A stretch of 64,000 bases of DNA from Candidatus Rokuibacteriota bacterium (GTDB taxonomy: Bacteria > Methylomirabilota > Methylomirabilia > Rokubacteriales > CSP1-6). Of this stretch, positions 1 through 64,000 are shown one piece after another. Numbering within the stretch: the stretch's first letter is position 1; every line of letters starts with the position of its first letter. Under the pieces are notes generated by a model that saw nothing but the letters and a program-made list of their open reading frames with translations, ran no database searches and was not told the origin of the DNA. The stretch covers positions 1-64,000 of the forward strand of contig JACPCW010000073.1 of the NCBI GenBank assembly GCA_016184365.1, in the 5' to 3' direction. The position numbers were made by a program, and so were the translations under genes.

Positions 1-741
1 CACGTCGGCGACATGGTCGGCCTGCTCGACGCGCTCGGCGAAGACACCGCGGTGATCGTCGGCCACGACTGGGGCGCGCCGGTCGCCTGGAACGCGGCGC
101 TCATGCGGCCGGATCGCTTTCGCGCGGTCGCGGCGCTGAGCGTGCCGTACACGCCGCGCGGCTCGGTACCGCCGACCGTCGCGCTGAAGGCGGCGTTCGG
201 CGAGCGGTTCATGTACATGCTCTATTTCCAGACGCCGGGCGTCGCGGAAGCCGAGCTCGAGCGCGATCCCCGGGCGACGATCGTCCGCATGCTGTACGCG
301 ATCTCCGGCGACGCACCGGCCGGCACCGGCTTCCGCGACAAGAAGAAGGGCGCGAAGTTCCTGGACGGCATGCCGGAGCCCGCGGCGCTGCCCGCCTGGC
401 TCGGCGCGGGCGACGTGGCGTTCTATGCGGACCAGTTCCGCCGCACCGGCTTCCGCGGCGGCCTGAACTGGTACCGCAATCTCGACCGCACGTGGGAGCT
501 CATGGCGCCCTGGCACCGCGCGCCGGTCCGCGTGCCCGCGCTGTTCATCGCCGGCGAGCGCGATCCCGTCATCGGCATGATGATGCGCGCGTCGCTCGAC
601 CGCCTGCACGAGACCGTTCCGGGGCTCACGAAGCAGGTCATACTGCCCGCCTGCGGCCACTGGACGCAGCAGGAGCGACCGGACGAGGTGAACGCCGAGC
701 TGCTCTTGTTTCTTCGCGGGCTCGACAGGAGGACGGCATGA
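1..741 (+). CDS. alpha/beta hydrolase (epoxide hydrolase-like), 5' partial
   Basis: The frame is open from base 1, so the N-terminus lies outside the window; the ATG at 13 is internal. The nucleophile elbow GHDWGAPVAW places an Asp nucleophile, as in epoxide hydrolases and haloacid/fluoroacetate dehalogenases. A late acidic residue sits in ALFIAGERDPVIG and the catalytic His in CGHWTQQERPDEVN, completing an Asp-Asp-His arrangement. The family hydrolyses epoxides or C-halogen bonds through an alkyl-enzyme ester, normally in the cytosol. The substrate cannot be told from sequence. The stop overlaps the start of the RDD gene (ATGA), so the two are probably co-transcribed. The fold assignment is strong and the specificity open. 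Confidence 0.9.
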   Translation, partial: HVGDMVGLLDALGEDTAVIVGHDWGAPVAWNAALMRPDRFRAVAALSVPYTPRGSVPPTVALKAAFGERFMYMLYFQTPGVAEAELERDPRATIVRMLYAISGDAPAGTGFRDKKKGAKFLDGMPEPAALPAWLGAGDVAFYADQFRRTGFRGGLNWYRNLDRTWELMAPWHRAPVRVPALFIAGERDPVIGMMMRASLDRLHETVPGLTKQVILPACGHWTQQERPDEVNAELLLFLRGLDRRTA

Positions 742-1556
742 TCGGGGTCGACGAGCGCATCGGCTTCGGGAAGCGTCTGGGCGCGGCCTTGCTGGACAGC
801 GCGATCATGATGGCCCTCACGATGGTGATCGGCATCGTCGCCGGCGGATTCCTCGGCGGACTCATGGGCGGCGCGGGGATGGGTCCGGCGGCCGGCGCGC
901 TCGGCGCGATGGCGGGCTTCCTGGTCGCCATGACGCTCGTCGGTCTCCTCTATCCCGTGATCGAAGGCGTGACGGGCTGGTCACCCGGCAAACGGGTGCT
1001 CGGCCTGCAGATCGGAACGGCCGACGGCGAGCCGGCGCCGCTGAAGCTGCTGCTCGGCCGTTCCGCCATCAAGAACTCGACGGCGGTCGCCGGGTTCGTC
1101 GGCACGGTCACCGGGATCGGCCTCTTCACCGGCCTGTCCGGGCTCCTCGCGCTCGTCGTCTTCGTCGGCTGCTTCATGACCCTGATGGCGTCGCGCCAGG
1201 CGCTGCACGACCGGATCGCGGGCACGGCCGTCTTCAAGGCCGACGCCCTGCGTGAGGCCGCCGCCATGGAGGCGATCGAGGACGCCATGACCGAGGCACG
1301 GGAGCCCGTCGCGGCAACCGTCGAGGAGACGCCGGACGCGGACATCGACAGCGCGATCGCGGTGGTGTCGGAAGCACCGGCGGAGCGGGTGCCCGCACCT
1401 CGCCCCGCCGCGCCGGCGCCGCGTCCGCGGCCCGCCACGACGGGGGTGCCCGGTCAGACGCGACAGTGCCCGAAGTGCGGCCAGTCCGACACCGAGCTCG
1501 GCTCGATCATCGGCTGGTACTGCCGCATCTGCGGCTGGCGCGAATCGCGAGGGTAA
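738..1556 (+). CDS. RDD family membrane protein with C-terminal zinc ribbon
   Basis: The 272-residue start at 738 is chosen because it overlaps the upstream stop as ATGA and begins directly before the RDD domain; the longer ORF from 492 only reads through the hydrolase gene in another frame. Three hydrophobic segments are visible (about residues 15-40, 50-75 and 125-150). The RDD signature RLGAALLDSAIM and the loop WSPGKRVLGLQI are present. A proline/alanine-rich linker then leads to a four-cysteine ribbon, CPKCG...CRICGW, at the extreme C-terminus. RDD proteins are poorly characterised integral membrane proteins. The added zinc ribbon suggests a cytosolic binding module. Function is unknown. 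Confidence 0.85.
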   Translation: MIGVDERIGFGKRLGAALLDSAIMMALTMVIGIVAGGFLGGLMGGAGMGPAAGALGAMAGFLVAMTLVGLLYPVIEGVTGWSPGKRVLGLQIGTADGEPAPLKLLLGRSAIKNSTAVAGFVGTVTGIGLFTGLSGLLALVVFVGCFMTLMASRQALHDRIAGTAVFKADALREAAAMEAIEDAMTEAREPVAATVEETPDADIDSAIAVVSEAPAERVPAPRPAAPAPRPRPATTGVPGQTRQCPKCGQSDTELGSIIGWYCRICGWRESRG

Positions 1557-1569
1557 GCGCGATCACCAC

Positions 1570-1645
1570 GTGGGAGGCCCCGAAATGGCCCCCCACACCC
1601 CCCAACGCTCGGAGCGTCCCGGGAAACCCGTGACGCTCCTCGATC
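1570..1645 (+). repeat. two-hairpin interspersed repeat, copy 1
   Basis: One of five related ~74-bp elements in the window. The first hairpin is GTGGGAGGCC / GGCCCCCCAC around loop CCGAAAT, with one A-C mismatch. The second is GAGCGTC-C-CGGG / CCCG-T-GACGCTC around loop AAA. It fills the gap between the convergent RDD and M20 genes and ends on the M20 stop codon. It could serve as a bidirectional terminator here, but other copies sit in non-terminal positions. Confidence 0.8.
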
Positions 1646-2975
1646 ACGCTCCCTCGTACACCTCGCGGCGCGCCATGCTGCGCTGGAACGCGAAGAACTG
1701 CTCGCGCGTCATCGGCGGCTTCGCCAGCTTCAGCACGTCGCGCGCGCCCGCGGCGCCGTTGGCCAGCAGATCGATCACCATCATTGCGAGCGCCTTGGCC
1801 GGCGCCACGTACGCGAGCGGCTTGTCGACGATGTGATAGTCGGCGCCGTGACCGCTGCCCTTCGCGCCCCCGATGTAGGGATGCAGCACCGGCATCACCT
1901 GTGAGAGGTCGCCCATGTCGGTCGACCCCGTGCGGTGTCCGATCTGCCGGTAGTGCTCCTCACCGACCAGCCGCGCGGCGTTCGCCCGGAAGTACTCCGC
2001 CATCCGCGTGTCGCACGTCATCGGCATGTACCCCGGCAGCGTTTCGATCTCGACGGTGGCGCCGAGGGCGAGCGCGCCGGCCTTGAGCGCGCGGTCCACC
2101 TTGCGGTCGGCGTCGATGATCGCTTCCAGCGTGCGCCCGCGCACGAACGTCTCCAGACGCGCCTCGCCGGGGATCACGTTCACCTGCGACCCGCCGTGGG
2201 TCATGATCGGGTGCACGCGGATCGTGTCCTCGTCGCGGAACGTCTCGCGCACGGCGTTGATGGCCATCAATCCGATCTGCGCCGCGTAGAGCGCGTTGAT
2301 GCCGTTCCACGGCGCGCCGCCCGCATGCGAGGCGCGACCGACGTAGCGGACCGTCTTCACCACGCATCCGTTGTTCGACGCCGGGACACCGGCCTTGCCG
2401 TCCTCGGGACGCGACGTCGTGTGAATCATCATCGACAGGTCGACGTCGTCGAAGTGACCGAGGCGCAGCAGCTCGGGCTTGCCGCCGAGGAACTCGAGCT
2501 TCCCCGCCCGCGCCTGCTTCACGCGCCACTCGATGTCGCCGTACTCCTCCGCCGGCACGGCGAAGAACGCGACGCGACCGGCGAGATGCTCCATCGCTCC
2601 GGCGTCGAGCAGCCCCATCGCGGCGCCGAGCAGGCCCGCGACCTGCGCGTTGTGGCCGCACGCATGCGCAGCGCCGGTCTGCGGATCGGCTTCCGGGTGC
2701 CCGGCGACGACGAGCCCGTCGAGCTCGCCGAGCACCGCGAACGTCGGTCCGTCGCCCGCGCGTCCGGGCGCGTCGGCGCGAACACCCGTCAACGCCAGCC
2801 CCGTCTTCGGCGACAGCCCGATGCGGCGGAACGTCTCGTCGACCAGCCGCGCCGTCTTCACTTCCTTGAAGCCCAGCTCGGGATGCTGCCGGATCTGCTC
2901 GCCGAGCCCGATGATCTCCTCGGCGCGGCGGTCGATGGCGTCGCACACACGCTGCTTCAGCTCGTCGTTGCTCAT
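1644..2975 (-). CDS. M20 family amidohydrolase (AbgB/carboxypeptidase-like)
   Basis: The start at 2975 gives 443 residues and is preceded by a good ribosome binding site (GGAGGG); the upstream ORF extension is low-complexity arginine-rich and has no support. The metal-site motifs HACGHN and PAEEYGDI are those of the M20D/AbgB-like amidohydrolases, which cleave aminoacyl or p-aminobenzoyl-glutamate-type amides with two metal ions. Length matches AbgB-type enzymes. The signature GSTDMGDLSQVMP near the C-terminus is also typical. It is a monocistronic minus-strand gene whose 3' end abuts repeat copy 1. The exact substrate is not known. Confidence 0.88.
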   Translation of the reverse strand: MSNDELKQRVCDAIDRRAEEIIGLGEQIRQHPELGFKEVKTARLVDETFRRIGLSPKTGLALTGVRADAPGRAGDGPTFAVLGELDGLVVAGHPEADPQTGAAHACGHNAQVAGLLGAAMGLLDAGAMEHLAGRVAFFAVPAEEYGDIEWRVKQARAGKLEFLGGKPELLRLGHFDDVDLSMMIHTTSRPEDGKAGVPASNNGCVVKTVRYVGRASHAGGAPWNGINALYAAQIGLMAINAVRETFRDEDTIRVHPIMTHGGSQVNVIPGEARLETFVRGRTLEAIIDADRKVDRALKAGALALGATVEIETLPGYMPMTCDTRMAEYFRANAARLVGEEHYRQIGHRTGSTDMGDLSQVMPVLHPYIGGAKGSGHGADYHIVDKPLAYVAPAKALAMMVIDLLANGAAGARDVLKLAKPPMTREQFFAFQRSMARREVYEGA

Positions 2976-3040
2976 CGTGGCCCTCCGGGGCGTCATGGCA
3001 GCCCTCCGTCGCGCATCGTACGCGATGGGGAAACTTTTGC

Positions 3041-3145
3041 ATATCGCACGCCGATCAACTGCTCGCCGCGCGCGAGTTCGCGCCCACCACCGCCGACGCG
3101 CTCCTCGAGCGCGCGCGCCACTACGACACGACCGCCGCCGACTGA
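3041..3145 (+). pseudogene. possible gene remnant (34 codons, no start)
   Basis: The 254-bp gap between the M20 gene and the first Uma2 gene holds an open frame ending at 3145. It reads like the C-terminal tail of a protein (a helix-forming segment with LLERARHY). No start codon or ribosome site precedes it, and I cannot name a family. Otherwise the gap shows nothing recognisable. Chance openness at this GC content is possible. Confidence 0.2.
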
Positions 3146-3229
3146 CGCGCGCGGTCACGTCACTGTCGCCGATCGTGGACATTGACCCGGCGGAGCGCCG
3201 GTGGCTAGTGTGAGCGTCGAGGGTTCCTG

Positions 3230-3808
3230 ATGAGCGCCATCGCCACGCGCCGCTGGAAGCGGGTCGAATACGAACGCATGGTCGAGTGCGGCATCTTCCA
3301 GCCCGGAGAGCACCTCGAGCTACTCGACGGGCTGCTCGTCCTTCGCGAACCCCAGAGCGAACCGCATGTCATCGCGCTGCTGAAGAGTCAGACGGCCTTG
3401 CAGCGCGCGTTCGGCGCGGGATGGCACGTACGCCCGGCCGCCCCGGTCGCGCTCGACGACGACTCGGAGCCCGAGCCGGATCTCGCGGTCGTTCCCGGTG
3501 AGCCGGACGACTACCTCCCCGGCCATCCATCCCACCCGGCGCTCGTGGTCGAGGTCGCCCTGACCAGCCTCGCCATGGACCGTGAGTACAAGTCGAGTCT
3601 CTACGCGCGCGCCGGGATCGCCGACTCCTGGATCGTGAACCTCGTCGATCGCGTCGTGGAAGTGCGCCGCCGTCCGGTCGTCTCGGAGGGTGCGCCGTAC
3701 CGCTTCGCCTACGCGGAATTGACCGTGTTCGGGCCCGGCGACGCGGTGGCCCCGCTGGCGATGCCCACCGCGTTCGTAGCGGTCGCCGATCTGCTGCCCC
3801 GCGCATGA
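3230..3808 (+). CDS. Uma2 family endonuclease (DUF820), tandem copy 1
   Basis: 192 residues, the usual Uma2 length. The PD-(D/E)XK-like core is visible: SEPEPDLAVV carries the metal-binding Asp and LVVEVALTS the Glu, followed by the conserved YARAGIADSWIVNLVD. The N-terminal block W.R.EYERMVE.G.F with LLDGLL is shared with the two other Uma2 genes in the window. Uma2 proteins are putative nucleases of unknown biological role, often in multiple copies per genome. The stop overlaps the next Uma2 start (ATGA), so the two are translationally coupled. Confidence 0.9.
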   Translation: MSAIATRRWKRVEYERMVECGIFQPGEHLELLDGLLVLREPQSEPHVIALLKSQTALQRAFGAGWHVRPAAPVALDDDSEPEPDLAVVPGEPDDYLPGHPSHPALVVEVALTSLAMDREYKSSLYARAGIADSWIVNLVDRVVEVRRRPVVSEGAPYRFAYAELTVFGPGDAVAPLAMPTAFVAVADLLPRA

Positions 3809-4395
3809 CCGGTCGATTGGTCGAGTCCGACCTGCCCACGCGGCGCTGGAAGCGGGCCGAGTACGAACGCCTGGTCGAGCTCGGCATGTTTCAGCCGGAC
3901 GATCGCCTCGAGCTGGTTGACGGCCTGCTGGTGCTCCGGGAGCGCCAGACTCCGCCGTACGCGACGACCGTGGCCGTCGCCCGCGAGGCGATTCGCAAGG
4001 CGTTCGGTCCCGGCTGGCTCACGCGCGCCCACGGGCCGGTCGCGCTCGACGACGACTCCGAGCCCGAGCCGGACATCACGGTGGTGGCGGGCGCGCCGCG
4101 CGACTATCTCGACGCGCATCCGGCGCGGCCGGTCTTGATCGTCGAAGTGGCGCTGACGACGCTCGCGCTCGACCGCGAGTACAAGTCGAGCCTCTACGCG
4201 CGCGCCGGCATCCCCGATTACTGGATCGTGAACCTCGTCGATCACGTGCTGGAAGTGCGGCGCGGCGCCGTGACGTCCGAGGGCGCGCCGTACGCCTGGG
4301 CCTACGAGTCGCTGACGATGCTCGGTCCGGCTGATTCGATCACACCGCTCGCCGCGCCGTTCGCGTCGATCCCGATCGCCAACCTGCTGCCGTAG
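3805..4395 (+). CDS. Uma2 family endonuclease (DUF820), tandem copy 2
   Basis: 196 residues, a close paralogue of the preceding gene: the same W.RAEYERLVE.GMFQP start, EPEPDITVV and LIVEVALTT active-site strands, and an almost identical REYKSSLYARAGIPDYWIVNLVD stretch (quoted here only as a landmark). The pair looks like a tandem duplication, possibly acting as a heterodimer. The ATGA overlap with copy 1 indicates one transcript. Putative nuclease; target unknown. Confidence 0.9.
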   Translation: MTGRLVESDLPTRRWKRAEYERLVELGMFQPDDRLELVDGLLVLRERQTPPYATTVAVAREAIRKAFGPGWLTRAHGPVALDDDSEPEPDITVVAGAPRDYLDAHPARPVLIVEVALTTLALDREYKSSLYARAGIPDYWIVNLVDHVLEVRRGAVTSEGAPYAWAYESLTMLGPADSITPLAAPFASIPIANLLP

Positions 4396-4404
4396 CGCGT
4401 CCGC

Positions 4405-4533
4405 GCATGACTACGGGCGCCGTCGTGTCCTGCAGGTCGTACCAGTCCGGGTGCTCCCACGGCGCGTCGGCCGTCATCGCGCTCCAGCTCGACGGCACGG
4501 GCACGCCCGCCACACGAACGGTCCTTCGATCAT
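4405..4533 (-). pseudogene. frameshifted N-terminal remnant, methyltransferase-like
   Basis: It begins 5 nt after the MFS stop on the same strand with ATG ATC GAA GGA. It reads MIEGPFVW, then needs a +1 shift to continue as VPVPSSWSAMTADAPWEH and PDWYDLQD before the reading is lost next to the Uma2 gene. The PWEHPDWYDLHD-like block resembles, from memory, the start of a class I SAM methyltransferase family, but that needs a search. Clearly no complete gene fits here: about 40 codons remain and two frames are required. Confidence 0.35.
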
Positions 4534-4538
4534 GCGCG

Positions 4539-5747
4539 TCATCCTCCCACGGCGACGCGACGCGGCCGCCGCGCTTCGCCGCCCACCGCGACCACGGTGC
4601 CGATCGTCATCACCATCAGCGTCGCGACCACGACGAACAGCGCGCGCGGCTGGCCGTGATCGAGCAGCCAGCCGAACACGACGGGCGTCAGCGCGGAGCC
4701 GATGTCCATGCCGGAATAGGCGAAGCCGAACACGCGGCCGGACGCGCCGGGCGGCGTCACCGCGCGGACCAGCAGGTCCCGCGACGGCTGCGCGACTCCG
4801 AGCGATGCGCCGGCGAGCGTCATGGCCGCGGCGACGACAGCGAGCGGGACCCCGCCGCTCGCCACGACGAGCACGAGCGTGGCGGCGGCGAGGATACCGC
4901 CGATGGCGACGACGTCGTGCCGGCGCGTGCGGTCCGCGAGGAACCCGCCGCCGAGCACGCCGACCGCCTTGCCGATGAGGTAACCGGACAGCGCCGTCGT
5001 CGCGAGACCGAGCGGCGAGGCGTACAGCGCCACGATGGCCGCCACCGAGAACGTCTGCGTTCCCGCGGTGGCGGTCGTGAGCAGGACGAAGTACGCGAAG
5101 GCCGCGACGATCGGCGTGGTGAAGAGCACGCCGGCCGCGGACGCGGGAGCGCCGTCGCGCGTGCGCTGCGCCGTCGGCTCGGCGCGGCGCAGCGCGGACA
5201 ACCCGCGCGTCTGGTAGGCGAGGACCGCCAGCCACGCGAGTCCCGTCACCCCGACGCCGATCACGGCGCCGCGCCAGCCGAACCCGGCCGCGAGCGCCAC
5301 GATCGTGGCCGGCGCCGCCGCGTACCCGAGCGCGCCGGCGAGCGCATGCGCGCTGTACGCGCGGCCGAGCCGCCCGGTGCCGATCGCCGTGTTGAAGAGC
5401 GCGTAGTCCGCGGGATGGAACACGCTGTTGCCGAGCCCGGCGACGAGCGCGACGGCGACGAGCGCGGACATCGACTCCGCGAAGCCGGCGAGTATGATCC
5501 CGCCCGCGAGCGCCGCCGTGCCGCCGAGCAGCACCGGCCGCGCGCCGATGCGGTCGACGAGAAAGCCCGAGATCGACTGGCCGACAGCCGACGCGCCGTA
5601 GAACACGCTCATCACCAGACCGAGCGCGGCGTAACCGACACCGAACTCCACGCGCAGGAGCGGGAACAGGGGCGGCAGCGTCAGCTGGAAGAAGTGGCTC
5701 GCGAAGTGCGCGACGCCGACGACGGCGATCAGACGGAAGTCGGTCAC
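4539..5747 (-). CDS. MFS transporter
   Basis: 402 residues with a GTG start preceded by GGGAG. The sequence is hydrophobic with about 12 predicted transmembrane segments. An MFS-type loop between helices 2 and 3 (SGFLVDRIGARPVLLGG) and the repeated loop in the second half (GGGFLADRTRRHDVVAIGG) are present. Major facilitator family proteins move small solutes by proton coupling or facilitated diffusion in the inner membrane; the substrate is not evident. The gene is divergent from the VOC gene with only 28 bp between the starts. A decayed gene follows it downstream. Confidence 0.9.
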   Translation of the reverse strand: MTDFRLIAVVGVAHFASHFFQLTLPPLFPLLRVEFGVGYAALGLVMSVFYGASAVGQSISGFLVDRIGARPVLLGGTAALAGGIILAGFAESMSALVAVALVAGLGNSVFHPADYALFNTAIGTGRLGRAYSAHALAGALGYAAAPATIVALAAGFGWRGAVIGVGVTGLAWLAVLAYQTRGLSALRRAEPTAQRTRDGAPASAAGVLFTTPIVAAFAYFVLLTTATAGTQTFSVAAIVALYASPLGLATTALSGYLIGKAVGVLGGGFLADRTRRHDVVAIGGILAAATLVLVVASGGVPLAVVAAAMTLAGASLGVAQPSRDLLVRAVTPPGASGRVFGFAYSGMDIGSALTPVVFGWLLDHGQPRALFVVVATLMVMTIGTVVAVGGEARRPRRVAVGG

Positions 5748-5775
5748 GAGACTCCCGAGGTTACACTAGGACCCC

Positions 5776-6501
5776 GTGACCGTTCGTCTCGACCACATCG
5801 CGCTCGCCGTTCCACGCCTGGCCGACGTCACACCCTTCCTCGTCGGCGTGCTCGGCGGCTCCCCCGCGTACGGGGCGACGTCGCGATTCTTCTCGTTCGG
5901 CCAGTGGCGCTTCGAAGGCGGCGGCCGGATCGAGGTCCTCGAGCCGCGCGGCGCCCCGGACGGATTCCTGCACCGGTTCCTCGCGCAGCACGGCAGCGGC
6001 ATCCATCACGTGACGTTCCGTGTCCCGTCGCTCCGCGACACGTGCGCGCGCGCCGAGGCCCATGGCTACAAGATCGTCGGCGTCGACGATTCGGATCCGC
6101 ACTGGAAGGAAGCGTTCCTGCATCCGAAGCAGGCGCTCGGCGTCGTCGTGCAGCTCGCCGAGATGTCGCGTCGCACGGACGGCGTCACGCCGACAGCGTG
6201 GGAGCCGCCGCCGGCGCCGGCGAATCCGCCCGCGCAGGTGTCCGTCCTCGGACTCCGTCTGCGCGCGCGCTCACCCGAGCGCGCCGCGCTCCAGTGGGGT
6301 CAGATTCTCGAGGGGACGGCGTCGCGCAGCGAGACGGGCGAGCTCGTCTACCAGTGGGAGCGGTCGCCGCTGCGTCTCGTCGTCGAGATCGATCCGGCCG
6401 CCGAGGAAGGTCCCGTCGCGATCGAGGTCGCCAGCAACCACGCCGTCGAGCTGCCGAGCGGCAGGCATCCGGTGCTCGGCGCCGTGTTCGTGCGCCGTTA
6501 G
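5776..6501 (+). CDS. VOC family (glyoxalase/epimerase-like) protein
   Basis: 241 residues from a GTG start. The N-terminal half is one VOC module: RLDHIALAVPRL begins with the metal His, GGGRIEVLEP gives an acidic ligand and SGIHHVTFRV a second His. This is closest in pattern to methylmalonyl-CoA epimerase-type proteins. The second half (from about residue 145) looks like a second, degenerate VOC module (VSVLGLRLRARSPERAALQW...). The enzyme class uses one divalent metal; the reaction is unknown. It ends 1 bp before the convergent O-methyltransferase pseudogene. Confidence 0.8.
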   Translation: MTVRLDHIALAVPRLADVTPFLVGVLGGSPAYGATSRFFSFGQWRFEGGGRIEVLEPRGAPDGFLHRFLAQHGSGIHHVTFRVPSLRDTCARAEAHGYKIVGVDDSDPHWKEAFLHPKQALGVVVQLAEMSRRTDGVTPTAWEPPPAPANPPAQVSVLGLRLRARSPERAALQWGQILEGTASRSETGELVYQWERSPLRLVVEIDPAAEEGPVAIEVASNHAVELPSGRHPVLGAVFVRR

Positions 6502-6502
6502 C

Positions 6503-7001
6503 TCAGCCTCGCGACTTCACCGCCAGGAACTCGCCGTTTCCCACCGGCACGAGACTCGTCACGAACTCCGCGTCGGCCTGCACGAGCGCGACGAACGGCG
6601 CCATCTCCGCGGCATGCGAGGTGGCGTTGTCGACGACGAGCAGGCCGCCCGGCCGCAGGACGCGCCCGGCGTCGTCGTGCACGAGCGTGATGGAGCCCTC
6701 GAGCCCGGACCGCGCGAAGTTCGCCCTGGCCAGCCCCACCCTTGTCGTCCGCTTTCTCGATCGTCGTGACAGCGCCGCCGACGGCGCGCGCCGCCGTCGC
6801 GAGCCACAGCGTCGAATACCCGTTCGACGTGCCGATCTCGAGCACGCGCTTCGCGTCCATCCCGCGGACGAGCACGGCGAGGAACTCGCCGGTGTCCCGC
6901 GTGATGTTGAGGAGCCGGCGCGGCCGCGCCGTCTCGGTCGCGTCGTTGGTTTTGCCGAGCGATTCGAGCTCGGCGAGCAGCGCTCCGAGCTCAGGGGTCA
7001 T
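6503..7001 (-). pseudogene. broken O-methyltransferase (family 3 type)
   Basis: The first part starts at 7001 (MTPELGALLAELESLG) and runs through RVLEIGTSNGYSTLWLA, the SAM-binding glycine motif, to TTIEKADDK. There one extra G shifts the frame. In the next frame the protein resumes as VGLARANFARSGLEGSITLV and ends LVVDNATSHAAEMAPF...GNGEFLAVKSRG. In addition, ITLVHDDAGRVLRPGGLLVV lacks the ~25-30 residues with the usual FDLVFLDA strand, so there is also an internal deletion. The two lesions together argue against a sequencing slip alone. It is the last gene of the minus-strand operon and overlaps the previous stop by about 11 bp. Confidence 0.8.
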
Positions 7002-7812
7002 GCGCAGGCTCCATCCCGACCGCCTTGAAGAACGTGTAGCAGAACGTGCCGTCCGCGGCCGCCGTCCGGTACAGGTCAGCGACACCGCGATCGAACGTCG
7101 CCGCGTCGATCAGGCCGGCGTCGAGCGCGGCCTGGCGCACACCTTCGACCATCGCCGTGAACGTGTTCTTCGTGAAGCCCTCCACGAGCTTCGGGCGGCT
7201 CGCGTCGACGTACACCAGCCGCGGCGACACGCGGACCTGCGCGAGCCCGGCCTCGACGAGCAGCGGGTACAGCGACCGGCCGATCAGCGAATTCCCGCCG
7301 GCGCGGGCCTGAAGCTCGATGAGGCACTGGATCGCCCGGCGCGCATCGGCGCTTTCCGGATGAAAGTACGTCGAGCCGTGGTCGCCTTCGATGACCGTCA
7401 GCGTGCCGCCCGGCCGCAGCAGTCGCCGCAGACCGCGCACGGCGTCCACGGGTCGCGCGAGGTGCTCGAGCACGAAGCACACGAAGACGTGATCGAAGGT
7501 TCGCGGGGCGAAGGGCGGCGTATAGAGATCGGCCCGGCCGAACACCACGTTGCGCAGGCCGGCGTCGGCGACGCGACCGCGCGCGGTCGTCAGCAAGTCC
7601 GCGGACAGATCCATGGCGACGATCGTCGCCCCGGAGCTCTGCCGCGCGAGTGTCACCGTCTGGGCGCCGACGCCGCAGCCCGCCTCGAGCACGACGGCCC
7701 CCGCCGGATACGACGTGTCGCAGTGGAGGAGATCGACGAGCGCCGTCGCCTGGTCGACGAGACGCTCGCGTTCGCGCGCGGAGTACCCGTGAACGTACGC
7801 GGCCATCGACAT
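6991..7812 (-). CDS. class I SAM-dependent methyltransferase
   Basis: 273 residues. Motif I is VLEAGCGVGAQTVTLA, followed by the acidic strand end IVAMDLSADLL, then FDHVFVCFVLEHLARP and LLRPGGTLTVIEGDHG. This is the ubiquinone/menaquinone-type methyltransferase fold (Methyltransf_11/25), with a ~100-residue C-terminal extension that probably shapes the substrate pocket. It is cytosolic and transfers a methyl group from S-adenosylmethionine to an unknown acceptor. It follows another methyltransferase gene at 9 bp spacing in the operon. Confidence 0.88.
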   Translation of the reverse strand: MSMAAYVHGYSARERERLVDQATALVDLLHCDTSYPAGAVVLEAGCGVGAQTVTLARQSSGATIVAMDLSADLLTTARGRVADAGLRNVVFGRADLYTPPFAPRTFDHVFVCFVLEHLARPVDAVRGLRRLLRPGGTLTVIEGDHGSTYFHPESADARRAIQCLIELQARAGGNSLIGRSLYPLLVEAGLAQVRVSPRLVYVDASRPKLVEGFTKNTFTAMVEGVRQAALDAGLIDAATFDRGVADLYRTAAADGTFCYTFFKAVGMEPAHDP

Positions 7813-7821
7813 GCGCCGATC

Positions 7822-8403
7822 TCAGGCGCGGCGCGTGGCGAGCACGACGCCGCTGGCCCAGTCGAGCTTCACGACGGCGAAGTCCGTGAGCCCGAGCATC
7901 TTCGCCTCGAACGCCTTCACCCGCGCGGCGCGGCCGTCGTCCTGCAACAGATGCTGGCGGAGATCGTCGCCGATGTAGACGCCGCCCGGTTTGACCAGCC
8001 GCAGCGCGAGCTCCGTATCGGTGATCTTGCCGGGGCCGCCGTCGGCGAAGACGAGGTCGAAGCTGTCCGCGGCCTGCGCCTGGAGAAACTCGCGCGCGTC
8101 GCCGGGCACGAACGTCACACGCCGATCGTCGCCGAGGTGCTTCCTCGCGACCGCCTGCACGTCGGCGTTGCGCTCGACGCTCGTCAGGCGCGCCGTCGCG
8201 TCCATCCCGTCGAGCAGCCATGCGGTCCCCACACCCGTGCCGGTACCGATCTCGAGCAGGTGTCCACCGGGCTTCGACGCGGCGAGCATCCGCAGCAGCG
8301 GCCCGAATTCCAGATCGGACGCGTAGAGGAATCGAAGCTGGCGGGTCGCGTCGGCGATGGCCGGCAGCGCCGCCGGCAGCCGGATGCTCTCGACCGTGTC
8401 CAC
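7822..8403 (-). CDS. O-methyltransferase-like SAM-dependent methyltransferase
   Basis: 193 residues. HLLEIGTGTGVGTAWLLDGM binds SAM, with SVERNADVQAVARKHL and a following FDLVFADGGPGKITDTELAL block typical of the small O-methyltransferase 3-type family. It lies 6 bp downstream of the acyl-CoA dehydrogenase gene and 9 bp upstream of the next methyltransferase, so it belongs to the same operon. The acceptor is unknown. Unlike the last gene in this operon, its catalytic core is intact. Confidence 0.85.
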   Translation of the reverse strand: MDTVESIRLPAALPAIADATRQLRFLYASDLEFGPLLRMLAASKPGGHLLEIGTGTGVGTAWLLDGMDATARLTSVERNADVQAVARKHLGDDRRVTFVPGDAREFLQAQAADSFDLVFADGGPGKITDTELALRLVKPGGVYIGDDLRQHLLQDDGRAARVKAFEAKMLGLTDFAVVKLDWASGVVLATRRA

Positions 8404-8409
8404 GCGCGC

Positions 8410-9600
8410 CTACCCTTTGGGCAGACCGAGCACGCGCTCGCCGATGATGTTGCGCTGGATCTCGCTCGTCCCGCCCGCGATCGTGTACTGCCGCGCGCTC
8501 ACGACGCGATTGAACCACCGCGGCGCGTCGGGGACTTCCGCCTGCGGCGTGTCGATCAGGCAGCGGACGCCGAGGAGCGCGCCGGCGGCGTCCGCGATGC
8601 GAATGCCGAGCTCCGAGCCGTAGAGCTTGAGGATCGAGCCCTCGGGACCCGGCGCTTCCCCGCGCAGCCGTCGCGTCAGGCCGCGCAGACGCGTGAGACG
8701 CAGCGCCTCGCACTCGATCGCGAGCTGCGAGAGCTGCTGCCGCACGTTTGCGTCGTCCCACGCCGTGCCGCGCTCGGTCTTGAGCGACTTGGCGATCGCG
8801 ATGAGGCGGGAGACCTGCAGATCCTGCCCGCGTCCGCCGCCCATGCTGCGCTCGTACATGAGCGTGGTGATCGCGACCTTCCAGCCCTGATTCATCGGGC
8901 CGACCAGGTTCTCCTTCGGCACCTCGACGTTGTCGAAGAAGACTTCGTTGAAGTGCCGGTGCCCGTTCATCAGCACGAGCGGCCGCACCGTGATGCCCGG
9001 CGTGCGCATGTCGACGAGGATGTAGCTGATGCCGTTGTGCTTCGGCGCGTCGGGATTCGTGCGCGCGAGCATGAAGATCCAGTCCGCGAAGTGCGCGCCG
9101 GACGTCCACACCTTCTGGCCGTTGATGACGAACCGGTCGCCCTTGTCTTCCGCGCGCGTGCGGAGGCTCGCGAGGTCGGAGCCGGCGCCGGGCTCGGAGT
9201 AGCCCTGGCACCAGATGTCCTCGGCGGCGAGGATACGCGGGAGGTGACGCTTCTTCTGCGCCTCGGTGCCCCAGTGGACGATCGTGGGGCCGGCGAGCTG
9301 CACGCCCGAGTAGCCAGGCAGCACCGGGCCGCGCGCGTGGAAGTACTCTTCCTCGAAGATCACCTGCTGCATCAGCGTCGCGCCGCGGCCGCCGTATTCC
9401 TTCGGCCACGAGATGCCGACCCAGCCGGCGTCGTACATCTTCTTCTGCCACACGCGGCGGCGCTCGAAGGTCTCGCGGTCGCCGGCGACGCGCTCGTCGC
9501 TCGCGTCGTCCACGCGGAGATCGTCCGTCAGATGCTTCGCGAGCCAGTCACGCAGCTCGACTCGGAACGCTTCCTCGACGGGTGTCAGCGTGAAGTCCAT
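8410..9600 (-). CDS. acyl-CoA dehydrogenase
   Basis: 396 residues, the standard length. Visible family marks are EYFHARGPVLPGY, GYSEPGAGSDLASLRTRAE (the family signature near the FAD/substrate site), FVINGQKVWTSGAHFADWIF, the arginine-rich mid region, and the C-terminal YTIAGGTSEIQRNIIGERVL. It is a FAD enzyme oxidising acyl-CoA to enoyl-CoA with electrons passing to ETF, and is cytosolic. The neighbours CoA-transferase and ThDP enzyme suggest that the operon activates and breaks down an organic acid. Only 3 bp separate it from the deacetylase gene upstream. Confidence 0.92.
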   Translation of the reverse strand: MDFTLTPVEEAFRVELRDWLAKHLTDDLRVDDASDERVAGDRETFERRRVWQKKMYDAGWVGISWPKEYGGRGATLMQQVIFEEEYFHARGPVLPGYSGVQLAGPTIVHWGTEAQKKRHLPRILAAEDIWCQGYSEPGAGSDLASLRTRAEDKGDRFVINGQKVWTSGAHFADWIFMLARTNPDAPKHNGISYILVDMRTPGITVRPLVLMNGHRHFNEVFFDNVEVPKENLVGPMNQGWKVAITTLMYERSMGGGRGQDLQVSRLIAIAKSLKTERGTAWDDANVRQQLSQLAIECEALRLTRLRGLTRRLRGEAPGPEGSILKLYGSELGIRIADAAGALLGVRCLIDTPQAEVPDAPRWFNRVVSARQYTIAGGTSEIQRNIIGERVLGLPKG

Positions 9601-9603
9601 CGC

Positions 9604-10479
9604 TCAGCGCCTCCGTGCGGCCGGCTTCGCCGCCCGCGCCTTGCCCGCGCCGGCGCCGGACGATGCGCGGCCACCGGTCGACGCATGCCAGCGCGCCACC
9701 TCGTCGCACGTCGTGAACCACACGCCGCGCTGCTTTCGCATGAACCGCACGAGGTCCTCGACGAGCGCGATGCGCGAGGCGCGGCCGCTGACGAACGGAT
9801 GGCACGTGAGCACGAAGCAGCCGTTTTCCGCGTGCATCCCCGTGAACTCGCGGCTCCACAGGTCGAATACGCGGGCCGGATCGGCGATGGCGTTCGTCGC
9901 GCCGTACACGTGACGGAAGAGCGGCGCGTCGTCGAGCAGCCACTGCACCGGGATCTCGGTCAGCGGGCCATGGTCCGTCGGCACGTCATACGGGATGTCG
10001 TTGCCCATGAGCGAGCTGTCGTAGAGAAACTCGTGAGATTTCAAGATCTCCGGCGTCCAGACGTTCACGTCCCACGACGGCGATCGGTAGCCGACGGGCC
10101 GGACGCCCAGCAGATCGCGAAGGATCGCGAGCTGGTCGCGCATGATCTTCTCTTCCTGCGCGGCGTCGAGGAAATCCACGGCCTCGTGCACGTTGCCGTG
10201 CGCGCCGATCTCGTGACCGGCATCCCGGATGCGCTTCGACTCCGCAAGGTGGTTCTCGACCGTCCAGCCCGGAATGTAGAAGCTCGCGCGGAGCTTCAGC
10301 CGATCGAGCAGCCGGAGCATGCGATCGACACCGACGCGCGGCCCGAACCGGCGCTCCTCGAGGCCGGCGAGACTGCGCTTCGCCTTCTCCGGCTCGCGGA
10401 AGATGAAGCCCGATTCGGCGTCGAAGTCGAACGACAGCACGGCCGCGCTCTGATGTCCGTCGGGCCAGCGATATCGCAT
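9604..10479 (-). CDS. polysaccharide deacetylase (NodB domain)
   Basis: 291 residues. The NodB metal/catalytic motifs are visible: SFDFDAESGF (Asp-Asp), GAHGNVHEAVDFLD (His-x3-His), YRSPSWDVN and FVLTCHPFVSG. No signal peptide is apparent, which points to the cytosolic branch that includes PuuE-like allantoinase and amide hydrolases as well as true sugar deacetylases. In this catabolic operon a small-molecule amide is a plausible substrate, but this is inference. A short Lys/Arg/Ala-rich tail follows the domain. Confidence 0.85.
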   Translation of the reverse strand: MRYRWPDGHQSAAVLSFDFDAESGFIFREPEKAKRSLAGLEERRFGPRVGVDRMLRLLDRLKLRASFYIPGWTVENHLAESKRIRDAGHEIGAHGNVHEAVDFLDAAQEEKIMRDQLAILRDLLGVRPVGYRSPSWDVNVWTPEILKSHEFLYDSSLMGNDIPYDVPTDHGPLTEIPVQWLLDDAPLFRHVYGATNAIADPARVFDLWSREFTGMHAENGCFVLTCHPFVSGRASRIALVEDLVRFMRKQRGVWFTTCDEVARWHASTGGRASSGAGAGKARAAKPAARRR

Positions 10480-10490
10480 CGGGTCTCCCT

Positions 10491-10982
10491 TCAGCGCGCG
10501 CGGCGGCGCGGGGCGCGCGCGGCGGCGTCCAGCACGGAAAAGTCGGGACGGTGGATCGCGGCCATGAGGATGAGGGCGATCACACTCCCGCCGAACACGA
10601 AGCGGATCTCGCCCGTGACCAGTGTCGCCATCAGCCCTGCCAGCGACGCGATCTCACTCACGCCCCAGCACACGATGTGCGCCTGCTTGAACCGCATGAC
10701 CAGGTCGCCGGCGGCTCCGCCGGCCGCGAGCGCCTCGACGGTGAGCGTCCGGCGTCGCCACCAGAACGAGGCCGCGGCCACGAGGAGGGCGACGGCGGCG
10801 GCGAGCGCACCGACGGTGGGGTGGTGCGCGGGCGGAACGATCGGAGCCAGCATCACGACCTTCACGACGATGAACCCGGCAACGACATTGATCACGACGG
10901 ACACCATCAGTCCGAGCCGGATGACGAGCAGGTGGCGCCGGACGTCCGTGGCATCCGGCGCCGCCGTGTCGTTCACGGCCAT
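10491..10982 (-). CDS. small integral membrane protein, unknown
   Basis: 163 residues from the ATG at 10982. A 17-residue longer version from 11033 would overlap the CoA-transferase end and adds only Ser/Arg-rich sequence. Four hydrophobic stretches are visible: IRLGLMVSVVINVVAGFIVV, ALAAAVALLVAAASFWW, IVCWGVSEIASLAGLMATLV and FVFGGSVIALILMAAI. The C-terminus is basic. The pattern is reminiscent of four-helix membrane proteins of unknown role, and I do not recognise the family. It lies between CoA-transferase and deacetylase genes with 7- and 11-bp gaps, so it is expressed with them. Confidence 0.65.
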   Translation of the reverse strand: MAVNDTAAPDATDVRRHLLVIRLGLMVSVVINVVAGFIVVKVVMLAPIVPPAHHPTVGALAAAVALLVAAASFWWRRRTLTVEALAAGGAAGDLVMRFKQAHIVCWGVSEIASLAGLMATLVTGEIRFVFGGSVIALILMAAIHRPDFSVLDAAARAPRRRAR

Positions 10983-10989
10983 CGAGGAG

Positions 10990-12186
10990 TCAGATGACCC
11001 CGTCGCGGCGGAGCGTGTCGAGATCGGCCGCACCGAAGCCGAGGAGCTTCCCCCAGACCTCGCCGTTGTGCTCGCCGAGCAGCGGCGCGCGCACGAGGTC
11101 CGTCGGCGAGTCGGACATGCGGACGGGGTTGCCCGGCATCGGGAACTTCCCGCGCGTCGGATGCTCGAGGTCGACGATGAAGCCGCGCTGGCGCAAATGT
11201 TCGTTCGCCAGCACTTCCCCTGAGTCGAGGACGGCGCCGCACGGCACGCCGGCGCCCGCGAGAATCTCCATGACTTCGAACTTCGTGCGCTTCTCCGTCC
11301 ACGCCTCGATCATCGCGTCGATCTCGTCGATGATCGCCACGCGGTCGCGGCGGTCGCCGTAGCGCGGATCGGCGCCGAGATCCGGCCGGCCGCAGAAGTC
11401 GCAGAGGGTCTTCCACATCTCCGCCGTCGCGCAGTGGATGAACACGTAGTCGTTCGGGCCGAACGGCCGGCAGCGATAGAGGTTCGACGGCGCCGCCGCC
11501 GCCGACCGGTTGCCCTGCCGCGGCGCGGCCTTGCCCGTCGAATACGTGTCGCGCAGGTGAATGCGGAGCAGGTTCACCACAGCGTCCTGCTGCGCGACTT
11601 CGACGCGCTGCCCGACGCCCGTCGCCTGCCGCTGGATGATCGCCGCGAGAATCCCGATCGCCGTGTGCAGCCCGGCGCCCGTGTCCGCGAGGCCACCGAT
11701 CGCCTTCGTGGGCGGGCCGTCGGGATGCCCCGTCATGCTCATGGCGCCGGCCATCGCCTGCGCGATCCATTCGAAGCTCTTGTAGTCCGCGTACGGGCCG
11801 CTGCTGCCGAACCCTTTCACGGACGCGAGGATCAGCCGCGGATTGAGCGTCGACAGCACGTCCCATCCGAGCCCGAGCCGCTCGAGCGCGCCGGGACCGA
11901 GGTTCTCGACGACGACGTCCGCCGTCTTCGCGAGCTCCCGGAACATGTCGCAGCCGCGATCGGACTTGAGGTTGAGCGTGACGCCCTTCTTGTTCGAGTT
12001 GAGGAGCAGGAAGAACCACGCGTCCTCACCACGCTTGTCGGACAGCGCGGTCCGACCGGGCTCGCCGGCCGGCGCTTCGATCTTGATGACCTCGGCGCCG
12101 AGCCAGGCGAGCATCTGCGTCGAGCTCGGCCCCGCTTCGTACTGCGTGAAGTCGAGAACCCGGATCCCTTCGAGCGCCTTGCCCAT
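10990..12186 (-). CDS. CaiB/BaiF family (class III) CoA-transferase
   Basis: 398 residues from MGKALEGIRVLDF. The ORF extends upstream to 12276, but that extension is translation of repeat copy 2 and should not be annotated. Class III marks are VLDFTQYEAGPSSTQML, LGAEVIKIEAP, the catalytic Asp in HLRDTYS or VEVAQQDAVVN (the latter aligns best) and VPCGAVLDSGEV near the end. These enzymes move CoA between carboxylates through an aspartyl-CoA thioester. The gene directly follows a ThDP-dependent enzyme; formyl-CoA:oxalate CoA-transferase plus oxalyl-CoA decarboxylase is one known pairing with this layout, but substrate assignment is inference. Confidence 0.9.
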   Translation of the reverse strand: MGKALEGIRVLDFTQYEAGPSSTQMLAWLGAEVIKIEAPAGEPGRTALSDKRGEDAWFFLLLNSNKKGVTLNLKSDRGCDMFRELAKTADVVVENLGPGALERLGLGWDVLSTLNPRLILASVKGFGSSGPYADYKSFEWIAQAMAGAMSMTGHPDGPPTKAIGGLADTGAGLHTAIGILAAIIQRQATGVGQRVEVAQQDAVVNLLRIHLRDTYSTGKAAPRQGNRSAAAAPSNLYRCRPFGPNDYVFIHCATAEMWKTLCDFCGRPDLGADPRYGDRRDRVAIIDEIDAMIEAWTEKRTKFEVMEILAGAGVPCGAVLDSGEVLANEHLRQRGFIVDLEHPTRGKFPMPGNPVRMSDSPTDLVRAPLLGEHNGEVWGKLLGFGAADLDTLRRDGVI

Positions 12187-12202
12187 TCCGGCGTCTCCCG
12201 CT

Positions 12203-12276
12203 ATCGAGGAGCGCCCCGGGTTCCCCGGGGCGTTTCCGAGCGTTTGGGGGTTTGGGGGCCATTTCGGGGCCCCCAT
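12203..12276 (-). repeat. two-hairpin interspersed repeat, copy 2
   Basis: Sits in the 94-bp gap between the ThDP enzyme stop and the CoA-transferase start, within the operon and in the same orientation as transcription. Hairpin 1 is TGGGGGCC / GGCCCCCA around CCGAAAT. Hairpin 2 is unusually strong here: on the plus strand CGCCCCGGG / CCCGGGGCG with a loop of about 3 nt. It creates a spurious N-terminal extension of the CoA-transferase ORF. Confidence 0.85.
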
Positions 12277-12280
12277 CTGA

Positions 12281-13927
12281 TCAAGTCTGATAGGCGGAGA
12301 AGCGCACGGTCTGCGCGCGCGCCTGGTCGTCCGTCATCACGTTGACCACCGCCGGCTTGCCCGACGCGAACGCCCGCTCGAGCGCCGGCCGGATCTCGTT
12401 TGGCTTCTCGACGAACTCGCCGTGTGCGCCGAGCTCGATGGCCACGCGGTCGTAACGCGTGCGGCCGAGGTTGCGGCCGGGCTTGGGCAGCGGCAGCGCC
12501 CACGGCGTATTGGCCGTCCAGCCGCCGTTGTTGGAGATGACGACGACGAGGGGGATGCGATGCCGCACCGCCGTGTCGATCTCCATCGCGTTGATGCCGT
12601 ACGAGCCGTCGCCGTGGAGGACGAGCACCTGCGTGTCCGGCTTCGCCACCTTCGCGCCGACGCCGAACGGCACGCCGACGCCCATCGTGCCGAACGCGCC
12701 GGAGTTCAGGCGGTGGCCCGGCGTGAACGTCGGGATCGACTGCCGCCCGTAGTTGAGGATCTCCTGGCCGTCGACGACCAGGATCGCGTCGCGCTTCAGG
12801 AAGTCGCGGACTTCCTTGCAGAGCCGGAGCGGATGGATCGGCAGGTTGTCGTTCGACATCGCCTTCTCCTGCTCCGCGTTCTTCTCGGCGTCCACCACGC
12901 GCAGCTTGCCGACCCACGCGCTGTACTTCTTCGGATCGAGCCGGCCCTTCGCCCGCTCGGTGAGCTGCTCGAGCACCGCGCGGGCGTCGCCGACGATCGG
13001 CACGTCGACGTCGCGGTTCCAGCCGAGCTGCGCCGGGTTGATGTCGACGTGGATGACCTTCAGGTCCTTGTTGAAGCGCGGCGGACGGCCGAACTGGACG
13101 ATCCAGTTGAAGCGCGTGCCGACGGTGAGCACGACGTCCGATTCGCCGAACGCCATGCTGCGCGCGTTGAGGAACGAGAGCGCGTGATCTTCCGGGACGA
13201 GGCCGCGCGAGATCGGCGTCGTGTAGAAGGGAATGCCGCTCGCGTCGACGAACGCCTGGAGCGCCGCCGCGCCGTCCGACCACCACACGCCGCTGCCCGC
13301 CAGGATCATGGGCCGCTGCGCGCGCGCGAGCAGATCGATCGCCTCCTGCACCGCGCCCTCGTCCCCGCGCGGCCTCGGCGGCATCCTGAACGCGGGCGGG
13401 AACACGACCTTCTCCTCGTCCACCTTCTCGCCGAGGGTGTCGCCGGGCAGGTCCAGGTACACGGGACCCGGGCGGCCGGTCATCGCCTCGCGCATCGCCC
13501 GCGCGACGATCTCCGGGATGCGGCGTGCGTCGTAGATCCGGTCCGCCCACTTCGTCACCGGCTTGAAGACGGCGAGCTGGTCGATCTCCTGGAACGCCTC
13601 CATGCCGAGATAGACGCGCGGGCTGGCGCCGCCGATGGCGATGAGCGGTGCGGCGTCGGTGAACGCGTTCGCAACGCCGGTCAGGAGATTCGTCGCGCCC
13701 GGTCCCGAGCACCCCATCGCGATCGCGGGGCGCCGCATCACGCGCGTCCACGCATGGGCTTCGAGGGAGGCGGCCTGTTCGTGACGGGCATCGATCGCAT
13801 GGATGCCGAGCTTGATGCACGTCGCCTCGGTCTCGAGCATCGGACCGCCCATGACGTAGAACATCGTGTCGACGCCCTGGGACCTGAGGGATTGCGCGAG
13901 GAGCTCCGAACCCAGCACCGTACCCAT
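12281..13927 (-). CDS. thiamine diphosphate-dependent enzyme (acetolactate synthase/oxalyl-CoA decarboxylase-like)
   Basis: 548 residues from MGTVLGSELLAQ; a 21-residue extension to 13990 lacks support. The three ThDP enzyme domains are in order: the PYR domain with the catalytic Glu region (IDARHEQAASLEAHAW), the middle domain (RPMILAGSGVWW, VLTVGTRFNWIVQFG) and the PP domain with the ThDP-metal motif HGDGSYGINAMEID...NNGGW. No FAD-binding hallmark can be asserted. The family includes acetolactate synthase, oxalyl-CoA decarboxylase and 2-hydroxyacyl-CoA lyase. Placement next to a CaiB-type CoA-transferase favours a CoA-ester decarboxylase or lyase (inference). It is the first gene of the eight-gene minus-strand operon. 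Confidence 0.85.
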   Translation of the reverse strand: MGTVLGSELLAQSLRSQGVDTMFYVMGGPMLETEATCIKLGIHAIDARHEQAASLEAHAWTRVMRRPAIAMGCSGPGATNLLTGVANAFTDAAPLIAIGGASPRVYLGMEAFQEIDQLAVFKPVTKWADRIYDARRIPEIVARAMREAMTGRPGPVYLDLPGDTLGEKVDEEKVVFPPAFRMPPRPRGDEGAVQEAIDLLARAQRPMILAGSGVWWSDGAAALQAFVDASGIPFYTTPISRGLVPEDHALSFLNARSMAFGESDVVLTVGTRFNWIVQFGRPPRFNKDLKVIHVDINPAQLGWNRDVDVPIVGDARAVLEQLTERAKGRLDPKKYSAWVGKLRVVDAEKNAEQEKAMSNDNLPIHPLRLCKEVRDFLKRDAILVVDGQEILNYGRQSIPTFTPGHRLNSGAFGTMGVGVPFGVGAKVAKPDTQVLVLHGDGSYGINAMEIDTAVRHRIPLVVVISNNGGWTANTPWALPLPKPGRNLGRTRYDRVAIELGAHGEFVEKPNEIRPALERAFASGKPAVVNVMTDDQARAQTVRFSAYQT

Positions 13928-13996
13928 GTCGGGTGTCCTCCCGGATCGAGCGTGTGTGGTCCCGGACTCTAGCACCGATTGCTCGATCAATCGTAC

Positions 13997-14070
13997 TGGG
14001 GCCCCGACATGGCCCCCAGACCCCCCGACGCTCGGACGCGCCCCGGCGGAGCCGTGGCGCGCCTCGGGTC
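13997..14070 (+). repeat. two-hairpin interspersed repeat, copy 3
   Basis: Lies between the divergent ThDP enzyme and TrmH-type genes, so it cannot be a transcription terminator for either. Hairpin 1 is TGGGGCC / GGCCCCCA around CCGACAT. Hairpin 2 is CGCGCC-C-CGGC / GCCG-T-GGCGCG around GGA. The stem bases differ from copy 1 but pairing is kept. Confidence 0.8.
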
Positions 14071-14121
14071 GACGCGAGACTTCTCATCGACGCCGCCGCC
14101 GGCCGCGATAATGGGCGCGTG

Positions 14122-14925
14122 GTGAGGATCGATGACGCCCGAGACCCGCGTCTGGACGACTACCGCGACCTTCGCGACAGCGCGCTGCGTCGGGAGCGCG
14201 GGCTGTTCGTGGCGGAAGGGCGCCTGCTGGTCGAGCGGCTGCTCCCGGCGCCGCGCTTCCGGACGCGATCGGTCCTCGCCACGCCTGATGCGTTTGGCGC
14301 GCTCGCGCCGCTGCTCGACCAGGCGGGCGCGGTCGCGTACGTGACGGCGCACGAGGTCATCCGCGACGTCGTCGGCTTCAAGTTCCACCGCGGCGTGCTG
14401 GCGCTCGGCGAGCGTGGCGAGGAGCGGGCACTCGATGCGCTCATGAGCCCGGCTGGGCGGCAGACGATGCTCGTGATCGAAGACGTCCGCGACCCCGAAA
14501 ACGTCGGCGGCCTGTTTCGCAACGCGTCGGCGTTCGGCGTGGATGGCGTCCTGCTCGGTCCGGGCAGCGCCGACGCGCTCGGACGGAAAGCGCTGCGCGT
14601 TTCCGCCGGCGCGGCGCTCGCCGTGCCGTTCGCGCACGCGACGGCGTGGCACGAAGACCTGGCGCAGCTCCGCGCCCGCGGCTTCACGGTCGTCGCGCTG
14701 ACGCCGGACCGCAGCGCGCGCGACATTGCAGAGGTCGCCGCTCGCCGAAGCGAGCGGCTCGCGCTACTCGTCGGCTCCGAGGGCGACGGCTTGAGCGCGG
14801 CGGCGCGCGGGCTGGCGAGCGTCGAGGCGCGCATTCCGATTGCCGCGGGCGTCGATTCGCTCAACGTCGCGGTCGCGGCCGGCATCGCGCTCGACAGGCT
14901 GCGGAGGCCGCGTCTCCAGGACTGA
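14122..14925 (+). CDS. TrmH/SpoU family RNA 2'-O-methyltransferase
   Basis: About 267 residues from a GTG at 14122 (an adjacent GTG at 14119 is equally possible); the ORF upstream is repeat copy 3. The N-terminal substrate-binding part (residues 1-95, with ERGLFVAEGRLLVERLL) resembles the L30e-like domain of this family. The SPOUT domain shows the trefoil-knot motifs: VIEDVRDPENVGGLFRNASA, LLVGSEGDGLS and DSLNVAVAAGIALDRL. It methylates a ribose 2'-OH in rRNA or tRNA with SAM; the site is unknown. Monocistronic. Confidence 0.92.
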   Translation: MRIDDARDPRLDDYRDLRDSALRRERGLFVAEGRLLVERLLPAPRFRTRSVLATPDAFGALAPLLDQAGAVAYVTAHEVIRDVVGFKFHRGVLALGERGEERALDALMSPAGRQTMLVIEDVRDPENVGGLFRNASAFGVDGVLLGPGSADALGRKALRVSAGAALAVPFAHATAWHEDLAQLRARGFTVVALTPDRSARDIAEVAARRSERLALLVGSEGDGLSAAARGLASVEARIPIAAGVDSLNVAVAAGIALDRLRRPRLQD

Positions 14926-14939
14926 CCGAGTCCCGTCGC

Positions 14940-15335
14940 TCAGCGCGCGACGCGTCTGAGAAAGGCCGCCGGTGACACGGCCGGCACCGGCGAGCGGCGG
15001 TAGTCGGCGACGTTGCGTGTGACAATGGCATCCGCCCGCCACGCCATTGCGGCCGACGCTTGAAACGCGTCCTCCAAATCGGCGATCGGCGACTCCAGCG
15101 CGCGCCGGGCGTCGGCCGTTCCGACGGTGACGACTTCCACGAGACGCAGCAGACGGTCCAGGAACGGCCGGCCTCCGCCCTTCAGCAGGTAGGCGCAGTT
15201 GGTCAACGAATGCCAGGCGACGACGGCGGCGCCGCCGGATTCGACCCATCGCAGCACATCCGCGCTCTCGGCAGCATGCGGCTCACGTGCCAGCGCCACG
15301 TCCAGCAGGACGTCCGTATCGAGCAGCGCCCTCAC
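14940..15335 (-). CDS. VapC-type PIN domain ribonuclease toxin
   Basis: 131 residues. PIN-domain acidic residues are visible in MRALLDTDVLLDVAL (first Asp), ESADVL (Glu), DLEDAFQASAAMAW (Asp pair) and ADAIVTRNVADY. PIN toxins are Mg-dependent RNases that cleave tRNA or rRNA when free of antitoxin. The start overlaps the stop of the antitoxin gene by 4 bp (ATGA), the classic VapBC arrangement with the antitoxin first. It sits at the edge of the restriction-modification island. Confidence 0.9.
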   Translation of the reverse strand: MRALLDTDVLLDVALAREPHAAESADVLRWVESGGAAVVAWHSLTNCAYLLKGGGRPFLDRLLRLVEVVTVGTADARRALESPIADLEDAFQASAAMAWRADAIVTRNVADYRRSPVPAVSPAAFLRRVAR

Positions 15336-15574
15336 CGGCGGCGTGCGATATGGCGGGCATGCAGCGCGTCGTACAGCGGATCGCGGCCGCGTTTCACCCG
15401 CCGCAATTTCGCAGAGCCGATCATTTCATCGACCAGCGAGCCGGCCGCATCGGTCGAGGTCGAGCGCAGGTACGACTCGATCAACCCCGACACGGTGGTG
15501 CGCCGGGCGCGAGCCGCCTGCCGAGCGCGCGCGTGGACGGCGGGATCGAGCGTGATGGTGACGCGTGTCTTCAT
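15332..15574 (-). CDS. VapB-type ribbon-helix-helix antitoxin
   Basis: 80 residues. The N-terminus MKTRVTITLDPAVHARARQ is a ribbon-helix-helix DNA-binding strand plus helix, followed by TTVSGLIESYLRS (DUF6364-like). The basic C-terminal half (KLRRVKRGRDPLYDALHARH) would wrap and inhibit the PIN toxin. It overlaps the toxin start by 4 bp. A promoter with a 10-bp inverted repeat lies just upstream, consistent with autorepression by the antitoxin/toxin complex. Confidence 0.88.
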   Translation of the reverse strand: MKTRVTITLDPAVHARARQAARARRTTVSGLIESYLRSTSTDAAGSLVDEMIGSAKLRRVKRGRDPLYDALHARHIARRR

Positions 15575-15576
15575 TC

Positions 15577-15611
15577 GTATGTATCGTAATGGCCTCGATG
15601 CATACGGTCAA
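15577..15611 (-). promoter_or_regulatory. vapBC promoter with overlapping inverted-repeat operator
   Basis: On the minus strand, TTGACC (15606-15611) and TACGAT (15583-15588) are separated by exactly 17 bp, a good sigma70-type promoter, and the antitoxin ATG follows 8 nt after the -10. An inverted repeat GTATGCATCG / CGATACATAC (one mismatch, 9-nt spacer) spans the spacer and the -10. A ribbon-helix-helix dimer bound there would block RNA polymerase. The leader is only a few bases, so the mRNA is probably nearly leaderless. Confidence 0.65.
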
Positions 15612-15647
15612 GCCTCAGCGGCTGCTCGCGGACGCGAGGGAATTGGG

Positions 15648-18600
15648 TCAGGGCGTTGCGTGGACTTCAGTCACCACGTGCTCGACGAGGCTGGCGATGA
15701 CCGGCACGCTGTCCGCAATGCGATAGGCCCAGCGGCCGTAACGACCGTCCGCATTCACGGCGGCGACCCAGCGCGTGGCCGCGGCGACCTTCACCTCGCG
15801 TAGCGGATCGAACCCTTTCGTTTCGAGGATCAGATGCACCGGCGGACCCGACGTCAGGCGAACGATGAAATCCGGAAGGTAATCGTGCGGCTGACCGTTG
15901 TGGAAATACGGGATCGCGAAGCCGAGACCGGCGTTCTTCACGAACGTGGCAACCGTCGAATGCGTGTCGAGCACGTATGCCGCCGACTGCTCCCATTGCT
16001 TCGTGTCCGCAACGACGTAGTTCACGTGACTCTGCAGCACTTCACGCACGTCGCGGCTCGTCCAGAAGTCCACCTCCGCGGTCGACCCAGCGCTCCGGTT
16101 GCGTTCGTACCGCGGCACCTCGGGCGCCTCTCCCTGGCTGGCATCGGGCCGAATCGCCTCGGTAAGGCGCTCGATCACCCAGCCGTAGTACGGCGACAGG
16201 AAGACATCGAGCACGTTGGCCGGCAGCAAGGGCTCAAGATATTGGTGCAGGTAGCGCTCCACGATACGCGCGATCTGAGGAAAGAGCACATGCGCGGGCG
16301 CCTCGCACGCCGGCTGCGAGGCATACTCACCCGTGAGGTCCGCGGCGAGGTCGAAGACGAGCTGCTGGAAGCGGTATCCTGCACGATACGGATTCAAGTC
16401 GACGCGTTCTAGCTTGCCCGGGCCCGTCAGGGTCGGCCGTCCGCGATTGCTCGGCAGGCTCGCCTTCATCTCAACTTCAGGCGGAATCTTCATTGGATCG
16501 AGCACCAGCGGCGACACCACCGCCCAATCGACCGTCACGTGGTTCCTGATCGCCTGCTGGTATCCCTCCACGCGCGGATACGTGATGGCGAGGTGCTCCT
16601 TGCCAGGCACTGCGTGCACATGATGCCGCTTCGGTGCAGGCGGCCGGGATCCGGCCTTGTTCTCCTTGAACGGAATCACCTCGAACGGCACGCCGAAGAC
16701 TTTCGCCACTTCCTCGCTCAGCTTGCCGTCGTCGCCGATTGCGTAGTCGGACCGCCGGAGGCCGCGGCCTACCACCTGTTCGCACAGGAGCTGTGACATG
16801 AACGGCCGGAGACCGACGATGTGCGTGACCGTATTGCAGTCCCAGCCTTCCGTCAGCATGCCGACGCTGACGATGCAGCGTACGTCCCGACCTGGCGGAT
16901 GGAGCGGCTGCTCGCGCTTGCGCGCGAGATCCTCGAATCCTTCCGGATAGATCGGCCGGCCCTGTCGGTCTCGCGGCCAGTCCGTCTTGCCTACGGTATC
17001 GAGCGTCAGCCGCATCCATGCGGCGTCGTCGGTCTTCGGCTGGCCGCTGTCGGTCTCATGCACGACCTTCGAGTCGACGCGGATCGTGTTGGCGCCGCCG
17101 TTCTCGTTGCGGAATGCCGGAATGTTGGCCGAGGGGATGCCGATGGGTGGCTGGTCCAAGGCGAGCCAGTCGTAGACCACGCGCGCGATCGCGGTGTTCT
17201 TGCAGACCAGGATGAACACGGGCGGACGGGGATCTTCGCGGCGCTTCTGCCATTCCTCCCGGAGGTCGTCCCACAATCCGGCCAGCATCGCGATCGGCGT
17301 CGCGGCCCACTTCACGATCGCTTCCGGCTTCGGGCTGCCCTTGGCCGCGCCGCGTTCGGCCGGAGTCAGCTTCGGCAGGATCCAGCGCCAGATGTTGAAG
17401 TATCCGGGGATCGCCGCGCCGGTCGAGTCCCGCACGGCAAGCTGCGGAATCTTCACCAGCCCCGACTCGATGGCGTCGGTCAGCCCGAAGTCACTCACGA
17501 CCCACGGAAAGATGCGATTGGTGTCCGCGCCCATGCGGCCGAGAAAGTACGGAGTGGCGGACAGGTCAATACAGAAGTTGATCCCGCGCAACCGGTGGAT
17601 GCGGTCGAGCCCGTCCACCCAGACGGTCGCTTCCTTGAAGAAGTCCTCGCGTTCATCCTCGTCGCCAAACAGGTCCGACTCTTCGGCATCCGGCTCGTCG
17701 CGCCTGATGCGATAGGCATGATGGGCTTCGTCGTTCAGCACGAGGATATTTTGCTTGCCGCCGACCTCGCGGCCGAGCACGCGGGCAACCAGCGCGCCGT
17801 CACTTTCCACGTACCGCGTCGATTCGACTTGGACCTTGCGAAGATTGCCCTGCTTGTCGCGCTCTTCTCCGAGCACGGCGACGAGTCCGGCGGCCACCTG
17901 GCGGTCAAACTCCTCGGGCGTGAGGTATCGTCGGCCGCGAGCGGTCGTGGTGCGCGGTCCGATCGTGATCGTCTCCCGTGTTCGGACCGGCACGCCCGCG
18001 CGAGACACTCTTGCGCTCACACCGCCCGGACTCACGGCCTGCGGCTCGAACACATGCCAGTTCGTGATCAGCACCCGGCCCTTCGTCAGATCGGTCATGA
18101 GGTGAGGCGGAACCAGGTCGCGCGTCCGGTACAGACTGGCCTCGCCCTGCCGCGGATCGAGTTCACCGAGGCGACTGCGGATCGTCACGTTCGGACAGAC
18201 GACGAGCACGACGTCGGAGAAGCGTGCGTCGGCCCGGTTGGCGACCTTGTTCAGGATGCTCCACGCCGCGAGCATCCCCATGACGGTCGTCTTGCCGCTG
18301 CCTGTGGCCATCTTGCAGGCGAGCCGCTTGAACGCCGCGTAGCCGTCGCTCTTGCGGTCGTCACTCGGCTCGTCCGCAGGGACGTCGACGCCCTGGAGGA
18401 AATCGGCTCGCGCTTCGGTGAGGTAGACGATGGTCTCGGCCGCTTCCCGTTGCGCGAAGAACAGACGGTGCTCGCGCCCGTCGCGGCTCCAGTAGTCGAG
18501 CAGTTCGCTCGTCGTGCGCGTCACGCCCGGGCGTCCCGCCGCCTGCCATTCTTTCAAGCGCCGTCGTACGAGGTTGACGAGCTTCAGCTCGATCTCGATG

Positions 18601-18776
18601 CCCTTGGCACCTTCCGCTTCGGAGACGCTCACCGGTCCGGGCGGGCGGTAGAAGTAGGTCGCGGGGCGCCGATTCGGAACCTGCTGTGGCGCCTCGCCTT
18701 CGATGATCCGCCAGTGTTCGGTCGGCTCGTCGAACGGCCCGCAGAGAATCGGATCCTGGACTTCGAACCCGCTCAC
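15648..18776 (-). CDS. type III-like restriction subunit: DEAD/DEAH helicase with PD-(D/E)XK nuclease
   Basis: 1042 residues from a GTG that overlaps the ATPase stop (GTGA); the ORF upstream is out-of-frame sequence. Superfamily 2 helicase motifs occur in order: CKMATGSGKTT (Walker A, about residue 160), VLNDEAHHAYR (DEAH-type box), CIDLSATPYFLG (motif III), then GMLTEGWDCNTVTHIVGLRP and EQVVGRGLRRSDY (motifs V-VI). The C-terminus has a PD-(D/E)XK core, YLPDFIVRL and LILETKG. This is the architecture of Res subunits (the BPTD_3080-like annotation comes to mind), which translocate on DNA and cleave unmodified DNA. It works with the methyltransferase two genes upstream. Confidence 0.9.
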   Translation of the reverse strand: MSGFEVQDPILCGPFDEPTEHWRIIEGEAPQQVPNRRPATYFYRPPGPVSVSEAEGAKGIEIELKLVNLVRRRLKEWQAAGRPGVTRTTSELLDYWSRDGREHRLFFAQREAAETIVYLTEARADFLQGVDVPADEPSDDRKSDGYAAFKRLACKMATGSGKTTVMGMLAAWSILNKVANRADARFSDVVLVVCPNVTIRSRLGELDPRQGEASLYRTRDLVPPHLMTDLTKGRVLITNWHVFEPQAVSPGGVSARVSRAGVPVRTRETITIGPRTTTARGRRYLTPEEFDRQVAAGLVAVLGEERDKQGNLRKVQVESTRYVESDGALVARVLGREVGGKQNILVLNDEAHHAYRIRRDEPDAEESDLFGDEDEREDFFKEATVWVDGLDRIHRLRGINFCIDLSATPYFLGRMGADTNRIFPWVVSDFGLTDAIESGLVKIPQLAVRDSTGAAIPGYFNIWRWILPKLTPAERGAAKGSPKPEAIVKWAATPIAMLAGLWDDLREEWQKRREDPRPPVFILVCKNTAIARVVYDWLALDQPPIGIPSANIPAFRNENGGANTIRVDSKVVHETDSGQPKTDDAAWMRLTLDTVGKTDWPRDRQGRPIYPEGFEDLARKREQPLHPPGRDVRCIVSVGMLTEGWDCNTVTHIVGLRPFMSQLLCEQVVGRGLRRSDYAIGDDGKLSEEVAKVFGVPFEVIPFKENKAGSRPPAPKRHHVHAVPGKEHLAITYPRVEGYQQAIRNHVTVDWAVVSPLVLDPMKIPPEVEMKASLPSNRGRPTLTGPGKLERVDLNPYRAGYRFQQLVFDLAADLTGEYASQPACEAPAHVLFPQIARIVERYLHQYLEPLLPANVLDVFLSPYYGWVIERLTEAIRPDASQGEAPEVPRYERNRSAGSTAEVDFWTSRDVREVLQSHVNYVVADTKQWEQSAAYVLDTHSTVATFVKNAGLGFAIPYFHNGQPHDYLPDFIVRLTSGPPVHLILETKGFDPLREVKVAAATRWVAAVNADGRYGRWAYRIADSVPVIASLVEHVVTEVHATP

Positions 18777-20419
18777 AGGCCGAAGGCCTTCATGAGGCCA
18801 TCCAGCGCGCTCACGACGTCCGCGTGAATCTCGTCCGGGCGCATCACACCGGCGATCTCGTGGTAACGCGTGTACGGCAGTCCGGGAAGACCGGCGGCGG
18901 CAAGCGCCGGTGGCAGGATTTGGGTCCGGGCCTTCGTGACATTCAGATAGTCGTGGTCCGCCAGCGGCTCCCGCAGGACCGCGGGCGGTAGCTGATCCGC
19001 CAGGTACTTCTCGAGATCGGCGATGTGCGCCGGCGCCGCGGCAGCGCCGACCACGCGCTCGACGTACCGGGCGAGCGCCGCTGGATGGAGCAGGTAGCTC
19101 TCGATCTCGTATCGCCGCCACCGAAGCCGTTGGAAGCCTTGACCCTTCAGCTCGGTCGACCTGATGTCGGGATGAGCGTCGCCGTCGACCAGTTCGAGCG
19201 CCGGCAGCTTGTCGCTGACGAGTCGAAGCGCTTCATAGTGTTCGCGCGCCTTGATGCCAGGGCTGCCCGGCCTCGTTTCGGCCACGGTCGGCTTCCAGAA
19301 GAACGCACGTGATGTGAGCACGTCGTGTGCCGGGTGATTCAACACCCGCGCCCATGCGCGGAGGATCTCGAGATCGGTGTGGCCCTCGACGTACAGCACG
19401 CCAGGCGCGTTGAGGGCCTGCACGACATCGGTATGCGACAGCACGCGCAGCGACTCGATGAGCCGCGCGCGATCCTCCGTCGTCGCCAGCATCTGGGGTC
19501 CGTCGAACAGCACGCACAGCTCTCGCGGCTCGACGGCATCGATGATGACCTCGGAATGCGTGGCGATGACGAGCTGCGACCGCTGTTCCGCGGCAACCCG
19601 GCGCAGCTCGCCGTACACCGCATCCTGAAGGATCACGTGCAGATGGGCGTCCGGCTCGTCGAGGAGCAGGACCGATCCCGGGCGGGTATAGAGGAACGTC
19701 AGGAGCATGAGCACCTGCTGGAACCCGCTGCCCGCACTGCCGATGTCGAGCCGCGGACCGTTCTGGACCGACCGGTGCTCCGCGACGATATGCGCACCCG
19801 TCGCGTCCGGTGGGAGCAGATCGACCGCGAATAGACGGTGAATACATTCCTGCAGCGCCGGCCACGCCTTCTCCGAGTGGTTGGCCTCGACGAGCAGATT
19901 GCGCAGCACGTCGCCCGGTTTCGCCTGTCCGAGCAACTGGTCGATCTTGGGCCGCTGATAGACAGGCTCTTCGGTCCCCAGTCCGGACATCGCGGGCACG
20001 AACACCGTCGTGAGCGTGGCGTTTTTCAGGACATCCGGATCGGTCGCCCGCGGACGCACATAAATTTGCTCGGTGCTGTCCGCGAGGAACTCCATTGGAA
20101 TGGTCCAGCCCGCCGTACTCTGGATCTCGATCTCGACGGTGCCCTCGTAGGCGCGATCCCGCCAGAGCAGGTCGAACGTCCTGAGGGGCACGGCGCTGAA
20201 TGCCTGCCGCGCGATCGGCGCACGCGTATACCCGCCCCGATACCGGCGGAAGTCGTTCAATTCCTTCCAGCGCGTGAGCGCGAGGCTCCACGCCGAGACA
20301 GCCTGAAGGACGGAGGTCTTGCCCGTGTTGTTCGGGCCGGCGAGAACGACGTGACCGGGAAGGGTGAACGTGGCGTCGGCGAACCGTTTGAAGCGACGAA
20401 GGATGACCCGATGAATCAC
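18773..20419 (-). CDS. AAA/OLD-like ATPase with TOPRIM-type nuclease region
   Basis: 548 residues, with a GTG start overlapping the methyltransferase stop. The N-terminal ABC-type/SMC-like ATPase shows Walker A GPNNTGKTS (residues 28-36), a signature-like region SAGSGFQQVLMLL, Walker B SVLLLDEPDAHLH and the H-loop ATHSEV. The second half has TOPRIM-like acidic motifs, VLYVEGHTDLEIL (Glu) and LVDGDAHPD (Asp pair), as in OLD-family nucleases. Being locked between mod and res genes by 4-bp overlaps on both sides makes it an obligate third component of this restriction system. Its exact role (sensor, second effector or regulator) is unknown. Confidence 0.82.
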   Translation of the reverse strand: MIHRVILRRFKRFADATFTLPGHVVLAGPNNTGKTSVLQAVSAWSLALTRWKELNDFRRYRGGYTRAPIARQAFSAVPLRTFDLLWRDRAYEGTVEIEIQSTAGWTIPMEFLADSTEQIYVRPRATDPDVLKNATLTTVFVPAMSGLGTEEPVYQRPKIDQLLGQAKPGDVLRNLLVEANHSEKAWPALQECIHRLFAVDLLPPDATGAHIVAEHRSVQNGPRLDIGSAGSGFQQVLMLLTFLYTRPGSVLLLDEPDAHLHVILQDAVYGELRRVAAEQRSQLVIATHSEVIIDAVEPRELCVLFDGPQMLATTEDRARLIESLRVLSHTDVVQALNAPGVLYVEGHTDLEILRAWARVLNHPAHDVLTSRAFFWKPTVAETRPGSPGIKAREHYEALRLVSDKLPALELVDGDAHPDIRSTELKGQGFQRLRWRRYEIESYLLHPAALARYVERVVGAAAAPAHIADLEKYLADQLPPAVLREPLADHDYLNVTKARTQILPPALAAAGLPGLPYTRYHEIAGVMRPDEIHADVVSALDGLMKAFGL

Positions 20420-23184
20420 GCGCCCAGGTCTTTGAGGCTCTTGATGACGAGCAGCTCGTTACCGCGGTCATCGATGACCTTCACGGCGATCTGCCGGTGC
20501 TCGCCCGCTTCGAACGGCGCGCTCGTCGTGCCGGCGAGGTGGTCCCATACCGAATCGTCGTAGTCACGGCCGAGGGCCCGTCGGAGGTCGTTCCAGGCGC
20601 CCGTCCGCGGGAAGAACGCCTGGCTGACGTGGAAGCAGAGCCCGTTGTAGTCGGTGTCGAGGAACCAGGCCGGGACGTCATCCCCGGCGCGATGATCGGC
20701 CTTCATCGTCGTCGGGTCGAACACGTCGAGGCCGATCAGTTCCACCTCATACCGGGCCGGGTCGCCTTTGTGCTGTCCCTTGAGGGCCCGGACACGGACT
20801 TCCGGTAACCCGCATACGCTGAAGATCTGGCTCGAGCGCATGTTCTTGAGCAGGTCGCCCATCATCAGGTCGGGGGTGGCCTGCACGTAGGTGGCCGGCA
20901 ACATCCCCATGTCGGCCGCGCGGTCGATGAGCACGCGCGCGTCGGGCTGAATGGCGAAGCCGACGACATAGAGGTGCGCGTAGCCCTTGAGGTGTGCCTC
21001 GCGGAGCGCCTCGTGAACGAGCATCTGACTGATCGCGCCGTTTTCCGGCCCGAAGAGGAACGCCACGGGTTTGTCACCGTTGCCGTTCGCCACCATCGCC
21101 TCGGCTGAGAGCGACAGCGTCTTAGCCGGCGGGCGGACGTTCTTCAGCGTGAGCGTCTTGCCGCCTCCCACGTGAAACACCGGGGACTTCCGCAAGACTT
21201 CGAGCATGCGATCGATGAACGAGCCGTGGTCATCGTCGAGTCCTCGGCTCTCCGCGCCGGCTTCGGATTCCCATTCGAGCGGCGTCGGAATCGTCGCCTC
21301 GAAGGTAAAGGGCCCGGTCACGCGGACAATTTCACGGTCGACATCCGGGCGGTCAAACAGCACGATCTCTTTCGCCCGCTCGTCCCCGGCGATGCTACCT
21401 TTCGTCACATACGGCACGATACCGCCCACGTCCTCACCGCGTCGATTCTGACGCCGCGAATAGCAGAACCCAGCCGCTGGGTCGCGCGAGTCGTCCTTCA
21501 ATGCGTAGTACGGCAACGTTGCCGTCAGGAGACGTTGTCTGGTGAGCGCCAAAGGTACACGGCTCGTGTCGATCATGATCCAGCGGCGCCCCCAATGCTC
21601 AGCAACGTATGCAGTGGTACCACTGCCGCACGTCGGATCGACGACCAAGTCGCCGGGATCGGTCGCCATCAACATGCATCGCTGCACGACACGAGTGCTC
21701 GTTTGTACGACATACGTCTTGTCCGCCGGCGCAGATGTGTCAGCCCACAAGTTCGTCAAGATAGAGACGGGCGAGTCACTGAGCTTGAGCACGTATCGGA
21801 GCGTCTCACCGTCTTCGTAAGGCTCGATTCGATTCGCCTTCGCTAGCTGCTCCATGCCTTCCGGATTCGTGAACCAACTATTTCCTTCGGGCGGTCGATA
21901 GTCCTTTCCGCGAAATCTGAACGTTGCGAGTCCCGACTGGTTGACGCCTGCTGGATACAGCGAGACTAGCTGAACCGGCGTCGATCCCGGCGGAAGAAGT
22001 CGATGATTGTTGATCTCATCTGCCGTCATCTTCCGTCGACTTCCATCGGGCAACTCGACATAGTTCCAATGCGTATCGCCTTCAACGGACATGGGAACGT
22101 AATGGGGCCGGAATTTAAGCCGCTCAACGTCCCTCGCCATCCACAACAAGAAATCGGTGACGCTCTCCAAATGTCGTGAGCCGAGAGGCATCGTCTTCTT
22201 TCGGAATGGGATGATCGCAACAAGGTTGTTCGCGCCGAACACTTCGTCCAAGACTTCCCGAACATGGTGCAGGTTTTCGTCGCTGATCTGGACGAAGATG
22301 CTGCCGCTCGGCTTGAGTAGCTCGCGGCTAAGGAGGAGCCGGTCCCGCATGTACGTCAGGTACGAATGCAGCCCCAGCTCCCACGTGTCGCGATACGCCT
22401 TCACCATCTCGGGCTCGCGCGTCATGTCCTCGTCGTCGTTGTGCGACACGTCACGGCGCCGGACGAACGGCTGGAAGTTCGAGCCGAACCGAACGCCGTA
22501 CGGTGGGTCCATGTAGATCATCTGGACCTGGCCGCCGAGCCCTTCGTAATGGAGGAGCGAGCTCATGACGACGAGCGAATCGCCGAGGATCAGGCGGTTC
22601 ACCCACTTGTCCTGGTACTCGTAGGCTTTCAAAACCTGATCGGTGACCGAGTGCCGCGGGTCGCCGAACAGCTCGAACATGTCCTGCTGCTTGTCCTTCC
22701 GGTGCCCGACGAGCGTCTCGACGATCGCCTTTGTCGAGAGGCGCTCATGCACGAACAGCGGGAGCGTCGGCACGTCGAAGGACATCCGCTCGGCCTTGCC
22801 CGCCCAGTCGAGGAACGGGCGGCCGAGCCGCTTCAACTGCTCGATGGCCTCTTGGAGGTTGCGGACCGTCGCCGCGACGCGGCCGTCTCCACTGGTGAAC
22901 TCTCGGGGCTCCGGGAAGACGTAAGGTGGCGGGAGAGCTGCTGCCTCCTGGATCTTCGCCAGCAGCCACTCGCCCACTTCGCGGGCAGAGTTCTGACCGT
23001 CCCATGCAAGCGCCGGCGCGAGTGAGGAGTCGTATCGGTATGTCTGCGGCGGCCTCTTCTTCCGGAACTGCGGCTGGGTTCCGACATCCGGCCGCATCGG
23101 GCTCGTCGCATCGTAGTGCGCGTAGCTCTCGGCGACCCGCGGCGTGGCCTCGCGTGGCGGACCGGTCGTGCGTCGCTTCTTCAT
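20416..23184 (-). CDS. site-specific DNA adenine methyltransferase (type III Mod-like, beta class)
   Basis: 922 residues with a strong ribosome site (GAGGAGG). Catalytic motif IV DPPYGVRF is at residues 226-233 and the SAM motif DPTCGSGTTAYVAE follows near residue 530, the order of beta-class N6-adenine/N4-cytosine methyltransferases. The ~200 residues between them hold the target recognition region. The long C-terminal part (about 580-922) is unlike small Mod proteins and may bind the helicase or the ATPase. Part of the gene (about 21.5-22.3 kb) is clearly less GC-rich than its surroundings, suggesting horizontal transfer. First gene of the mod-ATPase-res operon. Confidence 0.92.
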   Translation of the reverse strand: MKKRRTTGPPREATPRVAESYAHYDATSPMRPDVGTQPQFRKKRPPQTYRYDSSLAPALAWDGQNSAREVGEWLLAKIQEAAALPPPYVFPEPREFTSGDGRVAATVRNLQEAIEQLKRLGRPFLDWAGKAERMSFDVPTLPLFVHERLSTKAIVETLVGHRKDKQQDMFELFGDPRHSVTDQVLKAYEYQDKWVNRLILGDSLVVMSSLLHYEGLGGQVQMIYMDPPYGVRFGSNFQPFVRRRDVSHNDDEDMTREPEMVKAYRDTWELGLHSYLTYMRDRLLLSRELLKPSGSIFVQISDENLHHVREVLDEVFGANNLVAIIPFRKKTMPLGSRHLESVTDFLLWMARDVERLKFRPHYVPMSVEGDTHWNYVELPDGSRRKMTADEINNHRLLPPGSTPVQLVSLYPAGVNQSGLATFRFRGKDYRPPEGNSWFTNPEGMEQLAKANRIEPYEDGETLRYVLKLSDSPVSILTNLWADTSAPADKTYVVQTSTRVVQRCMLMATDPGDLVVDPTCGSGTTAYVAEHWGRRWIMIDTSRVPLALTRQRLLTATLPYYALKDDSRDPAAGFCYSRRQNRRGEDVGGIVPYVTKGSIAGDERAKEIVLFDRPDVDREIVRVTGPFTFEATIPTPLEWESEAGAESRGLDDDHGSFIDRMLEVLRKSPVFHVGGGKTLTLKNVRPPAKTLSLSAEAMVANGNGDKPVAFLFGPENGAISQMLVHEALREAHLKGYAHLYVVGFAIQPDARVLIDRAADMGMLPATYVQATPDLMMGDLLKNMRSSQIFSVCGLPEVRVRALKGQHKGDPARYEVELIGLDVFDPTTMKADHRAGDDVPAWFLDTDYNGLCFHVSQAFFPRTGAWNDLRRALGRDYDDSVWDHLAGTTSAPFEAGEHRQIAVKVIDDRGNELLVIKSLKDLGA

Positions 23185-23302
23185 CGTCCTCCTCGCCGCT
23201 TGGCGCTCACGCGCGCGAGTGTAACAGGGCGGCTGTGCAGCTTACGAGCGTCAGCCGGAGGACCAGCGTGCACTCCAGGCCTTTTTTCGGCTTTCGATCC
23301 GG

Positions 23303-23348
23303 TGATGTGGATAGGCGCCGCTGTTTTATGCGGCTCCCATCCACATCA
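23303..23348. other. long hairpin overlapping the HNH stop codon
   Basis: TGATGTGGAT (23303-23312) and ATCCACATCA (23339-23348) are perfect inverted 10-mers. Inside them, GCCGC and GCGGC pair around an AT-rich loop. The outer right arm contains the HNH stop codon (TCA on the plus strand). No uridine run follows on either strand, so it is not a standard intrinsic terminator. Alternatives are an mRNA stabiliser or the end of a mobile unit carrying the HNH gene. Confidence 0.7.
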
Positions 23349-24716
23349 GGGTAGTTCCGCCTCCGAGGCGCCGATCGGGCTTCTCCGTGGCAGCGGATTG
23401 GCCCGCGGATGCAGGACGTCGATCGCCCAGCCCACGTCGAGGCGCTCTCCGTGCCAGTCGGGACATGCGGTTCGCGGATGGATGCGCAGACCGGCGTGCC
23501 TGGATCGGAGGACGTGCACCGGATCGGCGGGCACCGCGACCGGAGGCGGGACGTCGGCCAGAACGCGCCCGTCCGGTCGGCGGAACTGGAGCGCGCCGTC
23601 CGGCTGTCGAGTGACCTGGTAACCCTCCTCGTGCACCGTCCGGTGGTGGCGGCGGCAGAGCATCGCCAGATTCGACAGCGTCGTCGGGCCGCCCTCTGCC
23701 CAGTGACGGACGTGATGCCCCTCGCCGAACCGGAGTCCGCAGCCCGGGAAGCGGCAGCCGCGGTCTCGATGGTGAAGCGCCCGCCGCAGCGCCGGTGGAA
23801 TCGTTCGCGTGCGGGCGCCGACTTCCACCACTCGGCCATCGGCGTCGTGTCGCATGACGACGCGGCTGGCATCGCAGGCCAGGCGCCGGAACGTTTCCGC
23901 GGAAACGCGCACACCGTCCTCGAGCACCGACTGTCCGGGCTGGTCCGGGTCCGCCAGCGCCGCGGCATCGACATGCACCACGACCTGATACCGCTCTCCG
24001 GGCGCTCCGGGGTCGAGCCCTTGATGGAGCGCCGACGCTGCGAGCAACGCCATCGCGTCGGCGTGCTGCTGAGCCATGGTCGGAATGTCTTGTGCCGGGT
24101 CCGTCGGGCGGGCTTCGGCGCGGGTCTGCTGGTAGAGCGTCTCACGCGCCGCTTCGAGCGCCCGCTGGAGCAGAGCGCCGACCTCGGGCGCGACTCGTCC
24201 GCGGATGACGAACATGCCGTCGTCGTCCTGGTACACGTGGAGCCCGCGGCTCTTGTGCTGCCGGGCGCTCTCCTGGGCCTCGGCCTGCCGGTCTACCCGC
24301 CGCCATCCGCGGACGACCCGCTCGACATGCGCCGCCGTCCCGGCGCGAGCCACCCCCAGCAGCCGCTCTTCCGTCTCCGGCGTCGCCACCCGGGTCACGG
24401 CTCGCACCTTGGCGTACGAGATCTCCCCGCACGCGAACGCGCTCGCGATGCGCGGCAGCGTGGCCAGCGCACGCGCCACCCGGACGCGTTCCCGGGCCGC
24501 GCCCTTGTCCAGCCCCGTCCGCCAGCTCAGCCAGTCAGCGCAGGATCGGAAACCGCCGCCCCAGCCCTCCTGGGCATCGAAGTCCCGGATCAGGTCGAGG
24601 AGCCGTGCGGTTGCGGCATCGAGGTGGGCGGAGACCTCGGCGATCTCATCGCCGAGCCGTTCGAGCTTCACGAGGTGTTCCGGGGTGGGAATGATCTCCG
24701 GCGAGCGCATTTCCAT
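23346..24716 (-). CDS. DUF222 / HNH endonuclease signature protein
   Basis: 456 residues from ATG 24716, preceded by AAGGGGGA; the longer ORF to 24920 is unsupported. The long N-terminal helical DUF222 (13E12-type) region includes DWLSWRTGLDKGAARERVRV and an ISYAKVRAVTRVA block, typical for these proteins. The HNH zinc finger nuclease is CRFPGCGLRFGEGHHVRHW followed by LCRRHHRTVH. The family is multicopy in many high-GC bacteria and suspected to be mobile, with no settled role. It lies upstream of the restriction operon on the same strand, 161 bp away, and ends in a long hairpin. Confidence 0.9.
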   Translation of the reverse strand: MEMRSPEIIPTPEHLVKLERLGDEIAEVSAHLDAATARLLDLIRDFDAQEGWGGGFRSCADWLSWRTGLDKGAARERVRVARALATLPRIASAFACGEISYAKVRAVTRVATPETEERLLGVARAGTAAHVERVVRGWRRVDRQAEAQESARQHKSRGLHVYQDDDGMFVIRGRVAPEVGALLQRALEAARETLYQQTRAEARPTDPAQDIPTMAQQHADAMALLAASALHQGLDPGAPGERYQVVVHVDAAALADPDQPGQSVLEDGVRVSAETFRRLACDASRVVMRHDADGRVVEVGARTRTIPPALRRALHHRDRGCRFPGCGLRFGEGHHVRHWAEGGPTTLSNLAMLCRRHHRTVHEEGYQVTRQPDGALQFRRPDGRVLADVPPPVAVPADPVHVLRSRHAGLRIHPRTACPDWHGERLDVGWAIDVLHPRANPLPRRSPIGASEAELP

Positions 24717-25012
24717 GACGAGTCCCCCTTGTGCTGCGGCGACTCTACACCTCGATTTCCGACCCGCCGGCGAGCCCCCTGGAGGAGCGATCTCCGCGCG
24801 GCCCCGGATTTTTTCGCGTCTCGACGTCAGACCGCCATTGGTGTCCGCCTGCGGCCTTTGGGGATGGCATTTCGAGAGCACTCGCGTTCGCGGGCCGGTA
24901 GCTCTGAAAAAACGTGTCAATAGGAAAGTGCGGGTGACGGCGATGCATCACCAGCTCGATCCCGGCGCGGCACGACGAGTCCGGAACGCGTCGTCGGCGC
25001 CGCGCTCGGCGG
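24717..25012. other. 296-bp intergenic region, no gene seen
   Basis: It lies between the HNH gene start and the RND gene end. Two short A/T runs (near 24810 and 24907) stand out, but neither has a convincing hairpin in front, and the ORFs crossing it have no recognisable protein. It probably holds the HNH promoter and the 3' end of the efflux operon transcript. Confidence 0.4.
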
Positions 25013-28000
25013 TCAGGAGCGCGCGGTGTGCTCGACCGAGCCGACCGCGACGCTCGCCGCCGCGTGCGCCGGCTGGCGGCGGCGCCAGAAGAACACGCGC
25101 GAGATCGAGTGCCGCGACAGCGCCTTCTGCGCACCGTCCATGTACAGGTAGAGGACGGGCGTGATGTAGAGCGTCAGCATCTGCGACACGAGCAGACCGC
25201 CGACGACCGCGAGACCGAGTGACCGGCGCGCGTCCGCGCCGGCGCCGATGCCGAGCGCGATGGGCAGCGTGCCCAGCAGCGCCGCCATCGTCGTCATCAT
25301 GATCGGACGGAAGCGCAGCAGGCAGCCCTTGTAGATCGCCTCGGCCGGCGTCATCCCGCTGCGCTCGGCCTCGAGCGCGAAGTCGATCATCATGATCGCG
25401 TTCTTCTTCACGATGCCGACCAGCATGATGAGTCCGACGAACCCGTAGACGTTCAGCTCGAGCCGGAAGAGCAGCAGCGTCGCGAGCGCGCCGACGCCCG
25501 CGGACGGCAGGCCCGAGAGGATCGTCAGCGGGTGGATGAAGCTCTCGTAGAGCACGCCGAGGATCAGGTAGATCACGAGGACCGTCACGAGGAGCATCAT
25601 GCCCTGCCCCTTGAGCGACTCCTGGAACGCCTGCGCGGCGCCCTGGAACGTGCCCGAGATCGTCGGGGGCACGCGCAGGTCGCGCTGCACGGCGTCGACC
25701 TGCGAGACGGCATCGGACAGCGAGACGCCCGGCTTCGTGTTGAACGAGATCGTCACCGACGGCAGCTGCCCGAGGTGCGTGACCGTCAGCGGTCCGAGGC
25801 CCGGCGTGATCGTCGCCAGCGATCCGAGCGGAACCAGACGCCCCCGGCCCGACCGCACGTAGAGCCGTTCGAGCGCCGTCAGGTCGCGCTGATACTCCGG
25901 GTCGACCTCGAGGATGACCCAGTACTGGTTCGACGGCGTGAAGATCGTCGACACCTGCAGCGACCCGTACGCGGCGCCGAGCGCGCTCTCGATCTGGTCC
26001 ACCGTGACGTCGAGGCTGGCCGCCTTGTCCCGGTCGATCTCGACCGTCACCTGCGGACTCGTGATCTGGAGGTCGGTGTTGACGTCCTGAAGTCCCGGCA
26101 GGCCGCGGAGCCGGTCGAAGAGGATCGGCGCCCAGTGGTAGAGCTCCTGCGTGTCCGGCGCCTGCAGCGTGTACTGGTACGTCGCCTTCGTGAGCTGGCC
26201 GCCGATGCGGATGAGCGGGAGCAGCTGCGGATACACCCGGATGCCCGGCACCGCCGCGAGCTGCCCGCGCAGCTCCTGGATGATCTTCTCGGCGTGCGGG
26301 CGCTCCGCGCGCGGCTTCAGCAGCGCGAAGAACCGGCCGTTGTTCAGGACGGTGCTCGACCCGGACGCGCCGATGAACGACATGAGCTGCTGGACGTGCG
26401 CGTTCTGGCGGACGACCGCCGCCACCGCCTGCTGCCGCTCGGCCATCGCGTCGAACGAGATGTCCTGCGCCGCCTCCGTGAAGGCGAACACCGAGCCGGT
26501 GTCCTCGGTCGGGATGAAGCCCTTCGGGATGATCGTGAAGAAATACGCCGTGAGGACGAACGTGAGCGCGAGCACCGCCATCGTGAACCGCCGGTGCCGC
26601 AGCGTCCACCGGAGCGTCCGGTCGTAGAGACGCAGCATGCCCTCGAAGAAGCGCTCGGACGCCTGGTACAGCGGGCTGTGATGCCGGTGCGGCGGCCGGA
26701 GGAAGCGGCTGCACAGCATCGGCGTCAGCGTCAGCGACACGACGCCGGAGACGAGCACCGCCGTCATGATCGTGACCGCGAACTCGTGCAGCACCCGGCC
26801 CACGACGCCGCCCATGAACAGCACCGGGATGAAGACCGCGGCGAGCGAGATCGTCATCGACACGATCGTGAAGCCGATCTCGCGCGCGCCCTTCAGCGCC
26901 GCTTCCATCCGGCTCTCGCCCGCCTCCATGTGGCGCACGATGTTCTCGAGCATGACGACCGCGTCGTCGACCACGAAGCCGACGCAGAGCGTGAGCGCCA
27001 TGAGCGAGATGATGTCGATCGTGTAGCCGAACAGGTACATCACCCCGAACGTGCCGACGATCGACAGCGGCACGGCGAGGCTCGGGATGATGGTGGCGGA
27101 CAGGTTCCGCAGGAAGAGGAAGATGACCATCACGACGAGCGCGATGGTCAGCATCAGCGTGAACTGCACGTCGTGCACCGACTCGCGGATGGCCACGGAC
27201 CGGTCGTAGACGACGTTGAGGTTCACGGACGCGGGAAGCTGCCGGCGGAACGTCGGCAGCAGCTTCCGGATCGCGTCGACCACCTCGACCGTGTTCGTTC
27301 CGGGCTGGCGCTGGACGGCGAGCACGATCGCGCGCTCGTCGTTGAACCACCCGGCGACCTTGTCGGTCTGCACGCCGTCGACGACCTTGCCGAGTTCCGC
27401 GAGGCGCACCGGCGAGCCGTTGCGGTACGCGACGACCACCGAACGATACGCGGCGGCGTCGGTGAGCTGGCCGGTGGCCTGCACGTTGACCGCCTGATGG
27501 TGGCCGGACAGCGTGCCCGTCGGCTTGTTGACGTTCGCGCGCGCGATCGCCTGCTCGACCTCGTCGATGCCGATGCCGCGCGCCGCGAGCGCCCGCGGGT
27601 CGACCTGCACGCGCACCGCGTACTTCTGCGAGCCGAAGATGAAGACCTGCGCCACGCCGCTGATCGTCGAGATGCGCTGCGCGAGGAACGTCTGCGCGTA
27701 CTCGTCGACCGTGTAGAGCGGCAGGGTCGGCGAGGAGAGCGCCATGTAGAGGATGGGCTGGTCGGCCGGATTGACCTTCTGATAGATCGGCGGGGTCGGC
27801 ATGCTCGCCGGCAGCAGCGGCGCCGTCTTGGCGATCGCCGCGGCCACGTCCTGGCCGGCCGCGTCGATGTTGCGCTTGAGCGTGAACTGGATCGTGATGT
27901 TCGTGACGCCGAGCCCGCTCACCGACGTCATCGAGTCGATGCCGGCGATCGTGCTGAACTGCCGCTCGAGCGGCGTCGCCACCGCCGAGGCCATCGTTTC

Positions 28001-28165
28001 CGGGCTCGCGCCGGGCAAGTTCGCGATGACCTGGATCGTCGGGAAGTCGACGTTCGGCAGGTCGTTGACGGGCAGGTTCTGGTACGCCATCGCGCCGAAC
28101 AGGAGGATGGCGACCATGAGCAGCGTGGTCAGCACCGGGCGGCGGATGAAAAGCTCGGGACTCAT
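25013..28165 (-). CDS. RND multidrug efflux permease (MdtB/MdtC/AcrB type)
   Basis: 1050 residues from MSPELFIRRPVLTTLL, the canonical RND N-terminus; ATG overlaps the adaptor stop (ATGA). Family marks are the first transmembrane helix, the porter domain (DVAAAIAKTAPLLP, VDPRALAARGI), the proton-relay helix 4 region (LCVGFVVDDAVVMLENI with the Asp pair) and the matching second half (LIMLVGIVKKNAIMMIDFALEAE). These inner-membrane trimers pump drugs, metabolites or metals out with an adaptor and an outer-membrane channel. No outer-membrane factor gene is adjacent, so a distant TolC-like protein is expected. Under likely MarR control. Confidence 0.95.
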   Translation of the reverse strand: MSPELFIRRPVLTTLLMVAILLFGAMAYQNLPVNDLPNVDFPTIQVIANLPGASPETMASAVATPLERQFSTIAGIDSMTSVSGLGVTNITIQFTLKRNIDAAGQDVAAAIAKTAPLLPASMPTPPIYQKVNPADQPILYMALSSPTLPLYTVDEYAQTFLAQRISTISGVAQVFIFGSQKYAVRVQVDPRALAARGIGIDEVEQAIARANVNKPTGTLSGHHQAVNVQATGQLTDAAAYRSVVVAYRNGSPVRLAELGKVVDGVQTDKVAGWFNDERAIVLAVQRQPGTNTVEVVDAIRKLLPTFRRQLPASVNLNVVYDRSVAIRESVHDVQFTLMLTIALVVMVIFLFLRNLSATIIPSLAVPLSIVGTFGVMYLFGYTIDIISLMALTLCVGFVVDDAVVMLENIVRHMEAGESRMEAALKGAREIGFTIVSMTISLAAVFIPVLFMGGVVGRVLHEFAVTIMTAVLVSGVVSLTLTPMLCSRFLRPPHRHHSPLYQASERFFEGMLRLYDRTLRWTLRHRRFTMAVLALTFVLTAYFFTIIPKGFIPTEDTGSVFAFTEAAQDISFDAMAERQQAVAAVVRQNAHVQQLMSFIGASGSSTVLNNGRFFALLKPRAERPHAEKIIQELRGQLAAVPGIRVYPQLLPLIRIGGQLTKATYQYTLQAPDTQELYHWAPILFDRLRGLPGLQDVNTDLQITSPQVTVEIDRDKAASLDVTVDQIESALGAAYGSLQVSTIFTPSNQYWVILEVDPEYQRDLTALERLYVRSGRGRLVPLGSLATITPGLGPLTVTHLGQLPSVTISFNTKPGVSLSDAVSQVDAVQRDLRVPPTISGTFQGAAQAFQESLKGQGMMLLVTVLVIYLILGVLYESFIHPLTILSGLPSAGVGALATLLLFRLELNVYGFVGLIMLVGIVKKNAIMMIDFALEAERSGMTPAEAIYKGCLLRFRPIMMTTMAALLGTLPIALGIGAGADARRSLGLAVVGGLLVSQMLTLYITPVLYLYMDGAQKALSRHSISRVFFWRRRQPAHAAASVAVGSVEHTARS

Positions 28166-29433
28166 GACTTCTGCGGCCTGATGTCCACGCGCGACCCCGG
28201 AACCAGGCGCAGCTGCCCGTCGGTCACGACACGCTCGCCCGGTTTCAGACCCTGCTCGATGACGACCTCGCGGGCAAGCCGGCGCCCGACCTTCACGGGT
28301 CGCGACTCGACGGTGCTGTCCGCCTTCACGACGAACACGAACGTCCCTTTCTGGCCGGGCTGCACCGCCTGCGCGGGCACGACGATCGCCTGCTCGGTCG
28401 CCAGCGTGAGGACCACGTCGACGAACTGTCCGGGCCACAGCGTCTGGTCGGCGTTCGGGAACGTCGCCTTGAGCTGAATCGTGCCCGTGCTCGCGTCGAC
28501 GGTGTTGTTCATGAACGTCATCGCGCCGACGACGTTCTTCCTGCCGCCGTCGAGCTGCGCCTCGACCTTGAGCCGGCCGTCACCGCGGTTCTTCCTGACG
28601 TCCGCGAGATGCTGCTCGGGCACGGCGAAGGACACGTAGATCGGCCGCACCTGCGCGATCACGACGAGCGGGTTGTCGTCGTTGCCCTTGACGACGTTGC
28701 CGGGCTGCACGAGCAGATTCCCGGTGCGGCCGTCCATCGGCGCCTTGATCGTCGTGTACGCGAGCTGGAGGCGCGCCGTGTCGACCATCGCCTCGTTCAC
28801 GCGGATCGCGGCGCGCGCGTTCTCCACCATCGCCTCGGCCGCCTGGGCCGACGCCTTCGCGTTCTCGACGGCGGCGCGATCGGCCGCGACGGTGGCCTGG
28901 AGCGCCACGAAGTTCGTGCGGATCTGGTCGTACTGATCGCGCGCGATCAGGCCCTGCTCGGCGAGTCGGCGGTAGCGCTCTTCCTGCGTCCGCGCGTTGT
29001 CCATCTGCGCCACGTCACGCGCGAGGTTCGCTTCCGTCTGCGTGACTTCCGCGCGCCGCTGCGCCAGCGCGGCCTCGGCCGACCGGAGCGACGCGCGGTC
29101 CTTCGCGACGTTGGCCTCCCACTGCCGCACCGAGGCTTCCATCGGACGCGGGTCGATCGTGAACAGCAGCTGGTCGCGCTTCACCTCGTCGCCCTCGGTG
29201 AAGTGCACCCTGACGATCTGGCCGGCGATCTGGGATTTCACGGCGACCGTCGTGAACGCCTGGACGTTGCCGACGGCCGTCACCTGCACGGGGACCATCT
29301 TCTGTTCCGCCGTCGCGACGCCGACGGGCACGGGCGGCGGCGGCGGCGGCTTGGGCTGCGCGGTGGTGCGCTCGCAGGCGGCGAGCGCCACCGCTGCCAC
29401 CACGAGGATCGCCGCCGCGAACGGACGCGTCAC
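28162..29433 (-). CDS. RND efflux periplasmic adaptor (membrane fusion) lipoprotein
   Basis: 423 residues. The N-terminus is a lipoprotein signal, AAVALAACERTTAQ, with a lipobox Cys, followed by a proline stretch. The barrel-sandwich halves flank a long helical hairpin (about residues 95-205, RQWEANVAKDRASLRSAEAA and EAMVENARAAIRVNEAMVD), with LAYTTIKAPMDGRTGNLLVQ closing the lipoyl-like domain and a beta-barrel after it. It links the inner-membrane pump to the outer-membrane channel. It overlaps both the MarR gene upstream and the permease gene downstream by 4 bp. Confidence 0.94.
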   Translation of the reverse strand: MTRPFAAAILVVAAVALAACERTTAQPKPPPPPPVPVGVATAEQKMVPVQVTAVGNVQAFTTVAVKSQIAGQIVRVHFTEGDEVKRDQLLFTIDPRPMEASVRQWEANVAKDRASLRSAEAALAQRRAEVTQTEANLARDVAQMDNARTQEERYRRLAEQGLIARDQYDQIRTNFVALQATVAADRAAVENAKASAQAAEAMVENARAAIRVNEAMVDTARLQLAYTTIKAPMDGRTGNLLVQPGNVVKGNDDNPLVVIAQVRPIYVSFAVPEQHLADVRKNRGDGRLKVEAQLDGGRKNVVGAMTFMNNTVDASTGTIQLKATFPNADQTLWPGQFVDVVLTLATEQAIVVPAQAVQPGQKGTFVFVVKADSTVESRPVKVGRRLAREVVIEQGLKPGERVVTDGQLRLVPGSRVDIRPQKS

Positions 29434-29897
29434 GACTTCACCGCCTCCGCCGCGGCGTCGACGAGCGCTTCCAGGCCCTTGATGACGCGCTGGCGGTCGC
29501 CGGCGGCCATGCGCTTCAGCACGTCTTCGACGCCGCGCATCTGCATCGTGTGGATCTCCTGGACGAGGGCCTTGCCCTGACGGGTGGGCTCGAGGAGATA
29601 GACGCGCCGGTCGGCCGGGTGATCGCCGCGCAGGACGAACTGCTTTTCCTCGAGGCGATCGATGATGTGCGTCACCGCGGGCAGCGTGACGCCGAAGGCC
29701 TTCGCGACGTCGCCCATGTGACAGCCGGGGTGATCGGTGACGTAGAAGAGCACCTGGGACTGCGCGAAGGTCAGGTCGAGCTCGGAGGCACGCTGCCAGA
29801 GGAGCTGCCGGAACGTGGTGGTGCCGAGCGCATTCAGGAGATCGAGCAGGCGCTGCGCTTCGGCCGACCGGGTGCGAGCGGAGCGGGGTGTTGCCAC
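29430..29897 (-). CDS. MarR family transcriptional regulator
   Basis: 155 residues, GTG start. The winged helix-turn-helix is clear: LTFAQSQVLFYVTDHPGCHM, GDVAKAFGVTLPAVTHIIDR (recognition helix) and the wing FVLRGDHPADRRVYLLEPT. MarR dimers repress efflux operons and release DNA on ligand binding. As first gene of the MarR-adaptor-RND operon, with an inverted repeat across its own promoter, it most likely represses this operon. Confidence 0.93.
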   Translation of the reverse strand: MATPRSARTRSAEAQRLLDLLNALGTTTFRQLLWQRASELDLTFAQSQVLFYVTDHPGCHMGDVAKAFGVTLPAVTHIIDRLEEKQFVLRGDHPADRRVYLLEPTRQGKALVQEIHTMQMRGVEDVLKRMAAGDRQRVIKGLEALVDAAAEAVKS

Positions 29898-29905
29898 GAC
29901 CGCTA

Positions 29906-29935
29906 AACAGTATACGGAGTTAACTGTTCGGTCAA
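29906..29935 (-). promoter_or_regulatory. promoter and putative MarR operator of the efflux operon
   Basis: On the minus strand, TTGACC (29930-29935) and TATACT (29909-29914) resemble -35 and -10 boxes, but with only 15 bp between them. Short spacers of this kind are typical of regulated promoters. The palindrome AACAGT-N11-ACTGTT (29906-29928) covers the spacer and the -10. The region is strikingly AT-rich for this genome. The GTG of the regulator lies about 11 nt past the -10, so the transcript is nearly leaderless. Confidence 0.6.
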
Positions 29936-29948
29936 TTAAGGGCCGGCG

Positions 29949-31244
29949 TCACGTCCCTTCCGCGATCTTCCGGATCGTGCGGAACGTGAGCACCCGGCGG
30001 CGGTTGCCTTCCGGCATCTTCGCGATGTCCTCGTCGGTCAGCGCGATGGTGTTGCCGTACGCCTCGTAGGTCGTGCTGCCGTCCTCTGGCGCGGACGCCA
30101 GGACCTGCTTCCGCTCGAACGCCGCGTCGATCGCCGGGCCGAGCCGCTCCATCTTCTCCGCCTGGCGAGAAGCGTCCTTCTCGCGGAACTCGGGCATGAC
30201 GTCGGCGGCGAAGAGCTCGAGCGACTCGCAGATGTGCTCGTGGCGGTTCCGCCCGCCCTGCTGGATGAAGATCGTCTGATCGACGCCGGCGCTGTCGAAG
30301 ATCGCGAGCGTCTCGCGCAGCCGCTCGGGCGTGCCGATGCAGCCGACCCCGCCGCCCAGCACTTCCGTGCCGATCTGTTCGCGCACCTTCTCGAACGCGG
30401 TCCAGATGTTCGTGCGCCCCGGCGTGTGCTTGCCGAAGACGTAGTGGTGCGCGAGCGCGAACTGGAAGAAGCGGAAGCCGTCGGCGCCGCGTCGCTGGGC
30501 CTCGTCGGCATCGCGATGACAGGAGAAGCCGGTGACCATGGCGATGTTCGGGTTCACGGCGTGGCCGATCGGCACGCACTCCCGCTCGAACGTCGTGTAG
30601 TAGTCCTCGACCCAGTGCCGCGCCTCCGATGGATCGACGAACGCGAAGGTCAGCGCGCCGATGCCGAGCTGCGCCGCGAGGTGAATCGTCTCGCGGTTCG
30701 AGCACGCGACCCAGAGCGGCGGATGCGGCTTCTGCACGGGCTTCGGCACCACGTTCCGGCACGGCATCGAGAAGTACTTCCCCTGGAAGCCCGGATACGG
30801 GTCCATGACCATCATGTTGGCCGTCTGCTCGACGGCCTCGCGCCACATCGCGCGGCGCTCGCCGGGCGTCACGCCGAAGCCTTCGAGCTCGGCGCGCGAC
30901 GCCGACTCGCCCGTGCCCCAGTCGACGCGGCCGTTCGACACGAGGTCGAGCGTGGCGAGCCGCTCGGCGGCGCGCGCCGGGTGGTTGTAGCCCGGCGGCA
31001 TGAGCACGATGCCGTGGCCGAGACGGATGTGCTGCGTGCGCTGGGAGGCCGCGGCGAGGAACACTTCGGGCGCCGAGGAATGCGAATACTCCTCGAGGAA
31101 GTGGTGCTCGACCTCCCACGCGTAGTCGAGGCCGAGCCGGTCGGCCAGTTCGACCTGGTCGAGCGCATCCTGGAAGAGCCTCCGCTCGCTGTCCTCCGCC
31201 CACGGGCGCGGCAGCTGGTGCTCGTAGAAGATCCCGAACCTCAT
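29949..31244 (-). CDS. LLM class flavin-dependent oxidoreductase (bacterial luciferase-like)
   Basis: 431 residues. The TIM-barrel luciferase fold begins MRFGIFYEHQLPRPW and has WEVEHHFLEEY, RLGHGIVLMPPGYNHP, GRVDWGTGESASR and KPHPPLWVACSNRET, typical of FMN/F420-type monooxygenases. The long C-terminal region with IGTPERLRETLAIFDSAGVD is also usual. A reduced flavin is needed, supplied by another protein. The start overlaps the stop of the broken molybdopterin gene by 4 bp (ATGA). Substrate unknown. Confidence 0.9.
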   Translation of the reverse strand: MRFGIFYEHQLPRPWAEDSERRLFQDALDQVELADRLGLDYAWEVEHHFLEEYSHSSAPEVFLAAASQRTQHIRLGHGIVLMPPGYNHPARAAERLATLDLVSNGRVDWGTGESASRAELEGFGVTPGERRAMWREAVEQTANMMVMDPYPGFQGKYFSMPCRNVVPKPVQKPHPPLWVACSNRETIHLAAQLGIGALTFAFVDPSEARHWVEDYYTTFERECVPIGHAVNPNIAMVTGFSCHRDADEAQRRGADGFRFFQFALAHHYVFGKHTPGRTNIWTAFEKVREQIGTEVLGGGVGCIGTPERLRETLAIFDSAGVDQTIFIQQGGRNRHEHICESLELFAADVMPEFREKDASRQAEKMERLGPAIDAAFERKQVLASAPEDGSTTYEAYGNTIALTDEDIAKMPEGNRRRVLTFRTIRKIAEGT

Positions 31245-32556
31245 CCGTTCCTCCCGGCTCGCGAGACTTCGACGCGATTGTCGTGATACACGGCGCCGCC
31301 ACCCATGTCGGCGTCGCGCTCGGCGACGGTCGCGTTGGCGTTCGCACCGTCGGGCAGCCGCTTGGGCCAGTAGCCCTTGCGACCTTCGACCACGCCGCGG
31401 CGCACGCGGTCGCTGATCTGCACCGTCGCGCGGTACTCGCCGCGATCGTTGTGAATGCGCGCGAGATCGCCGTCCTTCAGCCCGCGCGCCTCGGCGTCGT
31501 CCGGATGCAGGACGATCGCCGGCGGCCCCTGCCGCGCCGCGAGCGCGGGCACGTTCGCGAACGTCGCGTTCAGGAAGTAGTGCGCGGCGGGGGCGATGAG
31601 CGCCAGCGGAAAGCGGCGCGCCAGCTCGGTGTCACGCTGTGCCGCCTCGTACGGCGGCGTGTACGCCGCCACCGGATCGAGCCCGGCCGCGGCCATCCGG
31701 GGCGACACGAACTCGAGCTTGCGCGACACCGTGCGGAATCCCTCGGCGAACGGCACGAACGGCGTCGGCACGTTCAGGCGCGCCCAGCCATCACGCGCGA
31801 GCCGCTCGAACGTGATCCCCTGCAGCTCCGGCGCATCGGAGGCCAGCACCTGGCGCGCCATGTCCTCGTCGCTGTCGTAGAGGCATGGCTCCGTGAGGCC
31901 GAGCTTCCCGGCGAGACGGCGGAAGATCTCCGTGTTCGGCAGGCATTCGCCCGCCGGCGCGACGGCGGGCGCATTCCATGACACGTAGAGGTGGCCGTAC
32001 GCGTAGTGCACAGATGATGGTTCGTGGTGAGCGTGTTCGTGCCCCACAGGAGCACGAGCTTCGAGAACGCGAACGTCTCCGGGTCCATCCCGACCTGGCT
32101 GTGGCCGAGGGTGTAGCTCGTCCCGACGCCGCCGGCGATCGTGCAGATGGTCATCGCGTGCCGCGTCGTGCCGAGCACGTTCCAGAGTCGGCGGCCGCAG
32201 CCGGCCACGCCTTGCAGGATGCCCATGCTGCCGGTGCCCTGGTACGGCCAGATCGCCTGCGGGCCATGCTGGGCGATGATCGCCTTCCAGCGCGTCGCGA
32301 TCTCGTCGAGCGCCTCGTCCCACGAGATGCGGACGAAGCGACCTTCGCCCTTGGCGCCGACACGCCGCTGCGGATGGAGCAGCCGGTCGGGCGCGCGGGT
32401 GTACGCGAGGAAGTCGTTGACCTTCGCGCAGAGCGCGCCGCGCGTGTAGGGATGGGAGCGATCGCCGCGAAGCCCCGTCGCCGCGCCGTGCTCGACGGTC
32501 ACCACCCAGCTGCAGGTATCCGGACAATCGAGCGGGCAGGCGCCGCGCACCTCCAT
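31241..32556 (-). pseudogene. broken molybdopterin oxidoreductase (large internal deletion plus frameshift)
   Basis: The N-terminal part, MEVRGACPLDCPDTCSW to LVLLWGTNTLTTNHHL, carries the Cys motif for an Fe-S cluster and the start of the molybdopterin domain. At about 32010 the sequence jumps directly to a region that reads YAYGHLYVSWNAPAVAPAGE in another frame, which then runs intact through the C-terminal dinucleotide-binding domain to the stop. Full-length relatives have about 650-700 residues; roughly 250 residues of the cofactor-binding centre are missing here. With both frame and core lost the protein cannot be functional. The flanking genes overlap by 1-4 bp, so the operon remains in phase. 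Confidence 0.85.
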
Positions 32557-33473
32557 CAGCGCAGCGTCCGACGATCGAGATCGACCACGCGCTCGGCGAC
32601 GGTCGCGAACATGCGCCAGGCGACGTCGTGCCGCCGCGTCGCCTCCACGTCGTCGGTATACGTGTCGAGCAGCACGTACTGCGCGCCGAGCGCCTCGAGC
32701 GCGGCAAAATCGCGGCGGACCTGATCGACGGTGCCCTCGCCGCAGAGCCGCTCGTCGTCCGGCATCGCCGTGTCGGTGATGCGCAGACGGATGCGCGGAC
32801 AGAACGCCGGCGCCGGCTTCCCTTCCTTGTCCGCGAGCTCGCGCAGCTTCGGCAGGCCGTGCTCGCGGATGGGAGCCAGGCGAATCCGGATCGGATGCCA
32901 GGCGTCACCGAGTCGCGCCGCGCGGCGGAGCGCGGCGTCGCTGCCGCCGCCGATCCAGAGCGGCGGGTGCGGCGTCTGCACCGGACGCGGCGCGGTGTGG
33001 ATGTCGCGGAACGACACGAACGGGCCCTCGTAGGACGCGACGTCCTGCGTCCAGCACGCCTTCATCGCGCGGAGGTAATCGTCGGTGATCGAGCCGCGGC
33101 GCTCGAACGACACGCCGAGCGCGTCGAACTCCTGCTTCGCCCACCCGACGCCGGCGCCGAAGAGGAAGCGGCCGTCCGAGACCGCGTCCACGTTCGCGAC
33201 GAGCCGCGCCGTCTCGAGCGGATGGCGGTAGGGCACGATGATGACGGTCGTCCCGATCTCGATCCGGCGCGTCTGCCCCGCGATCCACCCGAGCGTGACC
33301 CACGGATCGTAGAACGGAGCCGGGTACCGCCCGACGACGTCGGCGGTCATCGCGACGTGGTCCGACGTCATCACGAAGTGGTAGCCGATCGCTTCAGCGA
33401 GCCGCGTCCAGCGGATGAGACTGTCGGGCGTCGCGGCCGGTCCGAAATTGATGAGGTTGATCCCGATCTTCAT
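32556..33473 (-). CDS. LLM class oxidoreductase (F420-dependent type)
   Basis: 305 residues. Luciferase-fold motifs include MKIGINLINFGPAATPDSL, FVMTSDHVAM, IEIGTTVIIVPYRHPLETARL and GRFLFGAGVGWAKQEFDALG, then TPHPPLWIGGGSDAALRRAA. The length and motifs match F420-dependent LLM proteins (TIGR03619-like), but the cofactor is not certain. The stop shares a base with the start of the molybdopterin pseudogene (TGATG). It is the first gene of this minus-strand operon, divergent from the CMD gene with 49 bp between. Confidence 0.9.
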   Translation of the reverse strand: MKIGINLINFGPAATPDSLIRWTRLAEAIGYHFVMTSDHVAMTADVVGRYPAPFYDPWVTLGWIAGQTRRIEIGTTVIIVPYRHPLETARLVANVDAVSDGRFLFGAGVGWAKQEFDALGVSFERRGSITDDYLRAMKACWTQDVASYEGPFVSFRDIHTAPRPVQTPHPPLWIGGGSDAALRRAARLGDAWHPIRIRLAPIREHGLPKLRELADKEGKPAPAFCPRIRLRITDTAMPDDERLCGEGTVDQVRRDFAALEALGAQYVLLDTYTDDVEATRRHDVAWRMFATVAERVVDLDRRTLR

Positions 33474-33522
33474 GGGAGTTCGATACTACAATGGCGGCCC
33501 ATTCCATCACCCGGAGGACTCA

Positions 33523-33918
33523 ATGGCCGACAGCAAAATGCTCGAGACGGGTCGTGACATGCGCCGCCGCCTGCTCGGCGACGCCTACGTCGACCGGGTC
33601 GCCGCGACGACCTACAACGACCCGCTCATGCGGAAGTTCATCGACCTCGCGAGCGAGACGGTGTTCGGCGCGCTGTGGACGCGGCCCGGCCTCGATCTCA
33701 AGACGCGCACGCTCGTCACCGTGATCTCCGACGCCTCGACGGGGCGCGAGCCGGAGCTGGCGATTCATCTCCGCATGGCGCGCCGTCAGGGCTGGACGGA
33801 GGACGAGCTGACCGAAGCGCTGCTGCACCTGCTCGGCTACGTCGGTGCGCCGCTCGTGCGGGACGCGATGCTCGTGGCGACGAAGGTGTTCGCCGAGATG
33901 CGAAACGAGAAATCCTGA
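33523..33918 (+). CDS. carboxymuconolactone decarboxylase family protein
   Basis: 131 residues from ATG 33523 with GGAGGA just upstream; the ORF extension to 33415 lies in the divergent gene. The all-helical CMD fold shows VFGALWTRPGLDLKTRTLVTV, LAIHLRMARRQGWTEDELTEALLHL and YVGAPLVRDAM. No AhpD-type CxxC is present, so it is a true gamma-carboxymuconolactone decarboxylase-like protein rather than a peroxidase. Its substrate is unknown. It opens the plus-strand operon that contains the MerB-like gene 7 bp downstream. Confidence 0.9.
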   Translation: MADSKMLETGRDMRRRLLGDAYVDRVAATTYNDPLMRKFIDLASETVFGALWTRPGLDLKTRTLVTVISDASTGREPELAIHLRMARRQGWTEDELTEALLHLLGYVGAPLVRDAMLVATKVFAEMRNEKS

Positions 33919-33925
33919 GGAGACG

Positions 33926-34627
33926 GTGCCGAGCGAGCTCGACCGCACCTATCACTTCATCATCACGTCGTGGGCGGAGCGCGGCGACCCGCCGCACTTC
34001 ACCGACATCGCGCGGGCGTTCGGCGTCTCGCCGGACGCGGGGCGGCGCCGGCTCCACGACCTGATGGCGGTCGGGCTCCCGAACTGGCTCTTCCCCGGGA
34101 CGGACCTCATCGCCTCGTTCGCGCCGTTCCATGCGCTTCCCAGCAGCTACCGCATCACGGTGGATGGCCGCACGGGGTGGTACGCGCAGTGCGGCTTCGA
34201 GTCGATCTCGGCGAGCTTCGCGTTTCCCGGCCGCACGATCGCCATCGAGACCACGTGTCTCGACTGCGGCGAGCCGCTGCGCATCGCGGTGCGCGAGGGG
34301 CAGATCGAGAGCGAAGATCCGCGCGGCATCGTCGGCTACGTCGACGTCCCCACGCGCGAGTGGCGCGCCAACCTGCCCTACACGTGAACGCGCATGAACC
34401 TCTTCCGGTCGGGAGACCACGCGCGCCGATGGAGCGGCTACACGCCGGCCACCGACGCCGGCATCGTCACGCTGGCGCAGCTCGCGTCGATCATGGGCAC
34501 GCCGCGCCATCGCGACCGCTACACGGGGCAGTACGTGTCGTCGTTTCCGGGCTACGGCGCCCCGTTCTTCGACAACCTGAAACGCGTCACGGCGAACGAT
34601 CCGTTCTGGGATCCCACGCCGCGTTGA
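33926..34627 (+). CDS. MerB-like (organomercurial lyase family) protein, probable selenoprotein with Sec at in-frame TGA 34385
   Basis: GTG start at 33926 after TGAGGAGA. Read through one TGA, it encodes 233 residues (MerB is 212). The N-terminal winged-helix part (DIARAFGVSPDAGRRRLHDL) is followed by the lyase core: WYAQCGFE matches MerB YAWCALD (Cys96; Asp99 is Glu here) and FPGRTIAIETTC matches the IGRTARVSSHC strand. Codon 154 is TGA, 64 residues after this Cys; in MerB, catalytic Cys159 lies 62 residues after Cys96. The sequence then continues in the same frame, TRMNLFRSGDHARRW, matching MerB CHVHFFASVPTAEDW position for position. An SECIS-like hairpin follows the TGA. The alternative is two genes (33926-34387 and 34394-34627), but the second has no ribosome site. 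MerB cleaves C-Hg bonds; the substrate here is unknown. Confidence 0.75.
34385..34425 (+). promoter_or_regulatory. putative bacterial SECIS element after the in-frame TGA
   Basis: TGA is at 34385-34387. A lower stem CGCGC (34389-34393) / GCGCG (34421-34425) begins one base later. The upper stem TCTTCC / GGGAGA (34401-34416) carries the four-base apical loop GGTC. E. coli fdhF SECIS also has a GGUC apical loop, 18 nt after its UGA; here the distance is 19 nt. SelB recognises this loop and a bulged U in the stem; U residues 5' of the loop could fill that role. The element lies inside the coding region, as required in bacteria. Confidence 0.65.
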
Positions 34628-34640
34628 GAGGAGCCTCCCC

Positions 34641-35702
34641 GTGACGAAGCACAAGGTCGCAGCGATCCCCGGCGACGGCATCGGCAAGGAAGTCGTCCCC
34701 GCCGGCATCCAGGTGCTCGAGACCGTCGGGCGGAAGTTCGGCATCGAGTGGGAGTGGCAGACGTTCGACTGGAGCTGCGAGACGTACACGAAGACCGGCC
34801 GGATGATGCCGGAGAACGGCCTCGAGATCCTGCGCGAGTTCGAGGCGATCTTCCTCGGCGCCGTCGGCTTTCCGGGCGTGCCGGACCACGTCTCGCTCTG
34901 GGGCCTGCTGATCCCCATCCGCCGCGGCTTCCATCAATACGTGAACCTCCGCCCGGTGCGACTGCTCAAAGGCGTGCGGTCGCCGCTCGCCGGCCGCGGC
35001 CCGGCCGACATCGACATGCTGATCGTGCGCGAGAACAACGAGGGCGAATACTCCGAGATCGGTGGACGTCTATACAAGGGATCGGAGGACGAGCTCGCGA
35101 TGCAGCAGGCGATCTTCACGCGCAAGGGATGCGACCGCATCATGCGGTTCGCGTTCGAGCAGGCGCGGAAGCGGCCGCGCAAGCACGTGACCTCCGCCAC
35201 GAAGTCGAACGGCATCATCCACTCGATGCCGTACTGGGACGAGCGCTTCGCGGCCGTCGCGAAGGAATACCCCGACGTGAAAACCGCGCAGTACCACATC
35301 GACATCCTCACCGCGCACTTCGTCCAGCACCCGGACTGGTTCGACGTGGTCGTCGGCTCGAACCTCTTCGGTGACATCCTCTCGGACCTCGGACCGGCCA
35401 TCGCCGGCTCGATCGGCATCGCGCCGGGCGGCAACATCAATCCCGAGAAGACGTATCCGTCGATGTTCGAGCCCGTGCACGGCTCGGCGCCGGACATCGC
35501 GGGCAAGGGCGTGGCGAACCCGATCGCGCAGATCTGGACGGGCGCGATGCTCGTCGAGCACCTCGGGCATCCCGACGCGGCGGCCGCGATCGTGCGCGCC
35601 ATCGAGCGGGTGGTCGAAGACGGCAAGACGCTGACGCGCGACCTTGGCGGCAAAGCGGCGACGAAGGAGATGACGGCCGCCATCGAGGCCGCGCTGACGT
35701 GA
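34641..35702 (+). CDS. tartrate/D-malate dehydrogenase-type enzyme (isocitrate/isopropylmalate dehydrogenase family)
   Basis: 353 residues. The family start VAAIPGDGIGKEVVPAG, LRPVRLLKGVRSPL (substrate-binding Arg), IVRENNEGEYSEIGGR, the catalytic Lys/Asp region VGSNLFGDILSDLGPAI and NAD-site FEPVHGSAPDIAGKGVANP are all present. The NNEGEYS loop and SLWGLLIPIRR are those of tartrate dehydrogenase/decarboxylase and D-malate dehydrogenase (TtuC/DmlA) rather than LeuB. It performs NAD-dependent oxidative decarboxylation of beta-hydroxy acids in the cytosol with Mn or Mg. It lies 13 bp after the MerB-like gene. Confidence 0.9.
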   Translation: MTKHKVAAIPGDGIGKEVVPAGIQVLETVGRKFGIEWEWQTFDWSCETYTKTGRMMPENGLEILREFEAIFLGAVGFPGVPDHVSLWGLLIPIRRGFHQYVNLRPVRLLKGVRSPLAGRGPADIDMLIVRENNEGEYSEIGGRLYKGSEDELAMQQAIFTRKGCDRIMRFAFEQARKRPRKHVTSATKSNGIIHSMPYWDERFAAVAKEYPDVKTAQYHIDILTAHFVQHPDWFDVVVGSNLFGDILSDLGPAIAGSIGIAPGGNINPEKTYPSMFEPVHGSAPDIAGKGVANPIAQIWTGAMLVEHLGHPDAAAAIVRAIERVVEDGKTLTRDLGGKAATKEMTAAIEAALT

Positions 35703-35760
35703 TCCCCTGACGCGGCGGCGCGCGCTCCGCCTCGTCGTCGCCGCGGCCGCGGTCTGCCTC

Positions 35761-38700
35761 GTGCTCGCGGCGGCGACGGTGATCGCGCTGCCCGAAATCA
35801 TCCGGCGCGCGGCCATCGCGGGTCTCGGCGCGGCGACGGGGCGCACCGTCGCGCTGGCGAGCGTCGACGTCAGCCTGCGTCAGCGCCGGATCGCGCTGCG
35901 CGGGCTGTCGATCACGGATCGCGACGGGCAACCGCTGGCCTCGCTCGATCGCGTCGAAGCGCGCCTGCGCTCGCGCGATCTCCTCCGCGGCCACCTTCAT
36001 CTCGTCGACGTCGCCGTCGACAAGCCGACCGTGCGAATCGTCCGGACCGGCCCCGCCGAGTTCAACATCTCCGACCTGTTCGGTGGCGAAAAGAAACGCG
36101 GTGGCGGCATGCTGGCCGTCACCGTCGATCGCTTCGCGCTCGACGGCGGGACGGTCGTCGTCGAAGACCGCACGCTGAACCCGGCGCGGACGTGGCGCAT
36201 CGACGCCATGCGCGCGGAGGCGCGCGACGTGTCCAGCGTCGCCGGGGCGCGGCCCGGCGTGGCGACACTCAACGCCGTCGCCGCGGGGTCACCGATCGCG
36301 CTGTGGGTAACCGACCTGCGCCTGGATCCGCTCCGGCTGCACGCCACCGTCAGCGCGCGCGACATCGACGCGACGCTCGTCGGCATCTATCTGCCGCCCG
36401 CGAGTCCGCTGACCCCGACGGCCGGCGTCGTCAACATCGCGGGCACGGTGCGGCACGACGCGGCCAGCGGCTCGCGCATCGGCTTCGACGTCGGCTTCGC
36501 GAACGTCGAGCTTCATCGACCCGGCCAGTCTCATCCGTTCGTGCTGGCGCCCGCGGTGCGGCTGACGGTCGAAACCCTCGACGTGCGCGCCGGCGTCATC
36601 GATCTCGGCCGCCTGACGCTCGGCGCGGAGCGTGTGACGCTGCAGGACGCCGGGAAGCGCCGCTGGACGGCCGACGGCATCGCGATCGACGTGCTGAACG
36701 CCTCCAGCAACCGCCAGGCGACACCGGGAACGGCGACGGCGCGCGCGACGTTCGCGGGCGCCAGCGCATCCGTCTGGGTGACGAACTTCCGGCTCGCGCC
36801 CGTCGAGCTTCACGCGACCACGATCGTCCGGAACGTCGACGCCGGATTGCTGAAGGTCTATCTGCCGCCCGACCGTCCGGTGCAGCCGGAGCGCGGCGTC
36901 GTCAACGCGTCGATGCAGCTCGACCACGATGCGAAGAGCGGCACGCGGATGACGATCGATGCCGGGTTCCGCAACGTCGATCTCCGTCTCCCTGCGCAAT
37001 CGGTCACCGCGGAGTCACTCCGGCTTCTCGTCGAAGACGTTCGCCTGGCGACGGGCGTCGTGACCGTCGGCCGCGTCGGCCTCACCGGTGAGCTCGTCAC
37101 CATCGAGGACCGCACCGTGAAACCCGCCCACAAATGGCCGGTGCGGAACCTCGCCGTCGAAGCGACCCGGCTGTCGAGTCGCCGCGAGGACACGCAGGGC
37201 GTCGCGACGCTCCGCGCCACCGTCGCCGGCGCGCCCGTCTCCGTCTGGGCGACCCGCGTGCGCATCGAACCGCTCGCGCTCCATGCCACGGTGATGCTCC
37301 GCCAGATCGACGTCGCCGTCGTGCGCCCGTACCTGCCGGCGCACGTGCCGGTCGAGCTCGAGCGCGGCGTCGTCGACGCGTCGCTGCGTGTGGACCTCGC
37401 CAGAGACGAGGGCGTACGCGTCGACCTCGACGCGCGGCTCACCGGCATGGCCGCGCGCAGCCGCGAAGCCGATGGACCGCGCCTGCAGATGTCGGAGATG
37501 CGCGTCACGGTCGCGGAAGCGCGTCGCAAGGGCGAGCAGTCCAGCGTGGGACGCTTCGAGCTCCAGGGACGTGGGTCCATCACCGGCCTGCGTCCCGGGC
37601 CGCCGAAGCTCGAGCTCGAACGCTGGCACGTGGCGGCGGAGGACCTGACGTGGCCGGTGCGCGCGCCGGCGCGCCTCGAAGTGAGTGCCAAGGCCGTCGA
37701 TCGCAGCGAGGTGAGCGCGCGCGGCACGGTGCAGCTGACGAAGCCGCTGCCCGAGATCGCGTGGTCCGCCGACGTCGAGGCGGAGCTCACGTCGATCAAC
37801 CTCGAGCAGTTCGCCGGGCTCGCGCCCGCGACGCAGGGCCTGAGCGGGCGCGTGCGCGGAACATTCGCCGGCACGGTGGCGTGGGCGGGCACGCTCACCG
37901 CGCGGATGCGCGGCGATGCGAGCGCCTCGCGCCTCGCGCTCGTCGAGGACGGCCGCACGCTCGTGTCGGCGCGCCGCGTCCAGGCGGCCGCCGTCGACGT
38001 GCAGTGGCCCGAGCGCGTCGCCGTGCAGCAGATCCGCCTCACGCAACCCGGGATCCGGCTCGAGCGAAACCGTCAGGGCGCGCTGTCGCTCGCCACCCGT
38101 TTCGCGGGAACGACGACGACGACGACGCCGTCACCGCCGGCGACGGGCGATGCGCCACGGCGTTCGGGGCCGGAGATCGCCGTCGCGGAAGTCGTCGTCG
38201 AGGCCGGGAACGTCTCGTTCGCCGATCGACTCGCGTTCGAGCCCGTGCTCATCGACCTGCCGCGCGTCGACGCCACGCTGCGAGATCTCACCTGGCCCGC
38301 GCGCGGCCCCGCCCGCATCAAGCTCGACGCCGCGATGATGCTGGGCGGCACCGTGGCCGTCGAAGGCACCGTCGTCGCCGAGCCCGCGAGCGTCGATCTC
38401 AACATCGACGTCAAAGGCATCGAGGCGGCGAGCATCCAGGCGTACGCGCCGTTTCGCGCGCGCGTTCGCGGGCGGCTCGACGCCCGCCTCACCGTCAGCG
38501 GACCGCTGACGCCGGCGTTGCGCCTCACCGCCAAGGGCGAAGCGGCGATGCGCAACGTGACGATCGGCGACGCGCAGCGCACGCTGCTCACCGTCGCAGG
38601 GATCGAAGTCACGGGCATCGACGCGGTGTGGCCCGAGCGCGTGAACGTCGACGCGGTGCGCGTCCGCCGATCCTGGGCGCTCATCGAGCGCACACCGGAC

Positions 38701-40443
38701 GGAGAGTTCGCGCTCCGCCGGCTGTTCGAAGCGAAGCCGGCCATGGCGTCGACGCCTGCCGCGAAGGCGCCGGTCGCCGCCGCTCCGGCTGCGCCCCCGG
38801 AGTTCCACATACGCGAAGCCGTGTTCGAAGACGGCGCGGTCACCGTGTCGGATGCCATCGTGACGCCTCCGGCCCGGTTCGACGTGAGCGGCAGCCGCCT
38901 GGTCGTTCAGGATTTCGTGTGGCCGTCGACGCGTCCCATGAAGCTCCATCTCACCTCGCCGGCGCCGGGTGGCGGCAAGCTCGACATCGCCGGAACCTTC
39001 GCGCTCGATCCCGTCCGGCTCGACATGCGTGCGGTGCTCGACGGCGTTGCGTTGGCGCCGGCGCAGCCGTACCTGCCGATCGAGGGCCTCGTCACCGGCC
39101 GCGTCACGGGCGATCTCGCCTTCAAGATGGCAGCCGAGCCGCTCGCCGTCTCCGTCACCGGGCAGGCGCGCGTGCAGAGATTCCGGCTCAGCGACGGCGA
39201 CCGTCCCGTCATCACCGTCGGGCGTGTCGAGACGACCGGCATCGATGTCGATTGGCCGAAGCGCATTGCCGTGCAGAGCGTGCGGTTCGCGCGGCCACGA
39301 CTGCTCATCGAGCGCGATGCCGAGGGCGACTTCGCGATCCAGCGACTCGTGACGCCGCGTCGCGAGCCCGCGGCGGCGGCGGTCCCGTCGACCCCAGGCG
39401 AGTCAGCCGCGCCATCCGCCGTGCCGGCGGAGCTCACGATCGACGTCGGCCAGCTCAAGTTCGAGCGGGCGTCGGCGCGCTTCGTCGATCACGGCACGCG
39501 GCCCGCCTACGCCGAGGAGCTGAACGACGTCGAGATCGCGATCACCGGGCTCACGACCGCGCCGAACCGCCCGGTGCGGTTCGCGACGACCGGTGTCATG
39601 CCCGGGGGCGCGTCGCTCAAGGTCACCGGAGAAGGCACCGCCGGCGATCGCCCGGTGCTCGATCTCGACGTCACGCTGCGCGACATCGTCGTGCCGCGCG
39701 CGAATCCGTACCTCGACAAGTACACGTCGTGGACGGCGACGCGCGGCAGGCTCAGCGTGTCGGCGAAGTACCACCTCGAAGGCACGCGGCTCGACGCGCG
39801 CCACGACATCGTCGTCGCGCAGCTCGACGTGGAGAAGAGCGAGGCGGACGACGAGGTCGAGCGGAGGCTCGGCATGCCCCTCGGTTTCCTCGTCGCCGTC
39901 ATGAAGAACGCGCGCGGCGAGATCCGCCTGTCGCTGCCCGTCTCGGGCGACGTCGGCACCGGGACGTACGAGTTTCGTGAGGCGGTGTGGGGCGCCGTGC
40001 GCGCGGCCATGCTGCGGCTCGTCGCGCTGCCGTTCAGCCGCATCGGCTCGATCTTCGTGAGCGAGGACTCGAAGCTGACGGGGCTGACGATCGCGCCGGT
40101 GACGTTCGAGGCGGGCACGACGCGGCGGACACCGGGGACGGACGGGCACCTCGAACGCGTCGCCGCGTTCCTGCGCGATACGCCGTCGGCGAACGTGGCG
40201 CTGACGCCGATCCTCACCGCGGCCGACGTCGAGGCGCTGAAATCGAGCGCCGCGCCGGCGAGCACGGAGCCGACGCCCGCCGACGCGGTACGCGCGCTCG
40301 CGGCCGGTCGCCTCGACGCCGTGCGCGACGCGATCCTCAAGGCGGCGAGCATCGATCCGACCCGGATCACCGCGCCCCGCCGGCGCACGCCACTCGTCGA
40401 GACGGTCGGCGTCGGGCGCGTCGAATTCGACCTCCGGCCATGA
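35761..40443 (+). CDS. DUF748/AsmA-like giant membrane-anchored protein
   Basis: 1560 residues from GTG 35761. That start cuts into an N-terminal transmembrane anchor; the frame is open back to 35698 and encodes TRRRALRLVVAAAAVCLVLA, so a CTG at 35707 may be the real start. The body is a chain of beta-rich repeats with recurring phrases (VETTGIDVDWPKRIAVQSVR, VEVTGIDAVWPERVNVDAVR type) and ends with the DUF748 block YEFREAVWGAVRAAMLRLV and PFSRIGSIF. AsmA/TamB/YhdP-like proteins form periplasmic grooves that carry phospholipids to the outer membrane, implying a diderm. Alanine/proline linkers separate modules. It ends ATGA-overlapped with a GNAT remnant. Confidence 0.85.
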   Translation: MLAAATVIALPEIIRRAAIAGLGAATGRTVALASVDVSLRQRRIALRGLSITDRDGQPLASLDRVEARLRSRDLLRGHLHLVDVAVDKPTVRIVRTGPAEFNISDLFGGEKKRGGGMLAVTVDRFALDGGTVVVEDRTLNPARTWRIDAMRAEARDVSSVAGARPGVATLNAVAAGSPIALWVTDLRLDPLRLHATVSARDIDATLVGIYLPPASPLTPTAGVVNIAGTVRHDAASGSRIGFDVGFANVELHRPGQSHPFVLAPAVRLTVETLDVRAGVIDLGRLTLGAERVTLQDAGKRRWTADGIAIDVLNASSNRQATPGTATARATFAGASASVWVTNFRLAPVELHATTIVRNVDAGLLKVYLPPDRPVQPERGVVNASMQLDHDAKSGTRMTIDAGFRNVDLRLPAQSVTAESLRLLVEDVRLATGVVTVGRVGLTGELVTIEDRTVKPAHKWPVRNLAVEATRLSSRREDTQGVATLRATVAGAPVSVWATRVRIEPLALHATVMLRQIDVAVVRPYLPAHVPVELERGVVDASLRVDLARDEGVRVDLDARLTGMAARSREADGPRLQMSEMRVTVAEARRKGEQSSVGRFELQGRGSITGLRPGPPKLELERWHVAAEDLTWPVRAPARLEVSAKAVDRSEVSARGTVQLTKPLPEIAWSADVEAELTSINLEQFAGLAPATQGLSGRVRGTFAGTVAWAGTLTARMRGDASASRLALVEDGRTLVSARRVQAAAVDVQWPERVAVQQIRLTQPGIRLERNRQGALSLATRFAGTTTTTTPSPPATGDAPRRSGPEIAVAEVVVEAGNVSFADRLAFEPVLIDLPRVDATLRDLTWPARGPARIKLDAAMMLGGTVAVEGTVVAEPASVDLNIDVKGIEAASIQAYAPFRARVRGRLDARLTVSGPLTPALRLTAKGEAAMRNVTIGDAQRTLLTVAGIEVTGIDAVWPERVNVDAVRVRRSWALIERTPDGEFALRRLFEAKPAMASTPAAKAPVAAAPAAPPEFHIREAVFEDGAVTVSDAIVTPPARFDVSGSRLVVQDFVWPSTRPMKLHLTSPAPGGGKLDIAGTFALDPVRLDMRAVLDGVALAPAQPYLPIEGLVTGRVTGDLAFKMAAEPLAVSVTGQARVQRFRLSDGDRPVITVGRVETTGIDVDWPKRIAVQSVRFARPRLLIERDAEGDFAIQRLVTPRREPAAAAVPSTPGESAAPSAVPAELTIDVGQLKFERASARFVDHGTRPAYAEELNDVEIAITGLTTAPNRPVRFATTGVMPGGASLKVTGEGTAGDRPVLDLDVTLRDIVVPRANPYLDKYTSWTATRGRLSVSAKYHLEGTRLDARHDIVVAQLDVEKSEADDEVERRLGMPLGFLVAVMKNARGEIRLSLPVSGDVGTGTYEFREAVWGAVRAAMLRLVALPFSRIGSIFVSEDSKLTGLTIAPVTFEAGTTRRTPGTDGHLERVAAFLRDTPSANVALTPILTAADVEALKSSAAPASTEPTPADAVRALAAGRLDAVRDAILKAASIDPTRITAPRRRTPLVETVGVGRVEFDLRP

Positions 40444-40592
40444 CGAACGCTCGCACGCGCGACGAGAGACCGCTGAAGCCGACGCTCGACGTGCGACCGC
40501 TGACGCCGGCGCGCTGGCCCGATCTCGAGAAGCTCTTCGAGCCACGCGGCGCCTGCGCCGGCTGCTGGTGCATGTTTCCGCGCCTGACCCAT
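40440..40592 (+). pseudogene. GNAT acetyltransferase N-terminal remnant
   Basis: Starts with an ATGA overlap on the DUF748 stop and reads LDVRPLTPARWPDLEKLFEP and GACAGCWCMFPRL, the start of a GNAT subfamily known for GCWCM-type motifs. All of the acetyl-CoA-binding part (about 120 residues) is missing. The frame happens to stay open into the downstream cyclase gene, so ORF callers give a false fusion. Confidence 0.6.
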
Positions 40593-40667
40593 AGTCCACG
40601 CCCGGGTTATCCTCACCGGCGCCCGTACCGTTGGCTACACCGAAGGCACGAACCAGGAGATTCCCAT

Positions 40668-41570
40668 ATGCCGAGCTGGACACCACCGACGCAGGATCGG
40701 GTCGAGGACTACTTCAAGGAGCTGAACAACTGGGGCCGCTGGGGCGACGCCGACCAGCGCGGCACCGTGAATCTCATCACGCCGGCCAAGCAGGACGCGG
40801 CGCGCGCGCTCGTGCGCCTCGGCCGCACCGTGTCGCTCGCGCGCGACATCGGCGCCGGCGGCGTGCTCGGCTACCACATCACCTACCCGTCGCCGCGCGA
40901 GCGCTCCGACGTCGTGCTCGACCGCTTCGACCTCGTCTATCACGGCTACTGGGTCACGCACGTCGACGCGCTCTGCCACGTCGCCTGGGACGGCGAGCTC
41001 TACAATGGCCGGCCGTTCAAGACGAACTTCACGCAGGCCGGCGCGACGTGGTGCCCGATCGATCCGCTGTTCGACGGCATCACGTCACGCGGCGTGCTGC
41101 TCGACGTCGCCTCGGCGCGGAAGGACGGCTACGTCACCGTCGGCAACCCGGTGACGCCGAAGGACCTCGACGACGCGGCCGCCCGCGCCGGCGTGACGGT
41201 CGAGCCCGGCGACGTTCTCGTCCTGCACAGCGGCGACGCGGCGTTTCGCACGGCGCATCCCGACTGGGTGCCGCGCGTGTCGCCGCATCCCGGACTGCAC
41301 GTCGCCTGTCTCGAATGGTTCCGCGCGCACGACATCGCGGCGATCGCGTGGGACATGATGGACGAGCGACCCGTGAGCTACCCCGGCTTCTTCATGGGCA
41401 CGCACCTCGCCATTCCGTTCCTCGGGCTGGCGCTGATCGACAACACGATGACGGACCGCGTGGCCGCGGCGTGCCGCGAGCTCGGACGCCACGAGTTCCT
41501 GTTCACCGTCGCGCCGCTCCGGATTCCGGGCTCGACCGGGGCGCCCGCGCATCCGCTCGCGATCTTCTGA
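40668..41570 (+). CDS. cyclase family protein (kynurenine formamidase-like)
   Basis: 300 residues from ATG 40668 with AGGAGA 8 bp upstream. The metal-binding motif of the family appears as VTHVDALCHVAWDGELYNG, followed by GVLLDVASARKDG, DLDDAAARAGVTVEPGDVLVLHSG and AAIAWDMMDERPVSYPG. Relatives hydrolyse N-formylkynurenine, isatin or similar ring amides or lactones. Start DRVEDYFKELNNWGRWGDAD is typical of the long subfamily. The substrate is unknown. It is the last gene of the plus-strand operon. Confidence 0.88.
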   Translation: MPSWTPPTQDRVEDYFKELNNWGRWGDADQRGTVNLITPAKQDAARALVRLGRTVSLARDIGAGGVLGYHITYPSPRERSDVVLDRFDLVYHGYWVTHVDALCHVAWDGELYNGRPFKTNFTQAGATWCPIDPLFDGITSRGVLLDVASARKDGYVTVGNPVTPKDLDDAAARAGVTVEPGDVLVLHSGDAAFRTAHPDWVPRVSPHPGLHVACLEWFRAHDIAAIAWDMMDERPVSYPGFFMGTHLAIPFLGLALIDNTMTDRVAAACRELGRHEFLFTVAPLRIPGSTGAPAHPLAIF

Positions 41571-41619
41571 TCGCGGGCGCTGCGGCGATCAGCGAGGCGC
41601 GCGAAACCCAGTACGCGGG

Positions 41620-42081
41620 CTAGTACACGCCGCCGAGCTTGCGGTGATCCCAGGTGACGACGCGGGTGGGGTGAAACCGCATCCCCACGCGCTTCGGCGC
41701 CTGCTTCGCGACCACCGCTGCCACGGCGTCGGGCGTGGCGCCCGGCGAGTAGCGCGTCATCACGGCGATCCCGATGGGCGTGACCGCCGGCACGTCGTGC
41801 ACCAGCTCGACGTCGCACTCGAGCATCGCGCCGCGCAGCTCGTGATAGAGCTCGCCGGCTTCGACCTGCAGGGTCGCTTGCGGCCGCCGCTCGAGGTTGC
41901 GCGCCTTCTGGGATTTCGCGAAGGTCCACGCCGTGATGCGCCCGTCGTCGACGACATACCAGAGCGGCATCAGGTGCGGGCGGCCGTTCGGGCCGATCGT
42001 CGCGCACGTGATGATGCGCTGCTCCTCGAGAAAGCGGGTCAGCTCCTCCTGCGACATCGTGATCTCGACACGACGGGACAT
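41620..42081 (-). CDS. pyridoxamine 5'-phosphate oxidase-like FMN-binding protein
   Basis: 153 residues from ATG 42081 after AAGGAG; the ORF to 42954 continues antisense to the epimerase and is a shadow. The split-barrel fold shows EELTRFLEEQRIITCATIGP, GRPHLMPLWYVVDDGRITAW and KARNLERRPQATLQVEAGE, the FMN/F420-binding PPOX pattern. The C-terminal VGMRFHPTRVVTWDHRKLGG is also typical. It could bind FMN, F420 or heme. Convergent with the cyclase gene, divergent from the epimerase gene (51 bp). Confidence 0.85.
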   Translation of the reverse strand: MSRRVEITMSQEELTRFLEEQRIITCATIGPNGRPHLMPLWYVVDDGRITAWTFAKSQKARNLERRPQATLQVEAGELYHELRGAMLECDVELVHDVPAVTPIGIAVMTRYSPGATPDAVAAVVAKQAPKRVGMRFHPTRVVTWDHRKLGGVY

Positions 42082-42132
42082 GGCACACTCCTTTGACGTG
42101 ATGGATCCCCAGCGTACCCGGAGACAGGCATC

Positions 42133-43104
42133 ATGAACGTTCTCGTGACCGGCGCCACCGGTTTCGTCATGGCGAACCTCGTGCGCCACCTCGCGGCCGA
42201 AGGCCATGACGTCGTCGCCGCGGATCGCGTCGCACCCGACGACGCGCTCGAGCGGTTCACCGCCGGGCTGCCCGGCCGCGTCGACTTCCGCACGTTGGAC
42301 GTGAAGGACCGCAACGCGATCCGCGGTCTCGTCGCCGGCGCGCGCCCAGCGCGCGTCGTGCACGGCGCCGCGATCACGTCGGTGCCGCCCGAGGCCGAGC
42401 GCGCACGCTTTCTGGACACCGTCGAAGTGAACGTGCTCGGCACCTTGAACATGCTGGACGCGCTTCGCGAGGCCGGCGCCGGGCGCGTCGTCGTCGTGTC
42501 GAGCGGCAGCGTGTACGGCAATCGACCGCACGTGATGCCGGTCGCGGAGAGCGACGTCACCCAGCCGGTCGGCGTGTATCCGTGGAGCAAGTGGGCCGGC
42601 GAATCGTTCGCGCGCCGGTTCGCGGAGGTGCATCGGCTCGACGTCGCCGTCGTGCGGCTTGCATCGCCGTTCGGACCGTTCGAACGCGACACGGGCTCGC
42701 GGCCGCTGCTCTCGCCCATCGCGTACTGGACGCTCGCCGCGCTCCGCGGACAGCCGCTTCATGCCTCCGGCGCCAGGACATTCATGCGCGACGCCATCTA
42801 CGCGCCGGACGTCGCGAGTGGCATCGCCGCCGTGCTCCTCGCCGACCGGCTCGGCCACGACGTCTACAACGTCGGCTGGGGACGCGGCGCGACGACGGAC
42901 GAAACGATCGCCGCGCTGCAACGACTGGTGCCCGGGCTCGAGATCGAGTTCCATCCCGACCAGACATCGCCGTGGGGCTCCACGATGCGCGGGCCGCTCG
43001 CCGTCGACCGCCTGTGCGGCGACCTCGGATGGCGGCCGCGCTACGACCTCGATTCCGGGCTCGCCGCCTATCTGGACTGGCTGCGCAAGGAGCGGCAGGC
43101 ATGA
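42133..43104 (+). CDS. NAD-dependent epimerase/dehydratase (extended SDR)
   Basis: 323 residues. Dinucleotide-binding motif VLVTGATGFVMANLVRHL has Met in place of the usual Gly of GxxGxxG, a small deviation. VVVVSSGSVYGN supplies the Ser and YPWSKWAGE the Tyr-x3-Lys catalytic pair. FMRDAIYAPDVASGI and GWGRGATTDETI match nucleotide-sugar epimerases. Acts on an unknown sugar nucleotide or related substrate. The stop overlaps the YbaK start by 4 bp. Confidence 0.9.
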   Translation: MNVLVTGATGFVMANLVRHLAAEGHDVVAADRVAPDDALERFTAGLPGRVDFRTLDVKDRNAIRGLVAGARPARVVHGAAITSVPPEAERARFLDTVEVNVLGTLNMLDALREAGAGRVVVVSSGSVYGNRPHVMPVAESDVTQPVGVYPWSKWAGESFARRFAEVHRLDVAVVRLASPFGPFERDTGSRPLLSPIAYWTLAALRGQPLHASGARTFMRDAIYAPDVASGIAAVLLADRLGHDVYNVGWGRGATTDETIAALQRLVPGLEIEFHPDQTSPWGSTMRGPLAVDRLCGDLGWRPRYDLDSGLAAYLDWLRKERQA

Positions 43105-43601
43105 TGGACGCGAGCGACATCGACCGCCTCGTCGGCGAGACGCTCGAGCGTCTCGGCGTGCCGTACGAGATCATGCAGATCGATCCGGACTTCGCGGACA
43201 CCGCCCAGTTCTGCGAGCGCTACGGCATTCCGCTCGACCAGTCGGCGAACACGATCATCGTCGCCTCCAAGAAAGAGCCGAAGCAGTACGCGGCGTGCCT
43301 CGTGCTGGCCACGACGCGGCTCGACGTGAACCACGCCGTCCGGAAGCTGATGAACGTCTCGCGCCTGTCGTTCGCCACCGCGGAGGAAACACGCGATCTC
43401 ACCGGCATGATGATCGGCGGCGTCACGGTGTTCGCGCTGCCGCCGGACCTGCCGATCTACGTCGACGCGGCGGTCATGGCGCCCGAGTGGATCATCGTCG
43501 GCGGCGGCAGCCGATCGACGAAGATCAGGACGTCGCCGGAGTCGCTGCGCCGGCTCCCGAACGCGCAGGTCGTCTCCGGCCTCGCCACCCCAATCGCATG
43601 A
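43101..43601 (+). CDS. YbaK/EbsC family aminoacyl-tRNA deacylase-like protein
   Basis: 166 residues from ATG 43101 (a second ATG follows at once). LGVPYEIMQIDPDFADTAQF, then SANTIIVASKKEPKQYAACLVLAT with the conserved Lys, and SFATAEETRDLTGMMIGGVTVFALP match the YbaK/ProX editing domain. These free-standing domains hydrolyse mischarged tRNAs such as Cys-tRNA(Pro). Coupled to the epimerase gene by ATGA overlap. Repeat copy 4 follows it. Confidence 0.85.
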   Translation: MMDASDIDRLVGETLERLGVPYEIMQIDPDFADTAQFCERYGIPLDQSANTIIVASKKEPKQYAACLVLATTRLDVNHAVRKLMNVSRLSFATAEETRDLTGMMIGGVTVFALPPDLPIYVDAAVMAPEWIIVGGGSRSTKIRTSPESLRRLPNAQVVSGLATPIA

Positions 43602-43620
43602 CCGGCGAGAACCGGCAGGC

Positions 43621-43692
43621 CGAGGAGCGCCACGGCTCCGCCGGGGCGCTTCCGAGCATCGGGGGGTGTGGGGGCCATGTCGGGGCCCCCAC
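43621..43692 (-). repeat. two-hairpin interspersed repeat, copy 4
   Basis: Between the YbaK and DUF1028 genes, opposite in orientation to their transcription. Hairpin 1 is perfect: GTGGGGGCC / GGCCCCCAC around the loop CCGACAT (read on the minus strand). Hairpin 2 is AGCGCC-C-CGGC / GCCG-T-GGCGCT around GGA. It ends 4 bp before the DUF1028 ATG and could affect its translation. Confidence 0.85.
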
Positions 43693-43696
43693 CTCG

Positions 43697-44386
43697 ATGG
43701 AAGGCACGTTCTCGATCATCGGCCGGTGCGCGAAGACGGGCATGTTCGGCATCGCGATCTCCACGAGCGAGATGGCCGTCGGCTCGCGCTGCGTGCACGT
43801 CGCGCCCGGTGTCGGCGCCATGATCTCGCAGGCGTCGAGCAATCCACGGCTCGGCCATCTCGGTCTCAACCTCCTGCGCCAGGGTTATCCGGCAGCGCGC
43901 GTCGTCGACGAGCTCGCGGCCAGCGACCCCTTCGTCGAGCGCCGTCAGCTCGGGTGCATCGACCTCGCCGGCCGCTCGGCCGGGCGCACGGGATCCGGCA
44001 ACAAGCCGTGGGCGGGACATCGCGCGGCGGACGACGTCGTCGCGGCGGCGAACAACGTCGTCGGCGCCGCGGTGATGGAGTCGATGTTCGAGACGTTCGG
44101 GAAAACGGCGGAGCTGCCGCTGTGGGAGCGCCTGCTGCAGGCGCTCGAAGCCGGCAAGCGCGCGGGCGGCGAGCCGCACGGCGAGAAATCCGGCGCCCTC
44201 TATGTCATGGACGCGCAACCGTTCGCGCTCGTGGACCTGCGCGTCGATCTGCATCCGGAGCCGGTCGCCGAGCTCCGCCGGCTCGCCGACCAGTACTTCC
44301 CGCTGGTCGCGTACTACCGTCTGCGGCCGCTCGATCCGAATCTGCCAGGCGCGGCGGACTGGCTGGCGAGCCGCGAGCGCGGCTGA
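43697..44386 (+). CDS. DUF1028 domain protein
   Basis: 229 residues from ATG 43697. An earlier in-frame ATG at 43598 would translate the repeat and is unlikely. The N-terminus TFSIIGRCAKTGMFGIAIST, GVGAMISQASSNPRLGHLGL and DRQ-like QLGCIDLAGRSAGRTGSGNKP follow the DUF1028 pattern, a family with an Ntn-hydrolase-like fold. The C-terminal ~60 residues (VDLRVDLHPEPVAELRRL) are the usual short tail. Biochemical role unknown; peptide or amide hydrolysis is often proposed. Confidence 0.85.
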   Translation: MEGTFSIIGRCAKTGMFGIAISTSEMAVGSRCVHVAPGVGAMISQASSNPRLGHLGLNLLRQGYPAARVVDELAASDPFVERRQLGCIDLAGRSAGRTGSGNKPWAGHRAADDVVAAANNVVGAAVMESMFETFGKTAELPLWERLLQALEAGKRAGGEPHGEKSGALYVMDAQPFALVDLRVDLHPEPVAELRRLADQYFPLVAYYRLRPLDPNLPGAADWLASRERG

Positions 44387-44586
44387 CCAACCGTAGCTGA
44401 CCGCTGGCGGCGCGCACGCCGTGCGCGTTCGGTTCGCGAGACGAACGTTTCGTCGAGGTACGCATCGAACGCTCGCTCCCATCCCTGGGGAGACCGTCGA
44501 TCATGCCGCTGGAGGCGAGGAGCAGATCGCTTTGCGGGCGCGCCGGACGGCGAGTGCGTTTCTTCATCATGGTTGCCGCGGACGAG
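44387..44586. other. 200-bp intergenic region between convergent genes
   Basis: No intact gene. On the minus strand short open pieces in two frames (a basic N-terminal-like piece starting near 44571 and WERAFDAYLDETFVSRTER around 44470) look like coding sequence split by a frameshift, possibly a decayed small protein, but I cannot assign it. Confidence 0.3.
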
Positions 44587-46608
44587 CTACGCGAGCGCCA
44601 CGTCGACGCACGCGTCGAACGACGCCTGACCGCCCGAGAACCCGAACACGTCGACCGCCTCGTCGGGCAGCACCGCGTCACCCGCGGTCAGCGTGTTCAG
44701 TCCCTCCCAGCCGTCGCGCATCCACACCGTGCCGGCCGGAATGCGCGCCGTCACGCACGCGCGCGCCCGCATCTCGCCGCGCGCGTTCCAGATCCGGATC
44801 GCCGCGCCGTCGCTGACCCCGCGCGCCGCCGCGTCGCTCTGCGCGATCCACAGCTCCGGCTCGGGGTCGGCTTCGGCGAGCGACGGCAACGCGCGCCCGT
44901 GATCGTAGAACGCGTGGAAGTGCGTGAGCGTGCGGCCCTGCCGGAAGCGGAGCGGAAACGACTCGGCCGGCAGCGGCTCGTACGTCGGCAACGCCGGCAG
45001 CCCCAGCGCGGCGGCCCGCTCGGAATGGAACTCGACCTTTCCGGATGGCGTCGCAAACGTCAGGTCGGGATGACCGACGTGCGAGACGTCGAGCGCACGG
45101 ATCCCGCCTTCCGCCGCGAGGGCCGCGACGGTGGCGTGCCGCGTCCGCGGATGATCGAGGATCGCGTCGAGCGGTCCCGTCTCGTCGTCCCACGGAAAGA
45201 AGTCCTTCACCTCGAGCCGGCGCGCCAGCTCGCGCACGAGCCACATCGGCGACCGGCACTCGCCCGCCGGCTCGACGATCTTCGGCATCAGGTAGAGATG
45301 CGTGTTGGTCGCCTTCGCGCCGAGCTCCTCGACCCACGCGGTGGCCGGCAACACGATGTCGGCGAAGCGCCGCGACGTGTCGTTCATGAACAGATCGAAG
45401 CTCACGACGAGGTCGAGCCGGGCGAGGCCCTGCGCCACGCGTCCCGAATCGGCGAACGACGACAGCATGTCCGTCCCCGCGAGCACGAGCACACGCACGG
45501 TGCCGTCGACCAGCGCGTCCGCGATGCGCGACATCTGGTTCGGCACGTAGCGCCCGGGCGGCCGGCGGTCGTCGGCGGTGATGTTCGCGAGGTGCGTGCC
45601 GGCGCCGTGTCGCGGACCGAAGCCTCCGCCCGGAATACCGAGGTTGCCGGTGAGCGCGGGCAGGCACGCGATCGCGCGACTCGCCTGCCACCCGGCCGTG
45701 CCCTTGTACATGGAGCTCCCGCCGATGACGATCATCGCCGGCTTCGTCGTCGCGTACCGCCGGGCGAGCGCGACGATGCGCTCGGCGGAGACGCCCGTGA
45801 TCGGCGCCGCCCATGCCGGCGAGTACGCGCGCACGTGTTCCGCGAGCCGCTCGAACCCGACCGAATGCCGCGCGACGAAGTCGCGGTCGTAGCGCTGCTG
45901 CGCCACGATGACGTGCATCATCGCGAGCGCCAGCGCGGCGTCGGTGCCCGGCTTGATGACGACGACCTCGTCCGACTGGCGCGCGGCCTCGGTCTCGCGG
46001 ACATCGATCGTGACGACGTGCGCGCCGCGCCGGCGCGCGGCGACCAGGTGCCGGCCGGTGTTCGGCTGGCTCGCGAGGTTCGCGCCCCACAGCACCACCA
46101 TCTGCGCGTGCTCGCCGAGGTCTTCCTTCGTGTTGACGTCGAGCACGCCGGTGATGCCGAGGCCAAAGGCGCCGAGGCCCCAGCAGATCATCGTCGCGTT
46201 CCACGACTGCGAGCCGTAGAGGTTCGCGAACCGCCGGAGCAGGTGTGAATGGAGCCGGGTGCCGTAGTTGTTGGCTGCCAGCCCGTGGCCCGTCCAGACC
46301 GCCACCGCTTCGGGACCGGCGGCGCGCATGCGCCCCGCGATCGTGTCGAGCGCCTCGTCCCAGCTCGCCTGGCGCCAGGCGCCCGAGCGCGCCGTCCGCA
46401 CCATCGGATGCAACACTCGGTGCGGGTTGTCGAGGATCTCGCGCGACGCCTGGCCGCGGATGCACAGGAACCCGCGACTGTCGGGGTTGTCGGGATCGCC
46501 GTGCACGCCGACGACGCGGCCGTCCTCGACGTCGACGAGCATCCCGCACAGCGTGGGATGGCAGTTCATCGGGCACATCGTGCGGTGGGTGGTCACGCTC
46601 ATGGTCAC
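44587..46608 (-). CDS. molybdopterin-dependent oxidoreductase
   Basis: 673 residues. The Fe-S Cys motif is CPMNCHPTLCG...FLCIRGQ. Molybdopterin-domain motifs include YGSQSWNATMICWGLGAFGL, MVVLWGANLASQPNTGRHLV and GTDAALALAMMHVIV; ADIVLPATAWVEELGAKATN and the C-terminal WNARGEMRARACVTARIPAG complete the bis-MGD cofactor domain. No Tat signal is seen, so it is probably cytosolic. It is of the formate dehydrogenase/thiosulfate-type superfamily; the substrate is unknown. The GTG start overlaps the Uma2 stop (GTGA); ATG 46602 is an alternative. Confidence 0.9.
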   Translation of the reverse strand: MTMSVTTHRTMCPMNCHPTLCGMLVDVEDGRVVGVHGDPDNPDSRGFLCIRGQASREILDNPHRVLHPMVRTARSGAWRQASWDEALDTIAGRMRAAGPEAVAVWTGHGLAANNYGTRLHSHLLRRFANLYGSQSWNATMICWGLGAFGLGITGVLDVNTKEDLGEHAQMVVLWGANLASQPNTGRHLVAARRRGAHVVTIDVRETEAARQSDEVVVIKPGTDAALALAMMHVIVAQQRYDRDFVARHSVGFERLAEHVRAYSPAWAAPITGVSAERIVALARRYATTKPAMIVIGGSSMYKGTAGWQASRAIACLPALTGNLGIPGGGFGPRHGAGTHLANITADDRRPPGRYVPNQMSRIADALVDGTVRVLVLAGTDMLSSFADSGRVAQGLARLDLVVSFDLFMNDTSRRFADIVLPATAWVEELGAKATNTHLYLMPKIVEPAGECRSPMWLVRELARRLEVKDFFPWDDETGPLDAILDHPRTRHATVAALAAEGGIRALDVSHVGHPDLTFATPSGKVEFHSERAAALGLPALPTYEPLPAESFPLRFRQGRTLTHFHAFYDHGRALPSLAEADPEPELWIAQSDAAARGVSDGAAIRIWNARGEMRARACVTARIPAGTVWMRDGWEGLNTLTAGDAVLPDEAVDVFGFSGGQASFDACVDVALA

Positions 46609-47186
46609 GGGAGGAGATCGCCGACGCGAATGCGCGCAGTCGGGGCAGCGAGCGGCGTCACGATCGCTCCGGCGTCGAGCGCCACCACCGTCGCGTACGT
46701 CCAGCGCGGACGTACGCCGCTCTGCGCGTGCGGTTCACGATGGACCTCGAGCACGCGGTCGACGACGTTCAGGATCCAGTAGTCGGCGAGGCCGGCGCGC
46801 GCATAGGCGACGCGCTTTCGGCCTCGGGCGATGCGAAGCCCCGACAGCGCGACCTCGACGATGAGCGCCGGACGGGTCGGATGCGTGGCGCGGTAATCGC
46901 GCGGCGACCCAGGCACGACAGAGACATCCGGCTCGGGCTCGGAGCGGTCGTCGAGGGCGATCGGAAGCTGTTCACGCACCCACCAATCGGGTCCGAATGC
47001 AGCCCGGAGCGCCGTGGCGACGAGGCCGATCCCGGCCGCGTGCGGCGTGTATTGCGGCTCCTTGACGAGCAGGAGTCCATCCAGCAGTTCGATCGGCTCG
47101 TCCTCATCGAGCATCCCGCACTCGATGAGTCGCTCGTATTCGACGCGCGTCCAACGACGCGTCCGCGCGCGGTCCGGGCTGATCAC
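46605..47186 (-). CDS. Uma2 family endonuclease (DUF820), third copy
   Basis: 193 residues from a GTG start. The same RRWTRVEYERLIECGML and LLDGLLLVKEP opening as the tandem pair at 3.2-4.4 kb, with EPEPDVSVVPGSPRDY and ALIVEVALSGL active-site strands and RVAYARAGLADYWILNVVD. It diverges more than the tandem copies do from each other (no REYKSS segment). Coupled to the molybdopterin oxidoreductase by GTGA overlap, an unusual partner. Divergent from the ABC exporter gene. Confidence 0.9.
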   Translation of the reverse strand: MISPDRARTRRWTRVEYERLIECGMLDEDEPIELLDGLLLVKEPQYTPHAAGIGLVATALRAAFGPDWWVREQLPIALDDRSEPEPDVSVVPGSPRDYRATHPTRPALIVEVALSGLRIARGRKRVAYARAGLADYWILNVVDRVLEVHREPHAQSGVRPRWTYATVVALDAGAIVTPLAAPTARIRVGDLLP

Positions 47187-47262
47187 GTAGCCGAGCGTAC
47201 GCGCCCGTCAGCACGGCCGTCAATGTCGCCAAGGCGATACACGACCGTTATAGTGGGCGCGC

Positions 47263-50901
<3,639 letters not shown>

Positions 50902-50912
50902 CATAACGATCG

Positions 50913-52772
50913 ATGATGGCCACCCGCCGGGACACGCCGTTTCGTGAGGCGATGCGCTCGCTCCTCGTGTTCGACGGAGCGATGGGATCGCTGCTCTACG
51001 AGCGCGGCGTCTTCGTCACGCAGAACTTCGAGCAGCTGAACGTCACGCGTCCGGACATCGTGACGAAGATTCACGAAGACTACGTCGCCGCCGGCGCGCA
51101 CGTGATCCAGACGAACACGTTCGGCGCGAACGCGTTCCGCCTCGATCGCCATGGCCTCGGCGACCAGGTCCGCCGATACAACCTCGCCGGCGCGAAGCTC
51201 GCCCGCGCGGCGGCCGGGGAAGACGTCTGGGTCGGCGGCTCCATCGGCCCGACGGGCCTCGTGCCCGGGGTCGCGACGAAGGCGGAGCTCGACCTCGCCG
51301 CCGCCACGTTCGCCGAGCAGGCCGCGGCGCTCGTCGACGGCGGCGCGGACGTGCTCGTGCTCGAAACGTTCCGGCATCTCGAGGAAATCCGCATCGCGCT
51401 CGACGCGGCCCGGCAGGTGGCGCCCGACACGCCGATCATCGCGACCATGGCGTTCGATCCGTCCGAGACCGTCGCCGATGGATCGACGCCGGAGCACGTC
51501 GCCACGTCGCTGCGCGACTGGGGCGCCGACGCCATCGGCGTGAACTGCGGCGACGGCCCGCAGATCGCGCTCACGATGGCCGAGCGCATGCGCGTCGTCG
51601 GACTGCCGCTCTGCGTGCAGCCGAACGCCGGACTGCCGCGCACCATCGACGGGCGCCTCCTCTACATGGCGACGCCCGAGTACTTCGACGTCTTCGCGCG
51701 GCGCACGATCCAGATCGGCGCCACGATGATCGGCGGCTGCTGCGGCACGACGCCCGAGCACGTGCGATGGATGGCCAAGTCCAGCCGCATGCTCGGCGAC
51801 CGCCGCGCCGCCGTCATGCGGCCGAGCGCCGTCCGGGCGACGGAGACCGTGCCGCTCGTCGAGCCCACGCCGCTCGCCGAGCGCAGCGCGTTCGCCGCGA
51901 AGATCGCGGCCGGCAGGTTCGTCGTGTCGGTCGAGGTCAATCCCGCGCCTGGTCTCGATCCATCGCGCGCGCTCGAAGGCGCGAAGATGCTGCTCGAGCA
52001 CGGCGTGGACATCGTCAACGTCGCCGACGCGCCCCGGGCGATGGCGCGGATGTCGAACCTCGCGTTCTGTTCACTGCTGCTCGAGCGGTACGGCATCCAG
52101 CCGATCCTGCACGTGTGCGGCCGCGACCGGAACCTGCTCGGCCAGATGGCGCACCTCCTCGGCGCGCACGCGATCGGCATCCGGAACCTCGTCATCATCA
52201 CGGGCGATCCGCCGAAGGTCGGCGATTACCCGGAAGCCACCGCGGTGTACGACCTCGACGCGATCGGGCTCTTGCAGATGGCGTCGAACATGAACCGCGG
52301 CGTCGATCCGGCCGGCAAGCCGCTGCCCGGCGGCAAGACGTCGTTCCTGCTCGCGACGGGCCTCGAGCCGGGCGCGGCGGATCTCGACCGGGAGATCCGA
52401 CGGCTCGAAAAGAAGAAGGCCGCCGGCGCCGAGATCGTGATGACGCAGCCGATCTTCCAGACGGATCTGCTCGAAAACGTGCTCGGGCGGATCGCGCATC
52501 TCGGGATGCCCGTGCTCGTCGGCGTGCTGCCGCTCGTGAGCTACAAGAACGCCGAGTTCCTGCACAACGAAGTGCCGGGCATGCAGATCCCGGAAGAAAT
52601 CCGCGAGCGGATGCGGAACACGCCCGGCGGCGAAGCCGCGCGCAACGAAGGCGTGAAGATCGCGCGCGAGATGCTCTTCGCCGTCCGCGACCGCGTGCAG
52701 GGCGCCTATCTGATGCCCCCGCTCGGCCGGTACGAGCTCGCCCTCGAGGTGCTGGACGGTCTCAAGCGGTAA
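50913..52772 (+). CDS. bifunctional homocysteine S-methyltransferase / methylenetetrahydrofolate reductase
   Basis: 619 residues. The N-terminal ~290 residues are a homocysteine methyltransferase barrel: LVFDGAMGSLLYERG, QTNTFGANAFRL, and the zinc ligands GVNCGDGPQ and GGCCGTTPEH. The C-terminal ~290 residues are a MTHFR barrel: VSVEVNPAPGLDPSRALEGA, VCGRDRNLLGQMAHLLGAHA, NLVIITGDPPKVGDYP and AEIVMTQPIFQTDL. The fusion (YitJ-like) couples methyl-folate formation to methionine synthesis in the cytosol. No cobalamin domain is present. It starts 11 bp after the ABC exporter stop and is probably in the same operon. Confidence 0.95.
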   Translation: MMATRRDTPFREAMRSLLVFDGAMGSLLYERGVFVTQNFEQLNVTRPDIVTKIHEDYVAAGAHVIQTNTFGANAFRLDRHGLGDQVRRYNLAGAKLARAAAGEDVWVGGSIGPTGLVPGVATKAELDLAAATFAEQAAALVDGGADVLVLETFRHLEEIRIALDAARQVAPDTPIIATMAFDPSETVADGSTPEHVATSLRDWGADAIGVNCGDGPQIALTMAERMRVVGLPLCVQPNAGLPRTIDGRLLYMATPEYFDVFARRTIQIGATMIGGCCGTTPEHVRWMAKSSRMLGDRRAAVMRPSAVRATETVPLVEPTPLAERSAFAAKIAAGRFVVSVEVNPAPGLDPSRALEGAKMLLEHGVDIVNVADAPRAMARMSNLAFCSLLLERYGIQPILHVCGRDRNLLGQMAHLLGAHAIGIRNLVIITGDPPKVGDYPEATAVYDLDAIGLLQMASNMNRGVDPAGKPLPGGKTSFLLATGLEPGAADLDREIRRLEKKKAAGAEIVMTQPIFQTDLLENVLGRIAHLGMPVLVGVLPLVSYKNAEFLHNEVPGMQIPEEIRERMRNTPGGEAARNEGVKIAREMLFAVRDRVQGAYLMPPLGRYELALEVLDGLKR

Positions 52773-52787
52773 CGGTCCCCGGCGCGC

Positions 52788-53978
52788 GTGACCGTCTTCC
52801 AGGACGCGGGGTACCGGCGGCTCTGGGCCTCCGGCCTGTGCGTCAACGTCGCGCGGTGGATGGACCTGGTCACCCTCGGGTGGCTCGCGCTCCAGCTCAC
52901 CGGCTCGCCCTTCATGGTCGCCGTCGCGGCGTTCGCGCGCGCCGCGCCGATGATGGTGCTCGGCCCGTTCACCGGCATCATCGCCGACCGCGTGTCGCGC
53001 GGCCATCTGCTGCTCGTCACGCAGGCCGGGAATGCGACGGTCGCGGTCGCCCTCGCGACGCTCTTCGGCGCCGGCGCCGGCGCCTACGCGCCGCTCGTCG
53101 CGCTCGAGCTCGCGTTCGGCATGCTGTGGAGTCTCGACTTCCCCGCCCGCCGCACCGCGCTCTTCAGCATGCTCGGCGCTTCGCGCGTCGCGCAGGCCGT
53201 GTCGCTCGAGACCGTCTCGATGCAGATCGCGAAGATGGGCGGACCGCTCATCGCGGGGGCGTGTCTCGCGCGCCTCGGGCCGGCCGCGTGCTATGGCGTG
53301 ATGGCGACCGTCGCGCTCGCCGGCTTCGTGGTGTCGCTCGGGCTCCAGCATCGGATCGAAGCGCCACGCGCGGCACGCGCGTCGTCGTCGCTCGCCGCGA
53401 CGCTGGCCAGCGGCCTGCACGCCGCGTGGGAGAGCGGCATCGTGCGCGCCGTTCTGCTCATCACGATCGCGATGAACGTGCTGTTCTTCCCGTATCAGCA
53501 CATGCTGCCGGTGTTCGCGCGGGACGTGCTCGCCGGCGGTCCCACGACGCTGGGCGCGCTCGTGGCCGCCGATGGTCTCGGCTCGCTGGCCGGCGCGCTC
53601 GCGATCGCGGCATACCACGGCCGGCTCGCGCACGGCCGCCTCTTCGCGACCGCGGTGCTCGTCGCGCCGTTCATCCTCGTCGCGTTCTCGGCGTCGCGGT
53701 CCCTGGCGTCGTGCCTCGCGTTCATGGTGGTGATCGGCGTCGCGGAATCCGGCTTCGCCGCGATGCAGAGCACGCTCGTGCTGCTGGCCGCGCCGGCGCA
53801 CGCGCGCGGCGGTGCCATGGGCATTCTCTCCGCGTGCATCGGGACGCAGCCGCTCGGCACGCTGGCCATCGGCGCGCTCGCCGGCACGCTCGGCGCGCCG
53901 CGCGCGTTCGCGTTGAACGCGATCGTGGCGCTCGCGGCGATCGTGCCGCTCGCGGTTCCGCTCGTGCGCCGGCGCTGA
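52788..53978 (+). CDS. MFS transporter (DHA3/enterobactin exporter-like)
   Basis: 396 residues from GTG 52788, 15 bp after the previous stop. VFQDAGYRRLWASGLCVNVA is the typical start of this MFS branch (MFS_3), followed by GPFTGIIADRVSRGHLLLVT for the loop 2-3 motif and about 12 hydrophobic helices. The branch contains exporters of drugs and siderophores; substrate unknown. Last gene of the ABC exporter-BHMT/MTHFR-MFS series. Confidence 0.9.
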   Translation: MTVFQDAGYRRLWASGLCVNVARWMDLVTLGWLALQLTGSPFMVAVAAFARAAPMMVLGPFTGIIADRVSRGHLLLVTQAGNATVAVALATLFGAGAGAYAPLVALELAFGMLWSLDFPARRTALFSMLGASRVAQAVSLETVSMQIAKMGGPLIAGACLARLGPAACYGVMATVALAGFVVSLGLQHRIEAPRAARASSSLAATLASGLHAAWESGIVRAVLLITIAMNVLFFPYQHMLPVFARDVLAGGPTTLGALVAADGLGSLAGALAIAAYHGRLAHGRLFATAVLVAPFILVAFSASRSLASCLAFMVVIGVAESGFAAMQSTLVLLAAPAHARGGAMGILSACIGTQPLGTLAIGALAGTLGAPRAFALNAIVALAAIVPLAVPLVRRR

Positions 53979-54114
53979 CGAGCCGTCGGCGCGCCGCACG
54001 CCCGCCCCCCTTCGACGTGCTGGTTGCGCGCTTGCAGCTTTGGCCGCGGTGCAGCCGCGGCGCGCCGCTCGGCGCGCCTCGGGCGCTCGCCATCCCGAAC
54101 GTCGACGAGGCCGA
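53979..54114. other. convergent intergenic region with GC-rich palindromes
   Basis: Between the MFS and amidase 3' ends. CCGCGG-TGCAG-CCGCGG and a pair of GGCGCGCC palindromes could fold into hairpins and end both transcripts, but no T-run follows. An open frame ending near 54118 has no recognisable protein. Confidence 0.35.
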
Positions 54115-55542
54115 CTAGGTCGCTGCGGGGAACGACGGACGGCGGCGCCGGATGTGCGGCGTCGCCACCTCGTACGCGTGGGCGATTCGCAGGACGTGCG
54201 CTTCGCCCCACGCGGGCCCCACGATCTGCATCGACAGCGGCAGGCCGGTCTCGCCGAAGCCGATCGGCACGGCGACCGACGGCAGGCCGACGACGTTGAC
54301 GATCTGCCGCATCGCCAGCCCGGACGAGAACGTGACGTCATGACCGTTCACGCGTGACACGCCCGTCGCGATCAGTGGCGCCTCGCACGGCGCGACGGGC
54401 AGGATGATCGCGTCGGCGACCCGCAGCATCTCGTCGAACTCGCGACGCAGCGCCTCGCGCATGCGGCACGCGCGAACGTAGGCGTCGACGGTGATGCGGT
54501 CACCTTCGGCGAGGCGCGCGCGGACGTCGGCGCCGTAGCCCTCCGGGTGCGCGGCGAAGCGCTCGCGATGCAGCGCGAGGAATTCGCCGCGCGACAGCGC
54601 TTCGCGTGTCGGCTGCACGTCCGCGGCGAGCGCGAACGGCATCGTCTCGACCTTCGCGCCCAGCCCGCCGAACACCGCTGCGGCGTCGTCGAGCCCACGC
54701 GCGACCGCGACATCCAGCTCGAGGAAGTGCAGATCCGGACACCGCGCGAGCCGGAGACCGCTGACGCCGGCGTCGATGTCGGCCGTGAAATCCGGAACCG
54801 GCACGTCGGCCGAGGTCGGATCGTGCCGGTCATAGCCGGCCATCCCGGCGAGCAAGAGCCCCGCATCGCGCGCGGTCCGCGTCAGCGGTCCGGCGTGGTC
54901 GAGACTGAGCGCGTTCGGATAAATGCCGCGCAGACTGACCCGCCCGTACGTCGGCTTGAGACCGACGATGCCGCAGCACGCCGCCGGTCCGCGGATCGAG
55001 CCGCCGGTATCGGTGCCCGTCGCGCCCGGACAGAGGAACGCGGCGACGGCGGCGCCGGACCCGCCGCTCGAGCCGCCCGGTGAGCGGTCGAGGGCCCACG
55101 GGTTGCGCGTTGCGCCGTACCACGGGTTGTTCGTCGTCGAGCCGGCGGCGAACTCGTGCGTGTTGCACTTGCCGATCAGCACGGCGCCGGCGTCCTTCAG
55201 CCGGCGGATCGACTCGGCGTCCTGCGCCGGGATGTTGTCGCGATAGAACGCCGACCCCTGCGTCGTCCGGACGCCCGCGGTATCGAAGATGTCCTTCACG
55301 CCGATCGGCACGCCATGGAGCGGACCACGCCACTGCCCCGCCGCCAGCTCCGCCTCCGCACGGCGCGCGGCCTCGCGAGCGTCCGCGGCCATGACCGTCA
55401 CGAACGCGTTCAGCGTCGGGTCGAGTCGCTCGATGCGCGCGAGATGCGCGTCCGTCACCTCGACGGGTGAGATCGTGCGCGCGCGCATCAGGCTGCCGAG
55501 CTCGGCGATCGACAGGAAGCAGAGGTCGTCGTTGGTCGTCAT
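54115..55542 (-). CDS. amidase (amidase signature family)
   Basis: 475 residues from ATG 55542; a GTG 15 bp upstream is possible. The Ser-cisSer-Lys triad is clear: Lys in GVPIGVKDIFDTAG, the cis-Ser in SPGGSSGGSGAAVAAFLCP and the nucleophile Ser in GTDTGGSIRGPAACCG. Family members hydrolyse amides, including GatA in tRNA amidation; no GatB/GatC neighbours exist, so a catabolic amidase is more likely. It follows the ABM and CoA-lyase genes on the minus strand. Confidence 0.92.
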   Translation of the reverse strand: MTTNDDLCFLSIAELGSLMRARTISPVEVTDAHLARIERLDPTLNAFVTVMAADAREAARRAEAELAAGQWRGPLHGVPIGVKDIFDTAGVRTTQGSAFYRDNIPAQDAESIRRLKDAGAVLIGKCNTHEFAAGSTTNNPWYGATRNPWALDRSPGGSSGGSGAAVAAFLCPGATGTDTGGSIRGPAACCGIVGLKPTYGRVSLRGIYPNALSLDHAGPLTRTARDAGLLLAGMAGYDRHDPTSADVPVPDFTADIDAGVSGLRLARCPDLHFLELDVAVARGLDDAAAVFGGLGAKVETMPFALAADVQPTREALSRGEFLALHRERFAAHPEGYGADVRARLAEGDRITVDAYVRACRMREALRREFDEMLRVADAIILPVAPCEAPLIATGVSRVNGHDVTFSSGLAMRQIVNVVGLPSVAVPIGFGETGLPLSMQIVGPAWGEAHVLRIAHAYEVATPHIRRRRPSFPAAT

Positions 55543-55589
55543 GCCGATACTATGCACTCGTCAACAGCCCGAATCGCATCGCGGTCGCC

Positions 55590-55880
55590 CTACCGCGTCC
55601 GGTTGTACTCGTAGTCCTCGCGCTCGCCGCCGCCGGCGCGCAGCTCGGGACGGAACGGCGGTTGCGCCGCGTTCCGCGTCGCGTGCGCATCGAGCGCCGC
55701 CTGATCGCTCCAGCGCTCGAGCAGCGCCAGCCGGTCGGGATTCACGGCGCTCTGGAAGATCTCGAACTGCTCGCAGCCCGGCTCCTTCATCGCTTCCGCG
55801 CACCGCGCGGTGAAGGCCTGCGCGAGCTCCGTGCCCTTCCCGGGTACCGCGGTGATCGTCACGAGCAGTCGGATCGACAT
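55590..55880 (-). CDS. antibiotic biosynthesis monooxygenase (ABM) domain protein
   Basis: 96 residues from ATG 55880 after GAGGAG; the long ORF upstream is a shadow of the CoA-lyase gene. The ferredoxin-like ABM fold shows RLLVTITAVPGKGTELAQAF, PGCEQFEIFQSAVNPDRLAL and ERWSDQAALDAHATRN. Relatives are cofactor-free quinol monooxygenases such as YgiN. It sits 11 bp after the CoA-lyase stop. Function not known. Confidence 0.85.
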   Translation of the reverse strand: MSIRLLVTITAVPGKGTELAQAFTARCAEAMKEPGCEQFEIFQSAVNPDRLALLERWSDQAALDAHATRNAAQPPFRPELRAGGGEREDYEYNRTR

Positions 55881-55891
55881 GGCGTCTCCTC

Positions 55892-56818
55892 TCAGGATGT
55901 CGCGCCGAGGCGCGCGAGCGCCGCGGCCTTGCGCGCTTCGGTCGCCGCGACGGCCTGCGCGCGCGCCAGGATCACCAGCGCGCGCTTGTACACCGGCACG
56001 TCGACCATCTTGCCGGCGAGATTCACCGACGCGGTGCCCTTGCGGACGCCGTCCTCGAACGCCTCGACCACGCGGCGCGCGTACTCGGCCTTCGCGGGAT
56101 CCGGCGTGAAGACACGGTTCAGGATGACCACCTGGTCGGGATGAATGCAGCCGGCGCCCTCGCACCCGAGCTGCCGCGCCCGCACGGCCGCGCCCTCGAA
56201 CGTGGCGAGATCGCGGAAGCCGGCGATGCTGCCGACGAGACCCGTCGCCTCGAGGCCGGCGGCTTTGCAGACCGTCACGACGTGCGCGACCGGGTACATC
56301 AGCTCGATGCCGTCCGCGGACGGCTCGACGCCGAGCGCCAGGCAATAGTCTTCGACGCCGACGCCCATGCTGCGGATCCGCTCGCTCGCCGTCGCGAGCT
56401 CGCGCGCGGCGAGCACGCCGACGGGCGTCTCGAGCGCGAGGCTGAAGCGGATGTGGCCGGGCGGCAGTCCACGCGCGCGCTCCAGGCGGTCGACGCGCGC
56501 CGCGAGCTCCCGAATCTGCCCGGCCGACTCCGCTTTCGGCAGATGCAGGTTGTCGAGGCCGGGATGCACCGCGGCGTCCACGTCGTCGTCGAGCAGACCC
56601 GGCTCGTTGTTGACGCGCACGGCGACTTCGGCGCCGCCGCGCGCCGCGATCGGCATCGAGTCTCGCACGAGCTTCCGCGCGGCGGTCTTCTCCGCCGCCG
56701 GCACGGAGTCCTCGAGATCGAGCACGACCGCGTCGGCGCCGCGCGTCCAGGCGCGCTCGACGAACCGCGGAATGTTGACGGGCAGGATGAGCGACGAGCG
56801 GCGCGCAAAGGTCGTCAT
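55892..56818 (-). CDS. HpcH/HpaI aldolase / citrate lyase beta family CoA-ester lyase
   Basis: 308 residues. RRSSLILPVNIPRFVERAW, AVVLDLEDSVPAAEKTAAR (metal site), VAVRVNN, LHLPKAESAGQIREL and FSLALETPVGVLAARELA with the Glu ligand match malyl-CoA/citramalyl-CoA lyases. GCIHPDQVVILNRVFTP is the family C-terminal mark. It is cytosolic and Mg-dependent. A CaiB-type CoA-transferase lies divergently 41 bp away, a pair seen in citramalate or malate CoA metabolism (inference). Upstream gene of the ABM-amidase operon. Confidence 0.92.
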   Translation of the reverse strand: MTTFARRSSLILPVNIPRFVERAWTRGADAVVLDLEDSVPAAEKTAARKLVRDSMPIAARGGAEVAVRVNNEPGLLDDDVDAAVHPGLDNLHLPKAESAGQIRELAARVDRLERARGLPPGHIRFSLALETPVGVLAARELATASERIRSMGVGVEDYCLALGVEPSADGIELMYPVAHVVTVCKAAGLEATGLVGSIAGFRDLATFEGAAVRARQLGCEGAGCIHPDQVVILNRVFTPDPAKAEYARRVVEAFEDGVRKGTASVNLAGKMVDVPVYKRALVILARAQAVAATEARKAAALARLGATS

Positions 56819-56859
56819 GGTGCCGGGAGAATACGGGATTCCTGTAGGATGAGCGAGCG

Positions 56860-58077
56860 ATGCCGCTCCCCCGGCACTCCTTCGATCCGAACGCGACGGG
56901 ACCGCTCCACGGTGTCCGGGTGCTCGACTTCTCGCGGCTCGTCGCCGGCAACATGCTGAGCCTCCAGCTCGCCGACCTCGGCGCCGAGGTCGTGAAGGTC
57001 GAAGCGCCGGGACGCGGCGACACGCTGCGCGACTGGCGCGAGGCCGGCGTGAGCGTGCACTGGAAGGTGTACGCGCGGAACAAGAAGAGCATCACGCTCG
57101 ATCTCAAGTCGCCGGAGGCGCCCGGCATCATCCTCGATCTCGTCGCGCACTTCGACGTCCTGATCGAGAGCTTCCGCTTCCGCTACCTCGAAAAGTTGGG
57201 CGTGGCGCCCGATCGCCTGCTCGAGAAGAACCCCAAGCTCGTCGTCGTCCGCGTGTCCGGCTTCGGCCAGACCGGCCCGTACGCCAGGCGGCCCGGATTC
57301 GGCACGCTCGTCGAGGCGATGTCGGGCTTCGCGTCGCGCAACGGCTTCGAGGACCGCGAGCCCGTGCTGCCCCCGCTCGCGATGGCCGACATGATCGCCG
57401 GGCTCTACGGCGCGATGGCCACCGTCGTCGCCGTGCGGGACATCGAGGTCAACGGCGGCGGCGGCCAGGTCATCGATCTGAGCCTGCTCGATTCGATCTT
57501 CTCGATCCTCGGCCCGGAGGCGGCCATCCATCGCCTGACGGGCAAGATCCGCAAGCGCGTCGGCAGCGCGTCGGAGTCGACGTCGCCGCGCAACGTGTAT
57601 GCGACGAAGGACGGCGGCTGGGTCGCGATCTCGGCGTCGACGCAGTCGATGACCGAGCGGCTCTTCGCGGCCATCGGACGCGCGGATCTGAACGCCGATC
57701 CGCGCTTCCGGACGAACGCCGAGCGCATCAAGCGGCGCGACGACGTCGACGCGATCGTCGGCGAATGGATCGGCGCGCGAACGCTCGCCGAGAACGTCGC
57801 GTTCTTCGAAGAGGCCGGCGTGACGGCGGGCCCGGTGTACGACATCGCCCAGTTCCTGGACGACCCGCACGTGCAGGCGCGCGGCATCGTCGTCGACGCG
57901 CCGGACGACGACATGGGGGACACGCCGATGCATGCGCCCGTGCCGCGCCTGAGCCGGACGCCGGGCGTCCTGCGCACGCCGGCGCCGTCGATCGGCCAGC
58001 ACAACGACGAGATCTATGCGCGCATCGGATATTCCGACGAGCGTCGCACGAGGCTGAAGGAGCGCGGCGTCATTTGA
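56860..58077 (+). CDS. CaiB/BaiF family (class III) CoA-transferase, second copy
   Basis: 405 residues. VRVLDFSRLVAGNMLSLQLA, LGAEVVKVEAPGRGDTLRDW, VLIESFRFRYLEKLG, SGFGQTGPYARRPGFGTLVE and VIDLSLLDSIFSILGPE (Asp nucleophile) are all of the class III family. It is only distantly like the 11-12 kb copy. It acts on carboxylate/CoA exchange in the cytosol. Divergent from the CoA-ester lyase gene, probably in one pathway. Confidence 0.92.
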   Translation: MPLPRHSFDPNATGPLHGVRVLDFSRLVAGNMLSLQLADLGAEVVKVEAPGRGDTLRDWREAGVSVHWKVYARNKKSITLDLKSPEAPGIILDLVAHFDVLIESFRFRYLEKLGVAPDRLLEKNPKLVVVRVSGFGQTGPYARRPGFGTLVEAMSGFASRNGFEDREPVLPPLAMADMIAGLYGAMATVVAVRDIEVNGGGGQVIDLSLLDSIFSILGPEAAIHRLTGKIRKRVGSASESTSPRNVYATKDGGWVAISASTQSMTERLFAAIGRADLNADPRFRTNAERIKRRDDVDAIVGEWIGARTLAENVAFFEEAGVTAGPVYDIAQFLDDPHVQARGIVVDAPDDDMGDTPMHAPVPRLSRTPGVLRTPAPSIGQHNDEIYARIGYSDERRTRLKERGVI

Positions 58078-58193
58078 CGCGTGACACGCTCCGCGACCGC
58101 ATCGGCTTCGACGCCGGCTCGGGTCGCCTCGAGGACGCGCTGGCGTGGGCCATCGAGCACCGGTTCCACCACGGCGGCGGAGCGCGTGGATGA
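58074..58193 (+). pseudogene. N-terminal remnant, possible TIM-barrel isomerase
   Basis: A 39-codon frame starting with TTG in a TTGA overlap with the CoA-transferase stop and ending ATGA-overlapped with the cyclase start. It reads LRDRIGFDAGSGRLEDALAW and IEHRF, which resembles, from memory, the beginning of a sugar-phosphate isomerase/epimerase barrel. The remaining ~240 residues are absent. Overlap spacing on both sides suggests an internal deletion that kept operon coupling. Confidence 0.4.
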
Positions 58194-59245
58194 GCCGACG
58201 CACCGTTCAGGCGATTCGCAGCGCCCTCTGGATCACGTGCTGCTGGATCGCGGCCGCCGTCGTCGTGCACTGGATCGTCCGGCGCGTGCCCACGCATGTC
58301 GCCCGCGAGCTCACCGCGGTGGCGACCGGCGCCGTCATGGGCCTCGGCAGCGCCTGGTTCGAGCTACGGCTCGTTCCGAGGCTCGTGCGTTCCCTGACAA
58401 TGGGCGGCCTGCTGCTCCTCCGCACGTTCTTCTACGTCACGCTCTGCGCCGTCGCCATCCACGTCGTCACGATGAGCCTGCTCGGCCTCGCCGAACAGGG
58501 AGGCCTCTTCAACTACTACCGATCCACGCAGTACCGCGACTTCGTGTTCGGCGGCCGGTTCCTGGTGGCGCTGGCGATCCTCACGCTGGTGAGCTTCCTC
58601 ATCAACTTCGTGCGGCAGCTCAATCGGATGCTCGGCCCCGGCACGCTGATGAACCTGCTGCTCGGCCGATATCACCGGCCGGTCGCGGAGGATCGCATCT
58701 TCATGTTCCTCGACCTGAACGACTCGACGGCGATCGCCGCGCAGCTGGGGCCGTTGCGCTTCAACGACTTCAAGAACGACTTCTTCTACGACATCGCCGA
58801 GCCCGTGCTCGAGACGCACGGCCAGATCTACCAGTACGTCGGCGACGAAGCGGTGGTGACGTGGACGACCGACAAGGGGCTCCGCCAGGGCAACTGCCTG
58901 CGGTGCGTCTTTCTCGTGAACGAGCGCATCCACGAGGCCAGGGACCGGTACGTGGCGCGGTACGGCATCGTGCCCGAATTCAAGGCCGGTCTCCACGGCG
59001 GCCCCGTCGTCACCGCCGAGATCGGCGACATCAAGAAGGACATCGTCCATAGCGGGGACACGGTCAACACCGCCGCGCGCGTCGAGGCGCAGTGCCGCCC
59101 GCTGGAGCGCCGCGTGCTCGTCTCGGAAGCCCTGTTGAATCGCTGTCAGGTGCCGCGGGAGCTCGAGGTCGAGGACATGGGCAAGCGGGAGCTCCGCGGC
59201 AAGTCCGAGGCCGTGCGCCTCTTCAGCGTCCGCGCACGGGCCTGA
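58190..59245 (+). CDS. membrane class III adenylate/guanylate cyclase
   Basis: 351 residues from ATG 58190. Four hydrophobic helices occupy residues 1-145 (WITCCWIAAAVVVHWIV, VATGAVMGLGSAW, LLLLRTFFYVTLCAVAIHVV, FLVALAILTLVSFLINFV). The cyclase domain follows: IFMFLDLNDSTAIAAQLG with the first metal Asp, IYQYVGDEAVVTW with the second, and DTVNTAARVEAQC with the transition-state Asn/Arg pair. This suggests an active cyclase making cAMP or cGMP at the inner membrane. No sensor domain other than the helices is seen. Confidence 0.88.
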   Translation: MSRRTVQAIRSALWITCCWIAAAVVVHWIVRRVPTHVARELTAVATGAVMGLGSAWFELRLVPRLVRSLTMGGLLLLRTFFYVTLCAVAIHVVTMSLLGLAEQGGLFNYYRSTQYRDFVFGGRFLVALAILTLVSFLINFVRQLNRMLGPGTLMNLLLGRYHRPVAEDRIFMFLDLNDSTAIAAQLGPLRFNDFKNDFFYDIAEPVLETHGQIYQYVGDEAVVTWTTDKGLRQGNCLRCVFLVNERIHEARDRYVARYGIVPEFKAGLHGGPVVTAEIGDIKKDIVHSGDTVNTAARVEAQCRPLERRVLVSEALLNRCQVPRELEVEDMGKRELRGKSEAVRLFSVRARA

Positions 59246-59296
59246 TGGGCTATCCTCTGGCGCACAGCTCGCCGACCTCACGACGGAGGCCCAACG

Positions 59297-60844
59297 ATGC
59301 AAAGGCTGATCGCGCTCGCGCTGCTCGCGGTGGTCCTGGCGGTTCCCGCCGTCGCCGACGCTCAGAAGAAAGGCGGGGTCGTCAAGATCGGCAATCTCGG
59401 TGAACCCCCCACGCTCGACGCCCACTGGACGACGGCCACGATCACCGAGGTGCTGACCAATCACATCTACGAACAGCTCTACTCCCTCGACGCCAAGTCG
59501 CAGCCGATCCCGATGCTCGCGGAGAGCATGCCCACCATCTCGAAGGACGGGCTCACCTACACGTTCAAGCTCCGCCAGGGGATCAAGTTCCACAACGGCA
59601 AGGAGATGACGTCCGCCGACGTCGTCGCGTCGCTGAACCGCTGGGGCGCGCAGTCGACGTACGGCAAGGGCCTCTACGCGCGCGTCGCCGAGGTACGGGC
59701 CCTCGACAAGTACACGGTCGAGATGAAGCTGAAGGAGAAGACGGCCACGGTCCTCATCTCGCTGGCCATCCCGAACAACTCCGCCGCGATCTATCCGAAG
59801 GAGGTCGTCGACAAGTTCAAGCCGGCGGAGAAGGCGACGGAATGGATCGGCACCGGGCCCTTCAAGGTCGTCGAGTGGAAGCCCGACCGTCACATCAAGA
59901 TGGCGCGCTTCGACGACTACAAGCCGCGCAGCGAGCCGGCCAGCGGCTACGGCGGCAAGAAGGTCGTGTACGTCGACGAGCTCCTGTGGATTCCGGTGCC
60001 CGACGCGGCGACGCGGGTCGCGCAGATCGAGACCGGCGAGCTGGATTTCGCCGACGACCTCGATCTCAACGCGTACGACCGGCTGAAGAAGACGGCCGGC
60101 GTGCAGGCGCTCGTCGCGAAGCCGTACTACTGGCTCGTCGCGGTCTTCAACAAGAAGGAAGGCCTGATGACGAACCCGAAGCTCCGCCAGGCGTGGCAAG
60201 CCGCGCTGGACATGGAGCCGATCATGAAGACCGTCGCCGGCGGCCACGGCGAGCTGTACCGGCTCGACTCGAGCCTCGCGTTCGCCGAGAACGCCCCGTG
60301 GCACACGAAGATCAAGGGCCTGCCGTGGAACGAGCGGAATCGTGACAAGGCCAAGCGGCTGCTCCGCGAGGCCGGCTACAAGGGCGAGCCGATCCGGTTC
60401 GTGACCACGCAGGAGTACAAGTGGATGTACGATTTCGCGCTGCTGTCCAAGCAGCAGCTCGAGGACGCGGGGTTCACGATCGATCTCCAGGTCGTCGACT
60501 GGGCCACGCTCGTCAAACGGCGTAACAACCCGAAGGAGTACGACGCCTTCACGACGGGCATGGGGAACTTCTACGATCCGACCCATCACATCTACCTGAC
60601 GCCGAACTGGCCGGGCTGGACCGACGACCCCGACCTCAACCGGGTCCTGGCCGAGCTTCAGGGTGAGAGCGACTACAAGAAGCGGTTCGCCCTGTGGGAG
60701 CAGGCCACCCGGATCTTCTATGACAAGGTACCGGTCGCGAGATACGGCGACCTGTTCGGGCTCCGCGCGATGCGCAAGCACGTCAAGGGCTTCGATACGA
60801 CGCTCATGCGGCCGCGGTTCCACAACGTCTGGCTCGAGAAGTAG
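59297..60844 (+). CDS. ABC transporter substrate-binding protein (family 5, peptide/nickel type)
   Basis: 515 residues with a Sec signal peptide (MQRLIALALLAVVLAVPAVA-DAQ). GGVVKIGNLGEPPTLDAHWT, YTFKLRQGIKFHNGKEMTSA and VVASLNRWG are the SBP_bac_5 signature. The protein captures peptides, nickel chelates, opines or similar ligands in the periplasm for the two downstream permeases. A GGAGG ribosome site lies 9 bp before the ATG. No ATPase gene is in the window; it may be elsewhere. Confidence 0.94.
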   Translation: MQRLIALALLAVVLAVPAVADAQKKGGVVKIGNLGEPPTLDAHWTTATITEVLTNHIYEQLYSLDAKSQPIPMLAESMPTISKDGLTYTFKLRQGIKFHNGKEMTSADVVASLNRWGAQSTYGKGLYARVAEVRALDKYTVEMKLKEKTATVLISLAIPNNSAAIYPKEVVDKFKPAEKATEWIGTGPFKVVEWKPDRHIKMARFDDYKPRSEPASGYGGKKVVYVDELLWIPVPDAATRVAQIETGELDFADDLDLNAYDRLKKTAGVQALVAKPYYWLVAVFNKKEGLMTNPKLRQAWQAALDMEPIMKTVAGGHGELYRLDSSLAFAENAPWHTKIKGLPWNERNRDKAKRLLREAGYKGEPIRFVTTQEYKWMYDFALLSKQQLEDAGFTIDLQVVDWATLVKRRNNPKEYDAFTTGMGNFYDPTHHIYLTPNWPGWTDDPDLNRVLAELQGESDYKKRFALWEQATRIFYDKVPVARYGDLFGLRAMRKHVKGFDTTLMRPRFHNVWLEK

Positions 60845-60848
60845 GTAG

Positions 60849-60922
60849 ATCGAGGGGCACCACGGCTATGCCGGGGGGCCCCGAGCGTCGGGGGGTGTGG
60901 GGGCCATTTCGGGGCCCCCACC
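60849..60922 (-). repeat. two-hairpin interspersed repeat, copy 5
   Basis: Between the binding-protein gene and the first permease gene, opposite in orientation to transcription. Hairpin 1 is perfect (GTGGGGGCC / GGCCCCCAC, loop CCGAAAT). Hairpin 2 is the most divergent of the five copies: GGGGC...CGGC-ATA-GCCG...GCCCC. In an ABC importer operon such a hairpin could raise the level of binding protein over permease, as REP elements do in malEFG. Confidence 0.85.
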
Positions 60923-60926
60923 TCAA

Positions 60927-61871
60927 TTGACTACGTATCTCCTCCGGCGCCTGCTGGCGCTCATCCCGGTCATGTTCGTCGTCGTGACGATCGTCTTCCT
61001 GCTCATCCACCTGATCCCGGGTGATCCCGTCGCCGTCATCCTCGGCCCCGAGGCGAACGCCCAGCAGATCGAGGACGCGCGGCGCGAGCTGGGCCTCGAC
61101 CGCCCGCTGCCCGAACAGCTCCTGAGCTTCTACGCGCGGTTGCTCCGCGGCGATCTCGGGCGCTCGTACTTCCTCGATCGGCCCGTGACGCAGGCACTCC
61201 TCGAGCGTGCCGAGCCGACGCTCGTGCTCATGACGTGCGCGCTGCTGGTGGCGGTGCTGATCGGTGTCCCCTCCGGCATCGTCGCCGGCGCGTACCACGG
61301 ATCATGGTGGGACCGGATCCTCATGTCGGCCGCGCTGCTCGGCGTGTGCATCCCGGGTTTCTGGCTGAGCCTGAACTTCATCTATCTGTTCTCGGTGCGG
61401 CTCGGATGGCTTCCCGTGGCCGGCTACGCTTCGGTCTTTCAGGATCCCGTCCTGGCGGCCCGGTACATGGTGCTGCCCGCGATCTCGCTCGGCTTCAACC
61501 AGTCCGCGTTGATCGCGCGCATCGCGCGCTCGTGCATGCTGGAGATCCTGCGGCAGGACTACATCCGGACGGCGCGCGCCAAGGGGCTCGCCGAGCGGTC
61601 CGTCGTCTATCTGCACGCGTTCCGCAACGCGCTGGTGCCCGTCGTCACCGTGATCGGCATCACGATGGCCATCCTGATCGGCGGCGCCGTCGTGACCGAG
61701 ATCGTGTTCAACATCCCCGGGCTCGGACGGCTCATCATCTCGGCCATATTGAGACGCGACTATCCGGTCGTGCAGGGCGTCGTGCTCGTCACGGCGGCCG
61801 CCTACCTGCTCATCAACCTGATCGTGGACATGGTGTACGCGTTCATCGATCCGCGGATCCGCTATGCCTGA
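60927..61871 (+). CDS. ABC transporter permease (DppB/OppB type)
   Basis: 314 residues from TTG 60927 (TTYLLRRLLALIPVMFVV), the classic N-terminus; the GTG at 60897 lies in repeat copy 5 and would add repeat-encoded residues. Six transmembrane segments, HLIPGDPVAVILGPEA, and the EAA loop ARAKGLAERSVVYLHAFRNA are visible. Forms the channel with the next gene product. Overlaps the next start by 8 bp. Confidence 0.93.
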   Translation: MTTYLLRRLLALIPVMFVVVTIVFLLIHLIPGDPVAVILGPEANAQQIEDARRELGLDRPLPEQLLSFYARLLRGDLGRSYFLDRPVTQALLERAEPTLVLMTCALLVAVLIGVPSGIVAGAYHGSWWDRILMSAALLGVCIPGFWLSLNFIYLFSVRLGWLPVAGYASVFQDPVLAARYMVLPAISLGFNQSALIARIARSCMLEILRQDYIRTARAKGLAERSVVYLHAFRNALVPVVTVIGITMAILIGGAVVTEIVFNIPGLGRLIISAILRRDYPVVQGVVLVTAAAYLLINLIVDMVYAFIDPRIRYA

Positions 61872-62736
61872 GTCGACGCCGCGCACGAGCGGCGACACGC
61901 CGTCCCGCTCGCACTGGGCCCGCCGGCTGCTGCGAAATCCGAACGTCGCGATCGGTGCCAGCGTGTTCCTGGTGCTGCTGACGCTGGCCGTGCTCGCCGG
62001 CGTCCTGTCGCCGTACGACCCGAAGCGGCTCTACCCGGCGCAGCGCCTGAAGCCGCCGAGCACGCAGAACATCCTCGGCACTGACGAGTTCGGACGCGAC
62101 ATCGCGAGCCTCGTCCTGCACGGCGGGCGCGTCTCGCTGCTCGTCGGGAGCGTGACGATGGTGCTGACGTCGGTCGGCGGCGTCGTGATCGGACTGCTCG
62201 CGGGATACAACCGCCGCCTCGATCTCGTCGTCATGCGTGTCATGGATGGGCTGATGGCCTTCCCGGCCATCCTGCTCGCCATCGCGCTCATGGCGGTCCG
62301 CGGACCGGGTGTGTGGAACGTGATCATCTCGCTCTCGGTGGTGTACCTGCCGCGGACGGCCATGCTGATCCGCAGCACGGTGCTCAGCGTACGGGAGCTG
62401 GACTACGTCCTGGCCGCGCAGGCGCTGGGCCGCGGCGGGTTCGGCATCTCGTTCCGCCACATCCTGCCGAACTGCATGGCGCCGCTGCTCGTGCAGGGCA
62501 CGTTCATCTTCGCTTACGCCGTGCTCGCGGAAGCGATCCTCGGCTTCCTCGGCGTCGGCGTGCCGCCGTACGTGGCGTCGTGGGGCAACGTGATCGCGAG
62601 CGGCAAGAACGTGATCCGCGAGGCGTTGTGGGTGAGCCTGTTTCCCGGGATCGCGCTGACGCTGGCGGGGCTCAGCCTGAACCTGCTCGGCGACGGGCTG
62701 CGGGACGCGCTCGATCCCCGGTTGCGCGTGCAGTAG
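61864..62736 (+). CDS. ABC transporter permease (DppC/OppC type)
   Basis: 290 residues. The N-terminal RRLLRNPNVAIGASVFLVLL, then ILGTDEFGRDIASLVLHGGR (OppC-type signature), six transmembrane helices and an EAA loop (AAQALGRGGFGISFRHILPN). Works with the previous permease and the binding protein at 59.3 kb. Ends RDALDPRLRVQ as typical. Convergent with the M20 gene 6 bp away. Confidence 0.94.
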   Translation: MPESTPRTSGDTPSRSHWARRLLRNPNVAIGASVFLVLLTLAVLAGVLSPYDPKRLYPAQRLKPPSTQNILGTDEFGRDIASLVLHGGRVSLLVGSVTMVLTSVGGVVIGLLAGYNRRLDLVVMRVMDGLMAFPAILLAIALMAVRGPGVWNVIISLSVVYLPRTAMLIRSTVLSVRELDYVLAAQALGRGGFGISFRHILPNCMAPLLVQGTFIFAYAVLAEAILGFLGVGVPPYVASWGNVIASGKNVIREALWVSLFPGIALTLAGLSLNLLGDGLRDALDPRLRVQ

Positions 62737-62742
62737 CGCGCC

Positions 62743-64000
62743 TCACAGCCGCAGCGCGCCCGGATCCCGATTGCAGACGTCGAGCGCGGTCAGCGCGAGG
62801 ACCTGCGTCACCCGCACCATCTCGCTGACGATCACGCAGCTGTCGTCGCCGTCCGGCCCGCCGCGCTCGACGCCCGGCCCGTAGAGCAGGCACGGGATGC
62901 CGGCCTTCCACAGATGGCAGGTGTCGTCCGCGCTGTACGAAAACGGCAACACGGTGCCGATCGCCTTCGGCTCCCGGCCCGTGACCGCGCGGTAACTCTG
63001 CGCCACCGCCTGCACGATCGGCGCGTCGACCGGCACGTCGAGCGGATCCATGACGAGGCGGCGCCGTCCCTTGAAGCGGTCCGGCGGCGGAATCTCGATC
63101 TCGTACCGCAGCTCGGGATCGCGTGCGGCCAGCGGATCGAGCGCGCGTCGAACGTCCGCGAGAATCGACTCGACGGTCATCCCGGGCACGAAATGGACGT
63201 CGACGAGGATCGTGCACAGGTCGGGGATGTACGGCGGCTCGACGAGCACGTAGTCGCGGCCGCGCCCGCCGATGATGCTGCCGACGTTGAGCCGCGGGAA
63301 CGCCGGCAGATCGGGCCGCGGCACGTGGCGGAACGCGACGTTGCGAAGCGCGTCGACGACCGCCGTCATCTTCCGGATCGCGTTCACGGTGCCGTCGAGA
63401 CGACCGATGTGACCGGTGACGCCGTACGTATGGATGGCGAAGTGCACGATGCCCGAATGCACCGTCACCAGATGATCGGCGCCGAACGGCTCCGCGACGA
63501 CGGCGGCATCGGTGCGGACGCCCTGCTCCATCAGGTAGTGCGTGCCCTCGCCGCCCTGCGTCTCACCGGCGACGCACGCCACGACCAGGTCGCCGCGCAG
63601 CGACACGCCCGACCGGCGAATCGCCTCGGCGGCCATGATGATGCTCGCGAGGCCGCCCTTCATGTTCTGCACGCCGTGGCCGTAGAGCCGGTCGCCGTCG
63701 AGCACCGGCGTCCACGGGTCGCGCTTCCACCGCATCGTGAGCGCGTTGATGTCGGTGTGACCGTTCAGCATGAGACTCGCGCCGCCACCCGATCCCCGGA
63801 GCGTGGCGATCGTCTGGAAGCGCCCGGGCTCGATCTCCTGCAGGTCGACGTGATAACCGCGGGCGCGGAAGAAGTCGGCGAGGAAGCGCGCGACCGGTGT
63901 CTCCTCCGTCTTGAAGCTCGGAATGCGGATGAGCGCGCTGGCGAGGTCGATCAGCGCCGTGCGATCGACTTCGGCGAGGACCCGTTGCGCGAGATCTGTC
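62743..64000 (-). CDS. M20 family peptidase (ArgE/DapE type), 5' partial
   Basis: The ORF track starts at an internal Met (63771), but the frame continues to the window edge: DLASALIRIPSFKTEETPVA is the usual N-terminus of ArgE/DapE proteins, so only some residues are missing. Metal ligands: LMLNGHTDINAL (His, Asp), VACVAGETQGGEGTHYL (Glu pair region) and the C-terminal SADDTCHLWKAGIPCLLYGPG. A dimerisation domain occupies the middle. It hydrolyses an N-acyl or peptide bond, substrate unknown. Probably processes what the adjacent importer brings in (inference). Confidence 0.9.
   Translation of the reverse strand, partial: TDLAQRVLAEVDRTALIDLASALIRIPSFKTEETPVARFLADFFRARGYHVDLQEIEPGRFQTIATLRGSGGGASLMLNGHTDINALTMRWKRDPWTPVLDGDRLYGHGVQNMKGGLASIIMAAEAIRRSGVSLRGDLVVACVAGETQGGEGTHYLMEQGVRTDAAVVAEPFGADHLVTVHSGIVHFAIHTYGVTGHIGRLDGTVNAIRKMTAVVDALRNVAFRHVPRPDLPAFPRLNVGSIIGGRGRDYVLVEPPYIPDLCTILVDVHFVPGMTVESILADVRRALDPLAARDPELRYEIEIPPPDRFKGRRRLVMDPLDVPVDAPIVQAVAQSYRAVTGREPKAIGTVLPFSYSADDTCHLWKAGIPCLLYGPGVERGGPDGDDSCVIVSEMVRVTQVLALTALDVCNRDPGALRL

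Follow-up and report, generated by a model that had tools for sequence, protein, structure and literature searches.

The window analyzed here, a stretch of 64,000 nucleotides from a contig of a Candidatus Rokuibacteriota bacterium (GenBank assembly GCA_016184365.1, JACPCW010000073.1, positions 1 to 64,000 of the forward strand), contains a MerB-like gene with an in-frame UGA followed by a hairpin that we consider a very probable bacterial SECIS element. The gene extends from a GTG start at 33926, picked by homology, to a terminal TGA at 34625-34627, and its features are as follows.

33926..34627, + strand: MerB-like gene of a predicted selenoprotein, 233 residues with Sec154 (PF03243 read-through score; full-length identity to homologues 23-60%)
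34190..34192, + strand: C89, equivalent of MerB Cys96, a UGA in the putative double-Sec relatives (PDB and homologue alignments)
34199..34201, + strand: E92, at the place of MerB Asp99 (PDB and homologue alignments)
34256..34267, + strand: C111-x-x-C114, invariant in 24 homologues (alignments; of the two, only C111 has a cysteine counterpart in MerB)
34385-34387, + strand: in-frame UGA, read as Sec154 (PDB alignment to MerB Cys159; TGA in 21 of 21 subfamily members)
34389..34425, + strand: lower stem, CGCGC 34389-34393 with GCGCG 34421-34425, a poorly conserved trait of the window copy (63% of cells paired, 44 homologues)
34401..34416, + strand: upper stem-loop of the putative SECIS, UCUUCC-GGUC-GGGAGA (fold; 97% of cells paired, 44 homologues; highest synonymous conservation of the gene)
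34407..34410, + strand: GGUC apical loop, 19 nt past the UGA (same loop and spacing in 53 of 61 UGA homologues; 18 nt in E. coli fdhF)

The MerB-like gene is immediately preceded by a carboxymuconolactone decarboxylase-like gene (PF02627) at 33523-33918, a pairing that is missing from the contexts of most relatives.

When the UGA is read through, the predicted protein scores 67.7 bits against PF03243 (gathering score 27 bits), as compared with 40.1 bits for the upstream piece alone and no match at all for the downstream piece. The AlphaFold model, built on a 24-sequence alignment, has a mean pLDDT of 92.7 and is continuous through the UGA, and its fold likewise points to this family, as the PDB structures matched by Foldseek at E 0.001 or better are eleven in number and all MerB (best E 1e-10), with TM-scores of 0.5-0.7 and an identity of about 18%. 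In the PDB alignment, residue 154, which corresponds to the UGA, falls at MerB Cys159 and C89 at MerB Cys96, these two cysteines being the mercury ligands of MerB (PMC4525700). At the places of the MerB catalytic set Cys96/Asp99/Cys159, the window protein would thus have Cys, Glu and Sec, respectively.

Under the standard code the ORF terminates at this UGA, and an in-frame AUG (Met157, 34394-34396) is found nine bases from the start of the UGA; the codon might accordingly be a true stop, either in a pseudogene or between two adjacent genes, the second possibly starting from this AUG. We regard this reading as very improbable. Homologues matching at E 1e-10 were found in 26 of the 95 genomes of the phylum, and the codon is TGA in 21 of the 21 full-length members of the window's subfamily tested, which come from two phyla, with three from Actinomycetota. 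Terminal stops vary among 34 homologues (25 TGA and 9 TAG). Moreover, both the frame and the domain run through the UGA, third codon positions vary most on both sides of it, and in the clade with the NFF peptide the AUG position is occupied by Ile or Leu codons (ATC, CTC), so that the start codon is unavailable there. One UGA homologue, L025 (G089:C81:3854-4543), has an extra in-frame TAG, which may reflect either decay of this copy or a misassembly. No relatives were found in viral contigs, and the plasmid search returned only one distant Cys MerB, in Rhodococcus.

Regarding the selenocysteine machinery, the genome encodes tRNA-Sec and SelB, a SelA-like ORF (recognised from its translation, not scored) adjoins selB, and SelD scores above its cut-off. 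The same genome apparently encodes two further selenoproteins, namely a formate dehydrogenase alpha subunit (L098, G000:C78:2702-5782; 1178 bits) with one in-frame TGA in ARIUHSATV, and a SelD whose gene (L127, G000:C2:114596-115540) has one internal TGA; evidence of this type thus indicates that UGA serves for Sec in other genes of the organism as well. In Actinomycetota, selB is present in 16 of 18 carriers of the UGA gene versus 228 of 397 genomes overall (hypergeometric p 0.004, relatedness ignored), and the carriers devoid of SelB, G340 (1.6 Mb) and G354 (1.8 Mb), have small genomes. Within the phylum of the window, SelB co-occurrence is hardly informative, since 83 of the 95 genomes have selB above cut-off, the phylum-level search being a repeat of the class-level one.

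An earlier note on this DNA had described, downstream of the UGA, a lower stem CGCGC/GCGCG starting 1 nt past the TGA and an upper stem UCUUCC/GGGAGA capped by GGUC, and both are present exactly where it placed them: UCUUCC (34401-34406) pairs with GGGAGA (34411-34416), and 19 nt separate the UGA from the GGUC loop. The UGA followed by 13 nt and UCUUCCGGUCGG occurs once in the window as an exact match, and an Rfam scan of the window returned no match at gathering score. The same note held the hairpin to be independent of protein homology, which proved too strong, since the folding statistics alone are unconvincing. The 46-nt fold has an MFE of -15.6 kcal/mol (z -1.2; 18 of 200 shuffles equally stable), the bare hairpin of 37 nt -14.5 (z -1.96; 6 of 200 shuffles) and the upper stem-loop alone -6.7, while the hairpin with its flanks (86 nt) gives a z of +0.8. 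Single-sequence stability, which exceeds that of shuffles only slightly (z -1.2 to -2.0), is weak evidence, and the case rests therefore on comparison.

Among 44 UGA homologues, 97% of the cells of the upper stem hold standard pairs, a share which falls to 48-63% when the stem is slid along the alignment. Covariation, which the earlier note had proposed as a check along with folding, turned out to be of little help: four of the seven pairs of the upper stem are invariant and only one has double changes, and since these pairs hardly vary, it is codon choice which must serve as the test. For the lower stem, pairing amounts to 63% of cells (slid versions, 30-46%), in excess of shuffles but far below the upper stem. 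Of the architecture initially described, the upper stem-loop is thus conserved, whereas the lower stem and the internal loop are poorly so, and only the former deserves the name of element. The window copy departs from the consensus by two codons, GGA-GAC instead of GAA-GAG, and despite these differences it keeps six pairs (one being U-G) and loses the outermost one.

Codons +5 to +10 past the UGA, which correspond to the upper stem-loop, surpass the rest of the gene in synonymous identity over 206 informative columns (synonymous excess 0.43; per-column mean 0.05, sd 0.13). The conserved peptide LFRSEE by itself favors a hairpin, and for most sequences about 2-17% of randomly drawn synonymous recodings are as stable as the actual one; the hairpin could hence be an idle by-product of this peptide, Sec being inserted through another signal. 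Yet codon choice is frozen at these positions (Leu CTC 20/20, CGG 20/21, Ser TCG 18/18, Glu +9 GAA 20/20), in opposition to the preference of the long ORFs of the window for GAG (125 GAG versus 36 GAA). In addition, Cys homologues carry other codons or other peptides, a distant UGA clade with a different peptide, NFFCTEE, forms a stem at the same spacing, and the position and the loop agree with E. coli fdhF. An idle by-product is thus, to our mind, very improbable, and a conserved signal for Sec insertion remains our preferred reading.

The note had named two kinds of sequences that would speak against such a signal, i.e., Sec homologues lacking the hairpin and Cys homologues keeping it, and neither was encountered. 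With stems of at least 5 pairs whose loop opens with two G being counted, the hairpin is found in 61 of the 61 UGA homologues tested, a set gathered by peptide patterns mostly including the FRSE-like stretch and from which L122, with another peptide, was left out. Its stem reaches -6 kcal/mol or better in 60 of them, and the loop follows the UGA by 19 nt in all but one, where the distance is 18 nt. By comparison, none of the 13 Cys homologues has a G-loop stem of -6 kcal/mol or better, and 10 are devoid of any such stem. The case of L046 is illustrative: this Cys homologue has the peptide NFFRSEDH, as do the UGA homologues L040 and L064, but with TCC-GAG for TCG-GAA, and the top of the stem is broken. 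In the tree, UGA clades enclose Cys copies at no fewer than two points: L037 and L046 (both Cys) are nested with L067 in a UGA clade (97/80) and L120 and L121 (both Cys) in another one (99/92), and all four are devoid of a comparable hairpin. These nested copies look like probable Sec-to-Cys conversions followed by SECIS decay, and the family would hence constitute a natural record of such a conversion with loss of the SECIS.

The model of bacterial SECIS elements (PMC13188914) sets a distance of 16-37 nt from the UGA to the apical loop, an upper stem of 4-16 bp and an MFE of at most -7.5. In the window, the distance is 19 nt and the stem, capped by GGUC, has 6 bp, with -14.5 for the 37-nt hairpin; the structure accompanies the UGA and disappears in Cys homologues (61/61 versus 0/13, in addition to the tree), and the host has SelA (from reading the ORF, not from a model score), SelB, tRNA-Sec and SelD. 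The likeness to fdhF pointed out in the note was borne out by the E. coli MG1655 sequence, in which GGUC lies 18 nt after the UGA at codon 140. Both genes have a GGUC apical loop 18-19 nt past the UGA and a short upper stem within the coding region; however, the stem sequence is different, the bulged U of the fdhF upper stem is absent here, and the comparison does not extend to the lower stem, which is unconserved among homologues of the window protein. Altogether, the conserved UGA, the conserved hairpin, its loss in Cys homologues, the machinery of the genome and the MerB fold predicted across the UGA strongly support the view that the hairpin is a bacterial SECIS directing Sec insertion at the UGA of a MerB-like mRNA, to which we assign a probability of roughly 0.94. 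From these comparisons we infer that SelB with Sec-tRNA(Sec) would bind the GGUC-capped upper stem-loop and deliver Sec at 34385-34387, leading to a selenoprotein of 233 residues and not to a fragment of 153 residues. Gene annotation ending at the UGA would truncate such genes at the catalytic residue.

Regarding the function of this protein, Sec154, in the place of MerB Cys159 and partnered by C89, might capture the metal and break the metal-carbon bond, as Cys159 and Cys96 do in MerB. The window protein shares with MerB its predicted fold, the equivalent of Cys96 and a Cys159 place that would be occupied by Sec; it differs from it by Sec itself, by an identity of about 18%, by Glu for Asp99 and Thr for Cys160, and by an extra invariant CxxC. 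It also differs from the MerB of mer operons (NF033555, NF009710), with 23-25 bits versus cut-offs of 193-200, and it has no conserved mer context. No conserved neighbors were found in 20 loci, whose neighbors were clustered and mostly had no one-by-one annotation. Glu at the Asp99 place, the low identity and these unconserved neighbors argue against a classical role in mercury resistance, and some other thiophilic metal compound may be what the enzyme acts on. The same observations, together with the extra invariant Cys114 and scores that fall short of the curated cut-offs for MerB and SaoL, fit with a protein in which Sec is correctly inserted but which is no organometal lyase, the MerB scaffold serving instead for metal binding, redox chemistry or some other enzymatic role. 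This is a quite conceivable alternative, to which we give somewhat less than an even chance; opposing it, Cys or Sec is retained at both mercury-ligand positions of MerB, and among solved structures the fold matches only MerB. In light of these ligands and of this fold, we lean slightly toward an organometal lyase.

A selenoprotein of this kind is already known: a 2026 review (PMC13188914) lists SaoL (NF040728, motif CU), a MerB-like organometallic lyase, and MerB is absent from the main text of PMC5029168, PMC2398784 and PMC12013277. Like SaoL, the window protein is related to MerB and would have Sec at or beside the place of Cys159; unlike it, it has Thr before Sec in lieu of the CU motif, and it scores 34.6 bits against the SaoL model, the cut-off of which is 140 and is passed by no genome of the phylum. 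As the SaoL model ends at the Sec position of the homologue L027, the two proteins would have their Sec at one common site or at neighboring ones. The window's subfamily appears to be a variant that falls outside the family as curated.

In L027 (1495-2193, - strand), whose source belongs to the same family as the genome of the window, and in nine Actinomycetota sequences (L105, L106, L107, L130-L134 and L140), a UGA is also found at the place of Cys96. Each of the two UGA codons has its own G-loop hairpin behind it. The one belonging to the Cys96 place comes about 17 nt later and is of GCUGGC type, its loop containing GU, and in relatives with Cys at that place (L135-L138) the sequence differs, as judged by eye, this second hairpin having been examined less thoroughly than the one of the Cys159 place. 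In these relatives, both catalytic thiols would seem to be selenols. Whether there are selenium-dependent organometal lyases apart from SaoL, with Sec for Cys159 and, in one group comprising some AAA+ ATPase-like fusions, Sec for both 96 and 159 forming an undescribed diselenolate metal-capture site, is in our opinion an evenly balanced question. Selenolates hold mercury tighter than thiolates, and for this reason Sec-containing MerB-like proteins, above all the double-Sec ones, would, if real, make the contribution of selenium to metal-carbon cleavage measurable. In L105, L106 (1486-3033) and L107, the double-UGA domain runs in frame into a long C-terminal part, which in L106 has a match to AAA (PF00004, E 1e-4).
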